A stretch of DNA of 53,301 nt from Piscirickettsiaceae bacterium CG07_land_8_20_14_0_80_44_28 (GTDB taxonomy: Bacteria; Pseudomonadota; Gammaproteobacteria; Thiomicrospirales; Thiomicrospiraceae), in contig PEWX01000065.1 in NCBI GenBank assembly GCA_002779995.1, forward strand, positions 1-53,301, given 5' to 3'. Position numbers and translations under genes: made by a program. The notes below the pieces were generated by a model that ran no database searches, was not told the DNA's origin, and saw nothing but the letters and a program-made list of their open reading frames with translations. Shown here piece by piece: positions 1 to 53,301 of the stretch (within the stretch, counting starts at the first letter, position 1; the number at the start of each line of letters is the position of its first letter).

Positions 1-1
1 T

Positions 2-379
2 GATAAGCTTCAACAATGGTTACAGGCCAATCGTCAAAAAGTTCCGCATGGCAGTGTGACCGCAAAAGCGATCGACTATATGCTCAAACGTTGGGTGGCT
101 TTAACACGTTACCTAGAGAATGGCAGTTTACCAATCGATAACAACCGGGTGGCAAACCAGATGCGCCCCTGGGCGTTGGGTCGAAAGAACTGGTTGTTTG
201 CAGGAAGCGAGCGTAGTAGTAAACGTGCTGCTGCGATAATGACATTGGTGCAATCAGCTAAACTCAATGGTCATGATCCTTATGCTTATCTCAAGGACGT
301 ACTTACACGCCTGCCAACACACAAGAACAGCCGAATCCATGAGCTGTTACCACATCATTGGTCTCTGCAACAGGGGTGA
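2..379 (+). CDS. IS66 family transposase (TnpC), C-terminal fragment, 5' end outside window
   Basis: This frame is open from the first bases of the window, so the 126 visible residues are the tail of a larger protein rather than a gene starting at the in-frame GTG at 56. The segment IDNNRVANQMRPWALGRKNW, followed by LFAGS and a region rich in Ala, Thr and Ser, is the typical end of the IS66 DDE transposase domain, including the late Asn/Glu-rich part of the catalytic core. The C-terminal LLPHHW is also common in this family. The protein would cut and join the ends of the element. Whether the gene is intact upstream cannot be seen. Family assignment is firm; activity is unknown. Confidence 0.88.
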   Translation, partial: DKLQQWLQANRQKVPHGSVTAKAIDYMLKRWVALTRYLENGSLPIDNNRVANQMRPWALGRKNWLFAGSERSSKRAAAIMTLVQSAKLNGHDPYAYLKDVLTRLPTHKNSRIHELLPHHWSLQQG

Positions 380-380
380 T

Positions 381-394
381 TGCCGGACGCTTAC
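381..394. repeat. IS66 right terminal inverted repeat
   Basis: TGCCGGACGCTTAC begins two bases after the transposase stop codon. Read on the other strand it starts GTAAGCG, as IS66-family ends usually do. The partner repeat is outside the window, so the exact boundary and repeat length are inferred. Confidence 0.65.
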
Positions 395-453
395 GCTAGT
401 TACTCGAAAAGCTCTTATCTTAAAGATATTCCTTCTCCCTTCAAGCCTATCCT

Positions 454-3400
454 TCAGTCAATTCTTATCTCATCCATCCATGACTTAAACTGTTCTAATG
501 TTTTATCATGCCGACGTTTTAGCTTGAAGACATTACAAATATAATCAACGGGATCTTTAGGCGATTTTTCCAATGCTAATCGAGCCAAACCCTTAGCTTC
601 TGGATAGGGAATCACGCTCCAATCACGCTCATCGCCCCAAGGATCCAAGCCTCTCCAATCCATCTCATCCACAATATCTTCTGGACATGACCAGACCACC
701 GGTTTATGAACACCATCGCGTTTTATCCCGCCCCAAGGTTCTATTAGCGCAGTAAGATACTGAAGCTGCTTTTTACTTGTCCGCGACAAACCATGTAAAT
801 TAGCAATATCCAATGCCAACTCATGGAGGGTAATCCCGTTCTTTTCTTCAAGGATTCCCTTAGTAATTTCAATAAGTGTTGGTTTGTAGTCATCATCAAA
901 ATAGCGAGAATGATCATATTCGGAAGAAAGTCTATTTTGAGAATCTTTCTCGACTTCAACACCAATAGAGGCACTGTCGGCAAGAGCGACATCTGTGACA
1001 CTATCCGAACTGAAAATTTCAGAGGGATCAGCATTGGCATCCACACTCTTTTTCTTCAATTCAGCTTTATTTCTATCCTCTTCAAGGATTTCGTTCAGGC
1101 GGCCATGCATCTTGGATAAAGCTTCTTCAGGATCCTGGAAATAATCTGTTGACCACAGGCGAATCAATCGCCACCCTAAGTTTTCTAAGATTCCATGACG
1201 AACGCGATCCCGATCTCTAGCGGACGGAGACCCGTGATAGGTAGCACCATCACATTCGATGCCAGCCAAATATACGCCGGGATGATCGGGGTGAATTATC
1301 CCAAGGTCGACCCTGAATTTACTGACACCAATTTGAGCCTGAACATTCCAACCTTTATTGCGTAGAGCCCAAGCAACTGCCTGCTCAAAATCACTATCGA
1401 ACTGATCTACTCCATACGCTGCGGTAGATTGTTCGGCTAATGCAATAGGCCCTTTCTCTGCAAACTCCAAATAGTGTTTAAGATGTTCTACTGCTAGGGC
1501 TGACGACCGGCTTAGATCGATCATTGATGAATCAAAGCTCGAAAATAACAATACCTCGCTCGTTGCCCTTGTTATAGCAACATTGAGTCTTCGTTCTCCC
1601 CCTGACTTATTTAGAGGACCAAAGTTCATACTCATGGTTCGACCGCCCGACTCTGTCGGACCATAACTCAAACTAAGGATAATGATGTCTCTCTCATCGC
1701 CTTGTACAGCTTCAAGATTTTTTACAAACACTCCATCGTATGTATCCGTAGATTGAAAATATGGTTCGATCTCAGGGTGCTGTCGACGTGAATCATCAAG
1801 TAAATCTTCAACAGTTCGCTGCTGCTCAGTGTTTAGAGTGACCACGCCAATACTTTGATGCTGTCGCTCTGGATCTGTAAGACGCTTAACGATTTCTTTA
1901 ACAACAGCAGCTGCCTCTATCGGGTTATTCCTCCCCTTACCCTTAGAGTAAACCCCGTCAACTCTGTGCAGCGTTACAGCTGACTCCTTAGTATCTGAAG
2001 AAGGGTATGTTACCAGTGAATTTTCATAATATTTGCTATTGGAGAAAGCTATTAGGGTTTCATGTCGACTCCGATAGTGACCTTTCAATCTAAGATGAGG
2101 CAAGCGTGCTGCTAACGCCTGATCAAGAATAGATTCCAGATCCTCTTCATCCGGATCACCAACGTCCACAGCACCACTAAAGAAACTGGTTGGAGGCATC
2201 TGTTTAGGGTCTCCTACCACAATTACATTTTTACCTCTTGCGATAGCCCCCACTGAATCCCAAGTTGTCATCTGGGAGGCCTCATCAAAAATAACCAAAT
2301 CAAACCCATTAAAATCAGAAGGTAGAAATTGGGCAACAGAAAGAGGTGACATCATCATGCAGGGGCACAAATCCATCAGGCGGGATCCCATTTCATTAAA
2401 TAGTGATCGTACCGGTTTGTGGCGAGTTTTCTTCTGAAGCTCCCTAGCCAAAACGCCAAACTCTTTGGGACCATCCTTCGCGAAGGGGTCGGGAACCTTT
2501 TGCGCCGCAATAGCAGCCACATATTGGCTAGTAGTATGAGCCACATTAGCATCTAACTCTCTAAACTCATGAATCAATTGCTCATGAGTTGACGCTTTAA
2601 ACAGTCGAAGGTCATCACTTTCATCTATCAGCTGTGGCGCTATCCATCGACAGAAAGCTGTTAATGCTTGATCTTCGGCGTCGTCAGGCAAGATAGTTCG
2701 GGCCTCCAGCCCTTGTGTCAAATTGTCGAGTTGATAAGCATTAATCGATTCTTTTGCAGCAAGCCATTCACTCCAAGCTTTAAATTTTAACGCACTGGCT
2801 ATTAACTCATCAATTGCAGGATTAACAGTTTCAAGGGAAGAGCTTTCATCAAATTCCAGCTCTAGATTTTTGGCTTCATCAGCCACAGCAATATAAGCGT
2901 TCCAATGCTGTTTGAAATTATTTTTCTGGGCAACAACCATTGAGCTATCGAGAAAATCACGGCCATCAATAAGCTTGGACTTAACTGCGGTAAGTACTAT
3001 AGAAAGATCATCCGACAGGCCAATAACTTCTGCCAGCGCCTTATGGGCAGCCTTTCCCCTTACCATTGCTGCACTTAAGCTTTCAGCAGTTGTATCCCAA
3101 CCTTGCCATATTTCATCTTCTTCAAACGGGGCTGCCAATGCCACTATTGTCTCTTGTAAATTAGCGGCCTTTTCAATTTCAGATAACACACTCATGTCTT
3201 TAAGTTTTTTATAACCCAGCTTTTTAGCCGAAGAATTTATTTTTATTCTTGCAAAGAAGCGTTTAAACCAGCTTTTTTTTGCTCCATCATAAATATTCAC
3301 CCATTCAGCACTAGGGCTATTGGCAAGTATTTCTGGTGAAATGTTATGCCCAACATTGTTAAGCGTTTGATCAAACTCTCGCTTTATTACGCTCAATTCA

Positions 3401-6273
3401 TCAAGACTGTCTAATAAATCTCTAGCCCCTTTCGCAACAAGGTAGCTTAAGGGATTAGATTGAGCAGATGTAATCAACTCCGCCAAAGCATTTACACGCG
3501 CAATATTAGCTATAGTGTTCTCTTTTATATCAATATTGAAATTGGATGCCAGTATTACGGCGCAAGGATAGAGCTCATTAAGTACCGATTTATAGCGCGT
3601 TAGACAATCAACGACTTGGCTCTGCCAAGCATTAGACCAACTTCTAGCCTTAAGAATCCGGAATTGGATAGGGTTAAGGTGAGATATATCGTTATACGCA
3701 AGCGCTGCTAATTTAACAGACTCAAGCATCTCATCTAGCATTTCAGCGGAATTAACAGGAGCTGACTCCAAACCTAACGACCACGTTAAGGACAAGGAAT
3801 GCTTGTCCTTATAAAGCACATCACGAGCTATAGCATCACGTGCGGACAAACCAAAAATGGATTTCTTATGTAAAGCTTGTACAAAATTGTTAAGGTGATC
3901 ACGCTTATCTTTTAGCGTTCTAACAGAGTCCACCCAACCAGCACTTTTTGCATCATCGCGCCTAGCGGTCGCTTCTCTTAGCTGCTCAAGAACAGCTTTT
4001 TTATTCGCCTTATTACTGTGCAGCTCTAAACATAAGTGATCGAGACCAACTTTTTCCATGCGTCTGTAAACAACATGAAGCGCAGCCATTTTCTCAGCGA
4101 CAAATAACACGTTTCTACCGAGAGCCATGTTATGGCATATGATGTTTGCTATTGTTTCTGACTTTCCTGTGCCTGGCGGCCCCTCTAATACAAAATCTTG
4201 CGGCCTACCCGACGCCTCTACAGCCACAAGCTGTGAACTGTCACAGTTCAGGGGCGTAAAAACCTTTTCTGGATCGATCTTTTCGTCTACTTCATCACGC
4301 AATACAAAACTGGCATCCTGAACATACGCATCCTGAGGATGATCAACTAAATGCTTAACGAAAAGATTTTCCTTTAAATCGTCAATCCGATCTTTGAGAT
4401 CCTTCCACATTAAATATTTAGCAAAGGAAAAAGATGCTAGAACTAGTTCTTCCACTACCTCAAAGCCTGGTTGCTCTGCTATTACAGACCGGACTATGCT
4501 CCAGATAAGATTCACGTCAATGCCAGACGCATCTTCAGGTAACGACTCACGAAACTGATTAAGATCTATACTATGCTCCGTATTTAGGAACTCAATCAGT
4601 GTCATATTAAATATTGGGCTTTCGTCGGGAAGTTGACGAACTTTAATCGGAGCCCTCGCGCTGCTTCTGGTGAGTTCTGCTGGTATTAAAATAAGGGGGG
4701 CGCGGTAGGAACGATCATCTTCTGGGTTTTCCTTCCAACGCAACATCCCTAAAGCTAGATATAATGTGTTTGACCCACCTTCTTCTAGGTCATTTTTTGT
4801 CTTCCTTAAAAGGTTGATTGCATTTTGTTCGAGTTTTTTCCTAGACATATTTGCTAGAAGAACATTTTTATTTAGTTGGTCTAATGCATACTCTTTATGA
4901 ATATCTGAACCAGCCTGCAATCTGAAGGATTCTTCACTTCGCTCATTGTCATTTAGCGGGCTTTCCTCTGCCGACAGGAATTTAAATGACACACCATCAG
5001 CCAAACGATCTTCCATAGACCCGATATCTGGACAATATAACTTTATTGCTACAGCTCGGTCTTTTAACGCTAACAGTGAATTACGTTTCGTTAGATCCAA
5101 TAGCTTACGCTGCCAAGTATCAATCCGTGTGTCAGCAGTTTCAGCAACGACTTGTTCATCAGCCCTTACAGGTGGCAATGGAGGGATGATAGGTAAATTT
5201 AGTTCGCTCTCAGAATCAGAGCTTTTCTCTTCAGGTTTTTCTTCAACTGTGAATATTGGCCTAATTTTGCGGGCTCTTGCCTGCTTTATATCGATGACAT
5301 ATACAAAATTTTCTTCTTTATCTTCACTAATGAGATCCCTGGCATAAGCTTTGGCTTGCTCAAAAGTTACAGGAGTATCATTGGTGACTAACGTACTTTC
5401 AAATAGCACAAGGTCACGGGTATCAATGCGCTTACGTAGATCCATTGGATCATCAGTTGTCAACACAGGAAAACGTTCATCGATCAGCCAAACACCTACA
5501 AATGCATGATCTTTTCCTAATGCAATGACTGGATTAAGCCCCATCAACTCAATACAACTGGCAAATAAAAGTGATGTATCAAGACAAGCTCCAATTTTAG
5601 AAGCGCTAATATCAGCTGCTAATCGAATACGCTGCCCTTGCCGAGCAAAGTCTTGAGGTGGAGTGACGTAGGCAATACGCTGGGAAAAAATGACGTTCCA
5701 AAGTGCCGCTGTCATCAAATACGGTTTTTCTCGCGTGTTGGACTGATAACCATCGGCGCTTCTTCCATGACCATTCTTTTCGAGAATTTCTGTTACTTGC
5801 TTAACTAAAGATTCGACATAAACGCCGTTGGGTTTTACGAATGCTGCTAAAAGGTCGGGTTGACGACTCTCTCCGCCCCAAAAGTTTGCAGGAAGAACTG
5901 CAATAGACATTTTATTTTTCGCAAGTACGGCTTCAGAATCACTCAGCGCATTAACTGTAAGAATTACTGAGACCCTCATTTCCTCGGTTAAATTGAATAG
6001 GATATTGTGTGGGATATTCAAATCCTTTTGCTGTAGGGCAATGACCTGCCCGGGTCGAATCTCATCGATGAGCCATTCTTCAGGGGTAAAGAGCTCTGGC
6101 TCAGATGTTAATTTAACAACGAGGTGATTTAACGGCTCAAAATCTTCTGACAACTCATTATCGAAGGTCGGATAGTGTAAGGTCAAATTCCGAAATAACG
6201 GGTAAGCATTTTGTTGAGCAGCCAAGGAAAAAGTAGAAAGATGTTCAATTTTTAATTTTAGTGGTGATTCCAT
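454..6273 (-). CDS. Giant SF1 helicase with transglutaminase-like, DUF4011, Vsr-like nuclease and DUF3320 domains
   Basis: A 1939-residue protein, probably an anti-phage or DNA-processing effector. Domains seen in order: an N-terminal beta-rich region (about 1-135); a transglutaminase-like region with GACLDTSLLF (Cys near 228) and DHAFVGVW (His near 256); a DUF4011-type region starting near 383 (RKLLDLTKRNSLL); an SF1 helicase core with Walker A GPPGTGKS near 698, DEASQ near 1330, GDPKQMPP near 1353, HYRSRHE, AVQGDERDIIILS and motif VI RRLNVAITRA near 1565; a Vsr/DUF559-like nuclease with VQAQIG, RVDLGI (Asp near 1655) and IECDGATYH (Glu near 1672); and a DUF3320-like C-terminus near 1800-1870. 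All helicase motifs and acidic nuclease residues are present, so it looks intact. It sits between an IS66 end and an attC-like site next to a HEPN gene, on the same strand. Large helicase-nucleases of this architecture are known in defence islands; the role here is inferred. Confidence 0.9.
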   Translation of the reverse strand: MESPLKLKIEHLSTFSLAAQQNAYPLFRNLTLHYPTFDNELSEDFEPLNHLVVKLTSEPELFTPEEWLIDEIRPGQVIALQQKDLNIPHNILFNLTEEMRVSVILTVNALSDSEAVLAKNKMSIAVLPANFWGGESRQPDLLAAFVKPNGVYVESLVKQVTEILEKNGHGRSADGYQSNTREKPYLMTAALWNVIFSQRIAYVTPPQDFARQGQRIRLAADISASKIGACLDTSLLFASCIELMGLNPVIALGKDHAFVGVWLIDERFPVLTTDDPMDLRKRIDTRDLVLFESTLVTNDTPVTFEQAKAYARDLISEDKEENFVYVIDIKQARARKIRPIFTVEEKPEEKSSDSESELNLPIIPPLPPVRADEQVVAETADTRIDTWQRKLLDLTKRNSLLALKDRAVAIKLYCPDIGSMEDRLADGVSFKFLSAEESPLNDNERSEESFRLQAGSDIHKEYALDQLNKNVLLANMSRKKLEQNAINLLRKTKNDLEEGGSNTLYLALGMLRWKENPEDDRSYRAPLILIPAELTRSSARAPIKVRQLPDESPIFNMTLIEFLNTEHSIDLNQFRESLPEDASGIDVNLIWSIVRSVIAEQPGFEVVEELVLASFSFAKYLMWKDLKDRIDDLKENLFVKHLVDHPQDAYVQDASFVLRDEVDEKIDPEKVFTPLNCDSSQLVAVEASGRPQDFVLEGPPGTGKSETIANIICHNMALGRNVLFVAEKMAALHVVYRRMEKVGLDHLCLELHSNKANKKAVLEQLREATARRDDAKSAGWVDSVRTLKDKRDHLNNFVQALHKKSIFGLSARDAIARDVLYKDKHSLSLTWSLGLESAPVNSAEMLDEMLESVKLAALAYNDISHLNPIQFRILKARSWSNAWQSQVVDCLTRYKSVLNELYPCAVILASNFNIDIKENTIANIARVNALAELITSAQSNPLSYLVAKGARDLLDSLDELSVIKREFDQTLNNVGHNISPEILANSPSAEWVNIYDGAKKSWFKRFFARIKINSSAKKLGYKKLKDMSVLSEIEKAANLQETIVALAAPFEEDEIWQGWDTTAESLSAAMVRGKAAHKALAEVIGLSDDLSIVLTAVKSKLIDGRDFLDSSMVVAQKNNFKQHWNAYIAVADEAKNLELEFDESSSLETVNPAIDELIASALKFKAWSEWLAAKESINAYQLDNLTQGLEARTILPDDAEDQALTAFCRWIAPQLIDESDDLRLFKASTHEQLIHEFRELDANVAHTTSQYVAAIAAQKVPDPFAKDGPKEFGVLARELQKKTRHKPVRSLFNEMGSRLMDLCPCMMMSPLSVAQFLPSDFNGFDLVIFDEASQMTTWDSVGAIARGKNVIVVGDPKQMPPTSFFSGAVDVGDPDEEDLESILDQALAARLPHLRLKGHYRSRHETLIAFSNSKYYENSLVTYPSSDTKESAVTLHRVDGVYSKGKGRNNPIEAAAVVKEIVKRLTDPERQHQSIGVVTLNTEQQRTVEDLLDDSRRQHPEIEPYFQSTDTYDGVFVKNLEAVQGDERDIIILSLSYGPTESGGRTMSMNFGPLNKSGGERRLNVAITRATSEVLLFSSFDSSMIDLSRSSALAVEHLKHYLEFAEKGPIALAEQSTAAYGVDQFDSDFEQAVAWALRNKGWNVQAQIGVSKFRVDLGIIHPDHPGVYLAGIECDGATYHGSPSARDRDRVRHGILENLGWRLIRLWSTDYFQDPEEALSKMHGRLNEILEEDRNKAELKKKSVDANADPSEIFSSDSVTDVALADSASIGVEVEKDSQNRLSSEYDHSRYFDDDYKPTLIEITKGILEEKNGITLHELALDIANLHGLSRTSKKQLQYLTALIEPWGGIKRDGVHKPVVWSCPEDIVDEMDWRGLDPWGDERDWSVIPYPEAKGLARLALEKSPKDPVDYICNVFKLKRRHDKTLEQFKSWMDEIRID

Positions 6274-6328
6274 TTCTACTCCCTATTCCATATCTTCTTA
6301 TCACGACATCACAAGACTATTTAGCCGA

Positions 6329-6402
6329 CTTATAACGCTTTGGCTTTGCGGCGCACCGGATCGCCAGCGTAGGTGTGCCCGACAACAGCCACTTGTTAAA
6401 AA
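6329..6402 (-). other. attC-like integron recombination site at the 3' end of the HEPN gene
   Basis: Read on the minus strand, the site starts TTTTTAACAAGTGGCTG and ends GCAAAGCCAAAGCGTTATAAG in overlapping pieces. This matches the layout of integron attC sites: an R''-like box ending TAAC, then an L''-like segment, a central hairpin, an L'-like segment, and an R'-like box GTTA. TGGCT pairs with AGCCA, and an inner 8-base arm GGCACACC pairs with GGTGCGCC. The single imperfect pair of that inner arm becomes a G-T wobble on the plus strand, which is the bottom strand relative to the cassette and the one that folds for recombination in known integrons. The HEPN stop codon lies inside the R''-like box, as is common in cassettes. 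The R'-like box departs from consensus at its last positions. Confidence 0.65.
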
Positions 6403-6905
6403 TTGTACGAACCATGCACCTTCATAAGGCCCGCTAGCTTCGACTGCTTTCCCTCATCACCACTGATGTCGCGAAGCCAGTCCTGAATACCTGCAATAAC
6501 ATCTTTGGCGAACTCATCTATCTGCAGTTGCAGTACCGAACCGCCTTGGTTTATATGAACACAGCCATTTTTAGGCGGGATTGTGAAATGGAAACTTTCG
6601 CGTGCTTCTTGGGCTCGTTGCGTTCCAATATTTTCAACGCCTTCGTGCAAGAGTGCACATCGCAACGCATAGCAATCATTTCCCGACAGGAATGTATGAA
6701 TATTTCCCATCGATGGAGGACCAACTTGCCGCGTATATTTTGGTTGGACGTACCGCTCAAACCACTCAGGGTATCGCCTTGAAGATGACTTCCCAGGGAA
6801 TTCTATTTTCCCGCATATGTCTGGCAACGTGAGGCAAATAAAGATCGCCCCGTACCAGTTTCCATCACGAATATTCTTCTCAACAGCTTGGATAAACTCT
6901 TCCAT
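6396..6905 (-). CDS. Small HEPN-like protein encoded in an integron-type cassette
   Basis: A 169-residue soluble protein. Residues 80-89 read ALRCALLHEG and contain Arg82-x4-His87, the R-x(4-6)-H motif of HEPN domains, many of which are RNases or antitoxin-linked nucleases in defence and toxin systems. The preceding segment includes conserved-looking GNDCYALR. No signal peptide or membrane helix is seen. The gene is tightly framed: its stop codon lies inside an attC-like site, and GTTAAAAA, the complement of the R''-like box of that site, occurs 17 bases upstream of the start codon. A TTGACA hexamer (minus strand 6972-6967) could be part of a promoter, with a poor TAGGAT 19 bases further. It lies upstream of the giant helicase on the same strand, which suggests a shared role, but co-transcription is not shown. 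HEPN assignment rests on the motif and size only. Confidence 0.65.
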   Translation of the reverse strand: MEEFIQAVEKNIRDGNWYGAIFICLTLPDICGKIEFPGKSSSRRYPEWFERYVQPKYTRQVGPPSMGNIHTFLSGNDCYALRCALLHEGVENIGTQRAQEARESFHFTIPPKNGCVHINQGGSVLQLQIDEFAKDVIAGIQDWLRDISGDEGKQSKLAGLMKVHGSYNF

Positions 6906-6922
6906 GTGGCAGCAATCCTGTA

Positions 6923-6930
6923 TTTTTAAC
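6923..6930 (-). other. Putative 5' cassette boundary (R'-type box) of the HEPN cassette
   Basis: On the minus strand this reads GTTAAAAA and is the exact complement of the TTTTTAAC box at the far end of the cassette. In integron cassettes the first bases after the crossover come from the same attC as the 3' end, so the two should match when the cassette is circular, as they do here. An eight-base AT-rich match alone would be weak; its placement is what makes it notable. Confidence 0.5.
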
Positions 6931-7082
6931 TATAATTAGACATCCTAAACTAAATTTTATTACGTATGTCAAAAAATTATAAAAATGTGGTTTTATGTTG
7001 TTTTTTAGTTGGTTAAGTCAATTTAACACTCTGTTATTCATGTGTTTAATGTAGGTTGCTAACGTTTTAGGAGGCATAAATT

Positions 7083-7334
7083 ATGGCGGATAAATCAGGC
7101 ATTACCTTGTATGCGAGTGCATTCGAAATAAGCGTTATCCTGTGGTATTGGAGCGTTTTTAAGGGGTGTTTGGGTTGGTTAGCGAGAGTTGGTCAATTTC
7201 AAACAGTAATTTTGATAGGGCGCCGGTTTGTTGTTGAAAGCATTGGTAAGCTTTTTGGCCTTGCTGTTGTTGCAGGTTGGGGGTTTGTGATAATTTTAGT
7301 AGGGTTTCAGCTAAGTCATCGGTGTTTTGGGTAA
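7083..7334 (+). pseudogene. Possible truncated gene start with a strong ribosome binding site
   Basis: An ATG at 7083 is preceded by TAGGAGG at near-ideal spacing, yet the reading frame (83 codons) gives no recognisable protein. After about 25 codons it runs antisense through the 3' end of waaA. The opening residues MADKSGITLYASAFEISV resemble no family I know. One reading is that this is the 5' remnant of a gene whose body was lost when the accessory DNA to its left was acquired or rearranged. It may also be chance. No stop or terminator separates it from waaA. Confidence 0.25.
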
Positions 7335-8481
7335 TGGTGATGGACTGTGTTTGGATAAAGGTGTCGTAGAGCGCTTGCAGGTTCATGTGGTAGGGCCCTG
7401 ATAAAATAGGTTTGGCTAAAGCAGCAGGCTCTAAAATATTGTGTCCACCAAAAGGCACTAAGCTGCCACCGATAAAGGCGACATCGCAGCTTGCGAACCA
7501 ATGCATCAGTTCACCAATGGTATCGGCCAAATAGACTTGGGTGTTCGCTGTGACAGGCATTTGTTGTGAGCGAATAGCGTTTTGCAGGTGGGGGTGTTGT
7601 TCAAGTAATTCGGCCACTTCTTGAAAACGGTCAGAGTGCCTGGGCACTAAAATAAGTAACGCATTGGCACAGTGGCTGAGGAGCTTTTTATGGGCTTCTA
7701 ACATTAAGGCTTCTTCACCGGCATGGGTGCTGGCGGCAACCCAAATAAACCGTTCCTCAAGTCTATTATCCATTCGCCAGGCCTGGGCGTTTTGCATTAA
7801 ATCGGCCGGCAGATCAATATCAAACTTTAAGTTGCCCAGTTGTTTTATGCGTTTTGGGTCTGCGCCTAGCGCCAGCAAGTGGTGTGTGTCTGCTTGGAAT
7901 TGACTGGCGATTAGATGTGTTTGATTTAGGGCGTTCTGAACCAACTTGCCGCCCCATTTTTGATAGGCCTTAAAGGATTGTTCTTTAATACGGGCATTGG
8001 CCAGGATTAGGGGGATTTTGCGTTCAAAACAGGCTTGATAAAGATTCGGCCAAATTTCGGTTTCAATCATAATCACCAATTGAGGGTCGATTTGATCTAA
8101 AAACCGATTGACCGCGCCGGTGGTGTCATACGGAATCATTTGATGCTGAATGGGCACAGGGGAAAATCGTAATGCTTGCTGGGCGCCCTGGGTTGAACCA
8201 CTGGTTAAAGTGATGGGTAAGTTCGGATAACGCAAATGCAGTTGTTTTAACAAAGGGAAAATAGAGCGGGTTTCACCCACTGATACGGCATGAATCCAAA
8301 TGCCGTTCTTTTGGAAAAGGGTTGGGTTACGACCCAGTCGTGACGCAAAACAATGTGGGATGGGGCGGTCATCTGAATTCTGCCGGCTTCTTTTTTGTGC
8401 CTTACGACACCGCTTCCACCCTGAATAGAGAATCAAGGGAAACAGGAGTGTTAAGAGGAGCCGATAAAGCCAAAGTTGCAT
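7159..8481 (-). CDS. waaA: 3-deoxy-D-manno-octulosonic acid (Kdo) transferase
   Basis: WaaA (KdtA) adds Kdo residues from CMP-Kdo to the lipid A precursor at the cytoplasmic face of the inner membrane. The 440-residue protein has the expected N-terminal membrane anchor (about 3-20), the motif IWIHAVSVGETRS, the segment VIMIETEIWPN and the GT-B C-terminal half with FIGGSLVPFGGHNILEPAA, all family hallmarks. Length is close to the usual 420-430. It is the last gene of a leftward pagL-kdsD-waaA unit, 18 bases after kdsD, so Kdo precursor supply and Kdo transfer are encoded together. The coding sequence carries one exact CCAGGCCTGG palindrome at 7777-7786. Confidence 0.95.
   Translation of the reverse strand: MQLWLYRLLLTLLFPLILYSGWKRCRKAQKRSRQNSDDRPIPHCFASRLGRNPTLFQKNGIWIHAVSVGETRSIFPLLKQLHLRYPNLPITLTSGSTQGAQQALRFSPVPIQHQMIPYDTTGAVNRFLDQIDPQLVIMIETEIWPNLYQACFERKIPLILANARIKEQSFKAYQKWGGKLVQNALNQTHLIASQFQADTHHLLALGADPKRIKQLGNLKFDIDLPADLMQNAQAWRMDNRLEERFIWVAASTHAGEEALMLEAHKKLLSHCANALLILVPRHSDRFQEVAELLEQHPHLQNAIRSQQMPVTANTQVYLADTIGELMHWFASCDVAFIGGSLVPFGGHNILEPAALAKPILSGPYHMNLQALYDTFIQTQSITITQNTDDLAETLLKLSQTPNLQQQQGQKAYQCFQQQTGALSKLLFEIDQLSLTNPNTP
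7777..7786. repeat. CCAGGCCTGG palindrome copy inside waaA
   Basis: One of six exact copies of this 10-base palindrome in the window, and one of two that lie inside coding sequence and away from any obvious terminator. Confidence 0.7.
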
Positions 8482-8499
8482 TGAAGATTCGTCCTGCGC

Positions 8500-9444
8500 T
8501 TAACGATTAAGGTCATAAATTTGAATGACGCCCACAATTTTGTGTTCAGGGTCAGACTGGGAAACCAGTAGTGACGTAATTTTTTGCTGATTCATTTGTT
8601 CTTCCGCATCCGATAAACGCGCATCCGCATCAATGGTTTTTGGATTGGGTGACATCATGTCGGCAGCGGTTTGTTGCATAAAACTGTCGGGATGTTCTTC
8701 CATTTGGCGGCGTAAGTCGCCGTCGGTAATGATGCCTTTGCCTTGATCAACAATACACAGTCCGAGTCGTCCATCCGTCATGGTATGGATGACGTCTTTC
8801 ATGCTGGCATTGGATTCGACAAATGGAAGATTTTCAGATTTCATTTCGTGTTTAACGCGTGTCAGCAGTTTTCGACCTAAGCTGCCGCCTGGATGAAAGC
8901 GTGCAAAATCTTGTGGTTGGAAGCCGCGTTGTTCCATCAGCGCAACTGCCAAGGCATCCCCCATAACCAAAGTGGCCGTTGTCGAGGAAGTTGGTGCTAA
9001 TTGATGGGGGCAGGCTTCTTGCGGCACCGCGATATTTAAATGAAAATCAGCATTTTGCGCCAAGGTGGAGTTAGGACGTCCAGTCATGGCGATGATGACA
9101 TTACCATTGTCCTTTAAAAACGGAATGAGTTTAATGACTTCTTCGGTTTCACCGGAATTTGACAGCGCGATAAAAACATCTTTGGGTGAAACCATACCTA
9201 AATCGCCATGAAAAGCTTCGCCCGGGTGCATAAAAAAACAGGGCGTTCCGGTACTGGCAAACGTCGCCATGATTTTTTTGCCGATGAGTCCGGATTTACC
9301 CATGCCACAGATTACAACGCGCCCTTCGGTTGCCAAGATGGCATCGACGCTTTGAGAGAAATGGTTGTCTAATTGTTGGCTAAGGGCAAGGATAGCCTCT
9401 GCTTCGATTTGGATAACGCGTTTTGCTGTGTCAATGCTGTTCAT
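8500..9444 (-). CDS. kdsD: D-arabinose 5-phosphate isomerase (KdsD/KpsF/GutQ family)
   Basis: KdsD interconverts ribulose 5-phosphate and arabinose 5-phosphate, the first step to Kdo. The 314-residue protein has an N-terminal SIS sugar-isomerase domain (about 30-180) with VVICGMGKSGLIGKK, a Ser/Thr-rich ligand loop ALSNSGETEEV, and HQLAPTSSTTATLVMGDALA, then two C-terminal CBS domains (about 205-314) with DGRLGLCIVD and ITDGDLRRQ. Length and domain order are standard. It lies between pagL and waaA on the same strand with gaps of 24 and 18 bases, so the three are likely co-transcribed. The LPS context favours kdsD over the sorbitol-linked gutQ paralogue. Confidence 0.95.
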   Translation of the reverse strand: MNSIDTAKRVIQIEAEAILALSQQLDNHFSQSVDAILATEGRVVICGMGKSGLIGKKIMATFASTGTPCFFMHPGEAFHGDLGMVSPKDVFIALSNSGETEEVIKLIPFLKDNGNVIIAMTGRPNSTLAQNADFHLNIAVPQEACPHQLAPTSSTTATLVMGDALAVALMEQRGFQPQDFARFHPGGSLGRKLLTRVKHEMKSENLPFVESNASMKDVIHTMTDGRLGLCIVDQGKGIITDGDLRRQMEEHPDSFMQQTAADMMSPNPKTIDADARLSDAEEQMNQQKITSLLVSQSDPEHKIVGVIQIYDLNR

Positions 9445-9468
9445 AGAATGCCTTTGTTGCTAGGGTCA

Positions 9469-10134
9469 CTAAAATGGGACGCCAAGATGTAGGGTGTGAA
9501 AATCCGTTCCGGGGTTAGGGGCCTCGATTCCGGCATTAGAAATATGCAGGTAACGATAACCGATTTCAAACAGTTGGGTTTGCAAGCCAAATCCTAAAAT
9601 ACTCCCAAATTGGAATTGGGTTGACTTGAATTCGTTCTCAATTGTCACATTCGATAACCAGTTAGGCCCCCCGCCAAGCTCAAAGTAGGGGGTGATTGTG
9701 CCCAATGGATAAAGTCCTTGGAAAACCGGATTAATGCCGAGGATGTAGCCGCGTTTATTGAGCGGGGCTTTGAGCGAAGAGTGCCAAGCGCCAGCATTGA
9801 GCTCCATGCGCCCAGCCAGTTTAAAGGCACCGGATTGATACAGAGATTCTGTCCAGTCAGCCCCCAAAGATAAGCGCTGAAAGGCGATAGTATTGTCACT
9901 GCCAATATCAAGGCTAAGGGTGAGTTTCTCGCTATCAACGCCAGAGTGTAATGCGCAAGGAGGTTTGCCCTGATAGCAAGCAAAGCTCAAGCTGCCGATG
10001 GCTCCCCATATTGCAGCATTCATGAGTAAGTCATTAGAGGTATCAAAGGCTTTAGCCGGGCTGGAATGGAAGGGTACAACGCAGCTGACCAGGGCGAAAA
10101 AAAATGCACGATAGCGCCTTTTAAAAACGAACAT
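9469..10134 (-). CDS. pagL: Lipid A 3-O-deacylase, PagL-like outer membrane protein
   Basis: PagL enzymes remove the 3-O acyl chain of lipid A in the outer membrane and so lower its endotoxicity or adjust permeability. The 221-residue protein has a signal peptide (about 1-29, ending SSPAKA), a beta-rich body, and the C-terminal signature YLHISNAGIEAPNPG, in which His197 and Ser199 match the catalytic pair of the family. The third catalytic residue, Glu in Pseudomonas PagL as I recall, aligns with Asp211 here. The protein ends in Phe, typical of outer membrane beta barrels. It heads the pagL-kdsD-waaA unit and is divergent from hldE, so both units start in one short shared intergenic stretch. 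Confidence 0.82.
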   Translation of the reverse strand: MFVFKRRYRAFFFALVSCVVPFHSSPAKAFDTSNDLLMNAAIWGAIGSLSFACYQGKPPCALHSGVDSEKLTLSLDIGSDNTIAFQRLSLGADWTESLYQSGAFKLAGRMELNAGAWHSSLKAPLNKRGYILGINPVFQGLYPLGTITPYFELGGGPNWLSNVTIENEFKSTQFQFGSILGFGLQTQLFEIGYRYLHISNAGIEAPNPGTDFHTLHLGVPF

Positions 10135-10229
10135 TGAATGAAAATCCTGTTAGACTTATGGGTTATATAAATGTTATTGATGATTCATTGTTAATGAGTC
10201 GTAATTTTACCTTAAATTTAATTCAAGTT

Positions 10230-11666
10230 ATGAATAGTCACGATTTTTCCCAAACAAAAATATTAGTCGTTGGTGATGTAATGCTCGATCAGTACTGGAC
10301 AGGTCGGGCAGGTCGAATTTCGCCTGAAGCGCCGGTGCCGGTTGTCAAAGTGGCTGATGAAACCGTTCGTGGCGGCGGAGCAGCTAATGTGGCATTGAAT
10401 GTTGCGGACTTAGGCGCACAGGTCAAGTTAATGGGTGTGATTGGTGAAGATAGCTTTGGCGCTCAGTTAAACCAGGTTCTGAAGGATGCCCAGGTGAACG
10501 CAGATTGGGTTTTCTCCGAGTCAGGCACCATTTGTAAGCTTAGAGTGTTAAGCCATCATCAGCAATTGATTCGCATGGATTTTGAAACAACGGTGCCTGA
10601 AATGGCGGCACAGCAGTTGGCAGAGGCGGTTGAAAAGCATGTTATGGATTATGATGTGCTGTTGATTTCTGATTATGCCAAAGGGGCATTACAGTTTGTT
10701 GAGCGGATGATCGCTGCGGCTAACCAGGCAAATGTTCCGGTTTTAATTGACCCGAAAGGTAATGATTTTTCTCGTTATGCAGGCGCAACCTTGGTAAAAC
10801 CTAATCAGGGTGAATTCGAATTGATTATGGGGACTTGCATCGATGAAGCGGATTTGATTGAAAAAGCGCAAAGGTTATTAGAGCAGGTCGATATTGAAGC
10901 GTTATTGGTCACGCGCAGTGAACATGGTATGGTGTTAATTGAACGTCAGGCCGACCCAACCTTATTAAAATCGCGTGCCCAAGAAGTCTTTGATGTAACG
11001 GGCGCAGGAGATACGGTGATTGCAACTTTGGCAACGGCATTTGGCAGTGGGCTATCTTTGCCAAAATCGGTGAACTTAGCCAATGTTGCTGCCAGCATTG
11101 TGGTTGGTAAGGTGGGAACCTCAACGGTGTCTCTGGCTGAATTAGAAGAACAACTCAGATTGGCGACTCGACATAAAGGCTATGCTTCGATGAGTGAAGA
11201 AGAAGTGTTGACGCTTATCCAAGTCGCGCAACAGCAAGGTGAGAAAGTGGTCTTTACCAATGGTTGCTTTGATCTGTTGCATAGCGGGCATGTTCGCTAT
11301 TTAAATGAAGCTTCTCGACGAGGAGATCGGTTGGTGGTTGCGGTGAACTCGGATGAGTCGGTTCGTCAGTTAAAAGGCGATGCACGTCCCATTGTGCCTT
11401 TGGAAGGCCGAATGGAACTGTTATCGGCGCTCAGTTGTGTGGATTGGGTGCTCCCCTTTTCGGAATCAACACCGGAACGTTTGATTTGTAAGCTTAAACC
11501 TGATGTATTGGTGAAAGGCGGAGATTATCAGCCGGAGGATATTGCCGGGGCAGGTTGTGTTTGGGCGAGTGGTGGTGAAGTCGCGGTTTTATCTTTTTGG
11601 GACGGCTATTCTACTACGCGATTGGTTGATAAAATCCAAGCAGAAGAGCGTCATAGAGAAGTTTAA
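10230..11666 (+). CDS. hldE: Bifunctional heptose 7-phosphate kinase / heptose 1-phosphate adenylyltransferase
   Basis: HldE makes ADP-D-glycero-D-manno-heptose for the LPS inner core. The N-terminal PfkB/ribokinase domain (about 1-315) opens with ILVVGDVMLDQYWTGR and has the catalytic DVTGAGDTV. The C-terminal nucleotidyltransferase domain (about 345-478) has FTNGCFDLLHSGHVRYL and ends with the usual GYSTTRLV region. I place the start at the ATG at 10230 because known HldE proteins begin just before this segment. In-frame starts further upstream (ATG at 10194, TTG at 10134) would add unrelated residues, and none of the candidates has a strong ribosome binding site. The stop codon touches the start of gmhA, indicating translational coupling. 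Confidence 0.95.
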   Translation: MNSHDFSQTKILVVGDVMLDQYWTGRAGRISPEAPVPVVKVADETVRGGGAANVALNVADLGAQVKLMGVIGEDSFGAQLNQVLKDAQVNADWVFSESGTICKLRVLSHHQQLIRMDFETTVPEMAAQQLAEAVEKHVMDYDVLLISDYAKGALQFVERMIAAANQANVPVLIDPKGNDFSRYAGATLVKPNQGEFELIMGTCIDEADLIEKAQRLLEQVDIEALLVTRSEHGMVLIERQADPTLLKSRAQEVFDVTGAGDTVIATLATAFGSGLSLPKSVNLANVAASIVVGKVGTSTVSLAELEEQLRLATRHKGYASMSEEEVLTLIQVAQQQGEKVVFTNGCFDLLHSGHVRYLNEASRRGDRLVVAVNSDESVRQLKGDARPIVPLEGRMELLSALSCVDWVLPFSESTPERLICKLKPDVLVKGGDYQPEDIAGAGCVWASGGEVAVLSFWDGYSTTRLVDKIQAEERHREV

Positions 11667-12221
11667 ATGAATATTGAAAAAGCACTTAAAGCCCATCAAA
11701 TAGCGGTTGAATCTGTCATTAAATCGTCACAACAGCTGGAGGCACTAATCGCTAAAATGTCAGAGACTTTAGCCGCCGGCGGCAAGGTTCTTTGGATGGG
11801 CAATGGCGGGAGTGCCGCTGATGCACAACACATGGCGGCCGAATTAATGGTACGCTATGTCAAAAATCGACAACCATTGGCCTCTATTGCGTTAACAACC
11901 GATAGCTCGATACTCACCGCGCACAGTAATGACTATGCTTATGAAAGTGTCTTTGCGCGGCAAATAGAAGGCTTGGCTAAACCGGGTGATATTGTGATTG
12001 GTTTATCAACGTCCGGTAATAGCGAAAATGTGGTTCAAGGGATTACCCAAGCCAATCTGCAAGGGTGTGTTAGTGTCGCGATGACCGGCGAGTCCGTGTC
12101 TAAGTTGTCAGAGATTAGTACCTATTGTTTTCGGGTGGCATCAAATGAAACGGCACGTGTTCAAGAGGCGCATAGTTTTATTTGCCACTTACTTTGCGAG
12201 GGGTTGGATGAGGCTTTTTAG
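11667..12221 (+). CDS. gmhA: Phosphoheptose isomerase (SIS family)
   Basis: GmhA converts sedoheptulose 7-phosphate to D-glycero-manno-heptose 7-phosphate, the step just before the HldE kinase reaction. The 184-residue protein is a single SIS domain with the family segment WMGNGGSAADAQHMAAELM, the phosphate loop GLSTSGNSENV and the C-terminal VQEAHSFICHLLCE. Length is close to other GmhA proteins (about 190). The start codon directly follows the hldE stop, so the two genes form a heptose unit. The phosphatase of the pathway (gmhB) is not in the window. Distinction from the related DiaA protein rests on the hldE neighbour and on the zinc- and substrate-binding residues retained. Confidence 0.9.
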   Translation: MNIEKALKAHQIAVESVIKSSQQLEALIAKMSETLAAGGKVLWMGNGGSAADAQHMAAELMVRYVKNRQPLASIALTTDSSILTAHSNDYAYESVFARQIEGLAKPGDIVIGLSTSGNSENVVQGITQANLQGCVSVAMTGESVSKLSEISTYCFRVASNETARVQEAHSFICHLLCEGLDEAF

Positions 12222-12293
12222 CGGGTGACGTTAACCACTTTATCCGCCAAAGAGAGTTGTTAGCGTTTTGTTATACAGGATTAAGGAGGTGAA

Positions 12294-13253
12294 GTGTCTA
12301 AGATTTTAGCCGGTGATGTCGGTGCGACTAAAGTATTTCTTCAGGCTTATGATACATCATCACAAGCCTTATTGGCGCAAGCGCGTTATGTCAGTGATAA
12401 CTTTCCATCTTTAATTGATTTGATTCAATCATTTCAACAACAGTTTGAGTTACCTCAATTCTCAACCGCCTGTTTTGGGTTGCCAGGCCCGGTGAGTCAG
12501 TGTGAAGCTAAGTTGACCAATCTTCCTTGGTGGGTAAAAGCCCATCAGATTGAAGAAAGTTGTCATATTGATACAGTAGTACTGTTAAATGATTTTTACA
12601 CAGCTGCCCTAGGGGTGAGTGAACTGAATGAGGACGACTTATTGTGTTTGCAGCCTGGTATTCCAAACCCATTCAGCAATCGATTGGTCGTCGGCGCCGG
12701 CAGTGGCTTAGGCGTGGCACCGGTCAAAAATTGTGCAGGCCAATTTATCCCACAATCCTCAGAGGGTGGACACATCGATTTTGCGCCGGTCAATGAACGA
12801 CAAATTGCCATTTTAAATTGGTGTCGACAGAAATGGTCTCATGTTTCTTACGAGCGATTATTGTCTGGAGAAGGGTTGGAAACTTTATACTTTTTTTTCA
12901 GTATTCAAGAGCATGGCCATGGTCGTCGAGGCCTGAAGGCTCCGTTGATTCATCAAGCCGCTTTAGATGGAGAAAGAACGGCTAATTTAGCATTAGATAT
13001 GTTTGTTGAAATTTATGGTGCCTATATTGGTAATTTAGCGTTAATATGGGAGTCAAATGCGGGCGTTTATATTGCTGGCGGGATTGCGCCTAAAATCAGC
13101 GATTGGATGACCAAGCCGATTTTTATCAATGCATTTTTAAATAAAGGTCGTATGCGGGGATTGTTAGAAGATACCCCTGTTTATTTAGTGCTTAATGAAA
13201 AAGTGGGTTTGTTGGGTGCAATGCGGCAAGCCATGAACATACAATCAGCGTGA
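12294..13253 (+). CDS. glk: Glucokinase (Glk family, PF02685 type)
   Basis: Glucokinase phosphorylates free glucose to glucose 6-phosphate with ATP. The 319-residue protein starts with the phosphate-binding segment LAGDVGATKV, has VLLNDFYTAALG with the catalytic Asp, VVGAGSGLGVAP, the SSEGGHIDFAP loop, and GVYIAGGIAPKI near the end. All match the bacterial Glk family rather than ROK kinases. The start is a GTG at 12294 supported by an AAGGAGG sequence a few bases upstream. It lies 72 bases after gmhA and 104 before glgC. The position fits recycling of glucose released by MalQ and other glycogen-degrading enzymes encoded downstream. Confidence 0.93.
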   Translation: MSKILAGDVGATKVFLQAYDTSSQALLAQARYVSDNFPSLIDLIQSFQQQFELPQFSTACFGLPGPVSQCEAKLTNLPWWVKAHQIEESCHIDTVVLLNDFYTAALGVSELNEDDLLCLQPGIPNPFSNRLVVGAGSGLGVAPVKNCAGQFIPQSSEGGHIDFAPVNERQIAILNWCRQKWSHVSYERLLSGEGLETLYFFFSIQEHGHGRRGLKAPLIHQAALDGERTANLALDMFVEIYGAYIGNLALIWESNAGVYIAGGIAPKISDWMTKPIFINAFLNKGRMRGLLEDTPVYLVLNEKVGLLGAMRQAMNIQSA

Positions 13254-13357
13254 CAGGCAACTAGAGTAAGGCACTCATCAAAATAATAACATGACGAGAA
13301 AAATCTGTTTTATTGTGATAAATACTTTAGCCTGTCGGGGTAATGGAGGAGGAGAAT

Positions 13358-14626
13358 ATGAAATACTACAGAGAAACGAAAACGGCAACCGATCTAACTC
13401 GCAAGACACTAGCCTTAGTGTTAGCCGGTGGGGAAGGCAGTCGTTTAAAAGATTTAACAAAATGGCGCGCAAAACCTGCCGTGCCGTTTGGCGGCAAATA
13501 TCGAATTATTGACTTTGTTTTGTCAAATTGTGTTAATTCCGGGATCCGTAAGATTGGGGTTTTAACGCAATACAAATCACATTCTTTGATTCGTCATGTA
13601 CAACGTGCTTGGTCTTTTATGCGTTATGAAGTGGGTGAGTTTGTTGAGTTGTTACCTGCTCAGCAGCGTGTTGATAAAGGCTGGTATAAAGGGACTGCGG
13701 ATGCACTCTATCAGAATTTGGATATATTGCGCCGTCATACGCCAGACTATGTATTGGTATTGGGGGGCGACCATATTTATTCAATGGATTACAGTAAAAT
13801 GCTGTTTGAACACTCCGAATCGGGCGCAGATGTCACCATTGGCTGTATTGAAGTCCCTCGAATGGAAGCGAAAGGCTTTGGTGTGATGTCGGTTAATGAG
13901 AATTTAGAAATTACCAAATTCACAGAAAAACCCGCTGATCCCGAAGCCATGCCCGGTAAACCGGACAAAGCCCTGGCGTCGATGGGGATTTATGTGTTTT
14001 CGACTGAGTTTTTGTTTCAAAAACTGATTGAAGATGCGGATGATCCTAACTCATCAAGAGATTTTGGTAAAGATATTATCCCATCAGTGATTGAAGACTA
14101 TCAGGTTCGCGCCTTTACATTTGAGGATAAGCAGAAACGTCCGATCTATTGGCGAGATGTTGGTACGATTGAATCTTTCTGGAAAGCCAATTTAGATTTA
14201 TGCTCGGTAACCCCTGAATTAAATCTTTATAATGGCGATTGGCCTATTTGGACCTATCAAGCACAAATGCCACCGGCAAAATTTATTTTTGATGACGAAG
14301 GGCGTCGAGGTGAAGCGATTGACTCTTTAATTGCGGGGGGGTGTATTATTTCGGGTGCTCGGATTAAACGCTCGGTTATTTCCAGTGGGGGATGGGTGCA
14401 CAGTTATTCATTGGTTAAAGATTCTGTATTGCTTCCACGAGTTCAGGTTCATCGTCATTGTCGTATTCAAAATGCCGTGATTGATAAAGGGTGCGTGATT
14501 CCGGAAGGCACGATTATCGGTGAAGATTTGGCAGAAGATAAACGGCGTTTTTACGTTGAAGAAGCATCGGGTATTGTTTTGGTTACGCCCGAAATGCTTG
14601 GTCAAAGACTACACGTTACTCGTTAG
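13358..14626 (+). CDS. glgC: Glucose-1-phosphate adenylyltransferase (ADP-glucose pyrophosphorylase)
   Basis: GlgC makes ADP-glucose from glucose 1-phosphate and ATP and is normally the committed, allosterically controlled step of glycogen synthesis. Seen: the N-terminal nucleotidyltransferase domain with LAGGEGSRLKDLTKWRAKPA and VPFGGKYRIIDF, GTADALYQN, VLGGDHIYSMDY, FTEKP, and the C-terminal beta-helix with hexapeptide-type repeats (about 310-410). The ATG at 13358 is the likely start, because an in-frame ATG at 13343 lies inside its ribosome binding site (GGAGGAGGAG). At about 422 residues it has normal length. It opens the run of glycogen genes through glgP. Confidence 0.96.
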   Translation: MKYYRETKTATDLTRKTLALVLAGGEGSRLKDLTKWRAKPAVPFGGKYRIIDFVLSNCVNSGIRKIGVLTQYKSHSLIRHVQRAWSFMRYEVGEFVELLPAQQRVDKGWYKGTADALYQNLDILRRHTPDYVLVLGGDHIYSMDYSKMLFEHSESGADVTIGCIEVPRMEAKGFGVMSVNENLEITKFTEKPADPEAMPGKPDKALASMGIYVFSTEFLFQKLIEDADDPNSSRDFGKDIIPSVIEDYQVRAFTFEDKQKRPIYWRDVGTIESFWKANLDLCSVTPELNLYNGDWPIWTYQAQMPPAKFIFDDEGRRGEAIDSLIAGGCIISGARIKRSVISSGGWVHSYSLVKDSVLLPRVQVHRHCRIQNAVIDKGCVIPEGTIIGEDLAEDKRRFYVEEASGIVLVTPEMLGQRLHVTR

Positions 14627-14729
14627 GTTCTTTTTAAAACACATCCCTTAGCAAGGCAAATAATGGGTGACTGAGATTGTGCATTTGTGCAAAAGCTCAG
14701 CTCACCGTAACAGTTTAGATAAGTTGGTT

Positions 14730-16457
14730 ATGGAACAAAAAAAAATTAAATTAGTATTGTGTTGGCATATGCATCAACCCCATTATCGAGATGGTTTAAG
14801 TGGCCAGTATCGATTACCCTGGGTCTATTTGCATGCGATAAAAGATTACACCGATATGGTGGCGCATTTAGAACAAATCCCTGAAGCAAAAGTGGTGGTC
14901 AATTTTGCCCCAGTGTTATTGGAACAATTTGAAGACTACGCCGGTCAGCTCCGTGCATGGTTAGAATCGGGTTCACCATTGCATGACGCATTGCTGAATT
15001 ATGTGTCGGGTCAAATGCCTGTCAGTGAGTTGATTGAACGGCGATATGAGGTTTTACAAGCCTGTCAAAAGGCGTTCGCACCCACTATGATTGATACGTT
15101 TCCAGTGTTTAAGAAATTGTTAAAAATGGTTGGGGCTCATAAAATTACGCGATTAGAAGATGCCGCTTCCTTGGCTTATTTCAATGAATCTTTCTTTGTT
15201 GATTTACTTATGTGGTATCACTTAGCGTGGATGGGACACAGTTTAAGATTACAAGATGATCGAGTTAAAACGCTACTAGCAAATGGCCAGTTTGGGGTGC
15301 ATTTTAGGTCGCAGGATCAGCGCTTAATGATTGAAATTATTGCCGATGCCATAGAAGGGATTGTGCCAAGATATCGAGCCTTAATGGAATCGGGTCAAAT
15401 TGAAATTTCTATGACGCCATATGGTCATCCGATTGTGCCTTTATTAATCGACTTCAATTCAATGCGTGATGCACAGCCGGTTGCGCCTATGCCGCAGTCG
15501 GCTATTTATCCGAATGGCTATGAGCGCGCTAAATGGCATATGGAAAAAGGCATAGACGTATTTAAAAGTCAGTTTGGGGTTGCGCCCAAAGGGGTTTGGT
15601 TATCAGAAGGCGCTGTCAGTTCGGATGCAATTGGTTTGTTGGATCACTATGAAATTCAGTGGACCGCTTCCGGGGAAGGGGTTTGGCGTCATTCTTGTGA
15701 AGCGTCAGGAATAGATCCGCATGATGTGGTCTCTAAAAAGGCTCTCTATCAACCTTTGCAACATGCCACACAAGAGTGTGCGCTTTTCTTTAGAGATGAC
15801 GGGCTTTCCGATTTGATTGGATTTCAATATAAAGACTGGGATCCACAAGATGCCGCCAATAACTTTGTCTATCACTTAAAAAACATTGCCAATGCTTTGG
15901 GTGATGAGGTTGAAGACCATGTGGTTTCGGTGATTTTGGACGGTGAAAATGCCTGGGAGTATTACCCGGATAATGCCTTTCATTTTTTATCAAAACTCTA
16001 TCAAGCGTTAACGCAAGAACCTCAAATTGAAATGGCCACTTTTTCAGACGCATTGGATAGTGGTATTCGTCCGCGTCATCTTTCCCAATTAAAAGCAGGC
16101 AGTTGGGTGTATGGATCCTTTTCAACTTGGATTGGTGAGCCGGATAAAAACGCCGCTTGGGATTTGTTAGTGGCGGCAAAAATTGCTTATGACGATGTTA
16201 TGGCCAGTGGGGCTTTAACTGAAGAAGAACAAGTATTAGCCACTCAACAACTGGCCATCTGTGAAGGTTCAGATTGGTTTTGGTGGTTTGGTGATTACAA
16301 CCCGGCAGGCAGTGTGCATGACTTTGATGAGTTGTTCCGCCGTCATTTGGAAAAGTTGTTTTTACTCTTAAATATTCCAGTGCCGCCACAATTGGCAAAG
16401 CCATTATCTTATGGTGGCGGAGACATGGAAAATGCGGGTACCATGAAGCGAAATTAA
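14730..16457 (+). CDS. Glycoside hydrolase family 57 protein (amylase or branching-type)
   Basis: A 575-residue GH57 enzyme acting on alpha-glucans. Family regions seen: LCWHMHQPHYRDG at the N-terminus, a middle VHFRSQDQRLMIEI and MTPYGHPIVPLL, KGVWLSEGAVSSDAI with the expected nucleophile Glu, and LDGENAWEYY with the acid/base Asp. GH57 contains alpha-amylases, 4-alpha-glucanotransferases and branching enzymes; sequence inspection alone does not decide which. The start at 14730 gives a protein that begins just before the catalytic barrel; an upstream in-frame GTG at 14667 would add 21 residues of no evident function. It lies between glgC and malQ, so a role in glycogen or maltodextrin remodelling is likely. 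Confidence 0.88.
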   Translation: MEQKKIKLVLCWHMHQPHYRDGLSGQYRLPWVYLHAIKDYTDMVAHLEQIPEAKVVVNFAPVLLEQFEDYAGQLRAWLESGSPLHDALLNYVSGQMPVSELIERRYEVLQACQKAFAPTMIDTFPVFKKLLKMVGAHKITRLEDAASLAYFNESFFVDLLMWYHLAWMGHSLRLQDDRVKTLLANGQFGVHFRSQDQRLMIEIIADAIEGIVPRYRALMESGQIEISMTPYGHPIVPLLIDFNSMRDAQPVAPMPQSAIYPNGYERAKWHMEKGIDVFKSQFGVAPKGVWLSEGAVSSDAIGLLDHYEIQWTASGEGVWRHSCEASGIDPHDVVSKKALYQPLQHATQECALFFRDDGLSDLIGFQYKDWDPQDAANNFVYHLKNIANALGDEVEDHVVSVILDGENAWEYYPDNAFHFLSKLYQALTQEPQIEMATFSDALDSGIRPRHLSQLKAGSWVYGSFSTWIGEPDKNAAWDLLVAAKIAYDDVMASGALTEEEQVLATQQLAICEGSDWFWWFGDYNPAGSVHDFDELFRRHLEKLFLLLNIPVPPQLAKPLSYGGGDMENAGTMKRN

Positions 16458-16526
16458 AACGATTCTAGGGTTATTTTATAACGACGTTCATTATCTTTTA
16501 TTTTGCTCATTTCACGAGGGAAGCGT

Positions 16527-17879
16527 ATGACAACAAAGCAAGCGGGTGTATTATTGCATCCAACCTCTCTCCCTTCGGGCACGATTAATCACCAGGCTTG
16601 GCAGTTTTTAGACTGGATGGAGTCTGCGAAGCTGAAAGTTTGGCAAATGTTGCCTCTAACGGAGCCAGTTCAGGGGTTGTCGCCCTATCAGAGTGTTTCT
16701 GCATTTGCAATGAATCCGGCGTTATTACCGGAGGGGTGGCAACAGGATTGGACGTCACAACAGCATGCCGACTTCAACGAATACTTGGCAAATGAACCTC
16801 ATTGGTTAGAAGATTACGCTTTGTTTATGGCTTTACGTCAAGAGTTTGCAAAAGCGTCTTGGTCTGATTGGCCGGATGAATTACGGACGCGAAACCGATC
16901 CGCTTTAAACAGGTTTGCTGAAGCTAACTCTGAAAAAATACGGTTTTTAAAACAACAACAGTTTTACTTAAATTGCCTTTGGCATTCCTTAAAAGCGGAT
17001 GCCAATGCCAAAGGTATTCGGCTTTTTGGCGATGTTCCGATATTTGTGGCTTACGACAGTGCTGATGTTTGGGCTAATCCGCATTTATTTAAGTTGGATG
17101 CACAAGAAAACCCGACGGTGGTAACCGGCGTGCCCCCTGACTATTTTTCAGAAACCGGGCAGCGTTGGGGGAATCCACACTATGACTGGCAAGCCATGGA
17201 ACAAACCGATTTTAAATGGTGGCGGCAACGTATCGCATCAGATTTTGAATTATTTGATTTAATTCGAATTGATCATTTTCGCGGGTTGGAAGCCTGTTGG
17301 GAAATTGATGCGGCTGAAGAAACTGCCATGAATGGACATTGGCAGAAAGTCCCGGGGTTTGCATTGTTAAGCGCGCTTAAACAGCAATTTCCGACCTTGC
17401 CTTTGGTTGCTGAAGATTTAGGGATTATTACCCCGGAAGTAACGGCTTTGAAAGAGGCTTTTTCCTTACCCGGCATGTCAATCTTACAGTTTGGGTTTAA
17501 TGGGTTTCCCGACAATCCGCATTCATTGTCTGAGCAGGTTGAAAATTCAGTGGTATATACTGGAACGCATGATAATGATACCACTCTGGGTTGGTGGAAT
17601 TCTTTGGACAATGAGGCGCATAAAAAATGGATTTTGTCCCAACTCCCGGAGGCGCATTTACCGATGCCTTGGCCAATGATTGCGGCAGCGATGTATTCGA
17701 AGGCGCAACTGGCAATCATTCCTATGCAGGATTTTTTAGGGCTTGATAATTCAGCAAGAATGAATATTCCCGGTATTGCCAATGGCAACTGGAGTTGGCA
17801 ATTTCAGTGGACACAACTGACCCCCGCTTTAACCGATCAAATAGCCAAGCTCGTAAAGGCTTCTGGTCGAGGACGTTAA
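16527..17879 (+). CDS. malQ: 4-alpha-glucanotransferase (amylomaltase, GH77)
   Basis: MalQ transfers alpha-1,4-glucan segments between maltodextrins and releases glucose. The protein is about 450 residues, near the short bacterial type. Catalytic regions of GH77 are present: [16 protein letters not shown] with the nucleophile Asp, [12 protein letters not shown] with the acid/base Glu, and [14 protein letters not shown] with the third Asp. The N-terminal [12 protein letters not shown] and [11 protein letters not shown] are also typical. The start is the ATG at 16527, preceded by CGAGGGA; an in-frame TTG at 16503 is less likely. The gene ends just before glgB, with possible start codons of glgB 1 and 25 bases later, so they are surely co-transcribed. 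Confidence 0.94.
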
Positions 17880-17904
17880 AATGAAACAGCATAAGGACAA
17901 CAAA

Positions 17905-20076
17905 ATGACCCGCGAAATTTTTCAAGAAGCCTTGTCTCGATTACAAGCTGGAACCCATCATGATCCCTTTCAATTTTTGGGGTGTCATCCTATCGCAAAG
18001 GGTTGGGAAGTGCGTGTTTGGTTGCCGTCCGCAGAAACGGCTACTTTAGAACAAAAATATCCGTTACAACGATATCCAAACTCAGATTTGTTTACGGTTA
18101 GGTTAAGTGCAGCACAAAAAAAGGCACTTGCGCAACATTATCAAGTTCAATGGCAGGAAAAAGACGGTTCAGAACACCAAGTGGTTTCCCCCTATAGTTT
18201 TATGCCGCAATTGGGAGAATTAGACTTACACCTTTTTGCCGAAGGACGTCATTGGCATATTTATCAATTCCTAGGCGCTAATCCAAAAATAGTGGACGGT
18301 GTGGCTGGTGTGCTGTTTGCCGTTTGGGCACCCTCGGCTAATAGAGTTTCGGTGGTGGGGGATTTTAATGGTTGGCATGGCTTACGGCATCCGATGCGAG
18401 TGCGCGGCGACAGTGGTATTTGGGAGTTATTTATTCCAGGATTAATGGCGGGTGATATTTATAAATTTGAAATCCGTAATGCTCAAACCTCAGGCGTATT
18501 CATTAAAACAGATCCTTATGCTAAAGCGATGGAATTGCGACCTTTGACAGGATCTGTGGTTGCGGAAACGCACTTTAATTGGGCAGACCAAAGTTGGTTA
18601 AAAGCCCGTGCAGAAAGAGACTGGCAAGCGACACCGATGAATATTTACGAAGTTCATCTGGGTTCTTGGCAAAGAGACGATGCCGGCGGGTTTTTGAATT
18701 ATCGTGAAATCGCCCATCGCTTGGTTGAATATGTGGTTTGGATGGGGTATACCCATATTGAGTTGTTGCCCATTTCAGAGCACCCTTTAGATGAATCTTG
18801 GGGCTATCAGACCACAGGTTACTTTGCGCCGACACGTCGGTTTGGTGACCCGGATGATTTTCGGTATTTTGTAGAATATTGTCATCAACACCAAATTGGC
18901 GTGTTTTTAGATTGGGTTCCCGCGCATTTCCCTAAAGATACTTTTGCGTTAGCGCGATTTGATGGATCTGCTTTATATGAGCATGAGGATCCGCGCAAAG
19001 GCGAACATCAAGATTGGGGAACCTATATTTTCAATTTTGGGCGCAATGAAGTGCGCAATTTTTTAATTGCCAATGCGCTGTATTGGTTGGATGAATTTCA
19101 TATTGATGGTCTGCGTGTTGATGCGGTGGCATCAATGTTGTATCTTGATTATTCTCGTGATGAAGGTGCTTGGGTGCCCAATCAATACGGTGGCCGAGAA
19201 AATATCGAAGCCATTGAATTCTTAAAAACGTTGAATGCAGAGGTACATAGTCAAAGCCCAGGCGCGCTTGTGATGGCCGAAGAATCGACTTCATGGCCAA
19301 TGGTGTCAAGGCCAACATGGATGGGTGGCTTAGGATTTTCCATGAAGTGGAATATGGGGTGGATGAACGATACCTTAGATTTTTTTGAAAAGGATCCTGT
19401 TTACCGACCTTATCATCACAATCAATTGACCTTTAGTCAGATGTATGCCTATTCGGAAAATTTTATCTTACCATTGTCACACGATGAAGTTGTTCACTTA
19501 AAGAAATCCTTGGTTGGGAAGATGCCGGGTGACCTATGGCAGAAAATGGCTAATATGCGGCTGCTAATGGGGTATCAATTGTTGCATCCCGGCAAAAAAT
19601 TGTTATTTATGGGTTGTGAGTTTGCTCAATGGCAAGAATGGAGTGATGCAAGAGGTTTAGATTGGTATTTGTGTGATCAACCGGAAAATCGGGGTGTGCA
19701 GTTATTGGTTAGAGACTTGAATTTGTTATATCGAAATCATTCGGCATTACACGAAAGAGACTTTAGTACGGAAGGGTTTGAGTGGATTGATTGTCATGAT
19801 TACGAACAATCTATTTTGAGCTTTATGCGCCAATCAAAAACCGAAAAGATTATTTGTGTGTTTAATTTTACCCCCGTACCGAGAAATCATTATCGTATTG
19901 GCTTACCGGAAGCTGGCAGTTATTCAGAAGTGATTAATTCAGATGCAGCAGTTTACGGTGGCAGTAATTGTGGAAATTCAGGGGTTATCGAAGCCGAATC
20001 CATTCCTTGGATGAATCGGCCTTATTCAGCAGAATTGGTTCTACCTCCTTTAGGGGTAGTTGTTTTAAAAAGATGA
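17905..20076 (+). CDS. glgB: 1,4-alpha-glucan branching enzyme (GH13)
   Basis: GlgB introduces alpha-1,6 branches into glycogen. Seen in order: an N-terminal domain with [14 protein letters not shown], a CBM48 module ([18 protein letters not shown]), then the GH13 barrel with [25 protein letters not shown] (nucleophile Asp), [10 protein letters not shown] (acid/base Glu) and PLSHDEVVH, and the C-terminal beta domain. About 723 residues, the full-length two-N-module form. The ATG at 17905 is preferred because residues [16 protein letters not shown] align in length with the start of E. coli GlgB and an AAGGA lies upstream. The ATG at 17881 also has a possible binding site and would add 8 residues. 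Confidence 0.96.
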
Positions 20077-20106
20077 GCTCTTTGCAAGGGTGGGGCATGA
20101 AAGTAA

Positions 20107-20143
20107 AATAAGGGAAAAAATAAAATTTTAACCCTTTTTTATT
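20107..20143 (+). terminator. Weak terminator-like hairpin between glgB and glgA
   Basis: AAGGG (20110-20114) can pair with CCCTT (20132-20136), and the right arm runs into six T residues. The stem is only five pairs with a 17-base AT-rich loop, so it could reduce rather than stop transcription into glgA, or be chance. It is the only gap above 100 bases among malQ, glgB, glgA and glgP. Confidence 0.3.
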
Positions 20144-20188
20144 CGTGATCCCCTCTCGAGTCAAGGTCTCCATATAAAGAGAAAAATT

Positions 20189-21661
20189 ATGAAAATATTG
20201 TTTGCGACGTCAGAAGCGCATCCGATTATAAAAACCGGTGGATTGGCAGACGTGTGTGGTAGCCTGCCCAATGCCTATCAGCAGTTAAAACATAAGGTTC
20301 GGTTGGTGATGCCGGCTTATGGCGATGTTTGGGAAAAGGTCTCCCAAGTCTCTCAAATTGCCGACTTTACCTTGACTTCTTGTGGCCGAAATTTGCATGT
20401 ACGCCTTCATAAAGCGACAGCGCCCGGCATTGATGTTCCCGTTTGGTTGGTGGATGTTCCAGAATTATTTTACCGCCCGGGTAATCCGTATTTAGCACCG
20501 AATGGTAAAGACTGGTGGGACAATGGGGAGCGCTTTGGGGTCTTTGCAAAGGTGGTTGCCGAGATTGCGATGGATCGCGTCGGTTTGAAATGGCAACCGG
20601 ATGTGGTGCACTCTAATGATTGGCAAACGGGTTTGGTGCCTGCATGGCTTTCTTTAGAAGCGGAACGTCCTAGAACTGTGTTTACCATTCATAATATGGC
20701 TTATGCGGGGCTTTTCCCCAAGTCACTTTTTGAGGGGTTGGGCTTGCCATCGGATTGGTGGGATCCTGAAAAGGGGGTGGAGTTTTATGATAATTTATCC
20801 ATGTTGAAGGCAGGGATTCAAATGGCGGATGTGGTGACAACGGTCAGCCCAACCTATGCCAAAGAAATTACTTATCCCGAATATGCTTATGGTTTGGAAG
20901 GCTTATTGATTCAGCGTGCTGAACAAGGTAGGCTCGTCGGTATTTTAAACGGTATTGATCAAACCGTTTGGAACCCGAAAATCGATCCGATGATTTATCG
21001 ACATTACACGGCAGAAAAAGGGCGCGTGGCAGCAAAAAAACTGAATAAAAAGGATATGCTGAGTTTTTGGGATTGTGATATCAGTGAAGACGGTTTGGCG
21101 GTTCCGGTTATTGGGTTTGTGGGACGTTTGGTGCCGCAAAAGGGCATTGATCTGATTTTAGAAGTATTGCCGGAAATGCTTGAGGAAACCTTAGCGCGAT
21201 TTGTTATTGTGGGCACCGGAGAAGCGCAAACAGAGTATGCACTCACCGAGCTGTCTCATCAATATCCTGACCGTCTTATGGTTTATATCGGCTACTCTGA
21301 GCCTTTGGCACACAAAGTGGAAGCGGGTGCTGATATGTTTTTAATGCCGTCACGATTTGAACCTTGTGGATTAAATCAGTTGTATAGCCTAGCTTATGGA
21401 ACTCCCCCTATTGTCCATTCTACAGGTGGATTGGCAGATACAGTGGTCAACGCAACTCAGAAAAATTTGGCCACGGGGGCTGCAACAGGCTTTGTCTTTT
21501 TTGACACGAGTCGTCATGCGCTCAAATCCACGCTATTGCATGCCATACATTTGTATGGCAAAAAACGAACTTGGCAAAAAATCCAAAAAACAGCGATGCA
21601 GCAGGACTTCGGCTGGGCAAAGAGTGCGCAGCAATATTTGGATTTATTTAAAACTCTCTAG
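20189..21661 (+). CDS. glgA: Glycogen synthase (ADP-glucose dependent, GT5)
   Basis: GlgA extends alpha-1,4-glucan chains with glucose from ADP-glucose. The 490-residue protein opens with ILFATSEAHPIIKTGGLADV, where the KTGGL motif binds ADP-glucose, has VHSNDWQTGLVP and FTIHNMAYAG in the N-terminal Rossmann domain, and FVGRLVPQKGIDLI plus PSRFEPCGLNQLYSLAYG and STGGLADTV in the C-terminal domain, including the catalytic Glu region. Length is typical of bacterial GT5 synthases. The gene follows glgB by 112 bases and precedes glgP by 9 bases, so synthase and phosphorylase, the opposing polymerising and degrading activities, are produced together. Confidence 0.96.
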   Translation: MKILFATSEAHPIIKTGGLADVCGSLPNAYQQLKHKVRLVMPAYGDVWEKVSQVSQIADFTLTSCGRNLHVRLHKATAPGIDVPVWLVDVPELFYRPGNPYLAPNGKDWWDNGERFGVFAKVVAEIAMDRVGLKWQPDVVHSNDWQTGLVPAWLSLEAERPRTVFTIHNMAYAGLFPKSLFEGLGLPSDWWDPEKGVEFYDNLSMLKAGIQMADVVTTVSPTYAKEITYPEYAYGLEGLLIQRAEQGRLVGILNGIDQTVWNPKIDPMIYRHYTAEKGRVAAKKLNKKDMLSFWDCDISEDGLAVPVIGFVGRLVPQKGIDLILEVLPEMLEETLARFVIVGTGEAQTEYALTELSHQYPDRLMVYIGYSEPLAHKVEAGADMFLMPSRFEPCGLNQLYSLAYGTPPIVHSTGGLADTVVNATQKNLATGAATGFVFFDTSRHALKSTLLHAIHLYGKKRTWQKIQKTAMQQDFGWAKSAQQYLDLFKTL

Positions 21662-21670
21662 GAGTCTGTG

Positions 21671-24175
21671 ATGACAGAACACGAATCGACACTATCAACA
21701 ACAGAACAGCAAAAACACGTTGCAGAATTACTCAAAAAAATGGGTTTGTCTGCCATTGATATTGAACAAGATTTTGTCAATTATCTTTATAGTAATTTGG
21801 GAAGGAATTTATCGTCTGATTGCTTTTATAAATATCGCGCCTTGTCCTATACCATGCGAGACAGATTGATGATGCATTGGAAGCAGACTTGGCATTCCTA
21901 CAATAATAATAAAAAAACACGAAAAGCTTACTATTTATCCATGGAGTTTTTGATTGGTCGTTCCTTGTCGAACAATATGCTCAACTTAGGCGTAGAGAGT
22001 GCTGCGGATGAAGCCATGTATAGTCTGGGATTGTCCTTAGAAGCGATTGAGGAGGCAGAAAGAGACGCCGGCTTAGGAAATGGAGGCTTGGGTCGATTAG
22101 CCGCTTGCTTTATGGATTCCTGTGCAACGTTGAAATTGCCGGTAGTCGGTTATGGATTACGCTATGAATATGGTATGTTTAAACAGCTGATACAAAATGG
22201 TTGTCAGGTAGAAGAACCTGATCACTGGTTGGGGTTTGGAAACTATTCTTGGGAAATTCAACGTAGCGAATATACCCGAACCATTAAATTTGGAGGCGTT
22301 TCTCGGCCTTATAAAGATCCTCATACCGGAGAACTAACGGTGCACTGGGAAGACGCGGATGAAGTCTTGGCCGTGCCGTTCGATGTTCCGATTCCTGGAT
22401 ATCAGAACAGGGTTGTCAATACGTTACGGCTTTGGTCTGCGGAAGCGGCAGAGGGCTTTAATCTTTCTGAATTCAACCAAGGTTCATATTTTGAAGCGGT
22501 TGCCGCGAAAAGTGAAGCTGAGAATATCACCATGGTGCTTTACCCAAATGACAGTAGTGAAAATGGCAAGGAATTGCGCCTGCGCCAACAATATTTTTTG
22601 GTTTCAGCCTCTTTACAAGATGTGGTTGCTCAATGGGTTCAAAGGTATGGCTCGGATTTCAGCGACTTTGCAGACTATAACGTCTTCCAATTGAATGACA
22701 CCCATCCCAGTTTAGCGGTGGCAGAATTAATGCGGTTGTTAATTGATGAGCATAAACTTGACTGGAACGCAGCTTGGGATATTGTTAGAAAAGTGATGGC
22801 TTATACCAACCACACATTATTACCCGAAGCCCTAGAGCGTTGGCAAGTGTCACTGTTTGAGCGCCTATTACCCAGATTGCTGGATATTATTTATGAAATT
22901 AATGCCAGATTTTTAAAACAAGTGGCGATGAAATGGCCTGGTGACAAGGGTAAGTTGTCTAGAATGTCAATTATTGATCCTGACAACAATGTTTGTATGG
23001 CTTATTTAGCGATTGTGGGGAGTTTTTCGATTAATGGGGTCGCAGCACTCCATTCACAGTTGCTTAAAGAGGGCTTGTTTAACGACTTCTATCAGTTGTG
23101 GCCGGAACGATTTAATAACAAAACCAATGGCGTGACACAACGCCGTTGGATGGCCAGCAGCAACCCCGGGTTGCGGAAATTGCTGAATGAAAAAATTGGC
23201 CAAGGCTGGATTACAGAATTATCACAGTTGCATAAAATTGAAGACTTTGTGAATGATAAGAATTTCCGACGTGATTGGATGGCTGTTAAACGCCAGAACA
23301 AGCAACGCTTAGCGGATTTGGTTGAAACTGAAACGGGTGTTCGTTTTGAAGTAGAAGCGTTATTTGATGTCCAAGTGAAACGTATCCACGAATACAAAAG
23401 ACAGTTATTAAATATTCTTCATGTGATCCACTTGTATGCCCGTATTAAGCGGGGTGAAACCGATAATTGGACAAACCGCTGTGTCATTATTGGGGGTAAG
23501 GCGGCTCCCGGTTATTTTATGGCTAAGAAAATCATCAAATTGATTAATAATGTTGCCGATGTCATCAATAATGATCCAGGGGTTGGCAACCGTTTGAAAT
23601 TGGCTTTTGTCCCTAATTACCGTGTTTCTGCCATGGAAATTATTGCCCCTGGCGCAGACTTATCTGAACAGATATCAACCGCCGGTAAAGAGGCCTCCGG
23701 AACCGGTAATATGAAATTTATGATGAATGGCGCCATTACTATTGGAACATTGGATGGTGCGAATGTTGAAATTTTAGAAGCGGTTGGGGAAGAAAACTTC
23801 TTCTTGTTCGGGTTAAAAACAGAAGAAGTGGAAGCCTTAAAGCCGCATTACCATCCGCAAAGCATTATTGAACAAGACTCCGATTTACAACATGTCATTG
23901 CGCTGTTGGAATCGGGTCACTTTAACCAGTTTGACGATGGATTATTTGATGATGTGATTGCCTCAATCAAATCATCACAAGATCCTTGGATGACCTTAGC
24001 CGATTTTAGAAGCTATGTGGATGCGCAACATGAGGCTTCGTTAGCCTTCCAGAACCATAGCCGCTGGAATACCATGAGTATTATTAATTCAGCAAGAAGT
24101 GGGGTTTTCTCTACAGACCGGACAATGACTGAATATAATAATGACATTTGGAAGCTAAGTCCTCTTTCATCATAA
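21671..24175 (+). CDS. glgP: Glycogen/maltodextrin phosphorylase (GT35)
   Basis: GlgP releases glucose 1-phosphate from glycogen ends using phosphate and pyridoxal phosphate. The protein of 834 residues has AYYLSMEFLIGRSLSNN, DAGLGNGGLGRLAACFMDS, GYGLRYEYGMF, NDTHPSLAVAELMR, KRIHEYKRQLLN and the PLP site region GTGNMKFMMNGAITIGTLDG, in which the first Lys binds PLP. All are classic phosphorylase segments. The ATG at 21671 is the likely start since TAGGAG lies about seven bases upstream; a GTG directly before it adds one residue. It is the last enzyme of the glycogen run and is followed by a palindromic terminator. Confidence 0.96.
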   Translation: MTEHESTLSTTEQQKHVAELLKKMGLSAIDIEQDFVNYLYSNLGRNLSSDCFYKYRALSYTMRDRLMMHWKQTWHSYNNNKKTRKAYYLSMEFLIGRSLSNNMLNLGVESAADEAMYSLGLSLEAIEEAERDAGLGNGGLGRLAACFMDSCATLKLPVVGYGLRYEYGMFKQLIQNGCQVEEPDHWLGFGNYSWEIQRSEYTRTIKFGGVSRPYKDPHTGELTVHWEDADEVLAVPFDVPIPGYQNRVVNTLRLWSAEAAEGFNLSEFNQGSYFEAVAAKSEAENITMVLYPNDSSENGKELRLRQQYFLVSASLQDVVAQWVQRYGSDFSDFADYNVFQLNDTHPSLAVAELMRLLIDEHKLDWNAAWDIVRKVMAYTNHTLLPEALERWQVSLFERLLPRLLDIIYEINARFLKQVAMKWPGDKGKLSRMSIIDPDNNVCMAYLAIVGSFSINGVAALHSQLLKEGLFNDFYQLWPERFNNKTNGVTQRRWMASSNPGLRKLLNEKIGQGWITELSQLHKIEDFVNDKNFRRDWMAVKRQNKQRLADLVETETGVRFEVEALFDVQVKRIHEYKRQLLNILHVIHLYARIKRGETDNWTNRCVIIGGKAAPGYFMAKKIIKLINNVADVINNDPGVGNRLKLAFVPNYRVSAMEIIAPGADLSEQISTAGKEASGTGNMKFMMNGAITIGTLDGANVEILEAVGEENFFLFGLKTEEVEALKPHYHPQSIIEQDSDLQHVIALLESGHFNQFDDGLFDDVIASIKSSQDPWMTLADFRSYVDAQHEASLAFQNHSRWNTMSIINSARSGVFSTDRTMTEYNNDIWKLSPLSS

Positions 24176-24184
24176 GGGGGCATA

Positions 24185-24208
24185 AAAACGGCCAGGCCTG
24201 GCTATTTT
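24185..24208. terminator. Loopless palindromic terminator with CCAGGCCTGG core
   Basis: The sequence AAAACGG-CCAGGCCTGG-CTATTTT style palindrome is centred between 24196 and 24197. Arms pair outward from AGGCCT for seven pairs including one G-T, then after one mismatch an A-tract meets a T-tract. It starts ten bases after the glgP stop and ends eleven bases before the DUF3392 start, so it probably ends most glycogen transcripts and limits read-through. Being nearly symmetrical it could act in both directions. Confidence 0.7.
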
Positions 24209-24219
24209 GGGAGGCAAAT

Positions 24220-24552
24220 ATGGAAATACTACTCGACTGGGTTGGTATGGCATCCGATTGGATGCGCCCGCACTTGTCAGCAATTGGTCTGGCAATGATT
24301 GCAACTTTGCTGGTGATTTTTGGACAAAATCTGACTCAGCTATTGAGACACCAAATTGGAAAATACCATTTTGTCGTTAAATTAACATTATTTGTGCTAT
24401 TCAGCGCGATTGGCTTCGCATTGCTCGTCGACTATATTGCCCCTTTGTGGGCGTCACAACTGGCGACACTGTCTGATGAGTGGTTAGCCCCAGTCGTCGT
24501 TGCCATTTTTTATGGTATTGGTTGGCTAGCGCAGAAAAAACAAATGATTTAA
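24220..24552 (+). CDS. DUF3392 family small integral membrane protein
   Basis: An inner membrane protein of 111 residues whose function is unknown. Three hydrophobic segments are visible: about 22-40 (AIGLAMIATLLVIFGQ), 54-74 (VKLTLFVLFSAIGFALLV), and 90-106 (APVVVAIFYGIGWLA). The start at 24220 is supported by GGGAGGC immediately upstream; an earlier in-frame start would overlap glgP and read through the terminator palindrome. The gene lies between the glycogen operon and the convergent greB. Family assignment comes from size, membrane pattern and overall resemblance to DUF3392 proteins of gammaproteobacteria. Confidence 0.75.
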   Translation: MEILLDWVGMASDWMRPHLSAIGLAMIATLLVIFGQNLTQLLRHQIGKYHFVVKLTLFVLFSAIGFALLVDYIAPLWASQLATLSDEWLAPVVVAIFYGIGWLAQKKQMI

Positions 24553-24555
24553 TGG

Positions 24556-24642
24556 TTAGAGAGACCTCTGCATCAGTGGCGCGCGGGAGAAAACTGCCCA
24601 CATTTTTATGCATGTATCCATCTTGTGAAAAGGTCTCTATAA
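24556..24642. repeat. Nested inverted repeat between convergent genes
   Basis: TTAGAGAGACCT at 24556-24567 is the complement of AGGTCTCTATAA at 24631-24642 in 11 of 12 positions. Inside it, TGCAT (24569-24573) can pair with ATGCA (24608-24612), and GTGG (24576-24579) with CCAC (24598-24601). The right arm covers the stop codon of greB. The element could fold as a long multi-stem RNA or be a small mobile repeat. There is no T-run typical of a simple terminator. Confidence 0.5.
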
Positions 24643-25113
24643 CTTGTTGTAGGTGATATCAACAACATACCATGCTTTTTTGCCTGAAGGGGTTTGGACA
24701 AGGACTTCATCGTCTACTTGCTTTTTGAGACAGGCTCTCGCCATAGGGGAGTCAATGGAAATATAATCTTTTTCACCGTAAATTTCTTCCGGGCCGACAA
24801 TCCTAAATTTTAGACAGTCTCCGTCAATGTCTTCTAATGTGACCCATGCGCCAAAATATATGTGACCATCTTGTTGTGGGTGATAGTCAACAATTTTAAT
24901 CTCTTCCAAGGTTTTTCTAAGAAAGCGCACTCGTCGGTCAATTTCTCGTAAACGGCGTTTGTTGTAATGATAATCGGCGTTTTCTGAACGGTCACCGAGA
25001 CTGGCTGCCCAAGCGACAATTTTAGTGACTTCAGGGCGTTCTTTTCGCCATAAATGATCGAGCTCTGCTTTTAGTTTTTCAAAGCCTTGCCGGGTAATGA
25101 GTTTTGTTTTCAT
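24637..25113 (-). CDS. greB: Transcription elongation factor GreB
   Basis: GreB binds the RNA polymerase secondary channel and stimulates cleavage of backtracked transcripts. The 158-residue protein has the N-terminal coiled coil with the acidic tip GDRSENADYHYNKRRLREID and a C-terminal FKBP-like domain with SIDSPMARACLKK. The Asn-Ala-Asp-Tyr tip region and basic patch with LREIDRRVRFL favour GreB over GreA. The start at the ATG at 25113 (MKTKLITRQGFEKL) matches family N-termini. A TTG at 25149 would add 12 residues, but that region contains TATAAC on the minus strand that looks like a -10 element. Confidence 0.94.
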   Translation of the reverse strand: MKTKLITRQGFEKLKAELDHLWRKERPEVTKIVAWAASLGDRSENADYHYNKRRLREIDRRVRFLRKTLEEIKIVDYHPQQDGHIYFGAWVTLEDIDGDCLKFRIVGPEEIYGEKDYISIDSPMARACLKKQVDDEVLVQTPSGKKAWYVVDITYNKL

Positions 25114-25235
25114 GTGATTAATGGGTATCACTTGGTTATAATCCAACAAAGGATTTATTGGTTAACAACGATTTTATTGATTTGGTTAACTTTATTAAAC
25201 TCATGGTAACGCTTTTTTTAAGAAAGGAATAGATT

Positions 25236-25838
25236 ATGCAACAGTCTCGAATCATTTATGGATTGACTTTGGTCTCCTTTTTGGCTTTTTTAGGAGGGTG
25301 TAGCAGCACCAAAGAAAAACCAAAAGAGCCAGCATCGGCAACCACTTGTGTTTACCCGAATTCAACCGTAATTGCGCCGGATTGGGTGTGTGATGTTCCG
25401 GTGAAAAGTCTGGTGTTAAGTGCCGTTGGAATTGCAGAGCCTTCAAAAGCCGGGTTTAGTTTTATGAAGGATATTGCCGCTGCGGATGGTCGAGGGCGGT
25501 TAGCCGAGCAACTTCAAGTTGAAGTTAAGAAAATGGTTAAGCAGTATTTGGGCACCACGGGAAAAGGTGACAGTGAAACAGTTGATGCGGCGGCCAGTTC
25601 AACGTTAAAAACCATTACCCATCAAACGCTGGTGGGGTCGCGAGTGCACCAAACCAGAACCGGACCCAATGGCCGATTGTATGTGTTGGTTGGTATTGAT
25701 GAAGCGGCTAAAACTCAGGTGGTTAAAGCGGCTGTTGAAACCTCAATGCGCAATGACGCGGCTTTATGGCAGCAGTTTAAAGCACAACAAAGTTTTGAAG
25801 AAATGGCTGCAGAAATTGCCAAACAACCGATTCGTTGA
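25236..25838 (+). CDS. LPP20-type lipoprotein
   Basis: A 200-residue exported lipoprotein. The signal peptide runs to about residue 21 with the lipobox LGGC at 19-22, followed by a Lys/Glu-rich linker. The region AVGIAEPSKAGFSFMKDIAAADGRGRLAEQL is typical of the LPP20/FlgP-like family, and the later RLYVLVGIDEAAK completes that fold. Asp in position +2 is absent (Ser follows Cys), so outer membrane sorting is expected. Family members include Helicobacter LPP20 and flagellar FlgP, but no flagellar genes are nearby, so no specific function is proposed. An AGAAAGGA binding site precedes the ATG. Confidence 0.75.
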   Translation: MQQSRIIYGLTLVSFLAFLGGCSSTKEKPKEPASATTCVYPNSTVIAPDWVCDVPVKSLVLSAVGIAEPSKAGFSFMKDIAAADGRGRLAEQLQVEVKKMVKQYLGTTGKGDSETVDAAASSTLKTITHQTLVGSRVHQTRTGPNGRLYVLVGIDEAAKTQVVKAAVETSMRNDAALWQQFKAQQSFEEMAAEIAKQPIR

Positions 25839-25927
25839 GGTATTGGTTTAGGACATGACACCCGCGCAATTTTTTGGTGAGCTTCTTGCTTAATCTGCTC
25901 GCCAAAGAATAGAAATAGGAGAGCAGA

Positions 25928-26215
25928 ATGGGTTGGGTTATTAAAGATTTATACGAAGATGACTATGATTTTGAAGTGGATCGCATGAATTTAGAGGCAT
26001 TGGATATTACCGCGTTTTCGTGCCCTAAGTTAAGAATCATCGAAGTACCGGTTGATGAAGAAGATGTTGAAAAACTAGAACAGATTTACGAATTATTATT
26101 TCCTGGTTTGTTTGAAGATATGCAGCGCATGATGGACGAAGAGGATCGAGATCCTTACGGTGTTCGTTATTACTATAGAATGCGTAAGTCCGATTCTGAA
26201 GGGTTAAAGTCTTAG
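25928..26215 (+). CDS. Small acidic hypothetical protein
   Basis: Not recognised. A 95-residue, strongly acidic, soluble protein with Asp/Glu-rich stretches (IKDLYEDDYDFEVDRM, VPVDEEDVEKLEQIY, MMDEEDRDP) and a Tyr/Arg-rich end (RDPYGVRYYYRMRK). No signal peptide, membrane helix or cysteine pair is apparent; there is one Cys. The AGGAGAGC before the ATG is a good binding site, and the codon use resembles neighbours, so it is probably a real gene. It is 89 bases downstream of the lipoprotein gene and may be co-transcribed with it. Strong acidity would suit a halotolerant cytoplasm, which is only speculation. Confidence 0.65.
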   Translation: MGWVIKDLYEDDYDFEVDRMNLEALDITAFSCPKLRIIEVPVDEEDVEKLEQIYELLFPGLFEDMQRMMDEEDRDPYGVRYYYRMRKSDSEGLKS

Positions 26216-26630
26216 TTTAAAGAATATATTGTTTTATATAGGGTTTTCAATAAGTTGCTATTGATTCGTTAGGGGTGTTATGGCGCTATTGGTTGCATTT
26301 CAGCTTGTTATTTGTTAAAGTATTGTCAATTTCATAGCCCAAAAGGTTAAGTTATCAAACGTTCAGATGTATTTATTACACTGTCATTTGCGTTTAGGCG
26401 CCCCTCGATTTTTATAGACCCCTTGCGGTCAAGTCTAATCCAAAGGATCAGTCCTGAGGAAAATATCGTCTTTAGTATCAGTTTGGCGAGAGTGGTTGCT
26501 AGCCGAGATTTTTGTCGGCGGTTATTCAATGTAAAAACTTATTTTGCCATGTCCTTTCCTTAGTGAATTTTCAATAGCTGAGCGACCCTAGATATCCATT
26601 TAAAAAACAATAAAAAAGGCAAAATTTGAC
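26216..26630. other. Intergenic region upstream of the ectoine operon
   Basis: About 415 bases with no convincing gene. No ectR-type MarR regulator gene is present here, unlike many methylotroph ect loci. A 12-codon frame starts at the ATG at 26280 but is probably chance. Short hairpins are possible at GACC..GGTC (about 26419-26432) and AGGA..TCCT. The final 40 bases before ectA are A-rich with no strong ribosome binding site. The ectABC promoter must lie here; I could not pick a clear -35/-10 pair. Confidence 0.5.
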
Positions 26631-27146
26631 ATGACACAAGACAATTTAATTTTTCGAAAGCCAAATTTAGAAGACGGGCTTGCTATTTATGCGTTAGTCA
26701 AGGCATCGCCGCCATTAGATGTCAACTCCAGTTATCTGTATTTTTTACAAGCCTCGCATTTTGCGGATAGCTGTATTGTTGTTGAGCACAATCAGAAAAT
26801 CGTCGGGTTTGTGTCAGGCTATTTTCGCCCTGATGAACCCCAATCATTATTTATCTGGCAGGTTGCGGTGTCAAAGACAATGCGTGGTCAAGGATTGGCC
26901 AAGCGGATGATACAGGCACTGCTGGATAATCAAAAAGGTTGTGCGACAGTTTCCCAAGTATGTTGCACGATCAGTCCGTCCAATAAGGCTTCACAGGGTT
27001 TGTTTAAATCTTTTGCCGAGCAATATGGCTTGCAGCTGACGGTAACGGCATTTATTGAAGAGGTGCATTTTGGCTCAGAAGGCCATGAGGCGGAAGAATT
27101 GTATTCGCTGACCGCACCAGATCAATCGGATATCGCTATGCTTTAA
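26631..27146 (+). CDS. ectA: L-2,4-diaminobutyric acid acetyltransferase
   Basis: EctA acetylates the gamma-amino group of 2,4-diaminobutyrate, the second step in synthesis of the compatible solute ectoine. The 171-residue protein is a single GNAT domain opening with FRKPNLEDGLAIYALVKASPPLDVNSSYLY in EctA style, with the acetyl-CoA loop AVSKTMRGQGLAKRMI and TISPSNKASQGLF. Length matches the family (about 170-190). It opens the ectA-ectB-ectC cluster, 66 bases ahead of ectB. The compact acidic surface and the presence of the whole pathway indicate an organism that meets high osmolarity. Confidence 0.95.
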   Translation: MTQDNLIFRKPNLEDGLAIYALVKASPPLDVNSSYLYFLQASHFADSCIVVEHNQKIVGFVSGYFRPDEPQSLFIWQVAVSKTMRGQGLAKRMIQALLDNQKGCATVSQVCCTISPSNKASQGLFKSFAEQYGLQLTVTAFIEEVHFGSEGHEAEELYSLTAPDQSDIAML

Positions 27147-27212
27147 TGGCCGCTAATCGCTTGCTAGATCAAACACTAAAATACCAAATTAACTTAGATA
27201 AGGAAAAAAAAC

Positions 27213-28466
27213 ATGTCATTAGAAATTTTTAATAAATATGAATCAGAAGTTCGAGGTTATATCCGTTCTTTCCCGGTGATTTTTGAAAAAGCGAAAATGG
27301 CAGAGGTTTGGGATGAAACCGGAAAACGCTACGTTGACTTTTTTGCCGGTGCGGGGGCGTTAAATTACGGCCACAATAATCCACTGATCAATGCTGCTTT
27401 GATTGAGTATTTGCAAAATGATGGGATTGGTCATGCCCTTGATATGGGAACGATCGCCAAAAAAGCCTTTATTGAAGCCTTCGTCTATAACATTCTAGAG
27501 CCCAGAAACCTGGATTATAAATTGCAGTTTGTTGGACCGACCGGAACCAATGCCATTGAGTCCGCATTAAAAATTGCTCGTAAAGTAAAAGGCCGTAAGC
27601 AAGTGATGTCATTTACCAATGGCTTTCATGGTATGTCAATGGGGTCATTAAGTATTACGGGTAATAGCTATTATCACGATGAAAGCTATGGGGTTCCTGG
27701 CTATACGACACAGATCCCGTTTCATAAGTACTTGGGTGATAAAGTGGATACCATTGCTTATATCCGCAAGATATTGGAAGATGCGTCCAGCGGAACCGAA
27801 TTACCCGCAGCGATTGTATTAGAAACCATTCAAGCTGAAGGGGGGATTAACGTTTCCGGTGAACAGTGGTTAAGAGATTTGCGTCAGATTTGTGATGATT
27901 TTGATATTCTGATGATTGCCGATGAAATTCAAGTGGGCAATGGACGTTCTTCCGATTTCTTTAGTTTTGAAAGAGCCGGCGTCGTACCGGATATCGTAAC
28001 CTTGTCAAAATCAATTGGGGCAGGACAGCCGATGGCGATGGTTCTATTGAAACCTGAGTTAGATAAATGGAGTCCGGGTGAACATTCAGGAACTTTCCGA
28101 GGAAATAGCTTGGCATTTGTTTCTTCAGCCGTGGCGCTGAATGAGTATTGGTCCGATGACAGTTTTTCAAAAGAAGTGAAGCAGAAATCGAATTTAGTGC
28201 AAAAAAGATTGGAAAAACTGGCCTTACGCTTCCCGCAGTATATCCGAGATATCCGCGGTCACGGTATGATTTGGGGCGCAGAATTTAAAGACCCTGCTAT
28301 GACCGGAAAAGTTTGTCAACAAGCGTTTGAAGATGGCTTGATCATTGAAACCGCCGGTGCCGGGGATGAAGTGATTAAATTCTTAGGGCCTCTAGTCATT
28401 ACCGAAGACTTGATTAATGAAGGCTTTGATATTCTTGAAAATGCAGTTGCAAAAGTGAGTCAATAA
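27213..28466 (+). CDS. ectB: Diaminobutyrate-2-oxoglutarate transaminase
   Basis: EctB is a class III PLP aminotransferase that converts aspartate semialdehyde to 2,4-diaminobutyrate with glutamate as donor. The 417-residue protein has ESEVRGYIRSFPVIFEKA at the N-terminus, VDFFAGAGALNYGHNNP, VGPTGTNAIESALKIARK, LMIADEIQVGNGRS with the PLP-contacting Asp, and TLSKSIGAGQPMAMVLL with the PLP lysine. Length is usual for EctB. A run AAGGAAAA precedes the ATG. The stop codon is one base from the ectC start, so these two are translated together. Confidence 0.97.
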   Translation: MSLEIFNKYESEVRGYIRSFPVIFEKAKMAEVWDETGKRYVDFFAGAGALNYGHNNPLINAALIEYLQNDGIGHALDMGTIAKKAFIEAFVYNILEPRNLDYKLQFVGPTGTNAIESALKIARKVKGRKQVMSFTNGFHGMSMGSLSITGNSYYHDESYGVPGYTTQIPFHKYLGDKVDTIAYIRKILEDASSGTELPAAIVLETIQAEGGINVSGEQWLRDLRQICDDFDILMIADEIQVGNGRSSDFFSFERAGVVPDIVTLSKSIGAGQPMAMVLLKPELDKWSPGEHSGTFRGNSLAFVSSAVALNEYWSDDSFSKEVKQKSNLVQKRLEKLALRFPQYIRDIRGHGMIWGAEFKDPAMTGKVCQQAFEDGLIIETAGAGDEVIKFLGPLVITEDLINEGFDILENAVAKVSQ

Positions 28467-28467
28467 A

Positions 28468-28863
28468 ATGATTGTTAAAAATTTATATGATGATGTGGTT
28501 GGAACGGATGCAGATGTGGATTCAGCGCAATGGCGTAGTCGTCGTCTGCTTTTAGCGAAGGATGGCATGGGTTTTTCTTTGCATGATACGATTATTAAAG
28601 AAGGTGAAAACCTGCACCTTTGGTATAAAAACCACTTGGAAGCCGTCTATTGTATTGAAGGCGAAGGCGAAATAGAAGAAAAGAAAAACGGAAAAGTTCA
28701 TGCCATTCGTGAAGGAACGGTTTACGCCTTAAATGAAAATGATCAACATATTTTGCGAGCCAATAAAGGGAGTCAAATGCGAATGGTGTGTGTTTTTAAT
28801 CCGCCCGTCACAGGCCGTGAAACCCATGATAAAGATGGTTCTTATGTGTTGGTAGATGCTTAA
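28468..28863 (+). CDS. ectC: L-ectoine synthase
   Basis: EctC closes N-gamma-acetyl-diaminobutyrate to ectoine. The 131-residue protein is a cupin with HLWYKNHLEAVYCIEGEGEIE carrying metal and substrate residues, followed by GTVYALNENDQHILRA, where the late His is a conserved metal ligand. N-terminal WRSRRLLLAKDGMGFSLHDT is diagnostic for EctC. It lacks a following ectD hydroxylase gene, so hydroxyectoine is not predicted from this locus. A perfect 32-base palindrome lies 18 bases after the stop codon and separates ectC from the aspartokinase gene. Confidence 0.97.
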   Translation: MIVKNLYDDVVGTDADVDSAQWRSRRLLLAKDGMGFSLHDTIIKEGENLHLWYKNHLEAVYCIEGEGEIEEKKNGKVHAIREGTVYALNENDQHILRANKGSQMRMVCVFNPPVTGRETHDKDGSYVLVDA

Positions 28864-28880
28864 TTTCCGCTTTTCAGCCA

Positions 28881-28912
28881 GCTAAAAATAGCCAGGCCTG
28901 GCTATTTTTAGC
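28881..28912. terminator. Perfect 32-base palindrome (terminator) between ectC and ask
   Basis: Sixteen consecutive pairs are possible around the centre of CCAGGCCTGG at 28892-28901. The left arm reads GCTAAAAATAGCCAGG and the right arm is its exact complement, so an A-tract and a T-tract flank the GC core on both sides. It would work as an intrinsic terminator in either direction. Its position within the ectoine cluster suggests partial termination ahead of the aspartokinase gene. Confidence 0.75.
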
Positions 28913-29003
28913 ACGTAAAACACCTTATTTAACCTTAAAAAGAGAGTAAATCATAACGTTAGATGATTGTTCAATAATCATCTAGCCGTTGTCAAAACAT
29001 AAA

Positions 29004-30446
29004 ATGTCAAAATTAAATCCTTCATTAAGTGTCGAAAAAATCGGTGGCACGTCTATGAGTGAATATGAAGCCGTGCGCGATAATATTATTCTGTATCCGG
29101 AAAACCCCTATAACCGTATATTTGTGGTGTCTGCCTATGCCGGCATTACCGATGACTTGTTAGAGCACAAAAAAAATAATAAGCCCGGGGTGTATGGTTT
29201 ATTTGCCAATGACGATGTAAACGAAGATTGGCGAATTGCCTTGGATCAGCTCAGTCTTAAACTGAATAAAATCAATGCGTATTTATTTTCCGAGGATGCG
29301 TTAAGGCAAAAAGCCAATGATTTTATTGATGAACGCATTGCACAAACCAAACAGCTACTCAATCATTTACAGGATTTGTGTCATCATGGGCATTTCTCTT
29401 TGGAAACGCACTTGCTCACGGTTCGAGAATTATTGGCGAGTATTGGCGAAGCGCATAGTGCTTGGAATTTAACCCACCAGTTGCAAACAAAAGGGTTGAA
29501 TGCTCGCCTGATTGATTTAACGGGTTGGCAATCAGAAGAGCCTTTACCGCTCGATGAAATGATTCGTTTGCATTTTGAGGGGGTTGATTTCACCCGAGAA
29601 CTTCCTATCGTAACAGGGTATACGCATTGCCAAGAAAACTTAATGTATACCTTTGATCGAGGCTACAGTGAAATGACCTTTAGCCGCATTGCGGTGATGT
29701 GCCAAGCAACCGAGGCCGTGATTCATAAAGAATATCATTTGAGCAGTGCGGATCCGAGATTGGTCGGTGAAAAGAATGTGGTGCCGATTGGTAAGACTAA
29801 TTACGATATAGCAGATCAGTTAGCTAATTTAGGAATGGAAGCCATTCATCCAAAAGCGGCACAAGGCTTACGGCAAGCACAGATTCCGTTGCGGATTAAA
29901 AATACCTTTGATCCCGTGCATCACGGTACTTTATTTACCGAAGATTATGTGAGTGAATCTCCGCAGGTTGAAATTATTGCCGGTATGCGGCATTTGATTG
30001 CTTTGGAGCTGTTTGATCAAGAAATGATGGGGCAACAAGGGCACTATGAAAAAATCATGATTGATACCAGCAATCGATTACGGTGTGAGGTGATTACCAA
30101 AGATTTTAATGCCAATACCATTACCTTTTATTTAAACACCTCTTTGAAAAAAGCGAAACGCTTGTCTGAACAGTTACAACAAGCATTGCTAACGGCATCC
30201 ATTAGAACCAGTAAAGTCGCCTTGGCTTCTGCGATGGGGAGTGATATGCGTATTAAAGGTCTACTGGCAAAAGCCGTGCAAACCTTATTTGATCAAGATA
30301 TCAATGTCGAAGCCATTCAACAAAATATGCGCCAGGTAGAAATGCAGTTTTTCGTCAACGAAACCGATTACGAGAAAGCAATTAAATCCTTGCATGAAAA
30401 TTTAATTGAAGTCCATAATCACGGAAAAGCGATATGCGAGCATTAA
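29004..30446 (+). CDS. ask: Aspartate kinase of the ectoine-linked type (Ask_Ect)
   Basis: Aspartokinase phosphorylates aspartate, the first step toward aspartate semialdehyde and so to ectoine. The protein of about 480 residues opens with SVEKIGGTSMSEYEAV and has the insertion-containing N-terminal part (RIFVVSAYAGITDDLLEHKK), then FDRGYSEMTFSRIAV and HKEYHLSSADPRLVG. Two ACT-type regulatory segments follow in the last 150 residues. This pattern is that of Ask_Ect proteins that are encoded with ectABC and are usually less sensitive to feedback by lysine and threonine. The ATG at 29004 gives the conserved N-terminus; a TTG at 28989 adds five residues. The 3' end overlaps the next gene by 13 bases. 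Confidence 0.94.
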   Translation: MSKLNPSLSVEKIGGTSMSEYEAVRDNIILYPENPYNRIFVVSAYAGITDDLLEHKKNNKPGVYGLFANDDVNEDWRIALDQLSLKLNKINAYLFSEDALRQKANDFIDERIAQTKQLLNHLQDLCHHGHFSLETHLLTVRELLASIGEAHSAWNLTHQLQTKGLNARLIDLTGWQSEEPLPLDEMIRLHFEGVDFTRELPIVTGYTHCQENLMYTFDRGYSEMTFSRIAVMCQATEAVIHKEYHLSSADPRLVGEKNVVPIGKTNYDIADQLANLGMEAIHPKAAQGLRQAQIPLRIKNTFDPVHHGTLFTEDYVSESPQVEIIAGMRHLIALELFDQEMMGQQGHYEKIMIDTSNRLRCEVITKDFNANTITFYLNTSLKKAKRLSEQLQQALLTASIRTSKVALASAMGSDMRIKGLLAKAVQTLFDQDINVEAIQQNMRQVEMQFFVNETDYEKAIKSLHENLIEVHNHGKAICEH

Positions 30447-31306
30447 TGGTTTGGATGAGTTTATGCAGTGTCTTCGTTAGTACGATGAGTATGGCAACTC
30501 AGCGCCATTCTAAAGAAACGCAAGATATTGAACAGCTTCAGGAACCTATGTATAACCCGTTTGTTGAACGATATGTCATTGACGAATTGCGTCAATTACG
30601 GGTTGATATGAATGACTTGCATGTTGAAATTACCAGGGAAGTGGTAGATCGTGAACTGACAGCGACTTCTCGCGCAGTGGGTTATGCGACCGATACCATT
30701 ACTTATTTCTTTTATTTAATCGCAGGGATTTCATCCATTCTATTACTCGTTGGCTGGACATCAATTCGCGAGATAAAAGAAAAGGTCATGCATCTGGCGG
30801 ATGCTAAAGTGAGCAAAGTCATTGCAGAATATGAAGCGCGTTTAGCCAAGCTTGAAGATGAACTGAATCGTAAATCGCGCGGCATTACCAGTGCTCAAAA
30901 ACGCTTGTCACAGCATAAAGATATTCATAGCTTATGGTTGAAGGCCGGTCAAGAAACCATTTCCAGTAATCGGATGGCCATTTATGACCAGATTTTAGAG
31001 ATCGACCCGAGTAATGCAGAAGCCATGACCTATAAAGCCGATATTGCTTTAGAAATGGAAGAGCCGTTATGGGCCATTAATTTATGCCATCAGGCGTTGA
31101 AAATAGATCCACAGAATAAACATGCCTTTTATCAACTGGCAGGGGCTTATGCATCGATGGATCGCCCAACTGAAGCGATTGACTTCTTGAGAAAGGCGCT
31201 GGAAGACTCTGAAGGTTATAAAGAGCAAGTACAAGCCGATCCTGCATTTACCAATATAAAGGACAATCCACAATTCAAAGCTCTAATTAAAGATGGGGAC
31301 AGTTAA
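30434..31306 (+). CDS. Membrane-anchored coiled-coil TPR protein
   Basis: A 290-residue protein of unknown role. It has a possible signal or anchor segment at 1-21, a clear membrane helix near 90-108 (YFFYLIAGISSILLLVGW), a charged coiled coil of about 115-155 (IREIKEKVMHLADAKVSKVI onward), and at least two tetratricopeptide repeats in 170-285 (ILEIDPSNAEAMTYKADIAL and ALKIDPQNKHAFYQLAGAY). The final part, FTNIKDNPQFKALI, is typical of TPR proteins ending in a Leu/Phe-rich helix. The start overlaps the end of ask by 13 bases, so it is co-translated with the ectoine aspartokinase. A link to osmotic stress or membrane assembly is possible but not shown. Confidence 0.7.
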   Translation: MRALMVWMSLCSVFVSTMSMATQRHSKETQDIEQLQEPMYNPFVERYVIDELRQLRVDMNDLHVEITREVVDRELTATSRAVGYATDTITYFFYLIAGISSILLLVGWTSIREIKEKVMHLADAKVSKVIAEYEARLAKLEDELNRKSRGITSAQKRLSQHKDIHSLWLKAGQETISSNRMAIYDQILEIDPSNAEAMTYKADIALEMEEPLWAINLCHQALKIDPQNKHAFYQLAGAYASMDRPTEAIDFLRKALEDSEGYKEQVQADPAFTNIKDNPQFKALIKDGDS

Positions 31307-31398
31307 TTGAGGGGTTTATTTGCATTTTTTAATCACATTTAGGGCGCATCTTTACGTTAAGCTAATGCGTATTTAAAAATGCATAACTGAGGGCTTTC

Positions 31399-31905
31399 AT
31401 GAAATTATTGCAACAGATCGGTTTAATTGCAGCTTTATTTTTGGCGTCAACGGCAAGTTTTGCAGCAGATTTTTTTGATGAAACCTTCGGCAATTTACAA
31501 GAAGAATTATCCTTGGCGAAAGAAAATGACAAAAAAGGCATTTTTATTTTTTTCCACATGGAAGAATGCCCTTTTTGTGATCGTATGAAAAAGACCATTT
31601 TGAATCAGCCTGATGTCATTGCCTTCTATAAAAAACACTTTTTAACCTATCAGATGGATATTGAAGGTTCAAATGAAATGGTCGATTTTGATGGTACAGA
31701 AGGCACGTCACAGAGGTTATCAGAAAAAAAATATCGAGTCAGAGCAACACCGGTGATGATGATTTTTGGTTTAGACGGTCAGCCTCTTGTTCGATACACC
31801 GGCCCCACCCGAACCAAACAAGAGTTTTTATTATTAGGGCAATATGTGTTGGATGGCAGTTATCAAAAAATGTCATTTACCCGTTATAAGCGAGCACAAA
31901 AATAG
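31399..31905 (+). CDS. Periplasmic SoxW-like thioredoxin
   Basis: A 168-residue exported thioredoxin-fold protein. The signal peptide covers about 1-22 (ASTASFAAD cleavage region). The redox motif is Cys-Pro-Phe-Cys within FHMEECPFCDRMKK, and the cis-proline region is RATPVMMIFGLDG. This form resembles SoxW and other thioredoxins of the thioredoxin_7/SoxW type, which in sulfur oxidisers keep Sox proteins reduced. No sox gene is nearby. It lies 13 bases upstream of a TolC-type gene, and the three genes to 33787 probably form one unit. A near-palindrome, ATGCGTATTTAAAAATGCAT (31366-31385), precedes it and could be a regulatory site. Confidence 0.8.
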   Translation: MKLLQQIGLIAALFLASTASFAADFFDETFGNLQEELSLAKENDKKGIFIFFHMEECPFCDRMKKTILNQPDVIAFYKKHFLTYQMDIEGSNEMVDFDGTEGTSQRLSEKKYRVRATPVMMIFGLDGQPLVRYTGPTRTKQEFLLLGQYVLDGSYQKMSFTRYKRAQK

Positions 31906-31917
31906 GCCTGAAATACC

Positions 31918-33276
31918 ATGCAATTTTTTTCTCTATTCTCCTTAAAGGAATGGCTCAGTCCGGCATTGTCTTTAGGACTAACCGTCATTTCTGTCATGCC
32001 TGCTCAGGCAGGTGATCCCCTCGCGCTTCCTGAACCCCTTAGCTTAGAAAGTTTAATGGCACTGCCGGTCACAATCAGTCCACAGGTGCAGTTACAACAA
32101 GCCAAACAACAGCAAGCACTTGCCCTGATTGGACAACAGCAATCGGTTAATGCGTTGGAATTGAATGTTGTGGGTCGATTAGGTTGGCGAGAGTTCGCCA
32201 ATGAAACTCAAGAAAATCATCAACTGGCTTTGCATGTGGGTAAACAGCTTTATGATTTTGGTCGTCAAAATGCCCTAACCGAGGCGCAACAACAGTTGAC
32301 CAAAGCCGAAAGTCGGTTTGGCGTTCGCCAAAATCATCAGTTTCAATTACAGTTGATGCAAGCTTTTTTTAATATCATTTTGGCTGATTACCAGTACCGG
32401 GTGCAAAACGAGTCCATGGCCGTGGCTTACGTGACACTGGATAAAGCGAAGGATCGTCATGAATTGCACCAAATATCCGATGTCGCTTATTTAAAGCGAC
32501 AAAATGATTATGAAAAAATTCTGCTATTACGGTCTAAAGCGGAAAATGAACAAAGACGTACTCGAAGTGTGCTTGCAAACTTGGTGGGGCAGCCCCAAGC
32601 CTTGTCAGACAAATTGACCTTTCCTAATTTAGAGGCTTACAGCCAACGCAGTCTTCCGACTTTGGAAGCATTACAGCAGCAGGTTCTTTCCAATAATCTT
32701 CAGTTAAAAGGTTTGGGGCTTCAGCGACAAGCCGCTTTGTCACAATTGCAAGGTGAAAAAGTGGCTAATAACCCGGTATTCCGTTTGGATGCTTGGGGTG
32801 GTCAACTGTCCAGTTATGAAAAAAAATATGAAGGGAATTGGCGGGTTGATCTGTCAATGCAAATGCCTTTGGTCGATGGCGGCCTGAAATCTTCCGCTGT
32901 GGCGAAGCAGAAAGCACAGATTCAGCAAATTCAAGCACAAATAGCGGCGACCAAACAGGCGTTGAGAGACCAGGTGTCTGAATTATTTTTTACGATTAAA
33001 TTGTCTGAAGCAGAGAAAAAACAATTGCAATTACAAGCAGATTATGCGGATTTATATTTGGATTTCAGTCGTGCACTCTACGAAAATGAATCTCAGACAG
33101 ATTTAGGCGATTCGATGGTTCAGTTATCAGAATCCAATTATCAAATGATTTCACAGCAGTTTAAACAGACATTGGCATGGGCACAGTTGGATTTTTTAAG
33201 TGGACAAGCCCCCAGCTTTAAGAAACCTGCCGAAATAATCAATCATGAGGAAAATTATGAAGCACATATTCAATAA
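31918..33276 (+). CDS. TolC-family outer membrane efflux protein
   Basis: A 452-residue outer membrane channel subunit. It has a signal peptide ending near VMPAQAG (about residue 32), then two repeats of long amphipathic helices rich in Gln and Ala, typical of the TolC/OEP fold. These include LHVGKQLYDFGRQNALTEAQQ and, in the second half, LSMQMPLVDGGLKSSAVAKQ, the paired hallmark segments of the family. It would form a trimeric channel with a periplasmic adaptor. The adaptor-like gene follows with a short overlap, but no inner membrane pump is encoded beside it, so its substrate is unknown. Confidence 0.85.
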   Translation: MQFFSLFSLKEWLSPALSLGLTVISVMPAQAGDPLALPEPLSLESLMALPVTISPQVQLQQAKQQQALALIGQQQSVNALELNVVGRLGWREFANETQENHQLALHVGKQLYDFGRQNALTEAQQQLTKAESRFGVRQNHQFQLQLMQAFFNIILADYQYRVQNESMAVAYVTLDKAKDRHELHQISDVAYLKRQNDYEKILLLRSKAENEQRRTRSVLANLVGQPQALSDKLTFPNLEAYSQRSLPTLEALQQQVLSNNLQLKGLGLQRQAALSQLQGEKVANNPVFRLDAWGGQLSSYEKKYEGNWRVDLSMQMPLVDGGLKSSAVAKQKAQIQQIQAQIAATKQALRDQVSELFFTIKLSEAEKKQLQLQADYADLYLDFSRALYENESQTDLGDSMVQLSESNYQMISQQFKQTLAWAQLDFLSGQAPSFKKPAEIINHEENYEAHIQ

Positions 33277-33787
33277 CTTAGCGGGGAAGCCATCTTTACC
33301 CTTGATGATGGGTTTGATATTGCTGTTGGGGATCAATCTAAAGGTTCAAGCAGCAAAAATTCAAATTGGCGCTTTGGTTTCCGGTCAGGTGCAGCAGGTT
33401 ACGGTTAAGGTCGGGCAAAGGGTTAAACCGGGTCAATTATTGATGCAAATTGATGACCAAGCCTATCAAGCGCAGTTGGCAATGCAAGCAGCAGCGCTAA
33501 AAGCGTCGGAGCTGAAATTGGCCGATGCGCAAATTGAATTGGATCAAGCAGCTGATTTATATGACCGAACCGTAACGGCCAAAAGAGAATTTGATGCCGC
33601 AAAATTGGCCTATGATTTAGCCGAGCAAGCCATGCTAAAAGCCAAGGCACAACTGCAATCTACCCAGGCCTGGCAAAAATATTATCGTATTGAAGCGCCT
33701 GTTAATGCAAAAGTTATTGCCATTCAAGCCCCGAAAGGCACAACGGTATTTGGTGAAAACAATCCGTTAATATTGCTAGAAAATTAA
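33257..33787 (+). CDS. Short HlyD/RND-type periplasmic adaptor protein
   Basis: A membrane fusion protein of about 176 residues. After an N-terminal signal/anchor (about 14-33, LMMGLILLLGINLKVQA), the segment GALVSGQVQQVTVKVGQRVK followed by GQLLMQIDDQAYQAQL is the first half of a lipoyl domain, the middle is an alpha-hairpin (ALKASELKLADAQIELDQA to AQLQSTQA), and APVNAKVIAI is the second lipoyl half. It then stops, whereas usual adaptors of 350-400 residues carry beta-barrel and membrane-proximal domains. The ATG at 33257 is preferred because GAGGAA sits just upstream. It overlaps the TolC gene by 20 bases. One exact CCAGGCCTGG copy lies at 33664-33673. Confidence 0.78.
   Translation: MKHIFNNLAGKPSLPLMMGLILLLGINLKVQAAKIQIGALVSGQVQQVTVKVGQRVKPGQLLMQIDDQAYQAQLAMQAAALKASELKLADAQIELDQAADLYDRTVTAKREFDAAKLAYDLAEQAMLKAKAQLQSTQAWQKYYRIEAPVNAKVIAIQAPKGTTVFGENNPLILLEN
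33664..33673. repeat. CCAGGCCTGG palindrome copy inside the adaptor gene
   Basis: An exact copy of the 10-base palindrome in coding sequence. On the right it is followed by CAAAAATATT but no matching left A-tract exists, so it is not terminator-like. Confidence 0.7.
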
Positions 33788-33802
33788 CCGATATGAGCCG
33801 GT

Positions 33803-34195
33803 TTATGGATCCCCGCTTGATGCGGGCGCTTGTGGCGCCGCCAAACTGAAAAAACCGCCCTGGATGGCTGTTTGATTATCAATCGCAATCAGTCCTTTAA
33901 TACAGCGAACAATCAACCAAACAAGCCACCATGCTAGAATCAACCAGCCGATCATAAAAGCGGTCAATAAAAAACCGATGAGTAAATAAATCAACCCAAA
34001 CCAAAAGGTTTGAAACTGAAAGCGGTAATGCTGTTCTAACCAAGCAGGATTGCCATCGTCGTTGCGTTTAACCCAAGCAATCACCAGCCCAATCAGTGCA
34101 AAGATAGGAAATAACAGCCCAACCAAATAAAGGATATAGGTGATTTTGGCATAACCCGTGCCGGTATTCTGCATCAGGTTTTTATCGTAAGACAT
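33803..34195 (-). CDS. DUF4870/Tic20-like small membrane protein
   Basis: An inner membrane protein of 130 residues with no assigned function. It shows three or four hydrophobic segments: about 18-43 (ITYILYLVGLLFPIFALIGLVIAW), then after a polar loop with WLEQHYRFQFQTFWFGLIYLL a second helix near 66-84, and a third near 85-105. The central loop pattern, a hydrophilic turn with His-Tyr-Arg-Phe-Gln between helices, is typical of DUF4870-like proteins. The C-terminus is Ala/Pro/Ser-rich. It is convergent with the adaptor gene, 15 bases away, and a CCCGC..GCGGG hairpin (about 33811-33825) overlaps its 3' end. Confidence 0.65.
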   Translation of the reverse strand: MSYDKNLMQNTGTGYAKITYILYLVGLLFPIFALIGLVIAWVKRNDDGNPAWLEQHYRFQFQTFWFGLIYLLIGFLLTAFMIGWLILAWWLVWLIVRCIKGLIAIDNQTAIQGGFFSLAAPQAPASSGDP

Positions 34196-34279
34196 TTAAA
34201 AGACTCCGTATATAAATCAACTCAGAAATGATCGCTTTGATTCACGGTTTGTTTCAAGTAAAAGAACCGCTCGATTACT

Positions 34280-35821
34280 TTACCATTTTAATATTGGTAA
34301 ATGGGTATGGCTTTTATATTGGGTGTGTTCCATTCTGTGCAGAACTTCACTGAGAATACGGACGGCTTCAATAATAAAAGGCCCTTTATTGAGCATCACG
34401 CATTCTGAGCGCTGAGACATGGCTGCATCACTGATTTCAGGACGCGATACCACGCCTTTTTTGGCAAGGGTCTCAAGAACTTGAGTGGCCCAGATAATGG
34501 GAATGTGTGCTGACTCGCAGAGTCTTAATAACGCATCTTGGGTTTCTGCCATTTGTACACTGCCTAACTCAACCGCCAAATCACCTCGAGCAATCATGAC
34601 CCCAAAATCCAGATTGTTTGCTAAAGCAGTCGCAATGATTTTGGGCAGGTTAACAACGGCTTTTGGGGTTTCAATTTTGGCAATAATGGGTAAATCAGCA
34701 CGATTGAGATGCTGTAGCTGTTGTTGTAAATAGAGGATATCATCCGCGGTTTCTGCAAAGGACAAGGCGACTAAATCGGCATGTTGGCAAATAAACTGTA
34801 AATCGGCATGGTCTTTTTGACTCAATGCGGGGAGTTGTAAATCAGTTTGAGGTAAGTTTAATCCTTTTTCAGGTTTGAGTCTAACGCCCTTGGGGCCAAC
34901 TTGGGTGACTTGCAACAACACCCCTTCCTCTGTAATGGCTTTCACAACGGTTCCAATTTTGCCATCATCAATCCAAACCATTTCACCCAAGTTGAGCTTA
35001 TCGATAACAGGTGGATAGCTACAGTTGAAGACAACGGCGATCGGCTTCGAAAATTGATTGAAGTTAAACCCTTTTTCTGTGGTCTGGCCCCTTAGTAATA
35101 ACCAGTCCTTTAAAAAAATTCTTGGCGCTTTTAGTGTGCCTTTGTGAAAATCTTGTCTTTCAGGTGTTGGCAAAACATTGGCGGTACGAATTTTATGACC
35201 CGCTAAATCCATCATGATTGGGCATTGGACTTGATTGGCGCGACAGTAAGCGTGAATTTGATCCACCATTTTCTGCCAGATTTCTACTGAATCATGTGCG
35301 CAATTTATCCGCGCGCAGTTCATGCCCGCTGCAAACATGGCGTCAAACCAGTCAGATTGATCTGCTGCTTCACTGGGAATGGTCACCATAATATATTCTG
35401 TGCGTGAAGCTGGTTTTGAGCCGAACAGTCTTTGCGCGCGCGCTTTGAGAATTTTATAGCCTTGCTGATAATCAATGGTATTGTCGGGTAATCGTGCTGT
35501 ATAGGTCTCTTGTTGTGTGGCTTTTGAAAGGATATTCAATACCGATACAATAGTGGTTAACACATGCGGTTCAATACGCCCTAATGAAGACAGTCCCGCT
35601 TGAGCCAGTTGAGATTGTAAATTGTGAACAGCATGGCGTCGCATGGCGACATAGTGCATCATATTAATCAGACTGAGTAGGTTGTCTGTCTGAGTTTGGC
35701 TGTGCGGGAATTCGTAAATGAGTTGTCTTGCTTCGGTTTCGATCAAATGCTTAAACTTCAACATTTGATGAAATAGATTGTGAAGATCATCTGTTTCCGG
35801 TAAAGATTTTGTATTAGGCAT
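34280..35821 (-). CDS. Divergent pyruvate kinase-family protein with N-terminal extension
   Basis: A 513-residue protein with the pyruvate kinase fold. About 140 N-terminal residues come before the barrel. The barrel itself starts near YIMVTIPSEAADQSDWFDAM and shows MDLAGHKIRT, IIAKIETPKAV with the catalytic Lys and Glu, MIARGDLAVELG, and WATQVLETLAKKGVVSRPEI. The usual nucleotide-side segment after Ser-Asp is changed to AMSQRSECVMLNKGPFI, and the C-terminal allosteric domain is absent. It may be a true pyruvate kinase of an unusual subgroup, or a relative with another substrate. It is the last gene of a leftward unit after btaA and a GNAT gene, 32 bases from the latter. Confidence 0.78.
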   Translation of the reverse strand: MPNTKSLPETDDLHNLFHQMLKFKHLIETEARQLIYEFPHSQTQTDNLLSLINMMHYVAMRRHAVHNLQSQLAQAGLSSLGRIEPHVLTTIVSVLNILSKATQQETYTARLPDNTIDYQQGYKILKARAQRLFGSKPASRTEYIMVTIPSEAADQSDWFDAMFAAGMNCARINCAHDSVEIWQKMVDQIHAYCRANQVQCPIMMDLAGHKIRTANVLPTPERQDFHKGTLKAPRIFLKDWLLLRGQTTEKGFNFNQFSKPIAVVFNCSYPPVIDKLNLGEMVWIDDGKIGTVVKAITEEGVLLQVTQVGPKGVRLKPEKGLNLPQTDLQLPALSQKDHADLQFICQHADLVALSFAETADDILYLQQQLQHLNRADLPIIAKIETPKAVVNLPKIIATALANNLDFGVMIARGDLAVELGSVQMAETQDALLRLCESAHIPIIWATQVLETLAKKGVVSRPEISDAAMSQRSECVMLNKGPFIIEAVRILSEVLHRMEHTQYKSHTHLPILKW

Positions 35822-35853
35822 GGCGATCGTTCCAGGTTGAGTGAAAATCTCTG

Positions 35854-36954
35854 TTAAAAATACCGTTTTGAAAAAAGTTTTGGCAGGGTTTGGTTTAACA
35901 CTAAGTTAAAGGCTTTAAAACCCCAGCGCCTGACGGTGGGGAGATGCTGTACATAATAGGCCGTGTACTCCACAGTCGCTTCTCCGCCGCGCATGGCTTT
36001 GAATTCGCCGGCACCGGAGCTCAAATTCATTGCCATTGCTGACTGGTGGGTTTGTTTTAAAATCAGGGTGATTAACAGCCGATAAAGTCCTAGAGATTTC
36101 GGTTGTTGGGTGTCATAGCCGAGGATTGGCGATGTGATAATGTTCCTTTGGGTAAAGAACCCAACCACACCAATGATTCGTCCTGTTTCATCCCGGAACC
36201 CTTGAAAATTAACCAGGCCTGACCTGTGTAATTGCAAACAATATTCAGCGGTTAATTGCGGATTGAAATTGGAATGTTTTTCAATAAACAGTTGGTTATA
36301 GCAGCGTTCAACTTGCGGAAAGTCGCTTTCGCAGAATTGTTCGTTGCTTACGTACTGCAAGGGGGTTTTGCGCAATAGACGTTGGTCATTTTTGCAGTTA
36401 TTTCGCCGCCACCAATCCGGTTGCCGGCCATCAAACACAAAAACCTGACGTGCCGGCATTAATAACCAATTTTGACTGTTTAGACGTTTGATTAAGGCAG
36501 GGTGGTGAAGCGGATTCAGTGAGCGGATGCTAATGCTGTGCGTTGGATAGCGGGCGATCCAGTTTTGAGTCGAATCGTGTAAATTTTCAGCGGACCAATC
36601 TCCGGGAAGATTGGTTGAAAATAGCCAATTATTGATGGAGAGGGTTCGATTAATCTGAATGCCTTTTAGCCAGATGCTTGCTAACCCCAATCCCAACTTA
36701 GCCAAGGTTTCCCAAAGCGGATTTTTCAGTAAGGGAAGCTCTTGCTTGGCATAAGAAATATAAGCGGTATAGGGTGAACACACATAGCTGTTGTCATAGT
36801 CTGTTTGATTCAAGGTTGCAGGCAGCCATTCATCACCGATTTTCTCTAGCTGTAGCTGTGTACGGACATTCCGAAAAGCCTGTTGATTATTGAGCCGTTG
36901 GTGGATTGTGAGCCAAATTTGTGCGGCTTGGCAAATGTCATCCCCCTCAAGCAT
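35854..36954 (-). CDS. GNAT/FemAB-like acyl- or aminoacyltransferase, function unknown
   Basis: A 366-residue cytoplasmic protein that resembles two-domain GNAT/FemAB-like transferases. The C-terminal half has the strongest signal: CYNQLFIEKHSNFNPQLTAE, then a beta-strand pair FQGFRDETGRIIGVVGFFTQ, then GLYRLLITLILKQTHQSAM and LSSGAGEFKAMRGG. This pattern is seen in acetyltransferases that move acyl groups onto amino acids or lipids. No membrane helix is obvious. The gene starts 8 bases after btaA ends, so they are co-translated. A role in modifying the BtaA product is an attractive but unproven guess. Confidence 0.6.
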   Translation of the reverse strand: MLEGDDICQAAQIWLTIHQRLNNQQAFRNVRTQLQLEKIGDEWLPATLNQTDYDNSYVCSPYTAYISYAKQELPLLKNPLWETLAKLGLGLASIWLKGIQINRTLSINNWLFSTNLPGDWSAENLHDSTQNWIARYPTHSISIRSLNPLHHPALIKRLNSQNWLLMPARQVFVFDGRQPDWWRRNNCKNDQRLLRKTPLQYVSNEQFCESDFPQVERCYNQLFIEKHSNFNPQLTAEYCLQLHRSGLVNFQGFRDETGRIIGVVGFFTQRNIITSPILGYDTQQPKSLGLYRLLITLILKQTHQSAMAMNLSSGAGEFKAMRGGEATVEYTAYYVQHLPTVRRWGFKAFNLVLNQTLPKLFSKRYF

Positions 36955-36962
36955 GGATAAGA

Positions 36963-38204
36963 CTAAGCGCTAAGTGTGTAAGCATAGACTCCACCATAAA
37001 TCGCTGAACGATCCTGTCGCGTCCAGTGTTGATTCGCATCGGCATCCGTTGTCCAATTTTGTAAAATGCCGGCTGGCAATTTATCTTCAAGCGGCGACTT
37101 TTCCCCCGCTGTTCTAAAGACAACCTTGGCACCCGGTTGCGCGGTGCGGGTGATTTCTTGCCAAAGCTCTGTCAACTGTTCAGCATTCATCCAATCTTGT
37201 GCGTCCAGTAATAAATAAGCATTTAGACTGTTTGCAGGCATGGCTTTTAACTTTTCAGTCATGGATTTATGGTGAAGATTAATCTGCTGAACCTGTTCTT
37301 TTAAGGTTGTAAATGCGGGGTTTTTCAAATAGCGAGGCACGGCTTGACGGTGTTTAATGTCATAGCTGCGATTAAAGGCTTGCCAGGCAAAATAATTGTC
37401 ATTTAAAGGAAAATCGCAAGCAAGTCGTCGAGCACGCTCTTTAAGTAATTCATGCATACCTTGTTGGTCTAGTCGAGATTCTTGGAGCATTTCATCAAAT
37501 TGAGCAGGGGGAATGCCAAGACTGTAAAGCACAACTGAACGGTGACAGAGAAATTTCACCAGTCTTGTATCAAAAACAGGCGCGATGTGTTCATTAAATA
37601 ACTGTTGTTGCTCTTGCAAATTACGCGCTTGCATCACCTTGCTGATGTCGTAACCCAATTGTCGAGTTATCCAGTGAATGAGGCCAATAAATCGCCCCAG
37701 TAAACCGTGTTGATAAAAGCCATCGGAGAAGTATTCGATACGTTTTTTTCGCCAAAGTCCTTCTTTGCCTTCCCAATAATTTAAGGTTTTTTCGTCTAGG
37801 TGTGGTCGAATATGAATGGCATAAGTGTCCAGATTTTTAGTTAAGTTAGCACGGCCAAAAAAGTCAAAAAACGATTCGGCATCCGGAAGGTGTTGAATGG
37901 CCGCTATTTTTAATTTGAGTAGGGCAATATGCGCCTCATTTAAATCGACAACGGTAATGGATTGGGGCTTGAGTGTCAGATAATTCAATACATTACATCC
38001 GCCTGATGAAATGGTAAAAATACGAGACTGCTCGTTGAGACTTAAGGCGTCAATATCCACTTCAGGGTCTTCCCAGATTTGTGGGTAAACTAACCGGTCA
38101 AACCAATGTGTAAAAAGTCGATCAAGCAATCCTTTTCGGCTCAGGAAGGGCGTGTTATACACGGCGGTTTTAACCAGCGTTTTTGTTGCAGCACTTTCTG
38201 ACAT
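36963..38204 (-). CDS. btaA: BtaA-like S-adenosylmethionine:diacylglycerol 3-amino-3-carboxypropyltransferase (DUF3419)
   Basis: BtaA moves the 3-amino-3-carboxypropyl group of SAM to diacylglycerol to make diacylglyceryl-homoserine, precursor of the phosphorus-free betaine lipid DGTS. The 413-residue protein has YPQIWEDPEVDIDALSL and IFTISSGGCNVLNYL, the SAM-binding region of the family, then TVVDLNEAHIALLKLK, and late segments YLLLDAQDWMN and VVFRTAGEKSPLEDKLP. Length is normal. BtaB, the usual methyltransferase, is not next to it. The ribosome binding site GGGAG lies just upstream of the ATG and directly after a 24-base palindrome, which may control it. Confidence 0.88.
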   Translation of the reverse strand: MSESAATKTLVKTAVYNTPFLSRKGLLDRLFTHWFDRLVYPQIWEDPEVDIDALSLNEQSRIFTISSGGCNVLNYLTLKPQSITVVDLNEAHIALLKLKIAAIQHLPDAESFFDFFGRANLTKNLDTYAIHIRPHLDEKTLNYWEGKEGLWRKKRIEYFSDGFYQHGLLGRFIGLIHWITRQLGYDISKVMQARNLQEQQQLFNEHIAPVFDTRLVKFLCHRSVVLYSLGIPPAQFDEMLQESRLDQQGMHELLKERARRLACDFPLNDNYFAWQAFNRSYDIKHRQAVPRYLKNPAFTTLKEQVQQINLHHKSMTEKLKAMPANSLNAYLLLDAQDWMNAEQLTELWQEITRTAQPGAKVVFRTAGEKSPLEDKLPAGILQNWTTDADANQHWTRQDRSAIYGGVYAYTLSA

Positions 38205-38216
38205 TCTCTAGCTCCC

Positions 38217-38240
38217 GTAATATGGTTTAAAACATATTAC
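38217..38240. promoter_or_regulatory. 24-base palindrome, candidate operator upstream of btaA
   Basis: GTAATATG (38217-38224) and CATATTAC (38233-38240) are exact complements around GTTTAAAA, where TTTAAA is itself palindromic, so 22 of 24 positions are symmetrical. It ends one base from the GGGAG ribosome binding site of btaA. That layout fits an operator or a 5' leader hairpin. It does not match the PhoB box pattern often expected for phosphate-controlled lipid genes. Confidence 0.5.
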
Positions 38241-38302
38241 CCGGCGCAGATGACGGTTCAGTGATGCTTTTATAAACAGTTTATGAGGGTTTTATGACAA
38301 GC

Positions 38303-38324
38303 CGCCAGCCATCATAAGCCGGCG
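38303..38324. terminator. Possible terminator hairpin downstream of the DUF481 gene
   Basis: On the minus strand CGCCGGC and GCTGGCG pair for seven positions with one G-U around an 8-base loop. It lies 37 bases past the DUF481 stop, but no T-run follows, so a simple intrinsic terminator is uncertain. Confidence 0.35.
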
Positions 38325-38360
38325 TTGTTAGTGTCAGTTTAAGAGGGGATTGCCTTAAAG

Positions 38361-39092
38361 CTAGAAGTCGTAAATCAAGGTTAAAAAGGTTTCAGTATCT
38401 TTGTTAACGCTACCGACAGCGGGGGTATCGTTGTAACGAATTTTGTAATTCGCTTTTAGACTCAAGCTGCCATTTAATTTAACTTTCAGGCCCGTATTGG
38501 TTTCATATTGCATTTGATCACTACCGCTATAAACGGCTACATCTTGCAAGAATCTAACCTGGTCGTTAAAACCATACTCAAAATTGGCTGAACCTTTGAT
38601 AATGGTTTGATTGATATCTTTTTGACCACTTTTTTGGGTGTAGCCGGTCGATTGACGCCCTAAACCTAGCTCCGTGCTTAAAACCAGATTTTTCTCATCA
38701 AAGAAACTGTAACCGAAACCGGCCAATACAAAAGCGGTCAGGTCAATATCGACAAAACGATCATTTTCCAAACGAACTTGCCCAAAGCCATAGGCTTGCG
38801 GATAGGCATTTAAGAACCAGTCAGTTTGCACTTCACCAACATAGCGTTCCTCAGTAGCCACCTTATCTTCAGATTTATTTTTGGCTTCAATTAAACTTTT
38901 TAAGCGATAGTCCGTTTGCTTATAGTCGGCTTTCAGGGCAGCGTAGAGGGATTCAGAAACCACATTACCCGTTGTATTGGCATAACCGGCTTCCCCCGCC
39001 CCGCTTAAGCCATATTTGGGTTTATCTTTAGCCAAAACAGGTTGAGTGATGATGACGCTGCTGAGCGCAAGGAGTAAAACATTTTTTTTCAT
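38361..39092 (-). CDS. DUF481 family outer membrane protein
   Basis: A 243-residue protein with a signal peptide (about 1-21, ending QPVLA) and a beta-barrel body. Residues such as GLSGAGEAGYANTTGN and EERYVGEVQTDWF, then AFVLAGFGYSFFDEKN and FEYGFNDQVRFLQDVAVY, are typical of DUF481 (YdiY-like) proteins. It ends in IYDF, with the C-terminal Phe used for barrel assembly. Function of the family is unknown; some members are induced by acid or salt stress. It follows mscS by 13 bases on the same strand and may be co-transcribed with it, which would be in keeping with an envelope or osmotic role. Confidence 0.82.
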   Translation of the reverse strand: MKKNVLLLALSSVIITQPVLAKDKPKYGLSGAGEAGYANTTGNVVSESLYAALKADYKQTDYRLKSLIEAKNKSEDKVATEERYVGEVQTDWFLNAYPQAYGFGQVRLENDRFVDIDLTAFVLAGFGYSFFDEKNLVLSTELGLGRQSTGYTQKSGQKDINQTIIKGSANFEYGFNDQVRFLQDVAVYSGSDQMQYETNTGLKVKLNGSLSLKANYKIRYNDTPAVGSVNKDTETFLTLIYDF

Positions 39093-39105
39093 AGAGAGCC
39101 CTTAA

Positions 39106-39963
39106 TTATTTTGAAGAAAGTGTTGAATTAGATTCTGTGTGTAAATGCACATCCATTTGCGGATAGGGAATGCCAATGTTGGCGGCATCAAAGGCTTGTT
39201 TAACCTTTTCATTCATATCCCATTTCACCGGCCAGAAATTTGATGATTGTACCCAAGGACGCACATTGAAATCAATGCTGGAAGCCCCTAATTGAGCGAT
39301 GTTCACAACAGGTTCAGGGTCTTTTAATACCCTTTCATCTGCTTCGAGGAGTTGCATTAAAATCGATTTAGCCAATGCAATATCGTCGTCATAGCCAATA
39401 CTAAATACCATATCCACTCGGCGAGTGGGTTTAGCAGAATAGTTAATGATGATCCCTTTATAAAGATTGCCATTCGGGATGATAAGGGTTTTATTATCGC
39501 CTGTTTTCATCTGGGTGCTGAAAATACCAATCGATTCGATGGTGCCCATTACCCCGGCGGCTTCGACAAAATGACCGACTTGAAAGGGTTTAAACACAAT
39601 GAGCATCACGCCCGATGCAAAGTTTTGCAACGAATCTTTCAGCGCTAAACCTATGGCGATTCCGGCCGCACCGACTAATGCTACCAAAGACGTGGTATCA
39701 ATGCCTAATTGGCTAAGGGCAGCAATAACCACAAACAATAATAATATGGCACTGACAATGGCGGTAATGAAGTTAATCAACATGGCATCCACATTGGCTC
39801 TTTCGAGCAATTTGGTGGTCAGTTTGGTGATGCCTTTAACAATCATTTTCCCCACGAGAAAAATGAGGAGTGCAAAGATTAGATTCGTTCCCCAGTCAAT
39901 AATGACGGTATTCCATAACATTTGAATATCGATTTGTTCAAGGTTAATGCTTGTTAAGTTCAT
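39106..39963 (-). CDS. mscS: Small-conductance mechanosensitive channel (MscS family)
   Basis: MscS opens under membrane tension and lets solutes out after hypo-osmotic shock. The 285-residue protein has three membrane helices: about 20-46, 60-85 and the pore helix near 90-120, which contains LVALVGAAGIAIGLALKDSL with the expected Gly/Ala packing pattern and then QNFASGVMLIVFKPFQVG. The cytoplasmic beta domain follows with IPNGNLYKGIIINYS, and the alpha/beta end with FDAANIGIPYPQMDVHL. Length is close to E. coli MscS (286). The start at 39963 is favoured as AAAGGCG precedes it at good spacing; the in-frame ATG at 39978 lies in that site. Its presence fits ectoine accumulation. Confidence 0.93.
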   Translation of the reverse strand: MNLTSINLEQIDIQMLWNTVIIDWGTNLIFALLIFLVGKMIVKGITKLTTKLLERANVDAMLINFITAIVSAILLLFVVIAALSQLGIDTTSLVALVGAAGIAIGLALKDSLQNFASGVMLIVFKPFQVGHFVEAAGVMGTIESIGIFSTQMKTGDNKTLIIPNGNLYKGIIINYSAKPTRRVDMVFSIGYDDDIALAKSILMQLLEADERVLKDPEPVVNIAQLGASSIDFNVRPWVQSSNFWPVKWDMNEKVKQAFDAANIGIPYPQMDVHLHTESNSTLSSK

Positions 39964-40049
39964 AAAATCGCCTTTCATTTTATTGGTAGGATGTTTGTAT
40001 AACCTTGGTAAAACCTAATATTTTAAGCCAATTAAAGGCTCAGGGGGTG

Positions 40050-40077
40050 AAAAAATGACCAGGCCTGGCCATTTTTT
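40050..40077. terminator. Palindromic terminator with CCAGGCCTGG core downstream of the phosphofructokinase gene
   Basis: Centre between 40063 and 40064. Five pairs extend out from AGGCCT, one A-C mismatch follows, then ATG/CAT and six A-T pairs. Transcribed leftward it gives a GC hairpin followed by U residues and sits 15 bases past the phosphofructokinase stop, so it fits as that gene's terminator. The same element lies upstream of mscS. Confidence 0.7.
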
Positions 40078-40091
40078 TCACTAGAAGGACT

Positions 40092-41369
40092 TTATTTAAC
40101 GACTTTGTAAGGGGGCAGTTGTTGTTTGATACATTGATACTGAATGGGCGCAATGGCCGGTAGACCATATTGATAAGGAATGGGTCTTTCACCTTTGATT
40201 AAAGGTTTGAGATAGTCCAAAGCCGCTTGGGTAATATCCATGCCGTCATCGCAGATAAAGCTATCCGGCACCCGTTTTTCCAGGTCAGCCACTTCGACCA
40301 AATCAACATTTTGATAGCGCCAAACCAACGGTTGCTCACTCAAAACCTGAATGGTTGGCAGTACGCCATGAAGCCCGTCTAATGCGGCTTGTACCGCAGC
40401 TTTCCCGGCACGATAAGCCATTTGCCAGTCGGTTTCAGAGACGATATGACTGGCTGAACGTTGTAAATAATCGGGAACGGCACTGTGGGTTTTACAATTA
40501 AAAGTTTGAGCTACCAGGTTGGATAGTGTGCGCGCCACACCGCCAAGTTGGGTATAGTCATGGCTGTGAGTGTGCTCGATATTTTCAATGGAAATATAAC
40601 TGCCATCCTCATTGGTCAAGCCTTCAGATACCACACAAACACAATACCCTTTGTGTTCGATAAAATGGTTCACCTTATCTAGGAAAGCCTGTTGACTGAA
40701 AGCGCGCTCAGCGGGTAGCACGATTAAGGGAGCATCGGGTATTTGGGTTTTAATTAAGCCGCCTGCAATGGTTAGCCAACCTGCATTGCGCCCCATCGCT
40801 TCGAGCGCAAAGAACTTAGTAGAGGTATTATGCATTGAAATCAAGTCCAAGGTCGCTTCAAGCAAACTGGTGGCAATGTACTTAGCCGCACTGCCAAACC
40901 CGGGGCTACAGTGTGATAGCGCCAGGTCATTATCAATGGTTTTAGCCACCCCGATACAGGTCACCGGGTGCCCCTTTTCCGTACAATAGTCCGCTACTTT
41001 TTGGGCGGTTACCATCGAACCATTCCCCCCATTGTAAAAAAAATAGCCGATATTGTATTGACGAAAAACCGCTAAAACGCGTTGGTATTGTTCAGGGTTT
41101 TCAGCAAGCGTGTCTAAGTCAAAACGGCAAGATTGAAAGGCGGCGCCGGGTTGGGTTTTTAATTGGTCTAGCATCTGCTCGGTAAACTGAGTGGTATCGG
41201 TTAAGGTTTCTTCCAGTACCCCGACAATTCCATTGACTGCCGCATAGATTTTGCCAAATTTTTCGGGATGTCTGCGCGCCATTTCAATGACACCGGCTGC
41301 ACTGGCATTAATGACAGCGGTGACGCCGCCGGCTTGGGCATAAAGGACATTATGGGCAGGTTCTGACAT
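40092..41369 (-). CDS. pfp: 6-phosphofructokinase, PPi-type family (phosphoryl donor uncertain)
   Basis: This enzyme interconverts fructose 6-phosphate and fructose 1,6-bisphosphate. The 425-residue protein has the family segments AQAGGVTAVINASAAGV, NGGNGSMVTAQKV, AKTIDNDL and MGRNAGWLTI. In this family two positions discriminate the donor: here the first motif has Gly117 (as in ATP enzymes, where PPi enzymes have Asp) with Asn116 in place of Asp, while Lys143 before TIDND is the residue of PPi enzymes. The result is a mixed signature. Most close relatives are annotated as PPi-dependent and reversible, which would save ATP. The gene lies alone between mscS and rnd and is followed by a palindromic terminator. 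Confidence 0.87.
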   Translation of the reverse strand: MSEPAHNVLYAQAGGVTAVINASAAGVIEMARRHPEKFGKIYAAVNGIVGVLEETLTDTTQFTEQMLDQLKTQPGAAFQSCRFDLDTLAENPEQYQRVLAVFRQYNIGYFFYNGGNGSMVTAQKVADYCTEKGHPVTCIGVAKTIDNDLALSHCSPGFGSAAKYIATSLLEATLDLISMHNTSTKFFALEAMGRNAGWLTIAGGLIKTQIPDAPLIVLPAERAFSQQAFLDKVNHFIEHKGYCVCVVSEGLTNEDGSYISIENIEHTHSHDYTQLGGVARTLSNLVAQTFNCKTHSAVPDYLQRSASHIVSETDWQMAYRAGKAAVQAALDGLHGVLPTIQVLSEQPLVWRYQNVDLVEVADLEKRVPDSFICDDGMDITQAALDYLKPLIKGERPIPYQYGLPAIAPIQYQCIKQQLPPYKVVK

Positions 41370-41422
41370 AGTGCGATCTTCCTGTTAACATGATTGGCTA
41401 TTTTAGAGGGGATGTGTTTCCA

Positions 41423-42568
41423 TTAAGTGACGGTTTTTTGAATCAGCCGATTATTGTCACAGCATAATGGCATTTCTCCTCGAAAAAAAGCACGCAAAGG
41501 GGTTTCAATCAAAAGATGGCGCCAACCGATTAACACCCTATCCGACTGACGAATTAAAGCGAGTAAATCGGCTTTTTGAATGACATTATGAGGGTTAATG
41601 TGATAATCCAACGCCACTTGATTTGCCCAAGCAAAACCAATCTCTAAAAAAACGGTTTCTTGCAGACTAGGCGGGGTATCCGGCGGCGGGAGAATGGGCC
41701 AAAGCTCAGGGGTTGAAAAGACCTCGTCAATCAAGGATATCCAAGTTTCCCCATAGGTTTTAATGGATGACACTTTGATATGAGGAACTTTGTATAGAGC
41801 TTCAACGTTTGCAGGAGGGCGTTTGGCGATGGCGACCAGCACATCATCGGAGAGAATCCAACGTTTGGGTCGATTATGTTCAATCGCATGACGTTCACGC
41901 CATTCGGCAAGCCGGAAGGCAATAGCGCGATTTTTGCGGGGAAGTTTTTTCGCCGTTTTTATTTTTTCGCCGGCATTTTGAGGCGCGAGTTCATACAACC
42001 GTACCTCTAATAAAGCAGCAAAGTCTTGTTGTAATGCGTCAAGCTGTTCTGGCGTTAATCTGCTTAAGCATTTTTCATATAAGGGTGCCAGCGTTCGGAC
42101 ATCATCAATGGCATAAGCTAATTGTTCAGCACTCAAGGGTCGTTGTTGCCAATCTGTGCGGGTTTGGCTTTTTTCTAAAGTGATATTGAGTTCCGCAGCC
42201 ACCACACGAGCCAGTCCGGCTAAATCACCATGGCCTAAAAATACACAGGCGATCTGTGTGTCAAAAATATTGACGGGTAATTGTCCCGAGACTTGGTAGA
42301 GCACTTCCAAATCCTGCCGAGCAGAATGAAATACTTTGACTATATTCGGATCCTGCAACACTGCCCATAATGAACTGAGGTCATCAATCGCGATGGGATC
42401 AATAATGGCAGCGATACCGGAGGCGTTTTGAATTTGTATCAAGCTCAAAATCGGGAAATAGGTATCCGTTCGCACAAATTCGGTATCAATCGCAAGCCAC
42501 GGGCTAGACTGAATGGATTGGCAAAAGGCGTGTAACGTATCAGTTTGATCAATAAATTGGTAGGACAT
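41423..42568 (-). CDS. rnd: Ribonuclease D
   Basis: RNase D trims 3' ends of tRNA precursors and other structured RNAs. The 381-residue protein has a DEDDy exonuclease domain: LAIDTEFVRTDTYFP with Asp and Glu, VKVFHSARQDLEVL with the second Asp, and LAYAIDDVRTLAPLYE with the final Asp and Tyr. A C-terminal HRDC-type region of about 210-290 follows (LAEWRERHAIEHNRPKRWIL). Length and domain order match E. coli RNase D (about 375). It lies 53 bases before the phosphofructokinase gene on the same strand and is divergent from mpl. All active-site residues are present. Confidence 0.95.
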   Translation of the reverse strand: MSYQFIDQTDTLHAFCQSIQSSPWLAIDTEFVRTDTYFPILSLIQIQNASGIAAIIDPIAIDDLSSLWAVLQDPNIVKVFHSARQDLEVLYQVSGQLPVNIFDTQIACVFLGHGDLAGLARVVAAELNITLEKSQTRTDWQQRPLSAEQLAYAIDDVRTLAPLYEKCLSRLTPEQLDALQQDFAALLEVRLYELAPQNAGEKIKTAKKLPRKNRAIAFRLAEWRERHAIEHNRPKRWILSDDVLVAIAKRPPANVEALYKVPHIKVSSIKTYGETWISLIDEVFSTPELWPILPPPDTPPSLQETVFLEIGFAWANQVALDYHINPHNVIQKADLLALIRQSDRVLIGWRHLLIETPLRAFFRGEMPLCCDNNRLIQKTVT

Positions 42569-42712
42569 GTCGAAAGTTTAAGGGCAAAAAGGGGTTTCGG
42601 CAAGCAAATGCGTTGGCTTTTTTAAGGATTCTTCAATATCATAGGCGTTCAGTTATTTTTTTGGCCGCAATAGCGCCAATTGAGTGCGTGTTTAATGGAT
42701 AGAGGAGCAAGT

Positions 42713-44110
42713 TTGAAAATTCATATTCTTGGCATTGCGGGTACTTTTATGGGGGGCATTGCGCAGTTGGCAAAAGCCATGGGGGTAACGGTTTCCGGTT
42801 CCGACCAGGCCGTATACCCGCCGATGAGTAGCCAATTGTCTAAGGCAGGCATCGAGGTTATGGAGGCTGATTCATTGGATTTTCTACAACAGACACCCGA
42901 TGCCGTGGTGATTGGTAACGCATTGAGCCGAGGTCACCAAGCCGTTGAAGCAGTTCTAAATGCTCAGCAAGTTTATACTTCCGGTCCCCAGTGGCTTGCC
43001 GATCATATTTTAAAAGATCGTTGGGTCGTGGCGGTGGCGGGAACGCATGGTAAAACTTCTACCGCATCTATGGTGGCATGGATTCTTGAAGATGCGGGAT
43101 TAAACCCCGGGTTTCTGATTGGTGGTGTGCCTGAAAATTTTGGGGTCTCCGCTCGATTAGGAGATGCCCCCTTTTTTGTGGTCGAAGCCGACGAATATGA
43201 CACCGCCTTTTTTGATAAACGCTCAAAATTTGTCCATTATCACCCACGAACCTGTGTATTGAATAATTTAGAATTCGATCACGCCGATATTTTTGACAGT
43301 TTGGCTGCCATTCAGAAGCAATTTCACCATTTACTGCGAACGGTTCCCGGCAATGGGTTGATTATTATGCCCAATGATGAGCCTGCACTGGATGATGTGG
43401 TTGCGCAGGGTTGTTGGTCACAAATTCAGCAGCAAGGTGACGGAGGAGAATGGTCGGCAAGTCTAAAACAGCAAGACGCCGGTGTGTTTGAGGTGTTTTA
43501 TCAAAAACAATCTCAAGGCGTGGTCAATTGGCCCATGACGGGGGCGCATAATGTTCGCAACGCACTCAGTGCCATTGCCGCCGCAGTGCACTGTGGTGTG
43601 CCGCCACATTTGGCGGTGGCAAGCTTATCAACGTTCAAGGGAATTCGTCGTCGAATGACGTTGGTCGGACGCGTTAATGACATTGCGGTCTATGATGACT
43701 TCGCCCACCATCCAACAGCCATTGCGACCTCTTTGGCCGGAATGTGTGCTAAAATTCAGCAGTCCCATCAGCCAACAGGACGCTTAATTGCGGTATTTGA
43801 GCCTCGGTCCAATACCATGAGATTAGGGGTTCATCGTCATACTTTGCCAAAGGCATTTACGTGTGCCGATGCCGTTTTTGGATTTATTGATCCTGCTTGG
43901 CAATGGCAGCTAAACATCGATCAGTTTAAGTGCCCGGTTACCTTAGCCGATAACTATGATAAGCTTTATGAAAGTTTGATTAAATTTTGTCAGCCGGACG
44001 ACCAGGTTATTTTTATGAGTAATGGCAGTTTCGGCGGCCTCCATCAAAGGCTCATTAAAGGGTTGAAACAAAAATACCCATCTAGTCTGTCTAAGGAGTT
44101 TTATGAATAA
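42713..44110 (+). CDS. mpl: UDP-N-acetylmuramate:L-alanyl-gamma-D-glutamyl-meso-diaminopimelate ligase
   Basis: Mpl reattaches recycled murein tripeptide to UDP-MurNAc in the cytoplasm. The protein, about 465 residues, opens with KIHILGIAGTFMGGIAQLAK, has the ATP loop AVAGTHGKTSTASMVAW, GGVPENFGVSARLG, DEYDTAFFDKRSKFVHY, LNNLEFDHADIF and YDDFAHHPTAI, all family features that separate Mpl from MurC. The start is a TTG at 42713: the peptide then begins like E. coli Mpl (M-R-I-H-I-L-G), and AGAGGAG stands just upstream. Earlier in-frame codons would add 11 unrelated residues. The stop overlaps the start of the GGDEF gene by 8 bases. Confidence 0.94.
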   Translation: MKIHILGIAGTFMGGIAQLAKAMGVTVSGSDQAVYPPMSSQLSKAGIEVMEADSLDFLQQTPDAVVIGNALSRGHQAVEAVLNAQQVYTSGPQWLADHILKDRWVVAVAGTHGKTSTASMVAWILEDAGLNPGFLIGGVPENFGVSARLGDAPFFVVEADEYDTAFFDKRSKFVHYHPRTCVLNNLEFDHADIFDSLAAIQKQFHHLLRTVPGNGLIIMPNDEPALDDVVAQGCWSQIQQQGDGGEWSASLKQQDAGVFEVFYQKQSQGVVNWPMTGAHNVRNALSAIAAAVHCGVPPHLAVASLSTFKGIRRRMTLVGRVNDIAVYDDFAHHPTAIATSLAGMCAKIQQSHQPTGRLIAVFEPRSNTMRLGVHRHTLPKAFTCADAVFGFIDPAWQWQLNIDQFKCPVTLADNYDKLYESLIKFCQPDDQVIFMSNGSFGGLHQRLIKGLKQKYPSSLSKEFYE

Positions 44111-45125
44111 GAAGTTAGTCGCGAATAAGACATTAGAATATTTGGTTAGCAATCATTTGGATATCAATCCAATGATGTTTAGTATTTGGTATTCGTATTT
44201 TTTGGGAGAAAATAAAAACTTAGTTTCGCGCATAAAATCGTTAAAAAACTCTGAAAATGGATTGACAGATGCCGCCTATCATCGACTCTTTGAATCTTAC
44301 ATCTTAAGCGCCCACTTCAAAGAATCCTTGGGTATTAATGAAAAAACAACGCAAATTATTGAAAAGGCGAATGAATTAAAAGACAGAATTCATGAGTTTG
44401 TTGTCAATATTCAAGGACACCAAGAAACCATAGGGGATATGCGGGATAGTTTGGCTATCGCTAAGACCCGGGAAGCGATTCAAATCATCCTTACCGAAGC
44501 ATTATCAGAAATGAAGGTCATAGAAAATGAATCCACTAAAACAACGCTTTGGGTGCAGAAAGGTGCTCAGGAGTTAGAAGCCATCAAAGGGGATGTGATT
44601 GATATTGAGCAGAATATGAATCGGGATTTTTTAACCGGATTGCCGGACAAATCTCTGTATGAAAAGGAATTAGATACCTTTTTAAATGATTCTCTGTCGG
44701 GCATTATTACCAAAAAATATTTTGTCGTCTTTGATATACAAAATCTTGATTACTATAACAAAAATTACTCTTGGCTGATTGGCGACAGTATTTTACGTTT
44801 GGTGGTCAAAATCATTCAAACCGAGACGGAGCAAAGCTGGCAGATGATGCGGCTGGAAGACGATGAATTGGCGGTGTTCACCCCAAATGGCTTTCCGGCA
44901 CATAAAATCCCGGATTATGTTGAAAGAGTCCGTACCATAATTGGCAATAAGCAAGTGATGTTAAAAAATCAGAAAAAAGCGATTAAGAATATTGTCGTTA
45001 ATGCGGTGATTGTTAAGGTCGAAGTGTTTGATGATTTGAAAAGCGTGCAGGCAAAAGTGCAAAAAGGCTTAAAGCAACTGAAAGATGACGTCGATTGTCA
45101 TGTGGTTCAAGTAGATAAACTCTAA
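44103..45125 (+). CDS. GGDEF-domain protein with degenerate active site
   Basis: A 340-residue cytoplasmic protein. The N-terminal half is helical, with HLDINPMMFSIWYSYFLGEN, a segment common in some diguanylate cyclases, and a long coiled coil (about 75-170). The C-terminal half has GGDEF-domain landmarks: RDFLTGLPDKSLYEKEL near 185, FVVFDIQNLDYYNKNYSW, and GDSILRLVVKII. The GGDEF motif itself is replaced: residues 250-256 are RLEDDEL, so both glycines are lost. It is probably not an active diguanylate cyclase, though it may bind nucleotide or act by protein contacts. It overlaps mpl by 8 bases, and its stop overlaps a 31-codon frame, so the three are co-translated. Confidence 0.8.
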   Translation: MNKKLVANKTLEYLVSNHLDINPMMFSIWYSYFLGENKNLVSRIKSLKNSENGLTDAAYHRLFESYILSAHFKESLGINEKTTQIIEKANELKDRIHEFVVNIQGHQETIGDMRDSLAIAKTREAIQIILTEALSEMKVIENESTKTTLWVQKGAQELEAIKGDVIDIEQNMNRDFLTGLPDKSLYEKELDTFLNDSLSGIITKKYFVVFDIQNLDYYNKNYSWLIGDSILRLVVKIIQTETEQSWQMMRLEDDELAVFTPNGFPAHKIPDYVERVRTIIGNKQVMLKNQKKAIKNIVVNAVIVKVEVFDDLKSVQAKVQKGLKQLKDDVDCHVVQVDKL

Positions 45126-45220
45126 TGATGTGGGCATTTTTAGAGGTTGGAATATTTCTTGGATTGGTATTAATCATTGTTTGGGCAATTTTTAGTCAGC
45201 CTAACCCCCCTAAAAAATAG
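45125..45220 (+). CDS. 31-residue single-pass membrane peptide
   Basis: An unreported-looking small frame begins in the TAATG overlap with the GGDEF gene's stop codon. The product has a short charged start (MMWAFLEVG), a hydrophobic stretch IFLGLVLIIVWAIF that would cross the membrane once, and a polar end SQPNPPKK, with positive charges at the C-terminus. That is a standard small membrane protein layout. Its stop codon lies within the following palindromic terminator, which suits the end of an operon. No family is recognised. The overlap of start and stop codons suggests translational coupling. Because it is so short, chance is possible, but the hydrophobicity and placement argue for a real gene. 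Confidence 0.55.
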   Translation: MMWAFLEVGIFLGLVLIIVWAIFSQPNPPKK

Positions 45221-45238
45221 CCTGGCCTGGCCATTTTT
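45213..45238. terminator. Palindromic terminator, variant core CCTGGCCTGG
   Basis: AAAAAT (45213-45218) pairs with ATTTTT (45233-45238), and GCC (45220-45222) with GGC (45229-45231), around a TGGCCT loop. The core differs by one base from CCAGGCCTGG. It sits between the rightward membrane peptide and the leftward epmC, 10 bases from the epmC stop, so it may end both units. Confidence 0.65.
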
Positions 45239-45247
45239 AACAGCACA

Positions 45248-45790
45248 TTAGCTTAATTGGAACTCTGTTAGGTTCAACGGTTGATTTGGTCGAAAATGGC
45301 TAATGAGTTGATTTGTCCAGATTTGGGCATCGTTCGGCATTCCATGGGTTAGATAGGTTTTCACCTGTTCATAAACATCGCTTTTAAAACGATTAGAAGG
45401 TTGATTGTTGAGGGCAAGATTATCGGCGCTAAAGTGAAATGGAAAATTTGCCGCTTGCGAAAAGATCCATTCTAATGCTTGGGGTTTCACTTCAACGCGT
45501 TCAAACTCAGCTTGTCGTTCAGCTGAACGACCATCGGGTTCATACCAATAGCCAAAATCTTCAAGTTGTCTTCTGTGTTTTCCTGCGATACACCAATGTG
45601 CAATTTCGTGTAAAGCGGAGGCAAAAAATCCATGTGCAAAGAGGATTCGATGGTAAGGATATTGATTGTCAGCGGGGCGGTAAATCGGTTCCTTTTCACC
45701 GCACACCAGTTGTGTGTGCCGGCTTATTGAAAAGGTCGCATTGAAAAGCGCAATCAGTGTTTGCGCTTGATGAGGCGAATGGTCGAGCAT
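45248..45790 (-). CDS. epmC: Elongation factor P hydroxylase (YfcM)
   Basis: EpmC hydroxylates the lysyl-lysine modification on elongation factor P. The 180-residue protein has the family core FAHGFFASALHEIAHWCIAG with His-Glu-x2-His metal ligands, followed by KHRRQLEDFGYWYEPDGRS, which is highly typical of YfcM. Length equals the E. coli protein (about 182). The gene lies 9 bases after hemL on the same strand. The partner enzymes EpmA and EpmB are not in the window. Function is by strong family match. Confidence 0.93.
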   Translation of the reverse strand: MLDHSPHQAQTLIALFNATFSISRHTQLVCGEKEPIYRPADNQYPYHRILFAHGFFASALHEIAHWCIAGKHRRQLEDFGYWYEPDGRSAERQAEFERVEVKPQALEWIFSQAANFPFHFSADNLALNNQPSNRFKSDVYEQVKTYLTHGMPNDAQIWTNQLISHFRPNQPLNLTEFQLS

Positions 45791-45799
45791 GGATTTGGC

Positions 45800-47080
45800 T
45801 TAGAGTGTCGCCATCACTTTGCGTGCGGCGCTCAGTGTCGCCTCGATATCCTCATCCGAGTGCATAATAGAAACAAAGCCTGCCTCAAAGGCTGAAGGGG
45901 CTAAATAAATGCCTTCGTTTAACATACCATGATAGAAAGCTTTGAATCTGTCCATATCGCCTTTGGCGACTTGTGCAAATCGAGAAATCGCTTTTTCCTC
46001 GTTAAAGAACAAGCCAAACATGCCTCCGACCTGATTGGTGGTAAACGCAATGCCGGCTTCATCAGCAACGGCTTGCAATCCGTTCACCAGTTTGGCGGTT
46101 TTGGCGTCTAATTCGTCAAAAAATCCGGGTTGGCTAATCAGTTCTAAGGTTTTTAAACCGGCAGCCATCGCAATGGGATTGCCTGACAAGGTGCCGGCTT
46201 GATAGACTGGGCCAAGCGGGGCAATATGTTGCATGATTTCGCGTTTACCACCGAAGGCACCAACCGGCATGCCGCCGCCAATCACTTTACCAAAGGTAAT
46301 CAGGTCAGCAGTGACATGGTAGCGTGCTTGCGCACCGCCAAGACCGACGCGGAAGCCACACATAACTTCATCAAAAATAAGCACGGCACCGGATTGATCG
46401 CAGACTTCTCTCAGGGTTTCTAAAAAGCCGGGTTCCGGCGGAATACAATTCATATTACCGGCAACGGGTTCAACAATAATACAAGCAATCTGATCGCCAA
46501 TTTCGGCAAAAACTTGACGAACTTCGTCTGAATCATTGTGGGTTAAGGTTAGCGTTTCTTGTGCCAAACAAGCCGGAACACCGGGTGAGGAGGGAACGCC
46601 TAATGTCAGTGCACCGGAACCTGCCTTAACCAGCAATGAATCAGAATGGCCATGATAGCAGCCTTCAAATTTAACAATCTTATCCCGCCCGGTATAGCCG
46701 CGTGCCAGTCGAATGGCTGTCATAGTGGCTTCGGTGCCGGAACTGACCATGCGAATCATTTCCATTGACGGAACCAGTTTGCATACCAAGTCAGCCATCG
46801 TCGTTTCAATGGCGGTTGGCGCACCAAATGAAAGTCCATGTTCTGCCTTTTCTTGAACGGCACGAATCACTTCCGGGTGCGCATGACCTAAAATGGCCGG
46901 CCCCCAAGAACCGACATAATCAATGTAGCGTTTGTCATCTTCATCGATCAGGTAGGCGCCCTTGGCTTCTTTAAAGAATACCGGCGTTCCACCAACGCTT
47001 TTAAAGGCTCGAACCGGGGAATTAACACCGCCGGGAATATGATTTTGAGCGGCTTTAAATAAATCTTGGGAATGTGACAT
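45800..47080 (-). CDS. hemL: Glutamate-1-semialdehyde 2,1-aminomutase
   Basis: HemL makes 5-aminolevulinate for heme by the C5 pathway. The 426-residue PLP enzyme has [67 protein letters not shown], and [18 protein letters not shown] with the PLP lysine. Length is standard. It follows a TlpA-like gene by 35 bases and precedes epmC by 9. The nearby SCO and TlpA-like proteins and a cytochrome c at the window end give a loose theme of heme and respiratory protein assembly. Confidence 0.97.
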
Positions 47081-47115
47081 AAGTGTCCTTGTTGCAAGTT
47101 TTGGGGATTAAAAAG

Positions 47116-47619
47116 TTATAAATTTGGCGTCATTTGATCAATCACTTGGGTGACCCAATCAAAATCCACTTCACCGACCTTTCGATATTTTATATTGCCA
47201 TTTGGCGCAATTAAGTAACTGGTGGGCGTCAGTAACACTTTACCAAACGCTGAGGCAATCTTGCCATCGGTATCTTTTACGAAAGAGAAAGGATAGGGAT
47301 TTTTCGCGGTAAACTTTTCAACCTGTTCCGCCGGGTCATATTCCATTGAGACGGCAACCAATTCAAATTTATCGCCAAATTGTTGCTTGATTTTCGCTAA
47401 ATGGGGCATTTCAGCAATACAGCCGGAGCAGGTTGTTGCCCAAAAAGTAACCATAACGGGTTTCATCGGTTGATTAAGCGCTAGCATTTGACCTTGTGCT
47501 GTTTTAACCGTAATGGCAGGCGCTTTGCCTAAACCATCTGAAAATACCGTTAAGTAAAGTAGCGTGCCAATTAAAATCAGTACCAAACCACCAAAAAGAT
47601 TTCGCGCGATATTTTGCAT
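47116..47619 (-). CDS. TlpA/ResA-like membrane-anchored thioredoxin
   Basis: A 167-residue periplasmic thioredoxin anchored by one N-terminal membrane helix (about 8-27, LFGGLVLILIGTLLYLTV). The redox motif is Cys-Ser-Gly-Cys in VTFWATTCSGCIAEMPHLAK, and the cis-proline region is LLTPTSYLIAPNG. Proteins of this type reduce disulfides for cytochrome c maturation or related tasks. It has its stop near hemL and its start 9 bases after rpiA. The Cys-Ser-Gly-Cys active site is less usual than Cys-Pro-x-Cys. Its exact partner is unknown. Confidence 0.85.
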   Translation of the reverse strand: MQNIARNLFGGLVLILIGTLLYLTVFSDGLGKAPAITVKTAQGQMLALNQPMKPVMVTFWATTCSGCIAEMPHLAKIKQQFGDKFELVAVSMEYDPAEQVEKFTAKNPYPFSFVKDTDGKIASAFGKVLLTPTSYLIAPNGNIKYRKVGEVDFDWVTQVIDQMTPNL

Positions 47620-47628
47620 ATTAAGCCT

Positions 47629-48297
47629 TTAATCTGCAACCTTAATGGTTTCAACACCATTGGCTGTGCCACACAAGAAAATGTCGGCATTACGTGCTGC
47701 AAAGAGTCCATTGGTGACAACGCCGACAATACTGTTCAGCTCGGTTTCCATGGCGACGGGATCGGTAATTTGCAGACCATGAATGTCTAAAATAACATTG
47801 CCATTATCCGTGGTAAAATTCTCTCTCAATACCGGTTCTCCGCCAAAGCGCTTAACGACTTCACGAGCGACATAGCTGCGAGCCATCGGGATGACTTCAA
47901 TCGGCAATGGAAACTTACCCAGCACATTGACTTTTTTGCTGTCATCTGCAATACACACAAATTGTTGTGCAACCGCCAACACGATTTTTTCGCGGGTTAA
48001 AGCACCACCACCGCCTTTAATTAAATTAAGTTGTGGATCGGCCTCATCTGCGCCATCGATGTAAACCGACAGTTCATCAACAGCATTTAATTCTAATACA
48101 GGGATACCATGGCTTTTTAAACGCTCAGCAGTTGCTTCAGAACTGGCCACTGCGCCTTTAATGCGCCCTTTAATTTTAGCCAATTCATCAATAAAAAAGT
48201 TTGCCGTAGAACCGGTACCAACGCCAATATAGGTGTCTGCCACCACATATTCAATGGCGGCTTGCGCGACTTGTTGTTTTAATTCATCTTGTGTCAT
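47629..48297 (-). CDS. rpiA: Ribose-5-phosphate isomerase A
   Basis: RpiA interconverts ribose 5-phosphate and ribulose 5-phosphate, in the pentose phosphate or Calvin cycle. The 222-residue protein starts [18 protein letters not shown], has [15 protein letters not shown], the substrate motif [11 protein letters not shown] and [15 protein letters not shown] with catalytic Asp, Glu and Lys residues. The N-terminus aligns with E. coli RpiA exactly at the ATG at 48297, so in-frame ATGs at 48309 and 48318 are not favoured. It is in the leftward block between a di-cysteine periplasmic protein and the TlpA-like protein. Confidence 0.96.
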
Positions 48298-48393
48298 GAT
48301 TTTTCTCATTGTTTTCAAAAAGGCAAGGGGTTACCTTTTGGGTTAAATTGGCAGACATTTTAAACATTTTGGCACTGAAAGTATAGTGTCGCG

Positions 48394-48885
48394 CTAATGG
48401 TGCTTGGGTTGTCCGCCCGGTGCATTAAAAATCACCGGCGGTGCTTGTGTTTCGGGGACAGATTCGTTGAGCTTAGGCGGCATCACACCGGGTTTTCTTG
48501 CAAAGTGATTAACCACCATGCCCGATTGGGTCACATAATAATGTTCAGGGTAAACGTGAACCGCCTTAAAGACCATCGGACGAATTTGCTTTGAGGTTTC
48601 AGAAAGCGGTTTGCCTAAGGTCATGTACATGCCGCACAGGGTGCAACCGTTTACCACTTGACCTTTTGCAAAATTTTCGTGATCTTCAACGCTGAGCTGA
48701 CCGCGACGATCGAGTTCTTTCAAATAGACGGCTTTTTGGTTTTCATCGGTTAAATCGAAATAATCGACGCAAAGTGTCAGCGTTTTAGCCGTTTCAATGT
48801 CTGAGGCGGTTTCTGCTTGTACCGAACCGGTAACCGCTACAAAAGCACTCAAAATAAGCGCGGCGAGAGAAATGTGTTTATTCAT
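48394..48885 (-). CDS. Exported protein with a Cys-x-x-Cys motif, unknown function
   Basis: Not recognised. The protein of 163 residues has a signal peptide of about 24 residues (MNKHISLAALILSAFVAVTG, cleavage after VQA). The mature part has NGCTLCGMYMTLGKPLS, a possible metal or redox Cys pair, plus a first Cys in LTLCVDYFDL. The C-terminus is Pro-rich and ends in His-His. I place the start at the ATG at 48885 because the signal peptide begins there; a further in-frame ATG at 48918 would add residues before it. It lies between SCO and rpiA on the same strand, suggesting a periplasmic role linked to copper or thiols, but no proof exists. Confidence 0.65.
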   Translation of the reverse strand: MNKHISLAALILSAFVAVTGSVQAETASDIETAKTLTLCVDYFDLTDENQKAVYLKELDRRGQLSVEDHENFAKGQVVNGCTLCGMYMTLGKPLSETSKQIRPMVFKAVHVYPEHYYVTQSGMVVNHFARKPGVMPPKLNESVPETQAPPVIFNAPGGQPKHH

Positions 48886-48984
48886 TGTTCTAAAACCTCT
48901 ATCAAGTTGGTATCGCATTAAAATGTAGATATAAGTATTCTATAATGCTTTTCAAGTTTGAATGTGATTGAAATCCTGACAATA

Positions 48985-49623
48985 TTATTGAACCGGCACA
49001 GAGGATTTCAGCGCCTGCTCAATGGCTTGTTGAAATTGCCGGGGATTGGTGCCGTGTGGCAGTTGCTTAACCAGTTCGCCTTTGGGGTTGACTAAATAAG
49101 TGAAAGCGGAATGGTCAACCGAGTAGTTCTGACTATTTTCGGGCGTTTTATGCAAGGCATAGACCACGCCATAACGTTGCGTGATGTCATCCAGATCCGC
49201 TTTATTGCCCGTTAAACCAATCATATCACTGTTAAAAAAATTGACATATTCTGCCAACTGGGCAGGGGTGTCTCTATCCGGGTCAACCGAAATAAACAAA
49301 ATTTGTACTTGCTGTTGTTGTGCCTCGCTTAATCTGCGGTAAGCCAATGATAAATTGCCGAGATTGGTTGGGCAAATATCGGGGCAAAAAGTATATCCAA
49401 AATAAATGAGCACCCATTGATGACGAAATTGACTGAGCGAAACCGCACCCTGTTGTGAATTTAAGGTAAAGTCGCCGCCGGTGGGGGCGGATGATAGCTG
49501 ACGCTGTGCCGTGGCGTATTCAGAGTTGAATGGCATTGATTGATCTGTCATCCATATCAGGTAGCCCATCACGCCAAGCAAAATGATAAATAACAGAACA
49601 CTCAGTTTTTTAAACCAAGACAT
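48985..49623 (-). CDS. SCO1/SenC family copper chaperone
   Basis: SCO proteins deliver copper to the CuA centre of cytochrome oxidase or act as thiol reductases. The 212-residue protein has an N-terminal membrane anchor (about 8-26), then a thioredoxin-like domain with YFGYTFCPDICPTNLGNLSL bearing Cys-x3-Cys, SVDPDRDTPAQLAEYVNFF, and a late DHSAFTYLVNPKG whose His is the third copper ligand. All three ligands are present. The domain order and length fit the family. It heads the leftward block, is divergent from ilvA, and the two share a 221-base intergenic region. Confidence 0.92.
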   Translation of the reverse strand: MSWFKKLSVLLFIILLGVMGYLIWMTDQSMPFNSEYATAQRQLSSAPTGGDFTLNSQQGAVSLSQFRHQWVLIYFGYTFCPDICPTNLGNLSLAYRRLSEAQQQQVQILFISVDPDRDTPAQLAEYVNFFNSDMIGLTGNKADLDDITQRYGVVYALHKTPENSQNYSVDHSAFTYLVNPKGELVKQLPHGTNPRQFQQAIEQALKSSVPVQ

Positions 49624-49799
49624 AGCAAATCCTTAAGTTGATTTAAGTTGATTGGGGTGTTTTTCCGTTCTTTAAGACAAGGATTGTAGTCACTCTTTCA
49701 CAAAAAAGCATTAAAAACCCGTGAAGAGCCCATTTGCGTTGTTATCTGCAAACCTTGGTATTTGAATGGCTAACTCGCAAACAAAGTGTGACCGGCATT

Positions 49800-49808
49800 T
49801 GCTATAAT
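49800..49808 (+). promoter_or_regulatory. Extended -10 promoter for ilvA
   Basis: TGCTATAAT contains a consensus -10 hexamer (49803-49808) preceded by the TG of an extended -10 element. No good -35 hexamer is found at 16-18 bases upstream, which is usual for extended -10 promoters. Transcription would start near 49815, about 30 bases before the ilvA ATG. Confidence 0.6.
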
Positions 49809-49844
49809 CCAAGGTTTATAAGATTTTCAAGCTAAGGATCATTA

Positions 49845-51368
49845 ATGCCCGAAACCATTTTACGCCGCGTTCTAAAAGCGCCTGTTTATGATGTGGCTGA
49901 ACAGACGCCGTTGGAGCAGGCGCCTTTAATTTCAAAGAGAGTGCGAAATCAGGTCTGGTTAAAACGTGAGGATTTACAACCTGTTTTTTCGTTTAAACTT
50001 AGAGGGGCCTACAATTGCTTGTATCACCTAACCGATCAGCAAAAGCAACAAGGCGTCATCGCTGCCTCCGCAGGCAATCATGCACAGGGCGTTGCACTGG
50101 CCGCAACTAAAATGGGCATTAAAGCGACGATTGTGATGCCCAGAACCACGCCGTCGATTAAAGTGGATTCGGTACGAAATCGGGGGGGAGAAGTCGTGCT
50201 GTTTGGGGATGCTTACGATCAAGCAGCCGAACATGCCCAACAACTGTGCCAACAAAATGGCTATACCTATATTCCCCCTTATGATGATATGGATGTCATT
50301 GCCGGGCAGGGGACGATTGCTTTAGAAATATTGCGTCAGGCCAAACCGTTTGATGTGATTTTTATCCCGGTCGGTGGTGGGGGGTTAATTGCGGGGGTCG
50401 CAGCGGTGATTAAGCAGGTGGCACCTGAAACTCGGATTGTTGGTGTCGAACCCGAAGATGCCGCCTGCATGACAGCGGCTTTGAAAGCAAATCGGCGCGT
50501 TAAACTCGACAAGGTTGGCATTTTTGCCGATGGCGTTGCGGTGGCGCAGGTTGGCAAGATTCCCTTTCGCATTGCGCAAACCTGTGTGGACGAAATGATT
50601 ACCGTTAAAACCGACGAAATTTGTGCGGCAGTGAAGGATATTTTTAAAGAAATCCGAGTTATTTCGGAACCTGCCGGTGCACTGGCGTTAGCGGGGATGA
50701 AAAAATACGTGACAGAAAAAGGGGTTGCTGATCTTAATTTGGCGGTGATTGTCAGTGGTGCCAATATGAATTTTGATGCGTTGCGCTATATTTCTGAAAG
50801 AACAGAAATTGGTGAAAAACGCGAAGCGATTTTTGCGGTGACCATTCCCGAAACGCCCGGCAGTTTTAAGCGGTTTTGTGAGCTATTAGGAGATCGTCGT
50901 GCCATTAGTGAGTTTAATTATCGATTTTCTGATCCCCGCAAAGCCGTGGTATTTGTGGGGGTGCGAACCGAAGGCGGTGTGGCTGAAAAAGAACAGTTGA
51001 TTCATCAGCTTAAACACTGTGAATACGATTTAGTGGATTTAAGTGATGATGAAATGGCCAAATTGCATCTAAGGCATATGGTGGGTGGGCACGCAAAAGG
51101 CGTGGCACATGAATTGTTATATCGTTTTCAGTTTCCGGAACGCCCCGGTGCTTTGTTGCAGTTTTTATCGCAAATGAGTGAAGAATGGAATATCAGTCTG
51201 TTTCATTATCGAAACCATGGCGCAGCCTATGGCCGTGTTTTGGTTGGGGTACAGGTTCCGCCGGAACAAAAACAACCCTTTGAAGACTATTTGCACACTT
51301 TGGGCTATCCGTTTTTTGCCGAGCAAGACAATCCGGGCTATCAGTTGTTTTTAAGACCGGTTGAGTAA
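49845..51368 (+). CDS. ilvA: Threonine ammonia-lyase, biosynthetic
   Basis: IlvA deaminates threonine to 2-oxobutyrate, the first step of isoleucine synthesis. The 507-residue protein has an N-terminal PLP domain: VFSFKLRGAYNCLYHL with the PLP lysine, ASAGNHAQGVALAA, VGGGGLIAGVAAVIK as the phosphate loop. The C-terminal part of about 170 residues holds two ACT-like domains (AIFAVTIPETPGSFKRFCEL and LYRFQFPERPGALLQFL) that give allosteric control by isoleucine. The length matches the regulated biosynthetic enzyme, not the short catabolic one. It is monocistronic in context: its own promoter upstream and a perfect palindromic terminator at its stop codon. Confidence 0.97.
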   Translation: MPETILRRVLKAPVYDVAEQTPLEQAPLISKRVRNQVWLKREDLQPVFSFKLRGAYNCLYHLTDQQKQQGVIAASAGNHAQGVALAATKMGIKATIVMPRTTPSIKVDSVRNRGGEVVLFGDAYDQAAEHAQQLCQQNGYTYIPPYDDMDVIAGQGTIALEILRQAKPFDVIFIPVGGGGLIAGVAAVIKQVAPETRIVGVEPEDAACMTAALKANRRVKLDKVGIFADGVAVAQVGKIPFRIAQTCVDEMITVKTDEICAAVKDIFKEIRVISEPAGALALAGMKKYVTEKGVADLNLAVIVSGANMNFDALRYISERTEIGEKREAIFAVTIPETPGSFKRFCELLGDRRAISEFNYRFSDPRKAVVFVGVRTEGGVAEKEQLIHQLKHCEYDLVDLSDDEMAKLHLRHMVGGHAKGVAHELLYRFQFPERPGALLQFLSQMSEEWNISLFHYRNHGAAYGRVLVGVQVPPEQKQPFEDYLHTLGYPFFAEQDNPGYQLFLRPVE

Positions 51369-51392
51369 AAACACCCAGGCCTGGGTGTTTTT
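51367..51392. terminator. Perfect 26-base palindromic terminator after ilvA
   Basis: Thirteen consecutive pairs around the centre of CCAGGCCTGG (51375-51384); the arms read AAAAACACCCAGG and its complement. The left A-tract includes the last two bases of the ilvA stop codon. It lies between convergent ilvA and fau, 18 bases from the fau stop, and can serve both. Confidence 0.8.
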
Positions 51393-51409
51393 GGGCACTT
51401 TTGATTGTT

Positions 51410-51994
51410 TTAGAACTGAAAACGTCGGTTTTCCGTTACCAACCCATCCAGTGGAATATCCCAATTATTGGCTGCAATGTGGTCTATTTGTTGACATTGA
51501 TGTGCCCAACCAATCAGTTTCGGTTTTCGTGACTTATTTTGCTTGTGACGCTTAAAGGCAAATGTTCGGTCGTAAAAGCCGCCGCCCATGCCGATTCGAT
51601 TGCCGTTTAGATCGAAGCACGTCAAAGGCATCAATACAATATCCAGTTGATTTGCCGTCAAGTGCTGATGATGGGGGGTAATGGGTTCTAAAATACCGAA
51701 TTGATTGGGTTGAAACTGACTTTTTCTCGTTATTTCTGCAAAAGCCATAGGGCGTCCACGGTGGCTTTGAAGTACCGGCAAGTAGATGCGGTGATGACGT
51801 TGCCATAAAGCTTCAAACAAGGGTTCAGTAGATAATTCGCCATCTTGCGCTAAGTAGAGTGCAATCTTTTTGGGTCGCTGCACCCAAGGTGACCTTAATA
51901 AAAGGTGTGCGGCTTTAAAGGCATGATCTTGCTGTTGAGCGGGAGAGAGCGCATTGCGCATTTTGCGGCAAAATTGGCGTAAATCTAGATTCAT
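51410..51994 (-). CDS. fau: 5-formyltetrahydrofolate cyclo-ligase
   Basis: This enzyme (YgfA/Fau) turns 5-formyl-THF into 5,10-methenyl-THF with ATP. The 194-residue protein opens with CRKMRNALSPAQQQDHAF, has the middle KIALYLAQDGELSTEPL, and the nucleotide-binding end MPLTCFDLNGNRIGMGGGFYDRTFAF, the hallmark of the family. Length is standard (about 190-200). It lies directly downstream of the 6S RNA gene on the same strand, the arrangement found in E. coli and many other proteobacteria, where the two are co-transcribed. Confidence 0.94.
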   Translation of the reverse strand: MNLDLRQFCRKMRNALSPAQQQDHAFKAAHLLLRSPWVQRPKKIALYLAQDGELSTEPLFEALWQRHHRIYLPVLQSHRGRPMAFAEITRKSQFQPNQFGILEPITPHHQHLTANQLDIVLMPLTCFDLNGNRIGMGGGFYDRTFAFKRHKQNKSRKPKLIGWAHQCQQIDHIAANNWDIPLDGLVTENRRFQF

Positions 51995-52067
51995 ATAGCC
52001 TAAACACTCAAAAAAACCGGGATTTCAGATGGACTCTTTAATGCGTTGATGGGATCTTAAACAGCGT

Positions 52068-52228
52068 AAAAGTGTGGACTGAGTCATGGTCCCTGAACCG
52101 TAAAGTTCAGGTGGCAGCCTCTTCATAAAATTTAGGCATCTCGGACATACGCGAGACGCTCACCATTTTAAGTTTCTGGCCCCAAGGTCATAATTATCGG
52201 CAGGGGATTAAACTCAGCCCACATGCAC
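52068..52228 (-). ncRNA. ssrS: 6S RNA
   Basis: 6S RNA binds the housekeeping RNA polymerase holoenzyme and tunes transcription in stationary phase. On the minus strand the segment GTGAGCGTCTCGCGTATG, then TCCGAGATGCC (about 52135-52163), closely resembles the conserved E. coli 6S stretch GTGAGCATGCTCGGTCCG and TCCGAGAAGCC. CCCCTGCCGATAATT near the 5' part also resembles E. coli CCCCTGAGCCGATATTT. The outer stem is visible: TGTGGGCTGAGT (near 52222-52211) pairs with ACTCAGTCCACA (near 52084-52073) with one G-U. It lies upstream of fau on the same strand, the standard 6S context. A TATAGA at 52236-52231 is a plausible -10. Ends are approximate; the transcript may extend about 15 bases at either side. 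Confidence 0.87.
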
Positions 52229-52269
52229 ATTCTATATCATCTCAGCCTAAACTGCATATTCTTTCAATA

Positions 52270-52839
52270 TTAAACGCGCTTTTCAGTTGCGTTTTGAATC
52301 TCTGATGGCGGATGAAGTTGTTCGGTGTCAATAAAATCTTGTAAAAAAAAGGCCGTTAATTTTGCACGACCGGATAATTGGGCTTTTTTGTATACGGTTG
52401 TAGCGTGTTGGCGCACCGTCCCCTCACCTCGATGGCACGATTCTGCGATTTCTTTCAGGCTGTGTCCCAAAATCAATAAGGTGGCTATTTTTCTTTCTGC
52501 CGGCGTGAGCTGCCACCGATCAAAAGCTTGATCCATTTTGTCTGATAAACTCAATATGGGGTCGGTTTCAATTGAAACGAATGGCGGCGTCTGTTCTGTT
52601 GTCTTGTTTTCAGATTGGTTTGGCGAGTCTGGTTTTATCTGCAACAACACCAGAATAGCAGCCACATAGAGCAAAATTAAGCTAATATGGATACTTAAAT
52701 GCGGCAGGGATAGAGCAGGGAACCCATCCAAAGCAAGATCCGCACTGCTAAAAACAATCAGCAATAATAAAATTCCGAATAGGCTGTAATGCGTTTTCCT
52801 ATTTGCAAATGCAAAAATATTCATAAAAGTAAACTTCAT
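52270..52839 (-). CDS. Membrane-tethered LuxR-type transcription regulator
   Basis: A 189-residue protein with two membrane helices near 18-34 (LFGILLLLIVFSSADLAL) and 48-67 (LSIHISLILLYVAAILVLL), a linker of about 40 polar residues, and a LuxR-type HTH at about 107-165: LTPAERKIATLLILGHSLKE, then EIAESCHRGEGTVRQHATTV and KKAQLSGRAKLTAFFL. The helix-turn-helix retains the family pattern, so it should bind DNA while held at the membrane. No receiver domain or sensor partner is seen. It sits between 6S RNA and a divergent c-type cytochrome gene, with a 312-base AT-rich region that may contain its own target. Its signal is unknown. Confidence 0.8.
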   Translation of the reverse strand: MKFTFMNIFAFANRKTHYSLFGILLLLIVFSSADLALDGFPALSLPHLSIHISLILLYVAAILVLLQIKPDSPNQSENKTTEQTPPFVSIETDPILSLSDKMDQAFDRWQLTPAERKIATLLILGHSLKEIAESCHRGEGTVRQHATTVYKKAQLSGRAKLTAFFLQDFIDTEQLHPPSEIQNATEKRV

Positions 52840-53151
52840 TCAATCGTCATTATTAAGGGTCTTTAGGATTCTTTTTCCATTAAAAAAAGCAGGTATTTAC
52901 GTTACATGATGACTATTGTAGCGTAATTTATACATTTGTTAGAGGTTTTAATGATGGGGTCATTAAAAATTCATATTGTTGTCACATTGCTTATAACATA
53001 AGTTATGGTGTGGTTTTTTTGATACATTTTTAGTTTCGAACATTTGTTATATATACAGTTTAAGCGGTTTTTTTTATGGTTGCATCCAGGTATCGAACAA
53101 CGATGCTTTTTAATCATTTAGTACCTATCTATTAACGAGGATACAAATAAT
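52840..53151. other. AT-rich divergent intergenic region
   Basis: About 312 bases between the LuxR-type gene (leftward) and the cytochrome gene (rightward), with no gene seen. An inverted repeat ATAAC-ATAA-GTTAT is at 52993-53006, a possible operator. TGTTATATA at 53045-53053 resembles an extended -10 and would place a start about 90 bases ahead of the cytochrome ATG, leaving a leader of that length. AACGAGG (53134-53140) is a ribosome binding site for the cytochrome gene. Long T-runs are present at about 53014-53022. Confidence 0.5.
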
Positions 53152-53301
53152 ATGAAAATGAAGAAAACTCAAGGTATCGCTTCTAAAGCACTACTTTCTG
53201 TCGCAGGTTTTGCTGCTTTTGGTTTGACCTTAACACCGCCTTCCGCTGAAGCGGTTCCAGCATTCGCACGCCAAATGGGTATGCAATGTTCTATGTGTCA
53301 C
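53152..53301 (+). CDS. c-type cytochrome, N-terminal part, cut by the window end
   Basis: The visible 50 residues start at the ATG at 53152 after a good AACGAGG. They contain a signal peptide of about 34 residues (charged MKMKKTQGIASK, hydrophobic LLSVAGFAAFGLTL, cleavage near SAEA) and then VPAFARQMGMQCSMCH, ending exactly in a Cys-Ser-Met-Cys-His heme-binding motif. That form of mature start is typical of periplasmic c-type cytochromes of a family with the motif placed about a dozen residues after the signal. How many hemes and what partner it has cannot be known as the 3' part is outside the window. It is the last feature and divergent from the LuxR-type regulator. Confidence 0.85.
   Translation, partial: MKMKKTQGIASKALLSVAGFAAFGLTLTPPSAEAVPAFARQMGMQCSMCH

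Follow-up and report, generated by a model that had tools for sequence, protein, structure and literature searches.

The window (the whole stretch of 53,301 nucleotides analysed here) carries an HEPN-like gene and one attC site as a 594-bp cassette at the attI site of a chromosomal integron whose integrase gene (intI) has been almost wholly deleted, and some such orphan attI sites elsewhere in the family appear to have served as landing pads for an integrase in trans; we give this reading a probability of roughly 0.8. The attC site, the attI site, the crossover points and the intI remnant together place the cassette in a relic, intI-less integron (Table 1). The original prediction, made from the letters of this DNA, had described the gene as an integron-type cassette with matching ends, and both the attC site (by covariance model) and the ends (8/8) bear this out; its option of a lone cassette has to be given up, since the unit is an intI-less relic integron headed by attI.

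Table 1. Coordinates of the cassette, the relic integron and the adjoining genes in the window.
Feature	Position	Strand	Remarks
anti-phage protein ProA (DUF4011/helicase/nuclease)	454..6273	-	NF058533, 1823.4 bits (cut-off 1500); PDC-S37
attC of cassette	6330..6401	-	match of model R2; R'' 6401-6395, R' GTTATAA 6336-6330
whole cassette, 594 bp	6336..6929	-	from TT after the attI G to G of R'; GTT points
HEPN-like gene, 169 aa	6396..6905	-	stop codon inside R''; PHROG 18591
attI core TTAGGATGTCTAATTATAGTTA	6927..6948	-	22/22; crossover between G 6930 and T 6929
attI region	6927..7083	-	homologous to attI upstream of intact G005 intI
decayed intI 5' end, frameshifted	7083..7153	+	nt 1-76 of G005 gene; remainder missing
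host gene, presumably kdtA/waaA-like	7159..8481	-	flanks attI/intI remnant

The window attC is real. A covariance model (R2), from whose training the window was excluded, matched it with 34.1 bits and an E-value of 8.3e-6, which is rough because the training sites were picked by our own box finder and padded with N; no other R2 match appeared in the window, even at E-values as high as 10. Searched against the whole genome, R2 gave two matches in all, the window attC (E 3.6e-4) and a site on contig C97 (34.4 bits), so that both the model check and the search for a further attC site, proposed with the original prediction, turned out in its favour. Training used 22 attC sites from related genomes, each located next to an integrase or to an attI of integron type, four of the 26 sites scored having been dropped for weak pairing; a first model (R1), for which RNAalifold gave no base pair, had been discarded. 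A control of 198,210 bases yielded a single R2 match (11.7 bits, E 4.7), and 41 integron-type loci yielded 57 matches up to E 0.5, training sites counted. Read on the minus strand, the site shows the order TTTTTAAC AAG TGGCT G TTG TCGG...CCG CAA AGCCA AAGC GTTATAAG, i.e., R'', L'', inner stem, L' and R', with one extra base in L''. The predicted layout with the stop codon inside the site was thus correct, its size being revised from 74 to 72 bases with the R boxes, and the model match agrees that the plus strand is the one that folds.

Other approaches to the attC site were uninformative. The folding energy of the 74 nt, named beforehand as a check, was unremarkable (z -1.0; 37 of 200 shuffles were equally good). 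With our ad hoc box finder the attC scored 11.4, but when the window was shuffled with its dinucleotides preserved, 41 of 100 versions contained a site at least as good, so the box anatomy by itself is insufficient. The generic pattern RYYYAAC...GTTRRRY had 52 matches per strand in the genome versus 77 in the reversed control, and missed the window attC because its R'', TTTTAAC, is not RYYYAAC. An Rfam scan of the window at gathering thresholds gave no match, and when the attC was searched for at the DNA level to detect a further copy, only the site itself was returned.

The opposite end of the cassette carries GTTAAAAA (6930-6923), 17 bases ahead of the start codon, which is, as predicted, the exact complement of TTTTTAAC (6402-6395). 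The unit combines two of the features expected of an integron gene cassette, an R''/L''/L'/R' attC recognised by a covariance model and a cassette start complementary to its own R'' (8/8). The two halves had been explained as coming from one attC; the matching of the ends stands, and the upstream half is more than that, because, judged from homology, GTTAAAAA is the crossover point (G|TT) of a recognisable attI. The attI region is 73% identical to the attI of G005, a relative in which intI is intact (query bases 3-217, E 2.3e-25), and about 70 bases beyond it match the G005 intI with 68% identity (E 6.8e-6). The statement that the window holds no integrase is accordingly right for an intact gene but not for this 5' remnant. 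As in a complete integron, an attI heads the array (G005 homology, core 22/22); of the intI that should stand beside it, only the 5' remnant is present. By the default of IntegronFinder 2 (at least two attC sites without intI) the unit is not a CALIN, as the window has one model match, a count to be read with the fact that a transposase ends the contig about 6 kb beyond the attC, so that further attC sites could have been lost. A promoter scan of 6850-7170 found one promoter versus 1.4 expected.

The relic integron has waaA on one side and, judging from G011, would have hemN on the other. The host gene next to the intI remnant is presumably kdtA/waaA-like; in G011, the nearest relative compared, similarity to the window starts at 7158 and the next gene, which we take to be hemN-like, follows with no such insertion. 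Among 10 genus neighbours, nothing in window 1-7157 could be aligned and none has a unit beside waaA. In the window's own genome, hemN was found only as an N-terminal piece of 254 residues at the end of a different contig (G000:C37:2-763). On the other side of the cassette, the ProA gene starts 62 bases past the attC, and no CTTATAAC R'' was seen between the ProA stop codon and the transposase region; ProA as a second cassette would mean 5.9 kb, which is unusually large. The transposase region, presumably IS66-like, occupies window 1-400 at the contig end.

The search of the genome for intI, also proposed beforehand, was successful: an intact gene lies near the end of contig C89 (TIGR02249, 410.2 bits, cut-off 265). 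It has its own attI, and an insertion sequence at the end of the contig seems to interrupt its first cassette. The attI before the HEPN cassette differs from the C89 attI and matches the other integrase type (that of G005), to which the C89 IntI is 54% identical. The cassette would have entered by IntI-catalysed attI x attC recombination, the HEPN gene may be driven from the attI side or from a promoter of its own, and the cassette may still be movable in trans by any integrase able to recognise its attI or attC, for instance the intact, only 54% identical IntI of the same genome.

Two further units were seen in this genome. On C97 (L185, 1366-2100), the attC with 34.4 bits closes a 210-aa ORF with an end match of 8/8 and no intI beside it; the start of the ORF abuts sequence that resembles, by eye, the attI of the C89 integrase type, and orphan attI sites may thus not be limited to one type. 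At L160 (G000:C17:1-9000), about 525-1220 on the minus strand, a second type-A attI core with 2 mismatches precedes a toxin-antitoxin pair, HigBA (Pfam E 3.8e-14 for HigB), and the ends match 8/8 by eye. The model found no attC in this HigBA cassette, and its R' seems to be damaged; next to the attI core are two internal pieces of intI, and a second copy of the 3' end of an lpd-like gene (196 bp, 91%) is found beyond the cassette.

The product of the cassette gene belongs to PHROG 18591 (E 1.6e-36), a family with no function assigned. No model of Pfam, NCBIfam or PADLOC matched the protein (0 Pfam families at E 10), and Pfam searches with 11 family members gave none that was relevant; it thus matches neither a curated HEPN family nor a known anti-phage system (PADLOC or NCBIfam defence models), unlike its neighbour ProA. 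The HEPN superfamily is defined by a conserved R-x4-6-H motif. In 48 sequences P28, D29, R82, H87 and W143 are invariant, and the R-x4-H motif is therefore present; the underlying alignment (A5) used 47 of 80 viral loci, L208 and L213 being excluded because each has a stop codon and the other 31 lying outside it. The fold model is confident (pLDDT 90.0, pTM 0.86; pLDDT 38.5 from the single sequence). Its best VIA fold alignments were with AbiV (9bj7; Z 5.8), 2hsb (an HEPN protein; 4.9) and the HEPN region of two Csm6 chains (4.4 and 4.2), all below 8, a level at which Z may reflect no more than a shared arrangement. We take all of these structures to be HEPN; AbiV, 2hsb and Csm6 have at most 12% identity to the window protein and no family model in common with it. 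Foldseek gave no match to the PDB at E 0.001, an absence that carries no evidential weight, and a profile search of PDB sequences had as best match an unrelated one (E 0.045). The HEPN label of the original prediction is consequently unsupported by family models and made likely by the invariant R-x4-H and the predicted fold. From fold and motif, the product would most likely be a ribonuclease-type effector of an abortive-infection or toxin-like kind, and the gene possibly plays a role in defence.

Relatives of the HEPN gene have a scattered distribution. The gene occurs in 1 of 62 family genomes (the window's own) and in 3 of 369 genomes of the class, with one partial relative among genome contigs; 14 plasmid records and 44 phage records, several of them temperate, contain relatives. 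In viral contigs none was found with the single protein, whereas the alignment retrieved 83 of 92 candidate stretches, of which 80 were kept. In phages or a phage-like region (L180-L184, L050), members of the HEPN family often stand by integrase, holin, endolysin and tail genes. Accessory genes of temperate phages often adjoin such genes.

A survey of the attI type revealed that it is widespread in the family. Homology to the attI (236 bases, E up to 1e-3) was detected in 15 of 60 family genomes, in 27 places altogether. A search for the 22-base core allowing up to 2 mismatches found 39 places, 23 of which match exactly, in 19 of the 60 genomes (the reversed-pattern control gave 0). These 39 represent 38 distinct sites, as the ends of C28 and C21 in G024 are probably one site split by an assembly break, and attI copies recognised by DNA similarity with more than 2 core mismatches (L093, L095 and L098) are outside the count. 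There are up to four copies per genome (G049), the four of G024 being probably three. An intact cognate intI is present in 2 of the 19 core-bearing genomes (G005 and G027), a full-length intI of the other type (52-54% identity) in G000, G011, G021, G024 and G038, partial frames in G025 and G026, and broken pieces in G050 and G060; the remaining eight gave no intI match at E 1e-20. Most attI units have short or no intI remains. A model attC was found to the right in 23 of the 39 core units and none in the other 16. In 17 of those 23, the window included, the 8 bases at the cassette start are fully complementary to the first R'', and in six they are not; later pairs of R'' and cassette start match in 16 of 31, a number lowered because missed attC sites break the chain. 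No exact match to the attI core occurred in viral contigs and the G005 attI DNA had no match in plasmids, so there is no sign of a mobile carrier there.

Several of these loci showed additional features. At L160, L163, L173, L176, L088 and L164, stretches of 33-394 bp from the host flank preceding attI recur as direct repeats in the DNA beyond it, and are perhaps marks of how attI units were inserted or exchanged. A TIR (ThsB-like) gene paired with a caspase gene forms a cassette at each of two attI loci, which belong to different genera (L173:4892-6249 and L089:5323-6684; 72% and 60% protein identity). At L089:6786-9307, a BsuBI/PstI-type restriction enzyme and its methylase form a two-gene cassette at an intI-less attI.

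Eight host loci each carry an attI unit in two genomes; comparison of the 1500 bp (1202 in one pair) to the right of the cut showed no similarity for any of them. In G055 2011k and G052 the left flanks align with 92% identity over 1027 bp, unbroken up to G|TT, and the next 1500 bp have nothing in common; alignments unbroken to the cut were also obtained for G060/G052 (89%, 787 bp), G042/G051 (91%, 827 bp) and G050/G024 (83%, 920 bp). The same intI deletion, joining about nt 86 to about nt 262-273 and ending at 374-380, is present in G055 (two copies), G052 and G060, so the loss is shared. The first cassettes are a 242-aa ORF in G055 2011k and a BsuBI/PstI-type restriction-modification pair in G052, both with matching R''. 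The sites of G042/G051 and G050/G024 have no trace of intI within 900 bp, and G042, G051, G052 and G055 now have no intI match at E 1e-20. In G042/G051 the two sequences become alike again precisely at the last attC, from its GTT onwards. The other five locus pairs align in parts of the left flank only and therefore do not discriminate between integration in trans and homologous exchange. These comparisons suggest that cassettes at some orphan attI sites were exchanged after the local intI had died, by an integrase acting in trans. Family genomes would thus hold several intI-less attI sites of one type that have served as landing pads. As none of the 10 neighbours has a unit beside waaA, such service is inferred at other loci and not at the window locus.

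The units might instead be pure fossils, in which movement ceased with the loss of intI, leaving the HEPN cassette frozen and the orphan attI sites dead; this is possible, though we rather doubt it. Decay of intI has often been reported, pseudogenes making up about one third of intI genes in the part of one survey considered (PMC2426708), and in Xanthomonas a shared intI deletion usually went with identical arrays, according to the part of that account considered here (PMC12444791). The window unit itself is without sign of recent movement, and the scarcity of intI remains at most units also fits this explanation. However, at three locus pairs orthologous intI-less attI sites are followed by cassettes unrelated to each other, the similarity breaking off precisely at G|TT, and in one pair both partners have the same deletion.

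Cassettes could also have been replaced by homologous recombination, an intI-deleted attI allele being swapped between lineages with different arrays through a crossover in the attI of about 157 bp or in the flank. This explanation, the main rival for the cassette differences, is favoured by the recurrence of units after the same host genes in different genera and by the direct repeats of host gene 3' ends that flank some units (for example 196 bp, 91%, at L160; 175 bp, 90%, at L163), which hint that flanking DNA was exchanged by illegitimate or homologous recombination. Such crossovers need not respect the G|TT or GTT points, yet in the fully aligned pairs the similarity ends at the crossover base, and G042/G051 become alike again from the GTT of the last attC. 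We regard homologous recombination as unlikely and an integrase in trans as the simplest reading of the cassette differences.

An off-target (attG) insertion of a lone attC without integron history, a process that is in print (PMC12444791, in the part covered), would agree with a single attC and no intact integrase in the window. It is very improbable here, as the insertion site is a 157-bp attI homologue followed by a correctly placed and oriented intI remnant; a lone cassette at a random site is rejected on the same attI homology and intI remains. A chance inverted repeat at a gene end, for which the fold z-score and the shuffled box scores might speak, is hardly credible given the match of a window-free model with a clean control, the attI homology and the 8-base end match.

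Beyond the relic integron with service in trans, a wider and more tentative picture can be drawn, in which the integrons of this family of sulfur bacteria would form a network of several dispersed intI-less attI pads of one type placed after housekeeping genes, ready for expression and loaded or unloaded by an integrase in trans. The pads would carry single or few cassettes (restriction-modification, TIR-caspase, toxin-antitoxin, HEPN), the integrase would come from one remaining or transient intI, and the HEPN gene of the window would be the current load of its pad.

Surveys find CALINs and single attC sites roughly as often as integrons, and the usual explanation for them is decay or off-target insertion. 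The window unit resembles those described with IntegronFinder (PMC9024848, in part) in having an attC without adjoining intact intI in a genome with intI elsewhere; however, the CALIN default requires two attC sites, whereas the window has one, headed by a recognisable attI. The same authors, in the part covered, state that attI outside class 1 is not detected. Inactivated chromosomal integrons of Xanthomonas (PMC12444791) likewise have intI deletions and arrays at few conserved loci, and their CALINs are said to be mobilisable in trans. In the sections of that paper considered, the same deletion usually goes with identical arrays, whereas here it goes with unrelated first cassettes; one attI type recurring up to four times per genome is another difference. 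Within Hydrogenovibrio and Thiomicrospira, CALINs have also been reported: Hydrogenovibrio crunogenus SP-41 seems to be listed with one complete integron and three CALINs and XCL-2 with two CALINs (PMC10295459), and attI sites, analysed here, do not figure in the part of that study covered. Delta-attI cassettes of class 1 and 2 integrons (PMC12901181, in part) are alike in that pieces of attI lie away from the integron start, but there a partial attI replaces the attC downstream of the gene, whereas the window attI is upstream and the cassette has its own attC intact. Integrase loss, CALINs in Hydrogenovibrio and, as an idea, mobilisation in trans are thus already in print in the parts of these sources covered. 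The open-licence literature searched yielded no account of genomes with several dispersed intI-less attI copies of one type and cassette turnover after intI loss.

For this family, the attI signature means that such units are headed by a real attI and that there are several per genome. Orthologous dead-intI sites with different cassettes make the service of orphan attI sites in trans directly testable, and the attI core provides a search motif for cassette-borne candidate defence genes which, like the HEPN gene, lie outside known defence models.
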